A stretch of 27,354 bases of DNA from a virus, in the IMG/VR virus record IMGVR_UViG_3300013131_000206, positions 1 through 27,354 of that record. One strand, given 5' to 3'. A program made the translations under genes and the position numbers. This document shows, in pieces, positions 1 through 27,354 of this stretch (its first letter is position 1; each line of letters starts with the position of its first letter). The notes beneath the pieces are model-generated. The model made no database searches. It was not told the origin of the DNA and was given only the letters and a program-made list of their open reading frames with translations.

Positions 1-30
1 TAAATTTTTCCGTTAATCAAATTAGTTGTT

Positions 31-42
31 TTATAAATAATC
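31..42 (-). promoter_or_regulatory. Variant of the recurrent GATATTTATA element
   Basis: The minus strand reads GATTATTTATAA just after the reductase terminator, with one extra T relative to the other copies. It would drive the next gene, which lies outside the window. The support is its placement between a terminator and the next gene. Confidence 0.35.
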
Positions 43-76
43 ATAAAAGCTCCTTATATAAATAAATATAAGGAGC
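43..76 (-). terminator. Rho-independent terminator after the reductase gene
   Basis: Perfect 10-bp inverted repeat (GCTCCTTATA at 49-58, TATAAGGAGC at 67-76) with an 8-nt AT loop. On the minus strand it is followed by TTTT. It starts nine bases after the reductase stop codon. Confidence 0.8.
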
Positions 77-84
77 CTGTGAAA

Positions 85-1941
85 TTAAATAATAGTGCAA
101 TTGCCACCCGCGCAGGCCAACTCTCCAGATAAATTCGTATTATCATCTAATTCAATAACTTGCGATAAATCTACATTTGATAAACTTTGAAATAATTGTT
201 CGTATTCTTCTTTAGTACAATCTTCAAATGGACTTTGCATATATGTATGATCTGAATATGGCAATACCGATAACCCATTATAATGGTCTCTGTTTTCCCA
301 CATCCATTCTCCTGCCAATTCCCATTCATCAGCTTTCAACGAAACCGTTGCTGATACATTGTGAGTATTGTTTCCTGATCTATGTCCTGGTTTAACCCAT
401 TCTAAATGTACTTTTTTGATTCGATCTAGCAATGCAAATGGAGATTCCGTACGAAGAATTGCTCCTTCGGGTGCCTTTTGTGGAATTGAAATAACCGCAG
501 TATCGTGTGGACGAAAGTACTCATCTTCTACAAGCTCTGGGTGATTAATTGCCAAATATGTGTAAATTGCTTCATTCTTTCCAACTCGGATTCTTCTTAC
601 ATAATAATCATTGTGCCATGCATGAATACCCGATGATGTTCCTAATGCTAAAGATGTTGTTCCTGCAGGCTTAACCGTTGTGGTACGAGCTGAACGATTA
701 ATATCAATCAATTCTGCAACACGTTGATTTTCTTCTTTAACTGCCTTTGCCGCTGCTTTCATATCATATCCTAATACCGTGCCAGATCCAATACCTGTCA
801 TTGAAACACCAATAAGTGCATCTTTCTCAGTTGTGCGTTTCCATATAGGACGAAGATAATGAAAATCCGTATATCCTGCTTGGAGTGTTCCAATAAATGC
901 TGCAGCACGTACTCGTGCCATTAAATCGTCTTGCGACTCAACGTCTGATGCATTTACTTCACATAGGTTACAAAATTGAAATGGTCGAAGTGCAATTTCG
1001 CAGCATGGGTTAGTTCCCCAATCTTTGTCATTACTTAAATAGATTCCAGGCTCACCAGCATTTGATAATTCAACTCGTTTCCATAAATCCATGAAAAATT
1101 CTTTGGTAACTTTGTGACGAATCAATACTGCAGAATTATTTGCTCGACCTCGTTGTGGATTTGTTTCCCACCATGCACCTGATTTACATGCAATCATTTC
1201 TTCATCGTCTGCACTAAATAAAGATATAAGTGCTGCTCTACGAATTCCACCTGCTAATACTGCATCTGCAACGTGACATACCATATCATGTACTTCAATT
1301 GGAGAAAGTTTATCGCCATCTTCTTTAGCATCTAAAATACCTTGCAATTTAATCAAACATTCTTTTAAAGGCTGTGGTCCTGGAGCTTTTCCTCCCGATG
1401 TAACCAATCTAGCACCTTTAGCTCTAATGTCTGAAAAATCAAATGAATACGATGTTCCGCCTTCGAAATAAGATTTAACTAGAACTTTTACTGCATCAGC
1501 CCATCCTTCAATTGAATCTGCAATCAAATATCTTCGAGTACGTTTTGTGTTTGGTTTACGAATTTCTGGTAATGCTTCAACATGATGTTTTTGCACAGAA
1601 TAACCAACGCCTGTCCCGCCTAGCAATAAAAACATTGCTTCAGCAAAAGCACGATAATCATCTATAGGAAGATATGCACAATTATAAATTCGATTTGGAG
1701 AGATTTCAATTGGTTTGCCTCCAAATTGTAAACTACGCATTGAAGGTAATACTTTTTTATTATATACAAATTGATATGCAGATTCAATTTCTTCCCTTAA
1801 TTTGGGGTATTTTTTGATGTGCATTTCTTTGTTTCTTGTAACTAGTTCTTCCCATGTTTCTCTGCGGTTAAGCTCGGGAAGATATTTGGCATATTTCATA
1901 TATACCGTAATTTCACTTAAAATTTGATTTGAAATCTCCAT
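85..1941 (-). CDS. nrdJ: Class II (adenosylcobalamin-dependent) ribonucleotide reductase, monomeric type
   Basis: Reduces ribonucleotides to deoxyribonucleotides for phage DNA synthesis, using a B12-derived radical and therefore no oxygen and no separate radical-generating subunit. The 618-residue protein has the cysteines expected of the Lactobacillus leichmannii-type enzyme: C88 (RIYNCAY), C313 within NPCCEI with E315 two residues on, and C324 eleven residues after C313, matching the spacing of C408/E410/C419. The C-terminal tail ends CAGGNCTII, a Cys-x4-Cys pair like the one that re-reduces the active site in that family. A KPAGTTS motif lies in the second half. It is shorter than the roughly 739-residue Lactobacillus enzyme. 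The ATG at 1941 is preceded by AAGGAG at good spacing. It is the last gene before a terminator and sits downstream of the helicase terminator, so it is probably its own transcription unit. Family assignment is confident. Confidence 0.93.
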   Translation of the reverse strand: MEISNQILSEITVYMKYAKYLPELNRRETWEELVTRNKEMHIKKYPKLREEIESAYQFVYNKKVLPSMRSLQFGGKPIEISPNRIYNCAYLPIDDYRAFAEAMFLLLGGTGVGYSVQKHHVEALPEIRKPNTKRTRRYLIADSIEGWADAVKVLVKSYFEGGTSYSFDFSDIRAKGARLVTSGGKAPGPQPLKECLIKLQGILDAKEDGDKLSPIEVHDMVCHVADAVLAGGIRRAALISLFSADDEEMIACKSGAWWETNPQRGRANNSAVLIRHKVTKEFFMDLWKRVELSNAGEPGIYLSNDKDWGTNPCCEIALRPFQFCNLCEVNASDVESQDDLMARVRAAAFIGTLQAGYTDFHYLRPIWKRTTEKDALIGVSMTGIGSGTVLGYDMKAAAKAVKEENQRVAELIDINRSARTTTVKPAGTTSLALGTSSGIHAWHNDYYVRRIRVGKNEAIYTYLAINHPELVEDEYFRPHDTAVISIPQKAPEGAILRTESPFALLDRIKKVHLEWVKPGHRSGNNTHNVSATVSLKADEWELAGEWMWENRDHYNGLSVLPYSDHTYMQSPFEDCTKEEYEQLFQSLSNVDLSQVIELDDNTNLSGELACAGGNCTII

Positions 1942-1987
1942 TGTTGTAATCTCCTTAGATGTTTTATTAACTTAAATTTTTTAGATG

Positions 1988-2012
1988 AAAAAAGGAAGGA
2001 AAACTCCTTCCT
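1988..2012 (-). terminator. Rho-independent terminator after the helicase gene
   Basis: 8-bp perfect stem AGGAAGGA/TCCTTCCT (arms 1993-2000 and 2005-2012) with a 4-nt loop, followed on the minus strand by a run of T. It separates the helicase gene from the reductase gene. Confidence 0.8.
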
Positions 2013-2023
2013 ACTTTCTTTCA

Positions 2024-2033
2024 TATAAATATC
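2024..2033 (-). promoter_or_regulatory. Recurrent element GATATTTATA downstream of the helicase gene
   Basis: Exact minus-strand copy of GATATTTATA between the helicase stop codon and the terminator at 1988-2012. A transcript starting here would run straight into that terminator, which is unlike the other copies of the element. Confidence 0.35.
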
Positions 2034-2036
2034 ATT

Positions 2037-3392
2037 TTATCCCAAAGTTCCTCCGAGATCTTTAAACTTTTGTGCTAAATTTTTCTTAACTAAATTCTCG
2101 CCCGTTTTCATGATCTGCGTAGTTTGTTTGCCTTGAGTTGTTTGTGGTTCAAAGAATTGAAATTGACCATTATTTGTATTGATCTTACTTGGTAGCGTAA
2201 TACCATCTGGTCCAAATCTGTTCTTAATAACATGTCCTCTACCAGTTCCTGATAATTTATCTTCTACTTTTCTAGACAGTGACATTAAAAAATCAGCAAC
2301 CATTACTTTTCCATATGATGATGCAATTTTGTCTGCTTCAATTACATCTTCTTCTAATGCACTACGACCTGCCTGCGATGCTGTCCATACTGGAATTTTA
2401 TATTCTCCTGCCATACCTCGCAATTCTTCATATAAATCTTCCAATGCTTCGTGCTTATCTTTTTTAGTATTTACTTTGAGCAAGTCACCGTAATCTACAA
2501 TAATCAAATCAGGTGTTTTGCCTTGCATCATTGTTTTTTCAATATGTGCTTTAAGTGCCATTACTCCTACCGACTTTGTAGGGTAGTATTTAACAATCAA
2601 ATCTCCCGTTAGAGACTGCATCTTTTCTTCCACAGTTTCTTGATGATGCTTAAGTGTTTGTGCGTTTATACCAGTTAAAACCGAGTCATATCGCTGTCCT
2701 ACATAGTTCTCATTGAGCTCTAATGTATAATGAATAACTGTTTTTCCTGCTCTAACTGCATTAGCACCGATGTTGATAAGCATCCAAGATTTACCAATAC
2801 CTGCAGGAGCCATCACTACTCCTAACTCACCAGGAGCCAATCCGCCATCCATTAAATCGTCAATAACATCCCAACCCGTTGTGATTGTATGTCGAGCAGC
2901 TTCATTGTATCGTGCAGCTACATTATTAACGTAATCTAATCCAATGTCAGTATCAGCACCAGCTTTCATAGCACTATCCATTTTGGTTTTAATTGCATCA
3001 TAGTTACCCATTTTGAGTAACGATACCGAATCCATAATGGCCCGTTTGATTTCTTGATTCTTGCAAAATTTAAGAATTTCATCTTTTACAAAAGAAAGGT
3101 CATCAGATTCCATATAACGGAATACTTCTTTCAATTGTTCTAATACTGCAGTTTTTAAGATGTCATTTTCAATTTCGGTTATTTTGACTTTAAGTACATC
3201 TTTAGATGGCGGAGCTTTGTACTGCCTAAAATGTTCCAATACAATTTCTAACAACCAACTGTTTGCATCTGATTCAAAATAATCAGGTTGAATGATATCT
3301 GCAATTTGTTGTAAAAATATTCGGTCTGTAAATAATGCGGCTATAACTTTGACTTGAAAGCCAAAACCATATTCGGAAAGTTTGTCGGTCAT
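2037..3392 (-). CDS. gp41: Replicative DNA helicase, DnaB/T4 gp41 type
   Basis: Hexameric 5'-3' helicase that unwinds DNA at the phage fork. The first 120 or so residues are a helical N-terminal domain. The RecA-like motor follows, with Walker A APAGIGKS at residues 195-202, a DnaB-type segment HYTLELNE shortly after, and a Walker B strand ending in IIVDYGDLL. The length of 451 residues is close to T4 gp41 (475). There is no Shine-Dalgarno sequence before the ATG at 3392; a possible promoter there would start transcription at or next to the ATG (see 3399-3426). It lies between the FEN nuclease and the reductase genes in a replication cluster. I see no primase or gp59-type loader gene in the window. 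Family is secure; assignment to gp41 rather than bacterial DnaB rests on size and neighbours. Confidence 0.92.
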   Translation of the reverse strand: MTDKLSEYGFGFQVKVIAALFTDRIFLQQIADIIQPDYFESDANSWLLEIVLEHFRQYKAPPSKDVLKVKITEIENDILKTAVLEQLKEVFRYMESDDLSFVKDEILKFCKNQEIKRAIMDSVSLLKMGNYDAIKTKMDSAMKAGADTDIGLDYVNNVAARYNEAARHTITTGWDVIDDLMDGGLAPGELGVVMAPAGIGKSWMLINIGANAVRAGKTVIHYTLELNENYVGQRYDSVLTGINAQTLKHHQETVEEKMQSLTGDLIVKYYPTKSVGVMALKAHIEKTMMQGKTPDLIIVDYGDLLKVNTKKDKHEALEDLYEELRGMAGEYKIPVWTASQAGRSALEEDVIEADKIASSYGKVMVADFLMSLSRKVEDKLSGTGRGHVIKNRFGPDGITLPSKINTNNGQFQFFEPQTTQGKQTTQIMKTGENLVKKNLAQKFKDLGGTLG

Positions 3393-3398
3393 ATAACC

Positions 3399-3426
3399 AT
3401 TATATAAAAAACGTTGTTAAAATCAA
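3399..3426 (-). promoter_or_regulatory. Possible sigma70-type promoter giving a leaderless helicase mRNA
   Basis: On the minus strand TTGATT (3421-3426) and TATAAT (3399-3404) are separated by 16 nt. Six nt after TATAAT comes the helicase ATG, so the predicted start point falls at or next to the first base of the start codon. No Shine-Dalgarno sequence is visible. In AT-rich DNA such matches can arise by chance. Confidence 0.35.
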
Positions 3427-3427
3427 A

Positions 3428-4495
3428 TTATTTGTGTGTTTGTTTTGCAAATGCATTTAAAGACAACCAAGTATTGTTCAACCAATCTGGCAAATTTTTC
3501 ATGATAGCCCACATCTTATCTTCATAAAATAATCTTTGAAACTCAGCACGATTTAATTCAGGTATAGGTTGTTCCATAATACCACGAATACGTGTTGCAG
3601 TCTGTGCTGGTATATCAAGCAATTTGATATTCATTAATTGATAATTTTGTTCAATGATTTGACTATTATCAAGAATTTTTTGATATGATTTAGATTCTTT
3701 AAGCAATGCCGTGCTTTTGTCAAACAATTGCTGTGTCGAATATGGTACTGCAGCTGCTAATTCTGGAATCAATTTCAATATAGTTTTTGGACCTATTCCA
3801 TTAACACCTGGAATGTTGTCTGAAGCATCGCCCGTAAATGATCTATAAATAACCATGTTAGCAGGATGCACTCCAAATTCTTCTTGCACGGTGTCTACAT
3901 TATACATTTTCTTTTTAATAGGAGACCATACTTGAATGCGATCATCTACTAATTGATAAAAGTCTCTATCTGTAGATACAATGGTAATCTTTTTGCATTC
4001 CGTTTCATACATTTGTGCAACGTACGCAATGGTATCATCTGCCTCAATTCCATCCATTGAAATAAATGTAACAGGCAAATTGTCTAGATAAGAAATCAAA
4101 CGACTAAATTGATGCCGCATTGATTCTTGTTCTTGCTCCAAAGTAGATTCATGATGATCATGACGACGCAATTTGGTTTTATTTGCTCTGTTTGCTTTGT
4201 AATCACCGTAAATACGTTTTCTTCGTGCAGAACCCCCGCGACCATCGAAAACGATAATGCATCGAGTTGGTTTAAAATCTCGTATGCTTTTACCTACTGA
4301 ATATAAAAATCCAGTAATGCCGCCGATGTGATTGCCATCTTCATTGTATGCGGGAGTTGCGCCGAAGCTTCTAATAAAAGTGTTCAGTCCGTCAAACACC
4401 ATGAGATGATCATTGACGCTTGACGGAGCAGAACTCTTTTCTTGTTGTAACTCTTTGAATAATTGCTGATACTTATTCTTCATCATAAACTTCAT
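3428..4495 (-). CDS. rnh: 5'-3' exonuclease / flap endonuclease, T4 RNase H type
   Basis: Removes RNA primers and flaps during lagging-strand synthesis. Acidic metal-binding positions of the FEN family are visible in order: D35 (VFDGLN), D84 (VFDGRGG), E151/D153/D154 (GIEADDT), D176/D178 (STDRDF) and D223/D226 (TGDASDN). The last group leads into the helix-3-turn-helix GVNGIGPKT that grips double-stranded DNA. A positively charged arch follows D84 (residues 91-112, rich in R and K). The 355 residues exceed T4 RNase H (305). The longest start at 4495 overlaps the uvsX stop by 23 nt; an ATG at 4486 is an equally good start, and no strong Shine-Dalgarno sequence decides between them. The overlap implies translational coupling to uvsX. 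Confidence 0.92.
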   Translation of the reverse strand: MKFMMKNKYQQLFKELQQEKSSAPSSVNDHLMVFDGLNTFIRSFGATPAYNEDGNHIGGITGFLYSVGKSIRDFKPTRCIIVFDGRGGSARRKRIYGDYKANRANKTKLRRHDHHESTLEQEQESMRHQFSRLISYLDNLPVTFISMDGIEADDTIAYVAQMYETECKKITIVSTDRDFYQLVDDRIQVWSPIKKKMYNVDTVQEEFGVHPANMVIYRSFTGDASDNIPGVNGIGPKTILKLIPELAAAVPYSTQQLFDKSTALLKESKSYQKILDNSQIIEQNYQLMNIKLLDIPAQTATRIRGIMEQPIPELNRAEFQRLFYEDKMWAIMKNLPDWLNNTWLSLNAFAKQTHK

Positions 4496-5633
4496 CTACG
4501 ACAATTACGTCATCAATACCACCATCAACACCGGCTTGATATTTGAAGATATAAGCATCGCATATTCTTTGATATAACCTTTCTTTTGCTTCTGAGTTAT
4601 TAATAACCTTTTCCACAAAATCTTTGCTTTGAAATTTGAGCTCGCCATGAGTTTCACCAGTTTCGATATCTACGTCTTCTAACGTATACCATGCCCCGGA
4701 TTGCTTAACGATATCAAAATTCTTCATGATGTTCAACCAACCACCATAATTGTCAATTCCTGAATCATAATAGATTTCATAATCAACTTTGCGATGTGGA
4801 GGACCCATCCTGTTTTTTACTACTTGTACATTTGTTTTGCTACCCACAACTTGTTCAACACCACTTACTTTGGCTTTGATCATTCCGGTATTTTTCAAAC
4901 GCAATCTAACCGAAGCATGAAATGGAATTGCTTTACCGCCTGCAGTTGTCCATTGATCACCAAATGATACGCCCATTTTGGTACGTAATTGATTGGTAAA
5001 TATAAGACAAATACGTTCTCGTGCAATCCAATTGGTAACTTTTCGCATTGCCTTTGATAATATAATGGATTTGCTTGTTGCATAACCATCCTTATCATAC
5101 TCAGCTGACATTTCAATTTTTGTAGATGCACCCATGATTGAATCCACTACAATCGTAACTAAACGATTTTTGTCTGATTTACGTACTCCTTCAACAATAG
5201 TTTCAATTGTTTCAAAAATTTCTTCAATTGTCTCTAAAGGAACATAAAGCATTGTTTTCAAATCAACGCCAATTGCTGTTAAAAATTCAGAACTTACTGC
5301 AGCTTCTGTATCAATATATACTGCTAATCCGCCTTTCTTTTGTGTTTCTGCTAATGTGTGTGCAGCTAACAACGATTTACCAGATGCTTCCAATCCGGTA
5401 ATTTCAGTGATGCGCCCAACGGGAAAACCTCCATGGGCGCGATTTGAAATTGCTAAATCGAGCATCGAGCAACCAGATGATACCCATTCTGTTACATTGC
5501 TTGGAGCATCTTCATCGCCATCTAAAAAGAATGCAGTTTTGAGTGCTTGACCTTTAAATTGCTTGTTGATACTTTCTGCCAATGTTGATGCTAGAGCATC
5601 TTCTATTTCCAGTTTACTTTTACTCTTTGCCAT
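4473..5633 (-). CDS. uvsX: UvsX/RecA-type recombinase
   Basis: ATP-dependent strand-exchange protein that coats single-stranded DNA for repair and recombination-dependent replication. Walker A is GLEASGKS at residues 80-87, Walker B is the hydrophobic strand ending VVDSIMG, and a RecA L2-like segment TTAGGKAIPFHAS follows. An acidic C-terminal tail (VVDEVYDEE) is typical of the family. The length, 386 residues, is near T4 UvsX (391). A good Shine-Dalgarno sequence (GAGGT) lies about 7 nt before the ATG, and the gene starts 15 nt after the gp32-like gene ends. The gene order gp32-like, uvsX, FEN, helicase suggests co-expression of proteins acting at the same fork. Confidence 0.95.
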   Translation of the reverse strand: MAKSKSKLEIEDALASTLAESINKQFKGQALKTAFFLDGDEDAPSNVTEWVSSGCSMLDLAISNRAHGGFPVGRITEITGLEASGKSLLAAHTLAETQKKGGLAVYIDTEAAVSSEFLTAIGVDLKTMLYVPLETIEEIFETIETIVEGVRKSDKNRLVTIVVDSIMGASTKIEMSAEYDKDGYATSKSIILSKAMRKVTNWIARERICLIFTNQLRTKMGVSFGDQWTTAGGKAIPFHASVRLRLKNTGMIKAKVSGVEQVVGSKTNVQVVKNRMGPPHRKVDYEIYYDSGIDNYGGWLNIMKNFDIVKQSGAWYTLEDVDIETGETHGELKFQSKDFVEKVINNSEAKERLYQRICDAYIFKYQAGVDGGIDDVIVVDEVYDEE

Positions 5634-5648
5634 TTTATAACCTCACTG

Positions 5649-6419
5649 TTAGTTGTTGAATAAATCATCAAATGCAGAAGCAACATCATCAACTTTTTTA
5701 GTTGCAGCCGGCTTAGCAGCTTTTGCTGGAGCTGGAGCTTCGTCTTCATCATCTGAATCAACATCTGAATCTGCATTTTCTGGATTCATCCATTCTGCTA
5801 ATGCTTTTTCTAATTCTTCATAAGATGGTTCTGGAAATAAATCAGTAATCGTAGGTTGATTCATGATTTTTTGTGCAATGTCTTTGTCTTCGGTTGCAGG
5901 TTGTGTATTAGGCTTAACACGAATTGCAGTCTTTGGATAAGCTCCGCCTTCTGCTGGCGTAAACTCTACATCAATATCACGACCATTCATCAAATCCGTA
6001 ATGTCACCATAATCTGGATCAGAGATAATTGAAAGCAATTCTGTGTAGATTGTTTTACCAAATCCCCAAAACTTAACACCTTCAGATTCCTTACCGCGAA
6101 TAATTACGGGAACATAGGTACGCATTTTAGGTTCAATCTTACGACCCATTAGCCAATCTTCTTTATCTCCGGTTTTTTTAAGCTTATCTGCAAATTCTAC
6201 GATTGGATCTGCATTGCCAAATGTGATCGGCGATAACATGGATTTCTTTCCGATGTCATAATGAAAATACAATTCTAAAAACGGATTTTCTTTGCGATGA
6301 ACGTAAGGTACAATGCGCACCCTCGTTTTTCCTGCTTCGGGTTTCCAAAGATTCTGTTTTTTGTCATCGGCTTTGTTTAATTGATTAAGTTTTGCTTTGA
6401 TAGCATCTAAGTTTAACAT
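5649..6419 (-). CDS. gp32: Single-stranded DNA-binding protein, T4 gp32 type
   Basis: Coats single-stranded DNA and organises helicase loading and UvsX assembly in T4-like replisomes. The 256-residue protein has a basic N-terminal segment and a central part with gp32-like blocks (LWKPEAGKTRVRIVPY near residue 24, FHYDIGKKS, FWGFGKTIY). A Pro/Ala/Lys linker is flanked by a very acidic stretch (DSDVDSDDEDE) and ends in an acidic, aromatic tail (SAFDDLFNN), which in T4 is the partner-binding end. It contains no cysteine at all, so the zinc site of T4 gp32 is absent. Shine-Dalgarno AAGGAA precedes the ATG. Position directly before uvsX supports the call. Confidence 0.88.
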   Translation of the reverse strand: MLNLDAIKAKLNQLNKADDKKQNLWKPEAGKTRVRIVPYVHRKENPFLELYFHYDIGKKSMLSPITFGNADPIVEFADKLKKTGDKEDWLMGRKIEPKMRTYVPVIIRGKESEGVKFWGFGKTIYTELLSIISDPDYGDITDLMNGRDIDVEFTPAEGGAYPKTAIRVKPNTQPATEDKDIAQKIMNQPTITDLFPEPSYEELEKALAEWMNPENADSDVDSDDEDEAPAPAKAAKPAATKKVDDVASAFDDLFNN

Positions 6420-6441
6420 AAATTTCCTTTTTGTTAAGTTG

Positions 6442-7188
6442 TTAATAAAAAATAATTAATAATAATATAATTGATTTACCGGTTAAATCCAAGTTTATAA
6501 TTTGTTTTTTTTTTAAATTCATCGTTTGTTTAAATGATTCGAGACGCTTTCGTTTATGTTCGTTAGATTGTGGCCCAGTTTTACGACCTAGTAACGTATT
6601 GCTAATTTTTTGTTTTATTTCGTCAGTTTTAGGTTTACCATAATTATGGTTTTTTTCACCTTTTTTTGCATCGCTTAGTTTTTTCTTTATCTCATTAGAT
6701 AACGGTTTACTCATTTGAGATTCGCTCTTTTGTAGTCGTCGATCTTTTGTCCAAGCTGCACTTAACTTTTTTTTAGTTTCGTTAGTATGTTGCTTACCTT
6801 TATTCCAAGCTTCTCGGCCTTTACTTGATTGACCAATTTTAAGTTTAGTTTCATCAGAATGAGTGAATGATTTTCTTGCTTCACTAATTAATAGTTTAAT
6901 ATGCTCGTATTCTCGACTACTAACCGTATAATTGCGTTGTTGCGTATTACTTTGTGTCTTGTTAGACATTAACCATAACGCATATAATAATTTATGATCA
7001 TTAGGATATATTTCACAAAGAAGTTTATGTGCTATGAAATGTTCTCGAGCTGTTAAGTCGACTAAATTTGATGCATCATTGTTCCCGCCTATACAACGTG
7101 GTATGATGTGATGTCTTTCTTTGTAACCTTGCAATGTTCTTGTTCGAGCTCGGTCAATTAATTGTGTATAAATTTGTTCATAATTCAT
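6442..7188 (-). CDS. HNH homing endonuclease with NUMOD3 repeats
   Basis: Free-standing mobile endonuclease. The HNH core is at residues 25-54: H26-H27 (RHHIIPRC), N41 and H50. The middle of the protein carries several NUMOD3-like DNA-binding repeats of the form (S/T)-(N/D)-E-x-K-x-K-(I/L)-S, for example HTNETKKKLS and PKTDEIKQKIS, one with a NHNYGKPK loop. The basic composition fits DNA binding. The last 17 residues turn abruptly hydrophobic (SIILLLIIFY), which looks like read-through into an AT-rich spacer and may mark 3'-end erosion. It sits just upstream of the gp32-like gene, a common place for such elements because they target conserved replication genes. Shine-Dalgarno AAGGA precedes the ATG. 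Function is confident; activity is unknown. Confidence 0.9.
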   Translation of the reverse strand: MNYEQIYTQLIDRARTRTLQGYKERHHIIPRCIGGNNDASNLVDLTAREHFIAHKLLCEIYPNDHKLLYALWLMSNKTQSNTQQRNYTVSSREYEHIKLLISEARKSFTHSDETKLKIGQSSKGREAWNKGKQHTNETKKKLSAAWTKDRRLQKSESQMSKPLSNEIKKKLSDAKKGEKNHNYGKPKTDEIKQKISNTLLGRKTGPQSNEHKRKRLESFKQTMNLKKKQIINLDLTGKSIILLLIIFY

Positions 7189-7263
7189 TTAATTAGTATC
7201 CTTAGTTAATTAATTATAATTTAATTAGTTATGTCGTTAATTCAAAGTTAATTGTTAAATTTT

Positions 7264-7707
7264 TTAGAATAGATAATCAGAAAGTACTTGATCATTTATT
7301 CCGTGTTTTTTTGCAACAAGTTCATCTTGTATTTCTACATTTTGAATATCGCCATCTTCATCGAATGAAACAGTAAAATCAATAGTATCAGATCCTACTT
7401 TTAATTCACAATCAAATTCAATATCAGATACTAAACGTGTTTGGTCATATGCACCCGTTGGATCGTTTTCACTTTCAATTTCTTGTTTGATGTCGTTTAT
7501 CAGATCTTGGAAATCGCTTTTATCAGCTACGCCGCCGCCTTGATATGTTACATACGAATATCCGCCAATATTTTTATCATATTCTGCACCGTTAATGACA
7601 AGTTGAACGTTATTAGAATCTAATTTATTTGTTAAATTTGTTTCAGATAAATTTTTAGTACCAAATCTACGCATATTTTCAGCTAAGATGTTTTTTAGAT
7701 TTTTCAT
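7264..7707 (-). CDS. Small acidic protein with a capsid-targeting-like leader (candidate internal head protein)
   Basis: 147 residues, no recognised family. The N-terminus MKNLKNILAE ends in Leu-Ala-Glu at residue 10, the (L/I)-x-E rule for cleavage by T4 prohead protease gp21, and resembles the 10-residue capsid-targeting sequence of T4 internal proteins (MKTYQEFIAE). A second possible site, NLSE, ends at residue 22. The remainder is acidic and soluble, without membrane segments: a GGYSYVTYQGGG stretch, a helix rich in D/E, and a predicted beta region. The next gene upstream (7733-8623) starts with the near-identical MIKLKNILVE. No Shine-Dalgarno sequence is evident. The gene is real by length and coding character; packaging into the head is inference. 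Confidence 0.7.
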   Translation of the reverse strand: MKNLKNILAENMRRFGTKNLSETNLTNKLDSNNVQLVINGAEYDKNIGGYSYVTYQGGGVADKSDFQDLINDIKQEIESENDPTGAYDQTRLVSDIEFDCELKVGSDTIDFTVSFDEDGDIQNVEIQDELVAKKHGINDQVLSDYLF

Positions 7708-7732
7708 AATTATATTCTATTAATATTAAAAT

Positions 7733-8623
7733 TTAATTTTTCCGAAATGTAATTTTTTTGTTATCGTCTTGTACAGCATTCCAGTATGTAGAAATATTGT
7801 TGTATACATCCTGTACTACAGCTTCTTCGTTTTTATTAGTCTGTAATTTTGCCATTAGTATGGTACAATCACCTTTGCCACTAATACATACATCTACTAC
7901 CGGTTCTAGAAACGAGCCTCTCATTTTCCCAGCTGCAATCTTGCCTGTTTTTCGGAAGAAAAAAGAAGGATCAATTTCAATATCAAATTGCGTCCAATAT
8001 TCTGGGTCTAACTTTGTTTTGGGATATTTGCGGATTTGGCGCCATGAACATATGTTCCATTTTTTTCCTTTCGTAACTGTCCATTTTGAGTTTGGGAGTG
8101 TGTTTAATTTTTTAGTAATAGCGTCAAACAAAGACCACGGTTTTAAATACGACATAAATGTAAGACCACTGTTAGGTTTGCCGGCGGTAGGCATCAACGT
8201 TTTGTACAATCTAGTGCCAGCGGAAATTTCATCACCGCTTTGAGAAAAAGTTTGTTCTTTGCCTTGTTTGTCTTTGTATGTATATGATATGAAATTAATT
8301 TTATCTAAATAGTAACCGTTATTTTTTATATTACCAAACGTTACAGAAAGTAACCCGTTATCATGAACTAAAGTAGCTTCAAATCTACTGTATCCGTAGG
8401 TACCTGGCATTTTAATGCTGTTTTTGTCTCTGCTAGCATTATCAAAATATAAACCTGTAATTTTAAAAGTTTCGTATTCGGATCCGATCTTTTGACTAAT
8501 GAAGCTTCCGTTTATTTGTGGAATCACCGAGTTAAATAACCTGGCCATTGCTTGATTCAAATTTTCATCACGATCCGTAGTGGCTGAAGCCTGTTCAACT
8601 AAAATATTTTTTAATTTTATCAT
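7733..8623 (-). CDS. Unknown protein with a capsid-targeting-like leader (candidate internal head protein)
   Basis: 296 residues, no family recognised. It starts MIKLKNILVE, a leader ending Leu-Val-Glu at residue 10, parallel to the leader of the next gene downstream. The body is rich in aromatic and basic residues (for example KWTVTKGKKWNICSWRQIRKY) with alternating beta-prone stretches and no membrane segment. This would suit a DNA- or wall-associated protein, but no catalytic motif stands out. Upstream lie a copy of the recurrent promoter-like element (8641-8650) and Shine-Dalgarno AGGAC, so it can be expressed with the virion genes. Virion packaging is inferred from the leader only. Confidence 0.7.
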   Translation of the reverse strand: MIKLKNILVEQASATTDRDENLNQAMARLFNSVIPQINGSFISQKIGSEYETFKITGLYFDNASRDKNSIKMPGTYGYSRFEATLVHDNGLLSVTFGNIKNNGYYLDKINFISYTYKDKQGKEQTFSQSGDEISAGTRLYKTLMPTAGKPNSGLTFMSYLKPWSLFDAITKKLNTLPNSKWTVTKGKKWNICSWRQIRKYPKTKLDPEYWTQFDIEIDPSFFFRKTGKIAAGKMRGSFLEPVVDVCISGKGDCTILMAKLQTNKNEEAVVQDVYNNISTYWNAVQDDNKKITFRKN

Positions 8624-8640
8624 TTTATTGTCCTATATAA

Positions 8641-8650
8641 TATAAATATC
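8641..8650 (-). promoter_or_regulatory. Recurrent element GATATTTATA, candidate late promoter
   Basis: Exact minus-strand copy, 17 nt before the ATG at 8623. It overlaps the TGA stop codon of the preceding gene. A Shine-Dalgarno AGGA follows in the short leader. Confidence 0.5.
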
Positions 8651-9035
8651 AATTCCATGTAATTTTCTTGAAAAAGATCAAATCAATTACCCGGTATCCT
8701 GCATCATCTGTTAGAATAAAAGAATTTTGATATTTGGTCCAATCCAATCGATATGTTTTGTCTAATACGCCGTTATTAACAACTCGAATAACTTCATTAA
8801 GTGCATTGACCGTATATAAAGTATTGGTTTCTTTTTTGCGGTGAATGCTAATTGTATTCTGTCCCCGTTGTGTTCCAGCATCTGCATTGTATGTGCAATA
8901 CAAATTGTCTGCGGCTTCTGCGTTAGCAAATACAAAGATTCTGTGTTCTGGTATGGTATAGCTTTGTTGTATGTAATCTGATACTATGTTTAAATCTGAC
9001 TTATGTGCAAATGTGCAAAGTAATTGTGTTTTCAT
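8649..9035 (-). CDS. Conserved T4-like phage protein of unknown function
   Basis: 128 residues. The start MKTQLLCTF and the internal block HRKKETNTLYTVNALN match, from memory, a small protein found in many marine T4-like phages; I know of no assigned function. It is a soluble alpha/beta protein without signal peptide or membrane segment, with a central LYCTYNAD segment. Its ATG overlaps the stop of the upstream gene as ATGA, so the two are translationally coupled. It has no Leu-x-Glu leader, unlike the genes on either side. The gene is certain; the role is not. Confidence 0.75.
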   Translation of the reverse strand: MKTQLLCTFAHKSDLNIVSDYIQQSYTIPEHRIFVFANAEAADNLYCTYNADAGTQRGQNTISIHRKKETNTLYTVNALNEVIRVVNNGVLDKTYRLDWTKYQNSFILTDDAGYRVIDLIFFKKITWN

Positions 9036-10114
9036 TCTTCATCAATCCTGCGGTTTTTTGTTACTTTAGTGTTTAATTGGCTACCTAATACAAATAATTT
9101 ATTTTGGTGAAAATTTGCGATTGCTGGCGATAATCGATCATTTCGGCACATCAAGAGTGGTAATAATTCTGCAGATGATTCCAAAAATAAAGTTTTGTTA
9201 GATTTGATAATCATACCCCACCAACCTACAGATTCAATTTTATGTGTAACCATTTTATCTACAATATTACAAAATGCATGAATCATAGTATCTAAATTAT
9301 CATCCAAATGATAGAATGATTGTAATTTTTTGCTTATGTTTTGTAACATTGGAATATCTGAGTCGTCGCCTAATTTAATAATACGACGAATATCTGTTTC
9401 GGTTTTTTCTGTATCTAAAAAAACCAAAACCGAATTAATTTGTTCTCGACCTTTTGATTTGCTAATATCTTGACCAGTTAATAGTTTTGCCATTTCTAAA
9501 AAACTATTCAACAATTGTACGCCTTCGGTTGGTAATGAACCAAAATCAAATGTAGTTTTTTCATAGTTTTTAAGAGATACTGTATCGGTACCTACTTCGA
9601 TGTCAGCTTCAATACCAGTATTGCCAGCAACTGCACCTTTTACCTGGCCACCGTATGCAATTGCAAACCAAAGTTCTGAAAAATCTCCGTTTGGAATTTT
9701 AATTGTGCTTTCAATAATGTTATATAATTCGCCATATATGCCACGAATAGGAACCGCGCCGGTGGCTAAACGCATTTGGGGTGGACTTGTAATGAGTTGT
9801 ATGAGCTGAGCTGACTCTGGATGATTCATAATCTCATTATACATTCCTTTTAAACCAATGAATTGTTGTTTGTCTACTGCAAAATTTTGTATGATATATT
9901 GTTCAAAAGAAGCTGCATCAGTAATCTGTGTTTGTTCTGTAATTACGTCTTCATGTAATCCTTGAGCTCGATTAACAACACGTTGCGCTTCAAGTGGTGA
10001 AAGGTCTGTCATTTCTAAAATGATATCATACAACATCTTGTAATCTCGAGATTGCGTTGGATATCCTTTTGGTAATCTATAACTCCATTCTGTTAATATT
10101 GAATCTATAGTCAT
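9032..10114 (-). CDS. Unknown protein with Leu-x-Glu leader and a possible degenerate PD-(D/E)XK nuclease core
   Basis: 360 residues. It begins MTIDSILTE, ending Leu-Thr-Glu at residue 9, so it also fits the prohead-protease leader pattern. In the middle, E129 (IYGELYNIIE), D171 (GIEADIEV) and K182 (SLKNYE) are spaced like the E...D...(D/E)xK core of restriction-type nucleases, with Ser180 where an acidic residue is usual. This fold call is a guess from spacing and is weak. A KTTFDFGSLP segment follows. The end is basic (TKVTKNRRIDEE). No Shine-Dalgarno sequence is seen; a TTATATTTATA element lies 23 nt upstream. Its stop overlaps the start of the 128-residue gene (ATGA). It could instead be a regulatory or structural protein. 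Confidence 0.65.
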   Translation of the reverse strand: MTIDSILTEWSYRLPKGYPTQSRDYKMLYDIILEMTDLSPLEAQRVVNRAQGLHEDVITEQTQITDAASFEQYIIQNFAVDKQQFIGLKGMYNEIMNHPESAQLIQLITSPPQMRLATGAVPIRGIYGELYNIIESTIKIPNGDFSELWFAIAYGGQVKGAVAGNTGIEADIEVGTDTVSLKNYEKTTFDFGSLPTEGVQLLNSFLEMAKLLTGQDISKSKGREQINSVLVFLDTEKTETDIRRIIKLGDDSDIPMLQNISKKLQSFYHLDDNLDTMIHAFCNIVDKMVTHKIESVGWWGMIIKSNKTLFLESSAELLPLLMCRNDRLSPAIANFHQNKLFVLGSQLNTKVTKNRRIDEE

Positions 10115-10137
10115 AATGAGATAGTTTTCATTTTTAT

Positions 10138-10148
10138 TATAAATATAA
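10138..10148 (-). promoter_or_regulatory. Recurrent element TTATATTTATA, candidate late promoter
   Basis: Minus-strand copy between the GIY-YIG gene and the 360-residue gene, 23 nt before its ATG. It could also be read as TATAAT within an AT-rich spacer. Confidence 0.45.
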
Positions 10149-10154
10149 TGTACT

Positions 10155-10799
10155 TTATTTACTTATTTTTTTACAATTATCAAAATGCCATCTATACATA
10201 TTTGCTGTATTTTTGCTAGATTTTTTACAATGTGGACATATAACATGTTTTTTAAATAGCCAAGCATTTGACATATTTAATTTTTCTAGTTCTGATTTAG
10301 GTCTTTTATTTTTATTTCGTATTTTTTCTATAGATTCTGCAGAATGAGTCCATGTACCTTTTCGATTTCTTAAAACTTCCTTATGTTGTTCAGATATAAT
10401 TTTTCCAGAATGTATAATTTTATTACGTAATGCTACATCTGGTCTAGGCCCTTTTGGTTTTCCTTTTTGCGTTAAACTGCGTTTAATATTAGATTCTATA
10501 GAATTTTTTCCAGATTTAGATTCTGATGTAGTTAATCTACAATTTAATCCATTTGGTCCTAAAACATTATATAAATCTTGATAATATCGTTCTCGATTAT
10601 TTAATTGATTAATATCACATTCTTCTAAAATAATAAATTGATGCTGATCTATACCATATTTATCAATTGATTTTTTTAATCTTGTTTGAAATTTAAAATT
10701 ATTATTTCGTTTATATGAAGTCCATCGTTTTTCAATATTAATTGACTGTCCTATATAAATTTTATTAGATGGCGATATGATTTTATAAATTCCGATCAT
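10155..10799 (-). CDS. GIY-YIG homing endonuclease (SegA/I-TevI type)
   Basis: Mobile site-specific nuclease. The GIY-YIG domain is at the N-terminus: GIY at residues 3-5, YIG at 15-17, catalytic arginine candidate R25 and catalytic glutamate candidate E70 in NNRERYYQDLY. The middle holds NUMOD3-like DNA-binding repeats (GKPKGPRPDVALRNKI, NRKGTWTHSAESIEKIRN). The C-terminus carries a CPHC...H...C zinc-finger-like motif with RWHFDNCKK, often seen at the end of phage homing enzymes. The gene is visibly more AT-rich than the polymerase gene it follows, consistent with separate acquisition. Its ATG overlaps the polymerase stop as ATGA, so it is translated from the polymerase mRNA. All key residues are present, so it is probably active. 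Confidence 0.93.
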   Translation of the reverse strand: MIGIYKIISPSNKIYIGQSINIEKRWTSYKRNNNFKFQTRLKKSIDKYGIDQHQFIILEECDINQLNNRERYYQDLYNVLGPNGLNCRLTTSESKSGKNSIESNIKRSLTQKGKPKGPRPDVALRNKIIHSGKIISEQHKEVLRNRKGTWTHSAESIEKIRNKNKRPKSELEKLNMSNAWLFKKHVICPHCKKSSKNTANMYRWHFDNCKKISK

Positions 10800-12115
10800 T
10801 TTTTTATCTCTTGAATATTATGGTATGTAATACCATATTTCATTTTTATAGGAAATCCACCTTTTTCTAATAAATATTGCAATTTTGGTATAATTTGTAT
10901 TTCTGATAATTCCAAATCTATCAAAATACTGTCATATGTATATAACACTATGCAACTTTCTGTATCTTGTAACAACGCTTGTATTTGTTGCAATTTGCGT
11001 ACGGATACTTCGGTTTCAATGGCCTGTAAATAGTAGTTAAACAATTTAAATGCTGTCATGTTTTGCACTGCATCTTTGCATATACTACGTTTTGTTATGG
11101 GCGTATAAATGCATCCGTTGCGTTTCCATTTATCCCATAATGCATACACAAAATCATTTACTTTGCGAAAAAATGGTATTGATAAAAATTCAGAATCAAT
11201 GCCACCATATAACAAACGAAACGTTATGGCTTTGCTTTCTGCCCGTTGTTCTTCTGTTAATGTATCCGTATCGAAATAAAATCTACCTAAATAATCATGT
11301 ATAGAAGATGCGGGCAATTCATATCCAATAGCCGTTGCAATCAATCTAACATGATATGAATCAAAGTCCATTTCAACCAAAGCACCTCGTTCAAATCGAC
11401 TACAAAATGCTGCTCGAGTACCATCTTCTTTGTTCATTGCAGCAAAATTGAATCCACCAAATGCATTACTAGGTCGACCCGTTACGGTATGATAATTATA
11501 TTGCGAATATACTCGTTGATTGTGAATCAATTCTGGCATACGAAAATCGTCGGTAACTGCTAACCCTGCAGATTCAATACGTGCAAATACTTGCGGATAG
11601 GTTGCGTTAAACTGCAAATATGATTCCGTTAATTCTGCATTAACACACATTGGCCAAGCATAATGACGAATCTTTTGACACATTGCTAAATGTTGCTGCA
11701 ATGGAATGATACTATTAACTGCTGGCAAATTTGTGTGTCGTCGCCAATAAAAACGATGTGCTGCCGTTGGATAATGCGATTCATCGTATGCTTCTGAATA
11801 TGTATACCACCACAATGTCTTAACATCCCATACAGACCCATTTCCTCCCGTTTGTAACCATTGCTTCTTGTCATGAACAAAGATATTCTCTAATGCCAAA
11901 AACTCCGGGACAAGTTCGTTAAAGCCCCTTAGTTGTTCGGAATGACGTAATGGAATTATTCGTTCTATGTCATCTTCAGTATAAACATATACAGCACATA
12001 ATGCGTTTACTGCAACATGTTTTGTGGGACTACAAAATACAGGAACTAGCAAAGTTTTGCGACCTTGAACGAACTTCAATGCGGCGCGTGCATCTTCTAT
12101 AGTATCCACAATCAT
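10796..12115 (-). CDS. polA: Short DNA polymerase, family A, with degraded proofreading domain
   Basis: Template-directed DNA synthesis. The palm and fingers motifs of family A are clear: TVTGRPSN at residues 210-217, motif A with D250 (EMDFDSYHVR), motif B R291-x3-K295-x3-F299-x3-Y303 (matching E. coli R754/K758/F762/Y766), and motif C with D395 (LYTYDSILID). Two usual residues differ: the motif A glutamate (E. coli E710) is H255, and the motif C glutamate after the catalytic Asp is Ser. The first 180 residues resemble a shrunken 3'-5' exonuclease fold but lack a DxE metal site. At 439 residues it is shorter than a Klenow fragment. T4 itself uses a family B enzyme; Rhodothermus phage RM378 is a known relative of T4 with a family A enzyme. 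No Shine-Dalgarno sequence is seen. Confidence 0.9.
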   Translation of the reverse strand: MIVDTIEDARAALKFVQGRKTLLVPVFCSPTKHVAVNALCAVYVYTEDDIERIIPLRHSEQLRGFNELVPEFLALENIFVHDKKQWLQTGGNGSVWDVKTLWWYTYSEAYDESHYPTAAHRFYWRRHTNLPAVNSIIPLQQHLAMCQKIRHYAWPMCVNAELTESYLQFNATYPQVFARIESAGLAVTDDFRMPELIHNQRVYSQYNYHTVTGRPSNAFGGFNFAAMNKEDGTRAAFCSRFERGALVEMDFDSYHVRLIATAIGYELPASSIHDYLGRFYFDTDTLTEEQRAESKAITFRLLYGGIDSEFLSIPFFRKVNDFVYALWDKWKRNGCIYTPITKRSICKDAVQNMTAFKLFNYYLQAIETEVSVRKLQQIQALLQDTESCIVLYTYDSILIDLELSEIQIIPKLQYLLEKGGFPIKMKYGITYHNIQEIKK

Positions 12116-12121
12116 ATATGA

Positions 12122-12150
12122 ATAATAAGAAAAAAATCTTAAGAATCCAA
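12122..12150 (-). promoter_or_regulatory. Possible sigma70-type promoter giving a leaderless polymerase mRNA
   Basis: Minus-strand TTGGAT (12145-12150), 17-nt spacer, TATTAT (12122-12127), then 6 nt to the ATG at 12115. This is the same geometry as before the helicase gene, again without a Shine-Dalgarno sequence. The -35 match is poor. Confidence 0.25.
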
Positions 12151-12771
12151 GCCGTTGATGTCTACTGGAACTAAATAATCAGTATCTGAATAAAACTCAA
12201 TTAAATTATTTAATTTTGTTGCAAGTTCTGGAATTTGTTGATTTGCTACTGATAATTGCTTTTGATTTTTTGAATATACTCCTACAATTTTTATTTGTTT
12301 TTCGTACGTGTCTTCAATTGGACCAGAAATAAACCATAACATTTCAACACCATTGTATAAATTTCTATCAATGTCATTTGATTTCCATAAATTAAATTGT
12401 TTAGAATCAACTTCTAAAATAAGATTTTCGTTGTATTTTTTTAAAAAATATCTACGAAAGAATCCTAATTTATAATCATTTGTTGTAGGCGATATAACCG
12501 TAATTTCCGGAGTTTGATATGTAACTTGAACATTGGGTTTTAATGTTCTATATATAATGTTTGTACTGTTGGCATCTTCTGATGAAATATATGGTATTAA
12601 TCTAATAGAAAGTTTGGGATCATATGATGATTCAGAATATACTTCTCCAGTTGTATATGTATGATATTGTCCAATATATTCAATTGACTGCTCTGTCATC
12701 CATTCAGAACCAGTTGTAAACAAATTGATTGATATTTCATCAGCTGGATAATATGTTTTAAATCTACTCAT
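12139..12771 (-). CDS. Baseplate-region structural protein of unknown role
   Basis: 210 residues. The opening (YYPADEISINLFTTGSEWM, then YIGQYHTYTTGEVY) recalls a protein seen next to baseplate genes in many uncultured marine T4-like phages; I recall no assigned function. Mostly beta-prone with no membrane segments. It starts three bases after the hub-like gene ends, at the end of the tail gene run, which supports a baseplate or tail role. Packaging in the virion is inferred from position. Confidence 0.7.
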   Translation of the reverse strand: MSRFKTYYPADEISINLFTTGSEWMTEQSIEYIGQYHTYTTGEVYSESSYDPKLSIRLIPYISSEDANSTNIIYRTLKPNVQVTYQTPEITVISPTTNDYKLGFFRRYFLKKYNENLILEVDSKQFNLWKSNDIDRNLYNGVEMLWFISGPIEDTYEKQIKIVGVYSKNQKQLSVANQQIPELATKLNNLIEFYSDTDYLVPVDINGLDS

Positions 12772-12773
12772 AA

Positions 12774-15197
12774 TTATGGAATACTAGGTCTCATTATACA
12801 TTTAACGTTAGTGGTCCATTGACCATCTGAAGATACCGTATGAGATACTCCTATAATGCTAAATACCGTATTTATGCGATATTTTTTTGGTAATGCCTCA
12901 AATGTTAAAACATCGCCATATCGAAAACCGTTAATTCCATCAATCGTAAATTCTACAGTAAATGGAAAAATTGGTGCTGTTATTTGTTGCGATTTTGATA
13001 TTGATGGGGTTGGTATTTTAATATAATCAGCCAAAGCTTTGTACAATTTTGTTATGTTTTCTTTTTGATTTGGCCATGACCCATTATCAAGTTTTACATT
13101 AATTAAATTAGCTATAATTTCATAATGTCGAGTTTGATATAATTTAATTCCTGCATTTACAGCTGCAGCATCATTTGAATTATACATATAATTAATATAT
13201 GGTGCAATCTGATTGGTACTAATTTTGTCGCCTGAATTTAAAACATATGATAAGTTTTTTACATTATCTGGTAGTTGAGCTTGAAATCTAAAATTTCGAA
13301 CTACAGATCCAAATTTATGATTTGAAAACATTGGTATCGAATATGGTTCTACTTTTGTTGGTGCTTTTGAATTTGAATTTTTATCAATTATTTGTTGTGA
13401 TTTTAAGTAATTTGTATCGATAAAAATTAATATTGTAGGATCTGCTTTTGTAGATACAAGTTTTAAATTAATTGCATCGCCTGTTGCATAAGATATATAA
13501 CTAGAAATAGATGATAAAAATTTAGATACTGTATATGTTTTTCTATTTGAATTGCTTAATGTAGATGTAATTGTTTGTATTTCTTTTAAATTAATAAAAA
13601 TTCTAGATGTAAATATAACTTTATCGTCAGTTGATGTACTAGCATCATTTAAAGTACCATGAACTCCTGGCCATTCTGCATTTTTTGCACCTGTATTTTT
13701 TGTGGCTTGGACGATATCTTGAAAATATCCTAAGTTGCCGTGCCAATTCATATCATTTTTTTGAGTTGGATTGGATGGTAATAATATAACTTCATTAGGT
13801 ACGCATGAAGTAAGCTCTGGATAATAATTACTAAAACATTGAGTATCATTATGTACAATAGCCTTAAAAGTTTGATTAGTTCCCGTAGAATATTTGTCTA
13901 TGGCAGTTTGATTTATAAACTCTAGCAATGCACCCAATGTAATATATCGTTCATATGATGCTGGCTGCGATTTTAATTGTATCCGATCAGGAGGAGTATA
14001 TGGTGCTTTTAGGTTTGGTATTGTTAAATATTGTTCATATGTATTGTATAACGGGCCTGCTAAAATAAATTGATCTGTTGCTGCTGCGTTTGGGTTATTT
14101 GTTGTTGTAAATTTTGTTAAAATTTTTACTTCTTCTGGTTTAGCTTGGATGTTATTTTGTTTTATATATTGAGTTATTAATTCATCAACTCTATCATATA
14201 ATGTTTTGTAAAATTCATCACTACCGGTTGTTACCGTAGTGATAGTTTTACCCGTTGCCGGATCCTTTACGGAAGTTGTTGTTGCATTTTGTCCAAAATT
14301 TGGATCAACCGGAGTTGTATTTTTTGTTTCGTTGGTTTTACTGCCAGCACCTGGTAAATACATTGATATATCAGCATATACATTGCTAGTACCAGTTACA
14401 GATAAATTTGCTTCAACTGAAACATCTTCTCCATATGAAAAATCAAATGATGTAATTAAACCTTCAAATGTAAATACATTCATTCTCCGGATATTTTGTT
14501 TTAAATTTTGTAATTTTTGACCAATATCTGGATATAATTCTTTTAATTTTTCTTCATTTGGCAAAACGTCTTCAGACAATAATAATTCTCGACCTTGTGC
14601 ATCTTTTGAAACAATTGATGAATTTGGATATGCAATTTCAATTTGAATAAATCTTCCTGGACGAAACCATGTATTTTCTACTGCATCTAAATCTTGAGAT
14701 GGGTTTGGCACTGAAAATTGTACTGTAGCTTTATTTAACAATCCCATAGAATGATCGCCAATTTGAACATCTACGTTGGTTATATAAGGACCAATTCTTC
14801 TAGATCGATCTGTTGTTGTAATTGTTTTATCATATGCTTCTCCTATTTGCGGATTTAAATTAGCTTGTCGCGCTGCTGCTAAATCGTTTTCAGTTCCTGG
14901 ATTTCCGTAGAAATCTACTCTAGATGAGGTTATAATTCTATTGGATAAAAATCCTTGATCGCCGCTGGGTAAATATTGTGAAGATCTAGGTATGTTTCCT
15001 CCAAGTACTCCGAATTGAGTTGAAGATATTGGTTTTGATGCAGATCCGGTACCTTCGTATGCAGTAATTTTTACATTAGCAATTTTGCCTAACATAAAAT
15101 TTAATGCATTATTAGTTCTGTCAGCAAATCCAGATCGCCCGCGAGCGTTTAATTCGGTTTGTAAATTTATATCAACATTGTCATAAAATATATTCAT
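12774..15197 (-). CDS. Large baseplate hub-like protein
   Basis: 807 residues. The C-terminal 60 residues (FTIDGINGFRYGDVLTFEALP, then VSHTVSSDGQWTTNVKCIMRP) match the closing domain of phage hub/late-control D-type proteins (T4 gp27, P2 gpD class). In those proteins a trimer links the tail tube to the central spike. The N-terminal 300 residues are rich in beta structure (VDVQIGDHSMGLLNKATVQFS, FEGLITSFDFSYG), as expected for tube-like hub domains. The middle carries Thr/Asn-rich linkers. It is about twice the length of T4 gp27 (391), so it has large insertions or fuses hub and another baseplate function. The ATG overlaps the stop of the preceding gene (ATGA). Confidence 0.72.
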   Translation of the reverse strand: MNIFYDNVDINLQTELNARGRSGFADRTNNALNFMLGKIANVKITAYEGTGSASKPISSTQFGVLGGNIPRSSQYLPSGDQGFLSNRIITSSRVDFYGNPGTENDLAAARQANLNPQIGEAYDKTITTTDRSRRIGPYITNVDVQIGDHSMGLLNKATVQFSVPNPSQDLDAVENTWFRPGRFIQIEIAYPNSSIVSKDAQGRELLLSEDVLPNEEKLKELYPDIGQKLQNLKQNIRRMNVFTFEGLITSFDFSYGEDVSVEANLSVTGTSNVYADISMYLPGAGSKTNETKNTTPVDPNFGQNATTTSVKDPATGKTITTVTTGSDEFYKTLYDRVDELITQYIKQNNIQAKPEEVKILTKFTTTNNPNAAATDQFILAGPLYNTYEQYLTIPNLKAPYTPPDRIQLKSQPASYERYITLGALLEFINQTAIDKYSTGTNQTFKAIVHNDTQCFSNYYPELTSCVPNEVILLPSNPTQKNDMNWHGNLGYFQDIVQATKNTGAKNAEWPGVHGTLNDASTSTDDKVIFTSRIFINLKEIQTITSTLSNSNRKTYTVSKFLSSISSYISYATGDAINLKLVSTKADPTILIFIDTNYLKSQQIIDKNSNSKAPTKVEPYSIPMFSNHKFGSVVRNFRFQAQLPDNVKNLSYVLNSGDKISTNQIAPYINYMYNSNDAAAVNAGIKLYQTRHYEIIANLINVKLDNGSWPNQKENITKLYKALADYIKIPTPSISKSQQITAPIFPFTVEFTIDGINGFRYGDVLTFEALPKKYRINTVFSIIGVSHTVSSDGQWTTNVKCIMRPSIP

Positions 15198-15493
15198 CTG
15201 GTAACATTTATAGAATTAATTAATTGTTGTATATCGCTTTGAGATGGAATTCTTAAAATAACACCAGTACCTACCATCCAAGATCCTTTGCCAATATTGT
15301 TTGCAGCTGCTATAATATACCATAACGTAGAATCGTTATAATATGATAATGCAATTCTATCTAAACGATCGGGAGATGTTATTTGTATGTATACATCGTT
15401 TTTTGATATTGGTATTTTTGGTAGTATGGTTGTTGACAAATAACGTTTTGCATTATCATCAATTAATATTCGAGATGTTGTATATCTACTCAT
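15194..15493 (-). CDS. gp53: LysM/gp53-type baseplate wedge protein
   Basis: 99 residues. The block DRLDRIALSYYNDSTLWYII followed by AAANNIG and a GTGVILRIPS close has the pattern of the small LysM-fold tail proteins (P2 gpX, C-terminal part of T4 gp53), which help assemble the baseplate around the hub. It is shorter than T4 gp53 (196). Shine-Dalgarno GGAGAA precedes the ATG. It is coupled to the hub-like gene by a 4-nt overlap and follows the tail-cap gene by a few bases, so the three are probably made together. Confidence 0.78.
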   Translation of the reverse strand: MSRYTTSRILIDDNAKRYLSTTILPKIPISKNDVYIQITSPDRLDRIALSYYNDSTLWYIIAAANNIGKGSWMVGTGVILRIPSQSDIQQLINSINVTR

Positions 15494-15496
15494 GGT

Positions 15497-17647
15497 TTAT
15501 TCTCCAATTGGGGGGTCTGAATCTACATTTTGAGGCGAATATCCGCCAGGTGTATTTGGATCTCCGCCGATTGCAATTTTTTCTACTTCTGGAACATTTC
15601 CTTTAAAGTCACTTAACCAATTATTATTTCCTTGTTGAGGACGAGCTTGTTTATCAAATTCTTTAGCTAATGTGAAGAATCTTCCATTTTGTTCAGGTAA
15701 ATAATCCATTACTAGATTAAATTGACAAGTAACTCCAATTTTTAAAGGAACTTGCATCATGTGCGGATCATCTTCTATGTTAATTTCCCATGGAGCATCT
15801 ACTGCATATGTATATCCCAATGATGTTAATACTGCAGGTTGTTGTACAAATAAATCTCCAACCGTTAATCGCATCCATGGTGCTATCATTATATATGAAC
15901 TAGCATCATATGTTGGAGCGGTATATCCGGCCAATGCATTTAGTTTTCTGTATATAGGTTTAACTTCATCTCGATCTGTTGCATATACATCAAAACTTAT
16001 ACTTAAATCTCGACTATATCCGGTATAATGATAATTAGGATCGGCTCGTCCAATCATATTAATTGGAGTCCAATTGGCTGAAAATGAATCGTCTAGATTT
16101 GTAATTGCTGCGCGAAATACAATTATATTATCTTTATCGGTTTTTGAATCAGGGTTTCCGTTAAATAACGAAGGACCAGTAAAATAAAATTTTATAAAAT
16201 CTTGTGTAACTCCTAATTTATTTAATTGTTGCGTAAGCCACGAATCATCTTTAAAAAATTTTGGTTTCCAATCGTATGCAAAACGAAGAGGGCTTGATTT
16301 AAAATCTACAACATTAACTTTATCACCACGAAATGGAGTTGCTAATGATAAAGGATTTCTAGTTGCTAAAAACTCTTTATCTGTTGAACTCCATTTTGTT
16401 GCAACATGACTTGTTTGCGTAAAATCTGCTCGATATGCATATGGATTATCATGATCTCCCCAACCATATCCGGTAAGTCCCATTCCATCTAAATTAAATA
16501 CGCTATATGCACCCGCAGGACTTATTGATGCTGCAAGATAGGCACCCGCTTTCCATGAACCATGTGTTAATGCACTAGTACCATCTAAACGACGTTTTGT
16601 TAAATAGGCTACTGTTTGATTTGGTGTATTAAAATAATTTTCTGTTTGTCCTAAGTCATCAGCAGCTTGTTTATTTGCATCATCCGCTGATTTTTGTTGA
16701 CTAAAATTATTTCCTGGAAATGAAAATCTACTACGAAAGTCTGCTGCTTTTACTCCAGGAAATCTTTTTAATCGATTGAAAGGTAATGTAACATATGCTG
16801 CCGGCTTTACTCCGTCAGCTTGATCTAAAAATGAATTTCCAATTTGGGCTATTTGAGGTACTCCGGTAAACGATGCACCTATACTAATTCCAGTTCCGAT
16901 TGCTTGATTAGTAGCAGTATTAGGTGTTATATTTGTATTGTTATTTAATCCAATTAACAATTTTGCATTTTGTATTAATTTAGTTTCAGTTGCTGATCCT
17001 GTTATATCAAATGTAGCTGATTTATTGATTAAACTTTTACCAGTTGAATCTTGTGTTGGATTAAATGCTGGATTATTAGTTATTTTTGATTCTTGCGTAG
17101 TTGCAATATCAAATGGCTGTGTTGTATTAAGTTGGTTTACTGTAGGATTTAATATTGTATTTTCTTGCGTAGTTGCAATATCGAATGGCTGATTTGGATT
17201 GATTTGCCCTAATGTTGGATTTGGATTTGGTGTATCTGTTTCTAATTCAAACGGAAAAAGTGATAGCGGCAAACTTGGTGTTGGTATTTGACCTATCGTA
17301 GGATTAGTAATTACAGTTTCAGTTTCAGTTAAAATATCAAATGGGGTAACAAATTGACCTAGTGCATAATCCGTAGGATTTTGAAATCCTAGTAATTGAA
17401 TTGCTATTTTAAATTCTTGGTTTGTAGCAATATCAAATGGCTGATTTGAATTGACTTGTCCTAATGTTGGGTTAGTAATTACAGTTTCAGTTTCAGTTAA
17501 AATATTAAATGGTTGATTTGGATTGATTTGCCCTAATGTTGGGTTGTAAATTACAGTTTCAGTTTCAGTTAAAATATTATATGGTGTAACAAACTGCGAT
17601 AATGCTGCTACGGTAGGATTGGTTAATATTATGTTGTTATTTGGCAT
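15497..17647 (-). CDS. Baseplate/tail-tube junction protein with N-terminal repeats
   Basis: 716 residues. The C-terminal third (WTPINMIGRADPNYHYTGYS, then YATDRDEVKPIYRKLNALAG) resembles the tube-cap/tube-initiator class (T4 gp48 and gp54), in which a similar segment leads into tube-like beta structure. The first 210 residues are instead an array of about seven to eight imperfect 24-31 residue repeats with consensus NPTLGQINPNQPFDIATTQE. Between them is a linker with little predicted structure. It is nearly twice as long as T4 gp48 (364) or gp54 (320). It lies directly after the tape measure and before the gp53-like gene. Shine-Dalgarno AAGGA overlaps the tape-measure stop. The gp48/54 link is by motif and position only. 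Confidence 0.65.
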   Translation of the reverse strand: MPNNNIILTNPTVAALSQFVTPYNILTETETVIYNPTLGQINPNQPFNILTETETVITNPTLGQVNSNQPFDIATNQEFKIAIQLLGFQNPTDYALGQFVTPFDILTETETVITNPTIGQIPTPSLPLSLFPFELETDTPNPNPTLGQINPNQPFDIATTQENTILNPTVNQLNTTQPFDIATTQESKITNNPAFNPTQDSTGKSLINKSATFDITGSATETKLIQNAKLLIGLNNNTNITPNTATNQAIGTGISIGASFTGVPQIAQIGNSFLDQADGVKPAAYVTLPFNRLKRFPGVKAADFRSRFSFPGNNFSQQKSADDANKQAADDLGQTENYFNTPNQTVAYLTKRRLDGTSALTHGSWKAGAYLAASISPAGAYSVFNLDGMGLTGYGWGDHDNPYAYRADFTQTSHVATKWSSTDKEFLATRNPLSLATPFRGDKVNVVDFKSSPLRFAYDWKPKFFKDDSWLTQQLNKLGVTQDFIKFYFTGPSLFNGNPDSKTDKDNIIVFRAAITNLDDSFSANWTPINMIGRADPNYHYTGYSRDLSISFDVYATDRDEVKPIYRKLNALAGYTAPTYDASSYIMIAPWMRLTVGDLFVQQPAVLTSLGYTYAVDAPWEINIEDDPHMMQVPLKIGVTCQFNLVMDYLPEQNGRFFTLAKEFDKQARPQQGNNNWLSDFKGNVPEVEKIAIGGDPNTPGGYSPQNVDSDPPIGE
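17017..17640 (-). repeat. Coding tandem repeat array, about 72-93 bp units
   Basis: Seven to eight imperfect in-frame units in the 5' part of the tail-junction gene. Two classes alternate: PTLGQINPNQPFDIATTQE and PTLGQ...ILTETETVITN. DNA copies such as ACTGAAACTGAAACTGTAAT recur nearly unchanged, so some units are recent duplications. Confidence 0.8.
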
Positions 17648-17649
17648 CG

Positions 17650-19461
17650 TTATCCTTCATAATATGGACCATTTAATGTTGTTGCACCAAATACTGCTGA
17701 TGTATTGTTGTTTATATTAGTTACGGTAGTTCCGGAGCCTTTACTGTTGATTGCTGCAACAATCATGCGTCCTACTTGCATCATTACTGCAGATAAATTG
17801 TCTCCGTTTGCTGTATTGTTGTTTGTATCATTTACGGTAGTTGGATTTTGTAATGATGGATCAGTACCAGCTAATATTGTATCCTGTGGATCTAAAACGA
17901 ATGTTCCTGCTGGAGCTGAAATAATTGGAGCCGAACTGCCGGGTGGTATCATAACGTCCTGCTTTATTTCGGCATCAATAGCCTTCATATCATCAGATGT
18001 TGCAAGACTTGTGCTATCTAAACTTAAAGTTTCTGCTCCTTTCTTCCCCGTAGCGACTACTTCTGCAACTGCACCTCGTCCGACAAATGCAGGAGCTGCA
18101 GCTTCCAATGAAGCAAAATCAATTAATGCAGCTTGAAACTTTTCCATATTTTTATCATCTAATATGGCTTGTTTGTTTGCTTCAACTAATGCAGCTTGTT
18201 CTGTTGTTAACATAGCTTTCATTACAGCAGTTTGCTCAAATTGTAATACCAATTGTTGTTTTAAAATATCTTCTGTTCCGCGAGTATCAGTTGATTTTTT
18301 TAATTGTTTATATTGTTCATCTGATATTTCTCCTTGTTTTTTCATGTTTTCGACTGCATCTGAAAAGGCCGTGCCATCTAAATTCATTAAAACTTTGAGA
18401 TTTGAATCAGATTCTAATAATTTTTTCTTTTGAAGAGCTTTACTTAATTGTGCTTCGTCGATTCCTAATAATTTGGACATTTGTTGACGAGCAAACAAAT
18501 TGTTTTCTAAAGTATCGCCTTCTTGTTCTAAAATGGTGTTTAATGTATCAGCTTGTTTAGACATATCGCCCATCAATGTTGCTTGACGATACATGTTAGT
18601 CAAACTTTCGCCTGATTGTTGATCTACCAATCTGCGTCCAGATAATAATTGATATTCTAATTCATCGCCTATACTAGATTCAATGTTTAAAAGTTGTTCT
18701 CCAGCTCCAGCTAAATCATCTAAACTAAATCCTAATGCAGTTGCTTTTAATGTAGCAAGTTCTAAATTGCCTGGTAATTTTCCATATTGTAATTGAACTT
18801 CCGATCCTGCACTTGCAATACCTTCGATAACTTGTTGCATATAATCTACAGTATCAAATGCATCTTTATTTGCGCCAGCTACTGCATCGGCATTAGCTTT
18901 AAGTACGTTTTGAATTTCCTCTCCTAAATAAAGATATTTATCTGCATTTTCTCCCATTTTGGATGTATATAATGTAAATGCTTCAGCGGACTGTGCAGTT
19001 AATCCCATGTTTGTAGTTAGCATATCTTGAATACGTAACATTCCTTTATATTGACGATCATTTTCTTTACCATATTGCGTATACAATGGAAGCATCTTTT
19101 TAATATTAACTGCATACGTAGCCATTTGTTTGCTAGTTGCACCTAGGCCGTCTTGAAAACTAAGAATTGACTGTGCTAATTTAGCAGTTTGAGTACTCGT
19201 TAATCTAAACCCTTCTTGTAGATCTTTATTTCGCTTTTCTAATACTAATGTTGAATTATTTAATTTAGCGTATGCGCCAATCAAAGCTTCCTGTTTGCCA
19301 ATATAATCATCAAATCCGCGATTTAACTGATTTACTTGTACAAATGCATCGGCCATTTGAGCGGCCATTTTGGCGTTTGCTGCTGAATATTTCCCGGTTG
19401 CTATTGCAGCATGTGCAGCGGTACCTAACATGTTACTTAAACTATCAATGAATCCGGGCAT
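17650..19461 (-). CDS. Tail tape measure protein
   Basis: 603 residues, almost wholly alpha-helical and Ala/Gln/Leu-rich, with long stretches of predicted coil (residues about 10-120 and 330-420) and a Pro/Gly/Asn-rich C-terminus (VTNINNNTSAVFG). It lies between the chaperone locus and the baseplate cap gene, the fixed place of tape measures in tailed phages. T4 gp29 has 590 residues for a tail of about 98 nm, so a tail of similar length is expected. The N-terminus MPGFIDSLSNMLGTAAHAA may be amphipathic. A copy of the late promoter-like element lies 15 nt upstream of the ATG; the Shine-Dalgarno is weak (AAAAGA). Confidence 0.8.
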   Translation of the reverse strand: MPGFIDSLSNMLGTAAHAAIATGKYSAANAKMAAQMADAFVQVNQLNRGFDDYIGKQEALIGAYAKLNNSTLVLEKRNKDLQEGFRLTSTQTAKLAQSILSFQDGLGATSKQMATYAVNIKKMLPLYTQYGKENDRQYKGMLRIQDMLTTNMGLTAQSAEAFTLYTSKMGENADKYLYLGEEIQNVLKANADAVAGANKDAFDTVDYMQQVIEGIASAGSEVQLQYGKLPGNLELATLKATALGFSLDDLAGAGEQLLNIESSIGDELEYQLLSGRRLVDQQSGESLTNMYRQATLMGDMSKQADTLNTILEQEGDTLENNLFARQQMSKLLGIDEAQLSKALQKKKLLESDSNLKVLMNLDGTAFSDAVENMKKQGEISDEQYKQLKKSTDTRGTEDILKQQLVLQFEQTAVMKAMLTTEQAALVEANKQAILDDKNMEKFQAALIDFASLEAAAPAFVGRGAVAEVVATGKKGAETLSLDSTSLATSDDMKAIDAEIKQDVMIPPGSSAPIISAPAGTFVLDPQDTILAGTDPSLQNPTTVNDTNNNTANGDNLSAVMMQVGRMIVAAINSKGSGTTVTNINNNTSAVFGATTLNGPYYEG

Positions 19462-19476
19462 GATATAATCTTTTAA

Positions 19477-19486
19477 TATAAATATC
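19477..19486 (-). promoter_or_regulatory. Recurrent element GATATTTATA, candidate late promoter
   Basis: Exact minus-strand copy, 15 nt before the tape-measure ATG at 19461 and just after the stop of the second chaperone frame. Confidence 0.5.
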
Positions 19487-19492
19487 TAGATT

Positions 19493-19795
19493 TTAGGTTT
19501 TGGAAGATGTCGGAACTTTGCTAGTTTTTGTGCGCATTTTTCTTTTTTGTTCTTCGATAGCTTTAGTTTGATCTTCAATAATCTTGTTGACTTTGCTTAT
19601 ATAAAATCTTCGAAGAAATATTGGCATATTGTATACAGTATCCCAATCCCATCGCCCAGCACCGTGCCAAATTAAATTGAATAGATTTTCATGAAGTTTT
19701 ATTCGATCAACTGGTTTAAAACCAAAAAAAGTCTGGTCCAACTTGAAATCGCGCAGTGAAGGTGCTCCCATCTTCACCTTCAAATTCATAATCAT
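19493..19795 (-). CDS. Second frame of the tail assembly chaperone locus (probable frameshift extension)
   Basis: The open frame overlaps the 3' end of the 253-residue gene by 80 nt. The conserved-looking part starts at the overlap's end: FGFKPVDRIKLHENLFNLI, then NMPIFLRRFYISKV and a charged helix, a pattern seen in short chaperone-type proteins next to the tape measure. The ATG at 19795 has no Shine-Dalgarno; an ATG at 19771 has a weak one (AAGGTG). The two frames share a T7 run at 19724-19730, where a +1 (or -2) slip on UUU before UGG would yield a fusion of about 327 residues. The position between tube and tape measure is that of the lambda G/GT and similar frameshifted chaperones. Independent initiation is the alternative. 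Confidence 0.72.
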   Translation of the reverse strand: MIMNLKVKMGAPSLRDFKLDQTFFGFKPVDRIKLHENLFNLIWHGAGRWDWDTVYNMPIFLRRFYISKVNKIIEDQTKAIEEQKRKMRTKTSKVPTSSKT

Positions 19796-20477
19796 AATTT
19801 AAACCAGGTGCATTATCTGCATAAAATAAACGAAATTCTTTAGCATCTCGAGCAAGGAATTCGTATCGCAAAAAGTTTTCAATATCAGTTTCTTTGCGAG
19901 AACCATTTACTTCACATATCATGTTTTTCATTAAACCCGATACTGTAAATTCTTCGTCTTTAAATGTTGTTGTATATCTAAATTTTATGCTAGTAGTATC
20001 ATTTACTTGGTATGTAAATTCTCCGGCATCATCAGATTCTAACGTAAATGGTTTATGACCAATTTTATTTAAATCAACAATGCGACTTAAATCTTTTTTA
20101 GATTCTGGATCTTGTACTGTTACGGGATATTCTGATCCGTATGATGCAATTCTAGAATAAACAATCAATGCATCTCGATCTTGCGGTGATAAATCTTTTG
20201 ATTTGATAGGCGTTAATAAGATTGCATCAATAAGTTTATCAAACAAGATTCCAGATTGCAAATAACTCGAATTGGTTAAAATATCCTCATCATATGCAGT
20301 CATATAACGTATTTCTACTTTGCCTTCTCGCAACAAACTAGATTTAGGATAAATCAATCCTTTACTTGGTAGATTGATTACGATGCTAGGTAATTTGCTT
20401 TTTTGTTGATTTTCATATTGCTGACGAGCAATATTTACGATGTCTTGATTTGCTAAACGTGTTGTCACTTTACTCAT
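19716..20477 (-). CDS. Tail assembly chaperone / T4 gp26-like baseplate protein
   Basis: 253 residues. An N-terminal helix leads to the signature LPSKGLIYP, then a beta strand with VEIRYMTAYDEDILTN, a pattern of the family that holds T4 gp26 (T4 baseplate protein). A helical segment follows (FDKLIDAILLTPIKSKDLSP, then DRDALIVYSRIASYGSEYPV) and then a beta domain. The end GPDFFWF lies over a T7 run shared with the next frame. By position, between tube and tape measure, it matches the chaperone that coats the tape measure before tube polymerisation. I name both roles because I cannot separate the gp26 family from chaperones by sight. The Shine-Dalgarno AAAGGAA is clear; a GC-rich hairpin sits upstream. 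Confidence 0.75.
   Translation of the reverse strand: MSKVTTRLANQDIVNIARQQYENQQKSKLPSIVINLPSKGLIYPKSSLLREGKVEIRYMTAYDEDILTNSSYLQSGILFDKLIDAILLTPIKSKDLSPQDRDALIVYSRIASYGSEYPVTVQDPESKKDLSRIVDLNKIGHKPFTLESDDAGEFTYQVNDTTSIKFRYTTTFKDEEFTVSGLMKNMICEVNGSRKETDIENFLRYEFLARDAKEFRLFYADNAPGLNYDYEFEGEDGSTFTARFQVGPDFFWF
19724..19730 (-). promoter_or_regulatory. Candidate programmed frameshift site
   Basis: The coding strand reads GAC TTT TTT TGG TTT TAA in the upstream frame. A +1 slip of the UUU-decoding tRNA in the T7 run enters the downstream frame at GGT TTT AAA. The upstream stop is three codons further. Confidence 0.45.
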
Positions 20478-20498
20478 TATTTCCTTTATAACTTAATT

Positions 20499-20517
20499 AA
20501 AGGGGGCTTTCGCCCCC
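20499..20517 (-). terminator. GC-rich hairpin after the tube gene, likely partial terminator
   Basis: 6-bp GC stem GGGGGC/GCCCCC (arms 20502-20507 and 20512-20517) with a GAAA tetraloop on the minus strand, followed by only TTT. On the plus strand the same hairpin is followed by a longer T-rich stretch. It lies between tube and chaperone genes and could lower expression downstream of the abundant tube protein. Confidence 0.65.
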
Positions 20518-20531
20518 GTGTTGTTTTTTTA

Positions 20532-21053
20532 TTAGAAGTTCAAGAACGCATAATCATATCGGATAGTCAATTCAATTTCTTGAACTGCATCTGATGTCCA
20601 ATCAAATGTTCCAAACGCTGCATCCGTGATGAATGCTCCACTTAATACCCATTCTTCAATAATCTCACCTAATGGTGAAAGTTGATGAAGTTTAATTTCT
20701 TTTTTATAAAATGTAGAATAACCATTACGTCCCGTTTTAGATTCATGATGCAAACGAACCCATTCCATTACTGATTGTGCTGCAGATGGAACAATTGCAT
20801 CATACAATGTCATTGTAATGGTACTCCATTCTGATTTGCCTTTTACGTAACGTTTAACGTTAATCATGTCCAATGCAACTTCGCCGTTTGTAATAGTCGG
20901 TTTTCCAGATGCTTTAACTAGGTGCGATGGAATATCATCAACTACCAATATAAATTGATGTTGCCGTTTTGGTTCCCAATTATATGCCAAGTTAAATAAA
21001 TCAGCACCTTCGTAATTGTCTAATTGTCCGTTTAAATAATCTCCTAATGCCAT
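20532..21053 (-). CDS. gp19: Tail tube protein, T4 gp19 type
   Basis: 173 residues, close to T4 gp19 (163). Sequence blocks fit the family: FNLAYNWEPKRQHQFILVVD near the N-terminus, then beta strands (VALDMINVKRYVKGKSEWS, ITMTLYDAIVPSAAQSVMEWV) and the closing strand IELTIRYDYAFLNF. It forms the stacked hexameric inner tube that the sheath contracts around. It follows the sheath gene but is separated from it by a strong terminator and a promoter-like element, so it is probably transcribed on its own as well. Shine-Dalgarno AAGGACC is present. Confidence 0.9.
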   Translation of the reverse strand: MALGDYLNGQLDNYEGADLFNLAYNWEPKRQHQFILVVDDIPSHLVKASGKPTITNGEVALDMINVKRYVKGKSEWSTITMTLYDAIVPSAAQSVMEWVRLHHESKTGRNGYSTFYKKEIKLHQLSPLGEIIEEWVLSGAFITDAAFGTFDWTSDAVQEIELTIRYDYAFLNF

Positions 21054-21072
21054 TTTTGGTCCTTTTATTTAT

Positions 21073-21082
21073 TATAAATATC
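21073..21082 (-). promoter_or_regulatory. Recurrent element GATATTTATA, candidate late promoter
   Basis: Exact minus-strand copy between the sheath terminator and the tube gene, 19 nt before its ATG. Placement between a terminator and a gene start is the best support for a promoter role. Confidence 0.6.
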
Positions 21083-21089
21083 AGCAACA

Positions 21090-21120
21090 TAAAAAAAGGT
21101 AGAACTAAAGTCCTACCTTT
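21090..21120 (-). terminator. Rho-independent terminator after the sheath gene
   Basis: 8-bp stem AAAGGTAG/CTACCTTT (arms 21095-21102 and 21113-21120) with a 10-nt loop, followed on the minus strand by T residues. Confidence 0.85.
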
Positions 21121-21139
21121 CTAAATTTTTATTTAACGA

Positions 21140-23614
21140 TTATGCTCCTCCCGGGAAAGCTGCACCTGTTGCTTGAATATTAAAATCCAACACAATAAAT
21201 TCAGCCGTACGAGTTGGTTGCAAAAAGATTTGTCCGTAAAGGATATTTTGATCAATTAAATCCGGGGTATTATTTGTTTGATCCATAATAACTCGGAATG
21301 CATATAATCCTTGACGAGCTTTTACTCCTTCCATATACGGATTCACAATGTTTAAGAATCTGCTTCTTGTAGCTGTGGTGTTTTGTTCAAATACCAAAAA
21401 TCTAGTTGAAGATGCAATAAACTTTTTAAGTTCGATTAGCAAACGACGAACATTGATTCGATCTAATGCACTTGGACGAGCTTGCAATGTCTTTTGACCA
21501 AATACCACTTTTCCTTGCACTGAGAAGTTTGCAATCGGATTAACTCGTGCTGCATACAATGTATCGCGATCTGCTTGAGTCAATTGCTTATATGTATTGT
21601 TTACGCCAATTAATCCGCCCCTAGTTAAACCAGCCGGTGCATACCATGGAGCCGCAGTTCTATCATTTTGTGCTAATACTCCTGCAATTCTTACTGAAGG
21701 TGGTACATACCAATCTCCCCCTTCGTAATTTTTAGAAACGCCTAACCATGGCCAATATGTTGCAGTATAATTGCTATCTAAACCAGTTACTTGATTAACA
21801 ACTGTTGCTATATTATCTGTTATTGCATTTGAATCCATAATATAAAAAGTGTCTTGTCGATTACTTGCCAATGTTCTTGCAGCTGATGTTACATTGGAAT
21901 GCAAACTGTCAATGATTCCTGGTGTAACTAACATGTTCATATCATAGTAGTCTGTATTACTTAGCAAAGAGAATGCTTTGTTGTATGCAACTGTACCAGT
22001 ACTGGTTGAAGTTGAACAATCAAATCCAAAACTGTTTGTAGCAGTAATGTATTCTCCTGAATATTTTTTCTGATTTGGTTTTGCTCCATCAAATCCGCCT
22101 TGGAATGGTACAACAAAATTTCTTGTATCTAATTTAACATTGCTAGCAATTGATCCTGATACTAATGCTGCCTCAATTGATCCGGTATAATATGCACTTG
22201 CAAGTCCCGGAGGAAAAGCAGCTATCGTAGCTTGTGCAACATTTCCTAAATAAAAGTCTGCATTGCTACCTGTATTAGAACCAGATGTTGGAATTGGTGC
22301 TAAATAATTAATATTATCTGGATTTGCTGCGCTAAAATCAAAATTAAATCCGAAACATGTTGTTAATGCAGTTTGCGTAGTTTGATATGATGCTGATGGA
22401 AACAAGAAGCTTCCAGATAATGTTGCAATTGGTGAATTCAATGCACGGAATCCGAATGGTACATATGTTTTTGAATATGTTTTATTTGAAACACCTTTAT
22501 CAACTTCTACCCGTACAAATTTTGATAAGTTAGGATAATCACCTGTTATTACCAATTCATTTGCATTGTTAATACTTTGATAACGATCACCAATTTTCTT
22601 TACAATATAATTTGGAGATGCTGGATTCAAATTACAGTTTTGAAATATTTCTACAACATCACGTAAACTGTCAGTGTCATTAGAAGAATATGGAGAACCT
22701 AATGCAGCAAGTTGTGTTTGATTTACTCGTCGCAATTCTACCGTAAATGAACCATAGCCATCGGGATCACCAGTTTCTGTAGAAGTTCGTATATCGCGAA
22801 TACCAACCTTAATTTCATAATTTACAGATGTTCCATGAGACAATGTATGGAATCTAAACAAATCGTTGGTTACGGATCCGGCTTTTTGTGAAGTAATCCA
22901 TGGAGTTGATGCAATGTTATAATCTTGCAAATATTCATGATTACTAATGATTTGCATTGACATTGTAACTTTAGTAATATCTGCAAATAATGATGTTACT
23001 GTTTTGTTTTCATACTGAACATATACTGGATATTGATTTGAATTTGGTGATTTTCCAAAAACGGTTGTAATGTAATCATTTGCCGATGTTACAATCGATG
23101 CTGAAATGTTTGCAGTTTTTGCAAATGCTCCAGAAAATCCAATAGCCGAATCGGCACCATATGCATATGAACCAGATAGTGTTAATGCAAATCTGCCGTT
23201 AGTATCAGCATTTAATATTGATGTTTGAAATACATTGGTTGCTCCGTCGGTTGTAACGGGACGTGTTGGATGTAATATATGTGTTGCATATTTTACAGAT
23301 GCAGACTCAGCACAAATTGCTAATGCTCCATTTGTTAACTTATATCCATCTTCATATAATAAACGTGTTACTGTAATTACATTTCCACCTTTACTTAAAT
23401 AATCATCAACAACGTGTGGCACATATGAATTTGGAGTAAAACTTCCAAATATTGCCGTAAAGTCGTTCATTGATGAAATTTGCGTAGGGACTAGTGCAGG
23501 GCCTTTTACTGTTGGTCCTATCACAGCGGCACCTATTTGTGCAATTGCACCTGGTAAAAACGATTGATCAATCTCTTTTGTAAATACCCCAGGTGATACT
23601 ATTCTTTCTGCCAT
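21140..23614 (-). CDS. gp18: Tail sheath protein, T4 gp18 type
   Basis: 824 residues. The N-terminus holds the sheath signature SPGVFTKEID (residues 7-16) followed by AAVIGPTVKGPAL. The C-terminal part (ARVNPIANFSVQGKVVFGQK, then DRINVRRLLIELKKFI and LDFNIQATG) is the conserved core by which sheath subunits are woven together. It is longer than T4 gp18 (659); the extra length is in the Ser/Thr/Asn-rich middle, probably surface domains. The contractile sheath drives the tube through the cell envelope. Strong Shine-Dalgarno AGGAG precedes the ATG, with a promoter-like element upstream and a terminator downstream, so the gene can be expressed alone at a high level. Confidence 0.93.
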   Translation of the reverse strand: MAERIVSPGVFTKEIDQSFLPGAIAQIGAAVIGPTVKGPALVPTQISSMNDFTAIFGSFTPNSYVPHVVDDYLSKGGNVITVTRLLYEDGYKLTNGALAICAESASVKYATHILHPTRPVTTDGATNVFQTSILNADTNGRFALTLSGSYAYGADSAIGFSGAFAKTANISASIVTSANDYITTVFGKSPNSNQYPVYVQYENKTVTSLFADITKVTMSMQIISNHEYLQDYNIASTPWITSQKAGSVTNDLFRFHTLSHGTSVNYEIKVGIRDIRTSTETGDPDGYGSFTVELRRVNQTQLAALGSPYSSNDTDSLRDVVEIFQNCNLNPASPNYIVKKIGDRYQSINNANELVITGDYPNLSKFVRVEVDKGVSNKTYSKTYVPFGFRALNSPIATLSGSFLFPSASYQTTQTALTTCFGFNFDFSAANPDNINYLAPIPTSGSNTGSNADFYLGNVAQATIAAFPPGLASAYYTGSIEAALVSGSIASNVKLDTRNFVVPFQGGFDGAKPNQKKYSGEYITATNSFGFDCSTSTSTGTVAYNKAFSLLSNTDYYDMNMLVTPGIIDSLHSNVTSAARTLASNRQDTFYIMDSNAITDNIATVVNQVTGLDSNYTATYWPWLGVSKNYEGGDWYVPPSVRIAGVLAQNDRTAAPWYAPAGLTRGGLIGVNNTYKQLTQADRDTLYAARVNPIANFSVQGKVVFGQKTLQARPSALDRINVRRLLIELKKFIASSTRFLVFEQNTTATRSRFLNIVNPYMEGVKARQGLYAFRVIMDQTNNTPDLIDQNILYGQIFLQPTRTAEFIVLDFNIQATGAAFPGGA

Positions 23615-23634
23615 TTAAACTCCTATGATTTTCT

Positions 23635-23645
23635 TATAAATATAA
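23635..23645 (-). promoter_or_regulatory. Recurrent element TTATATTTATA, candidate late promoter
   Basis: Minus-strand copy 20 nt before the sheath ATG at 23614, just after the stop of the coiled-coil gene. Confidence 0.55.
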
Positions 23646-23662
23646 ACATCATTTGCCAAACC

Positions 23663-23932
23663 TTAGGCAGTTGGAGTAAATGTTCCTTGAGCAATATTTA
23701 TTTCGCCATCGCCGTAACGTTCTCGCATCTTTTCTAAAAGTGCTTGTTCTTGTTTTTGCAAGTCGCTAAACGTTTGTATGTATTTTGCACGTTCTGCCTC
23801 TAACAAATCAAATCGTTGTTTTAGTGCATGTTCTTCAAGATAAATATTACCTAATGTTTGTGAATTTTTTGCAAATGCATCGCGAAGCTGCGTAATTTCA
23901 TCTACATGTTCTTTATCTAATTTTCGAGTCAT
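23663..23932 (-). CDS. Small coiled-coil protein, conserved in this phage type
   Basis: 89 residues, predicted long helix (residues about 5-70, heptad-like, rich in E/K/Q/L) followed by RYGDGEINIAQGTFTP. The start RKLDKEHVDEI and the end INIAQGTF recall, from memory, a small protein next to sheath genes in uncultured marine phages; its function is unknown to me. It lies directly upstream of the sheath gene with AAAGG as Shine-Dalgarno. A role in the virion or in assembly is inferred only from location. Confidence 0.72.
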   Translation of the reverse strand: MTRKLDKEHVDEITQLRDAFAKNSQTLGNIYLEEHALKQRFDLLEAERAKYIQTFSDLQKQEQALLEKMRERYGDGEINIAQGTFTPTA

Positions 23933-23970
23933 AATAACCTTTTCTTGATATTATAAAGAATTTATATCAA

Positions 23971-24218
23971 TTATCCAAGCATTTCGGTTTTACTCATATT
24001 AATAGAAATGCCGTCTACTGACAAAAGGTCTCCGTTTACTACAAAGTCTTCTCGAGTAGTTAGCGGTGTTCGTACGTCGTAAAACCGCCGCAAACGTATA
24101 GATAATCTGGTAATGGAGGGGTAATGGTTGTTCCCATATAACTCAATATATTATTGATGGATATGCCATCAATATATGTTATAGATCCAAATGCTGCACC
24201 GTTTATTGTTGTAACCAT
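23971..24218 (-). pseudogene. Small gene split by an apparent frameshift
   Basis: The ATG at 24218 has a good Shine-Dalgarno (AAGGA) and follows the fibre gene stop by nine bases. The first frame (24060-24218, 52 residues, MVTTINGAAFGSITYIDGIS...) stops soon after a TTTT run. The -1 frame continues with good coding character to 23971 (FYDVRTPLTTREDFVVNGDL ... NMSKTEMLG). Joining them at TTTT (about 24075-24090) gives an 82-residue protein in which DGISIN occurs twice. The break could be a true mutation, a sequencing error, or programmed slippage on TTTT; the slip site is weak by known rules. Family not recognised. This fills the 295-base gap between 23933 and 24227. Confidence 0.55.
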
Positions 24219-24227
24219 ATTACATCC

Positions 24228-25583
24228 TTATAATTCAATCCATTCATTGGATGGTCTAAATTTCATTATCCATTCATCTCCTCCTCCACCACCATTATTC
24301 CAATAGCAGTGTCCTACAATTCTAACATATCCTGATGCAGGTACGGTTGTGTCCATTGTGGTTCCAGAACCTGACTTGATATATATTGGAAGGCCATAAT
24401 CTGCATTATCGACTATAGGATACGGTGATCCAACAGAAACTACTACATCACCTTCTATTATAACAGAACCAGTTTGTGAAAATATGTTTTTAGCTATTCC
24501 TAGCATTTTTGTTGAAGAGTCTGTAGTCTGATCTACTTGATACCATTGACCGTCTGTGTTTAAATAAACCAAATCATTATCAACAACATTTGCATCAAAA
24601 TACGACTCCCCTAGAATTTGTCCAGCATTATTGTTGTTTGCAAACAAATTGACTCGTGTAGCTTCCCCAACGTATTGTTGATTGTACAAAAATGTTTCAT
24701 ATGTTCCCGAAAAACCGTTCCAATCCAATGCAGTTACACCAGTTATGTCTAATAATCCTCTATTTCCGAAATCTATACTAGCGCTAGCACCCTGGAATGG
24801 TGATCCATATAATTTGCGTTCATAATTTATATCATCTACTTTGATAGCATCATATGGACCCATGTCGGGAATAAATGGTGGAGAACCTGGAATTAAATCT
24901 CCTCGTACAATGAATGACCCAGATTCTATAATTACACCTGATTGCCAATTAAGTACTGGGTATTCACTACTGTTTTTAAGTTGTCGGGTACCCCAATCTA
25001 TAGAAGTTCTAATTCCAGTAGAATCGACAGTCCATCGATTCTGCCAATCGATTGAGGTTTTAGCGCTAGTATCAATCGCAATTCGGTCTTGCCAATTAAC
25101 AGAAAGACTAGAACCAGTGTCTCGCAATAGTCCTGCATTCCAATTGACTGTAAAATCGCCTGGACCATTATCAAACTTAAGCAATCGATTATTCCAATCA
25201 ACAGATTGTGATGCATTTGCATCATACATGCTTCGTAAAACGTCCCAACGCACCGAAAAATTTCCATTGGAATCAAACAATGTTCTGCTATCCCAATTCA
25301 CAGAATCTTCCGTGCTGCCTGGTATAGGACCAGATCCAATCAATATTTTATTGGTACCATCGATACTGTCTAACACACTGAATGATCCAGTTACTCCTAA
25401 TGAACCTGTAATCTCTGCACTTCCGGTGTATGGAAATGCAGGTGTACTTGGAGCATACGAAGCAGATAATGCTTGTGTTGCGTATGAAGCAGTACCTAAT
25501 AAACTTCCAGTTATGCTTGGAGCATACAATGAATTTAACGTGGCATCAGAGCCAGACGTTATGATCTTTTTCCATGATGGCAT
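24228..25583 (-). CDS. Fibre-like virion protein with W-x-x-R repeats
   Basis: 451 residues. The start MPSWKKIITSGSDATLNSLY is a module shared with the gene at 25858-26688 (MATWKKVVVSGSNIS). Residues 25-70 form a Gly/Ser/Ala linker (YTGSAEITGSL) found also in 26722-27051. Residues 94-221 are eight repeats of about 16-18 residues with consensus (S/T)-(V/I)-(D/N)-W-x-x-R-x-L-x-D, a pattern suggesting a stacked beta structure. The C-terminal part (IIEGDVVVSVGSPYP, then YGLPIYIKSGSG) looks like a fibre-tip beta domain. No intramolecular chaperone motif or enzymatic motif is seen. It probably is a fibre or decoration protein; which host structure it binds is unknown. Shine-Dalgarno AAAGGA is present after an unusual GC-rich leader. 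Confidence 0.72.
   Translation of the reverse strand: MPSWKKIITSGSDATLNSLYAPSITGSLLGTASYATQALSASYAPSTPAFPYTGSAEITGSLGVTGSFSVLDSIDGTNKILIGSGPIPGSTEDSVNWDSRTLFDSNGNFSVRWDVLRSMYDANASQSVDWNNRLLKFDNGPGDFTVNWNAGLLRDTGSSLSVNWQDRIAIDTSAKTSIDWQNRWTVDSTGIRTSIDWGTRQLKNSSEYPVLNWQSGVIIESGSFIVRGDLIPGSPPFIPDMGPYDAIKVDDINYERKLYGSPFQGASASIDFGNRGLLDITGVTALDWNGFSGTYETFLYNQQYVGEATRVNLFANNNNAGQILGESYFDANVVDNDLVYLNTDGQWYQVDQTTDSSTKMLGIAKNIFSQTGSVIIEGDVVVSVGSPYPIVDNADYGLPIYIKSGSGTTMDTTVPASGYVRIVGHCYWNNGGGGGDEWIMKFRPSNEWIEL
24921..25304 (-). repeat. Eight coding repeats of the W-x-x-R-x-L-x-D type
   Basis: Trp residues at positions 97, 113, 130, 148, 164, 180, 197 and 213 of the fibre-like protein give a period of 16-18 residues. 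The units are diverged at the DNA level, so this is an old repeat kept by protein structure. Confidence 0.75.
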
Positions 25584-25665
25584 ATCATTTTCCTTTTGTG
25601 TTGTGGTTGGTTACAGACACTTATGCCGTGCGTGTGCCCACTTCCTTGCGGCCTACAACATTTAT
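25584..25665 (-). promoter_or_regulatory. GC-rich 5' leader of the fibre-like gene
   Basis: About 80 nt between the promoter-like element and the ATG at 25583, GC-rich against AT-rich surroundings. It can pair TGTTGT near its start with ACAACA near its end, and GCCG with CGGC inside, so a folded leader RNA is likely. Confidence 0.4.
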
Positions 25666-25675
25666 AATAAATATC
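25666..25675 (-). promoter_or_regulatory. Recurrent element variant GATATTTATT
   Basis: One mismatch to GATATTTATA. It overlaps the TGA stop of the preceding gene and lies 82 nt before the fibre-like gene start. Confidence 0.4.
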
Positions 25676-25850
25676 ATTGTTTTAGATATTGTTCTTGCAA
25701 TTTCAATATGATATTGTAGAATGTTTCTACTTGTTCTCCACGAATAGACACATCTTTAAGCAGCATCAACAAAAATTCAATTTCTTGTTTTGTTAATTGT
25801 GATGCTGTTTGTGTTTCTGCTTTTGATTTTAATTTGTCAATTATGCTCAT
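25674..25850 (-). CDS. Small helical protein of unknown function
   Basis: 58 residues from the ATG at 25850 (MSIIDKLKSKAETQTASQLT ...). A longer GTG start at 25883 would overlap the upstream gene and adds a non-conserved-looking stretch, so I chose the ATG. Two helices are predicted, one with EIEFLLMLLKD and one with ETFYNIILKLQEQYL. From memory, similar short proteins (SQLT-x-QEIEFLL) occur beside tail genes in uncultured marine phages with no assigned function. The start follows the previous stop by about five bases; no clear Shine-Dalgarno. Confidence 0.65.
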   Translation of the reverse strand: MSIIDKLKSKAETQTASQLTKQEIEFLLMLLKDVSIRGEQVETFYNIILKLQEQYLKQ

Positions 25851-25857
25851 AACTTTT

Positions 25858-26688
25858 TTAAGAATAAATGTAAATATCTCCACTCAATGTATCAACATGA
25901 ATTGTACCATGGCCATTGCCTGAGCCACCGTATATTGGTGCTGGAGATGGTGCAGCTGTGCTTGTTTCTACTGCTCCTGCATATACCGACGGTACAAATG
26001 AATTGCCCGTGGCATCGAATGATGAAGTAAATCCCCATCGCGTAGTACCAGAATCATATCCATACAATTCACCAATATTTTGAGTACCTTGTTGTACAAC
26101 AATACCACCATCTCCTGCAGTATTAGATCCAGATGCAAACAATACAAACCGATCTGCAACAAGCAAGTTTGCAGTGTTTTGAAATGATGCAGTACCTAAT
26201 ACAACCAAATCGCCTGTCAATGTTAATCCAACAAACGACGGTGAATCTGTTGTTTCTAATCCTAAATCGATTGTCGACCCAGCTACGCCATTTGTTGTTA
26301 ATAAAGCCTGACCCTGTCCTGGGCTAGATAACACTGATGCAGATACTACTGTACTACCTGCTAATATTTGTGTTTGAGTTACGCTACCACCTAATGATGT
26401 TGCATTACCTGCAATTGTTATAGATGAATTTGCTAAACTACCATTTGGAATGCTACCTAATGTAAATGTAATTGTATCTGAACCGGCATTTCCTGAAATA
26501 TCTAATCCGGCGCCAGATGCAGATGCAAATGTTAATGTATCTACTGCACTATCTGCTAATACATTCGTACCGTTAATGGACATCGTAACAAATGAATTTT
26601 GTGCAGTTACTGATGTTAAATATCCAGCATCATTATTTAATTGGGAAATATTACTTCCCGATACTACTACTTTTTTCCAAGTTGCCAT
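25858..26688 (-). CDS. Fibre-like virion protein sharing the WKK...SGS N-terminus
   Basis: 276 residues. It starts MATWKKVVVSGSNISQLNND, a module shared with 24228-25583, which suggests a common attachment point on the virion. The rest is Gly/Ser/Thr/Asn-rich with regular short beta-prone units (ITIAGNATSLGGSVTQTQIL, LTLTGDLVVLGTASFQNTAN), typical of phage tail fibre shafts, and ends with a short beta domain (HGTIHVDTLSGDIYIYS). No enzymatic motif seen. Shine-Dalgarno AGGAA is present, with a promoter-like element 19 nt upstream. Fibre role is inferred from composition and neighbours. Confidence 0.72.
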   Translation of the reverse strand: MATWKKVVVSGSNISQLNNDAGYLTSVTAQNSFVTMSINGTNVLADSAVDTLTFASASGAGLDISGNAGSDTITFTLGSIPNGSLANSSITIAGNATSLGGSVTQTQILAGSTVVSASVLSSPGQGQALLTTNGVAGSTIDLGLETTDSPSFVGLTLTGDLVVLGTASFQNTANLLVADRFVLFASGSNTAGDGGIVVQQGTQNIGELYGYDSGTTRWGFTSSFDATGNSFVPSVYAGAVETSTAAPSPAPIYGGSGNGHGTIHVDTLSGDIYIYS

Positions 26689-26707
26689 GTTTTATGTTCC
26701 TATTTTA

Positions 26708-26718
26708 TATAAATATAA
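26708..26718 (-). promoter_or_regulatory. Recurrent element TTATATTTATA, candidate late promoter
   Basis: Minus-strand copy 19 nt before the ATG at 26688, followed by Shine-Dalgarno AGGAA. Confidence 0.5.
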
Positions 26719-26721
26719 GCA

Positions 26722-27051
26722 TCAATCTAAACCTACAAAAAAAGATGCAGATGTAAAATATAATGCACCATTAGGTGCTGTTCCTGCAGGATCTAAACTT
26801 TGTGTTGCTACTACTATAGTGCCACTTTGTGATACTGTTAATACGGGTTGATTATTAAAGTTTTTAATTAAAAATATATCATTAACATCACTTTTAATTT
26901 CTAAAGAGCCTGTAATTACAGCACTACCTGAAAACGGAAACAACGATCCGCCGCCGCCGTTAAGTGCAAATGAAGCTGTCACTGCATAACTTGAAGATAT
27001 ATTATACAACGAACCGGTTTGTAATTGCCCGGGTCTAAACTGCCGTGCCAT
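26722..27051 (-). CDS. Short fibre-like protein with Gly/Ser linker
   Basis: 109 residues from the ATG at 27051 (MARQFRPGQLQTGSLYNISS). A GTG at 27060 is possible, but it would sit inside the Shine-Dalgarno GGGAGG that serves the ATG. The ATG overlaps the previous stop (TAATG). The middle has GGGGSLFPFSGSAVITGSL, matching a linker in the 24228-25583 protein (FPYTGSAEITGSL), and the end is a small beta domain (GALYFTSASFFVGLD). Likely a virion fibre or adaptor fragment; no function can be named. Confidence 0.65.
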   Translation of the reverse strand: MARQFRPGQLQTGSLYNISSSYAVTASFALNGGGGSLFPFSGSAVITGSLEIKSDVNDIFLIKNFNNQPVLTVSQSGTIVVATQSLDPAGTAPNGALYFTSASFFVGLD

Positions 27052-27354
27052 TAAGCCCACCTCCCTTTAACTACAACAACATCTTGTGCAGTTAATGTAT
27101 ATCCTAACGTTGCAGTATTGAATATGATTGTTTGTGCGGCAACGTCGCTAGGTGTCCACGTATATACTATTTTATCAATATATTGACCGTTAATAAATAC
27201 ATCAAATTCATTTTTGCTAGCAACTGTAGTCGTAACTGGATTAATTGCAGCAAATGCTGATATGCTTACGGTAGTTCCAGAAACATAGGTTGCAATTTGT
27301 TCTGTAATGTTTGTTAGGTAATTCATTGCTTGTGCATTGATGCTAACATTAACA
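27051..27354 (-). CDS. C-terminal part of a virion protein that continues beyond the window
   Basis: The frame stays open through the right edge of the window (codons for VNVSINAQA precede the ATG at 27326), so this is the end of a longer gene rather than a 91-residue one. The visible part is beta-rich (FDVFINGQYIDKIVYTWTPS, then TLTAQDVVVVKGRW), a fold seen near fibre proteins in related phages. Its stop overlaps the next ATG. The full product cannot be identified from here. Confidence 0.6.
   Translation of the reverse strand, partial: VNVSINAQAMNYLTNITEQIATYVSGTTVSISAFAAINPVTTTVASKNEFDVFINGQYIDKIVYTWTPSDVAAQTIIFNTATLGYTLTAQDVVVVKGRWA

Follow-up and report, generated by a model that had tools for sequence, protein, structure and literature searches.

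Introduction

The slips of lambda gpG/gpGT and of the tail assembly chaperones (TACs) treated by Xu, Hendrix & Duda (2004) are mostly −1, and −2 in Mu, according to a later account (PMC5009743). A +1 TAC has been predicted in the haloarchaeal myovirus HSTV-2 (PMC5009743, PMC8211752) and forward sites occur among the TACs of the SEA-PHAGES collection (PMC10885494). Tail chaperone frameshifts are already known, and +1 examples have already been proposed. A first-pass annotation of the DNA studied here had named no described slip in the gp26-like genes of T4 relatives; that statement was checked in part, and to this extent it agrees with the open reviews, which describe the frameshift of tail chaperones as kept throughout the long-tailed phages 'except T4' (PMC5009743).

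Here we analyze a stretch of viral DNA of 27,354 nucleotides (the window) carrying two overlapping open reading frames, ORF1 and ORF2. We consider it highly likely, on comparison of sequences, that this locus and its counterparts in a large clade of relatives use programmed +1 ribosomal frameshifting to produce the long form of a T4-type TAC. Three points appear to be new within the open literature: a +1 shift in genes of the T4 gp26 family, the breadth of its conservation, and the contrast in direction between related groups.

Results

The minus strand of the window encodes, in this order, the tail sheath, the tail tube, ORF1, ORF2 and a putative tape measure gene (Table 1). An HMM search with the gene downstream of ORF2 gave no match of its own; the gene at the same position is annotated as the tape measure in immuto, SP-15 and LIS04. 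SP-15 also carries an annotated terminator at the place matching window positions 20502-20517. Downstream of the putative tape measure gene, a 716-aa protein (15497-17647), whose N-terminal part repeats NPT(L/V)xQ...PF(D/N)I(L/A)T, had no family match, and the C-terminal half of a 439-aa protein (10796-12115) weakly resembles family A DNA polymerase (phrog_17, E=7e-9; Pfam under cut-off).

Table 1. Positions in the window of the frames, candidate signals and neighboring genes of the chaperone locus
Feature	Position	Strand	Remarks
ORF1, gp26-like short tail assembly chaperone (TAC-N)	19716..20477	(-)	253 aa; stop TAA 19718-19716
ORF2, open frame	19795..19493	(-)	100 aa
ORF2 as decoded after the slip, putative C-terminal part of the long form (TAC-NC)	19493..19723	(-)	+1 frame
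Slip site TTT TTT TGG	19722..19730	(-)	(T/C)TT_Y in 117/120 clusters
Possible secondary +1 site TTT_TAA	19716..19721	(-)	stop codon in A-site; not conserved
Upstream hairpin GAAGGTG(10-nt loop)CACCTTC	19758..19781	(-)	RNAalifold consensus and synonymous constraint
Tail tube gene, upstream neighbor of ORF1	20532..21053	(-)	phrog_4542, E=6e-26; PF06841, E=2e-4, under curated cut-off
Tail sheath gene	23614-21140	(-)	
Probable tape measure gene, downstream neighbor	17650..19461	(-)	603 aa; by position alone
Terminator-like hairpin between tube gene and ORF1	20502..20517	(-)	

The two overlapping frames sharing TTT TTT TGG that had been noticed in the first-pass annotation are both present, with the lengths given in Table 1. 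ORF1 ends in GTT GGA CCA GAC TTT TTT TGG TTT TAA; in ORF2 this stretch is read one base further on, as ACT TTT TTT GGT TTT AAA CCA GTT GAT, and the step from ORF1 to ORF2 is therefore +1 (or −2). Read as a +1 site, the junction comprises a first TTT (19730-19728), the P-site TTT (19727-19725), a skipped T (19724) and, in the 0-frame, an A-site TGG (19724-19722); decoding after the slip runs GGT TTT AAA CCA up to the stop at 19495-19493. The fusion translated at +1 has 327 residues, the length expected beforehand, with the junction-spanning peptide ...GPDFFGFKPVDR....

ORF1 is a homolog of T4 gp26: it matches the Pfam family T4_baseplate (PF12322) with E=1.8e-9 (38 bits, cut-off 24.5) and phrog_150 with E=9.4e-13. 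An AlphaFold model of ORF1 (pLDDT 90.4) matches, in BFVD, predicted viral T4-like gp26/gp51 proteins, the 'baseplate hub subunit' of SP-15 being among the best; in the PDB there was neither a sequence match nor a significant fold match to ORF1, and the HK97 TAC (2ob9) appears at E=3.7. ORF2 contains the conserved domain FFGF.P.DR..LH..IF.L.WHG.GRW.WD..YNMP..LR. An iterated HMM seeded from +1 ORF2 sequences finds gp51 of P-SSM2 at 1e-11, 7/56 ORF2 members reach phrog_634 (best E=0.003), and direct hhalign of ORF2 to T4 gp51 gave no alignment.

The coverage of phrog_150 (282 positions) bears on how these proteins relate to T4 gp26 and gp51, known as baseplate hub and hub assembly proteins. T4 gp26 covers positions 14-235 and T4 gp51 positions 13-280, the two align with each other, and they are encoded by separate genes on opposite strands. 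Thus, T4 gp51 looks like gp26 with an extra C-terminal part, and since it spans nearly all of phrog_150 and gp26 only 14-235, T4 would carry the same short/long pair as two genes. In P-SSM2, gp26 covers 5-232 and the 57-aa gp51 covers 239-278; judged by these alignments, the short-form piece and the extra C-terminal piece are placed end to end in cyanophages. By its title, a study by Vladimirov et al. (2022; cited in PMC10885494) concerns the TACs of T4-like phages, and the two-form reading of T4 gp26/gp51 agrees with that title.

A total of 217 usable relatives, forming 133 clusters at 80% identity, were compared at the junction, and an ORF2 HMM, seeded from close relatives only and then iterated, was used to assign the frame. 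Of the 131 clusters assigned in this way, 120 have the ORF2 domain in +1 and 11 have it in −1. Among the 80 IMG/VR relatives closest to the window (identity from 100 down to about 52%), ORF2 lies in +1 in 80/80, with a junction of the form (C/T/A)TT-(T/C)TT-TGG. Isolated members of the +1 clade, given here with their hosts, have the same frame relation at variant sites: Flavobacterium phage immuto, Microcystis phage Mel-JY01, Rhodothermus phage RM378 (in which the HMM found no match and the relation was read by eye), and also Bacillus phage SP-15, Listeria phage LIS04 and Streptococcus phage GXN1. Because it is kept in all 80 nearest relatives and in isolated phages, the arrangement is not due to chance. 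Homopolymer runs are error-prone, and a sequencing or assembly error in a single gene could in principle split it in this manner; however, the same relation recurs in finished genomes of isolated phages as well as in hundreds of metagenomic contigs of different origin, and this conservation refutes an error, whose probability we regard as negligible. In one relative (L144), the ORF2 domain lies in −1 without a start codon or an evident slip site (TTC TTC TGG), an arrangement due either to a sequencing error or to another mechanism.

ORF2 is under purifying selection, as judged from codon comparisons: its median dN/dS is 0.14 (563 pairs), against 1.04 and 1.75 for the same DNA read in the other two frames. 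In the records of isolated phages that were inspected, ORF2 is missing, truncated or labelled as a separate hypothetical gene.

ORF2 might instead be an independent overlapping gene, translated from its own start codon and never fused to ORF1. Many +1 members do carry ATGs in the ORF2 frame upstream of the slip, which counts against frameshifting; the window itself has them (from 19795 on), as do many close relatives, in which one stands at −47 after GGTGAAG. None of the window's ATGs, however, is conserved among relatives: several close ones have ACG, CTG or GCA in place of the −47 ATG, in L063/L068 a stop separates this ATG from the rest of the frame, and it was rejected as an independent start. 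More generally, ATG, GTG and TTG are all absent from the ORF2 frame before the ORF1 stop in 34/120 clusters, and RM378 is one of several relatives in which the frame does not open until 20-26 nt before that stop. The lack of a good start codon, remarked on at the outset for the window, is thus borne out as a conserved feature. Separate starts do exist (L220, L225 and LR756511), but they are placed at or after the ORF1 stop. The ORF2 of L220 and that of L225 lie in −1 and begin with an ATG directly behind the ORF1 stop. The TTT_Y site has been lost in L220 (TTC TTG TAT) and altered in L225 (TTC CTT TGG); these relatives, which by their sequences have apparently switched from a frameshifted to a separate gene, represent a natural control for the slip site. 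An independent ORF2 across the clade seems to us very improbable.

Within the permitted overlap, a (T/C)TT codon followed by T or C is found in 117/120 of the +1 clusters, and each of these 117 has TTT or CTT in the P-site. Where the P-site codon encodes Phe it is TTT in 111/111; in the remainder of these genes, TTT makes up 76.5% of the Phe codons. The nominal P of 1e-13 is inflated, because the 133 clusters share ancestry and it overstates their independence. The most common forms of the site are TTT TTT_TGG (51 clusters), CTT TTT_TGG (26) and TTT TTT_TAC (11), with TTT TTT_CGT (8), TTC TTT_CGT (4) and TTT CTT_TGG (2) being rarer, and UGG occupies the A-site in 84/117. A preference for CGN among A-site Arg codons (15/15 vs 37/166) was dropped as a proof of +1 re-pairing and is not used as evidence, because CGN could also stem from constraint on GTN, the +1 codon that follows. 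In several relatives (L193, L196-L198 and L202) the slip codon is replaced (TTA TTT AAT CCC AGT and similar), CCC_A being the sole +1 candidate that remains in L193 (TTA TTT AAT CCC_AGT); a slip site was looked for in L188 and none was found.

A −2 ribosomal frameshift would reach the same frame with one extra Phe (328 aa). The tail chaperone of Mu is a precedent (PMC5009743), the TTTTTTT run of the window permits this re-pairing, and 106/117 clusters are compatible with it by pairing alone. In the other 11, however, the codon preceding the P-site is TTC, AAC or GAG (TTC TTT_, AAC TTT_ and GAG TTT_) and re-pairing at −2 is impossible, while re-pairing at +1 (UUU to UUU/UUC, CUU to UUU) is feasible in 117/117. 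Moreover, the preceding codon varies freely (TTT, CTT, TTC, ATT, AAC, GAG) while the P-site codon does not. Of the two steps left open by the first-pass annotation, +1 is therefore favored, and −2 we hold to be quite unlikely. A −1 slip at the junction of the window was rejected as well: ORF2 is in +1, and in most close relatives a stop is reached in the −1 frame within 5-50 codons. A second candidate site, TTT_TAA, is present in most window-like sequences, but its TTT is replaced by GTT, ATT or ACT in several close relatives, and more distant ones lack the site.

The T run itself comprises 6-8 T in 103/117 clusters, and slippage of the polymerase on such a run could yield mixed mRNAs, some of which join the two frames. 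Yet the 14 clusters with a run of 3-4 T, too short for the polymerase slippage usually described, keep the frame relation, and transcriptional slippage is, in our view, more improbable than either a −2 shift or an independent ORF2. Comparison with homologs, both for the T run and for the frame arrangement, was the check suggested in the first-pass annotation; with a +1 ORF2 in 120/131 clusters and the site in 117/120 of them, and with all the other comparative tests that we ran, it upholds a gp26-like tail chaperone locus with a slip, lying between tube and tape measure.

No strong stimulator conserved over the whole clade was found. In the window's group, synonymous differences fall in the last 20 codons before the slip (about 0.24 vs 0.40), and this segment contains a hairpin that had not been seen in the first-pass annotation, GAAGGTG-10 nt-CACCTTC, with arms at 19781-19775 and 19764-19758, 30 nt 5′ of the P-site codon. 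Its codons are biased, Thr being ACC in 51/54 (background 7%) and Phe TTC in 47/58 (background 17%). RNAalifold, run on 58 sequences of the group, returns precisely this 7-bp hairpin, with 98.5% of the cells of the alignment paired and compensatory changes in two pairs, a thin covariation (3 cells). A common hairpin at the same position was sought in the other +1 groups and not found, and a role of the hairpin in frameshifting is a guess. Shine-Dalgarno (SD)-like pairing 4-8 nt upstream is weakly enriched (about 20% vs 4%), too weakly for a prfB-like stimulator to be retained, and structure downstream of the site, slightly better than in shuffled sequences (mean z about −0.6) but with no shared element, was likewise set aside.

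A −1 version of the same junction, also absent from the first-pass annotation, occurs in cyanophage and jumbo relatives. Scans with gp26 of P-SSM2 and with Atu_ph07/PA5oct place ORF2 in −1 in 89/91 loci with an HMM match, nearly all of them with T_TTT_TTC just before the stop. The gp26 genes of cyanophage and jumbo T4-like sequences (L093, L231-L324) end in T_TTT_TTC, and their gp51-like ORF is read in −1. In many cyanophages, an ATG is also found 5 nt downstream of the first base of the gp26 stop codon. In a midpoint-rooted tree of 57 representatives, one side holds the main −1 groups; the other comprises the +1 representatives and four rows labelled −1 (the supports of the two sides are 89). 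Among these rows, L085 has a separate ATG, L239 has its match farther downstream, and L144 is found there as well; L187 has a weak HMM match and its real overlap appears to be +1.

Discussion

The long form would arise as follows. We infer that shifting takes place in cells, at an efficiency that would leave most ribosomes to read ORF1 to its stop and release the 253-aa short form (TAC-N, gp26-like). In a fraction of ribosomes, the tRNA-Phe in the P-site would leave its UUU and, with UGG waiting in the A-site, re-pair one base forward on UUU, or on UUC in those relatives in which the next base is C. The shifted ribosomes would then read on through GGU UUU AAA, and their product would be the long form (TAC-NC) of 327 aa. 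If lambda gpG/gpGT is a guide, both forms may act as chaperones, coating the tape measure protein and recruiting tube subunits of the tail.

Possibly, and we offer this as a tentative proposal that is somewhat less probable than its converse, the frameshift of T4-type chaperones changed direction at one homologous pair of Phe codons, being −1 (T_TTT_TTC) in cyanophages and some jumbo phages and +1 (TTT_Y) in a large clade, with none in T4, where the genes are separate; in the window's group, the hairpin could aid the forward shift by refolding behind the ribosome. Despite the 'except T4' statement, frameshifting appears to occur in a very large group of T4 relatives, and to go forward rather than backward. 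Two related clades with opposite directions at matching codons would offer a clean natural experiment on the determinants of frameshift direction, and the annotation of ORF2 in the records of isolated phages would be corrected.

The locus shares with lambda gpG/gpGT a short and a long form, overlapping ORFs, a slip near the end of ORF1 and a position between tail tube and tape measure; unlike the lambda-type TACs, its putative shift is +1, at UUU_Y/CUU_U, and ORF1 belongs to the T4 gp26 family. With HSTV-2 and the SEA-PHAGES cases it has in common a proposed +1 shift in a tail chaperone, but those concern, as far as they have been described, other hosts and chaperone families. P-SSM2, Atu_ph07 and PA5oct have a homologous ORF1, and their ORF2 overlaps it at the matching FF near the end of gp26; their ORF2, however, is in the −1 frame at T_TTT_TTC. 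T4 gp26/gp51 and ORF1 are of the same family (PF12322, phrog_150), but the two forms of T4 come from separate genes on opposite strands, whereas here a single locus with a putative frameshift would supply both.

Forward re-pairing in the P-site of the kind proposed here is established for bacterial prfB (RF2). In prfB, as at this junction, a P-site CUU or UUU re-pairs onto UUU when the next base is U. The A-site here holds UGG, UAC, CGN and other codons in place of a stop, a clear SD is missing 3 nt upstream, and the shift would serve to set a ratio of products, whereas that of prfB serves autoregulation.
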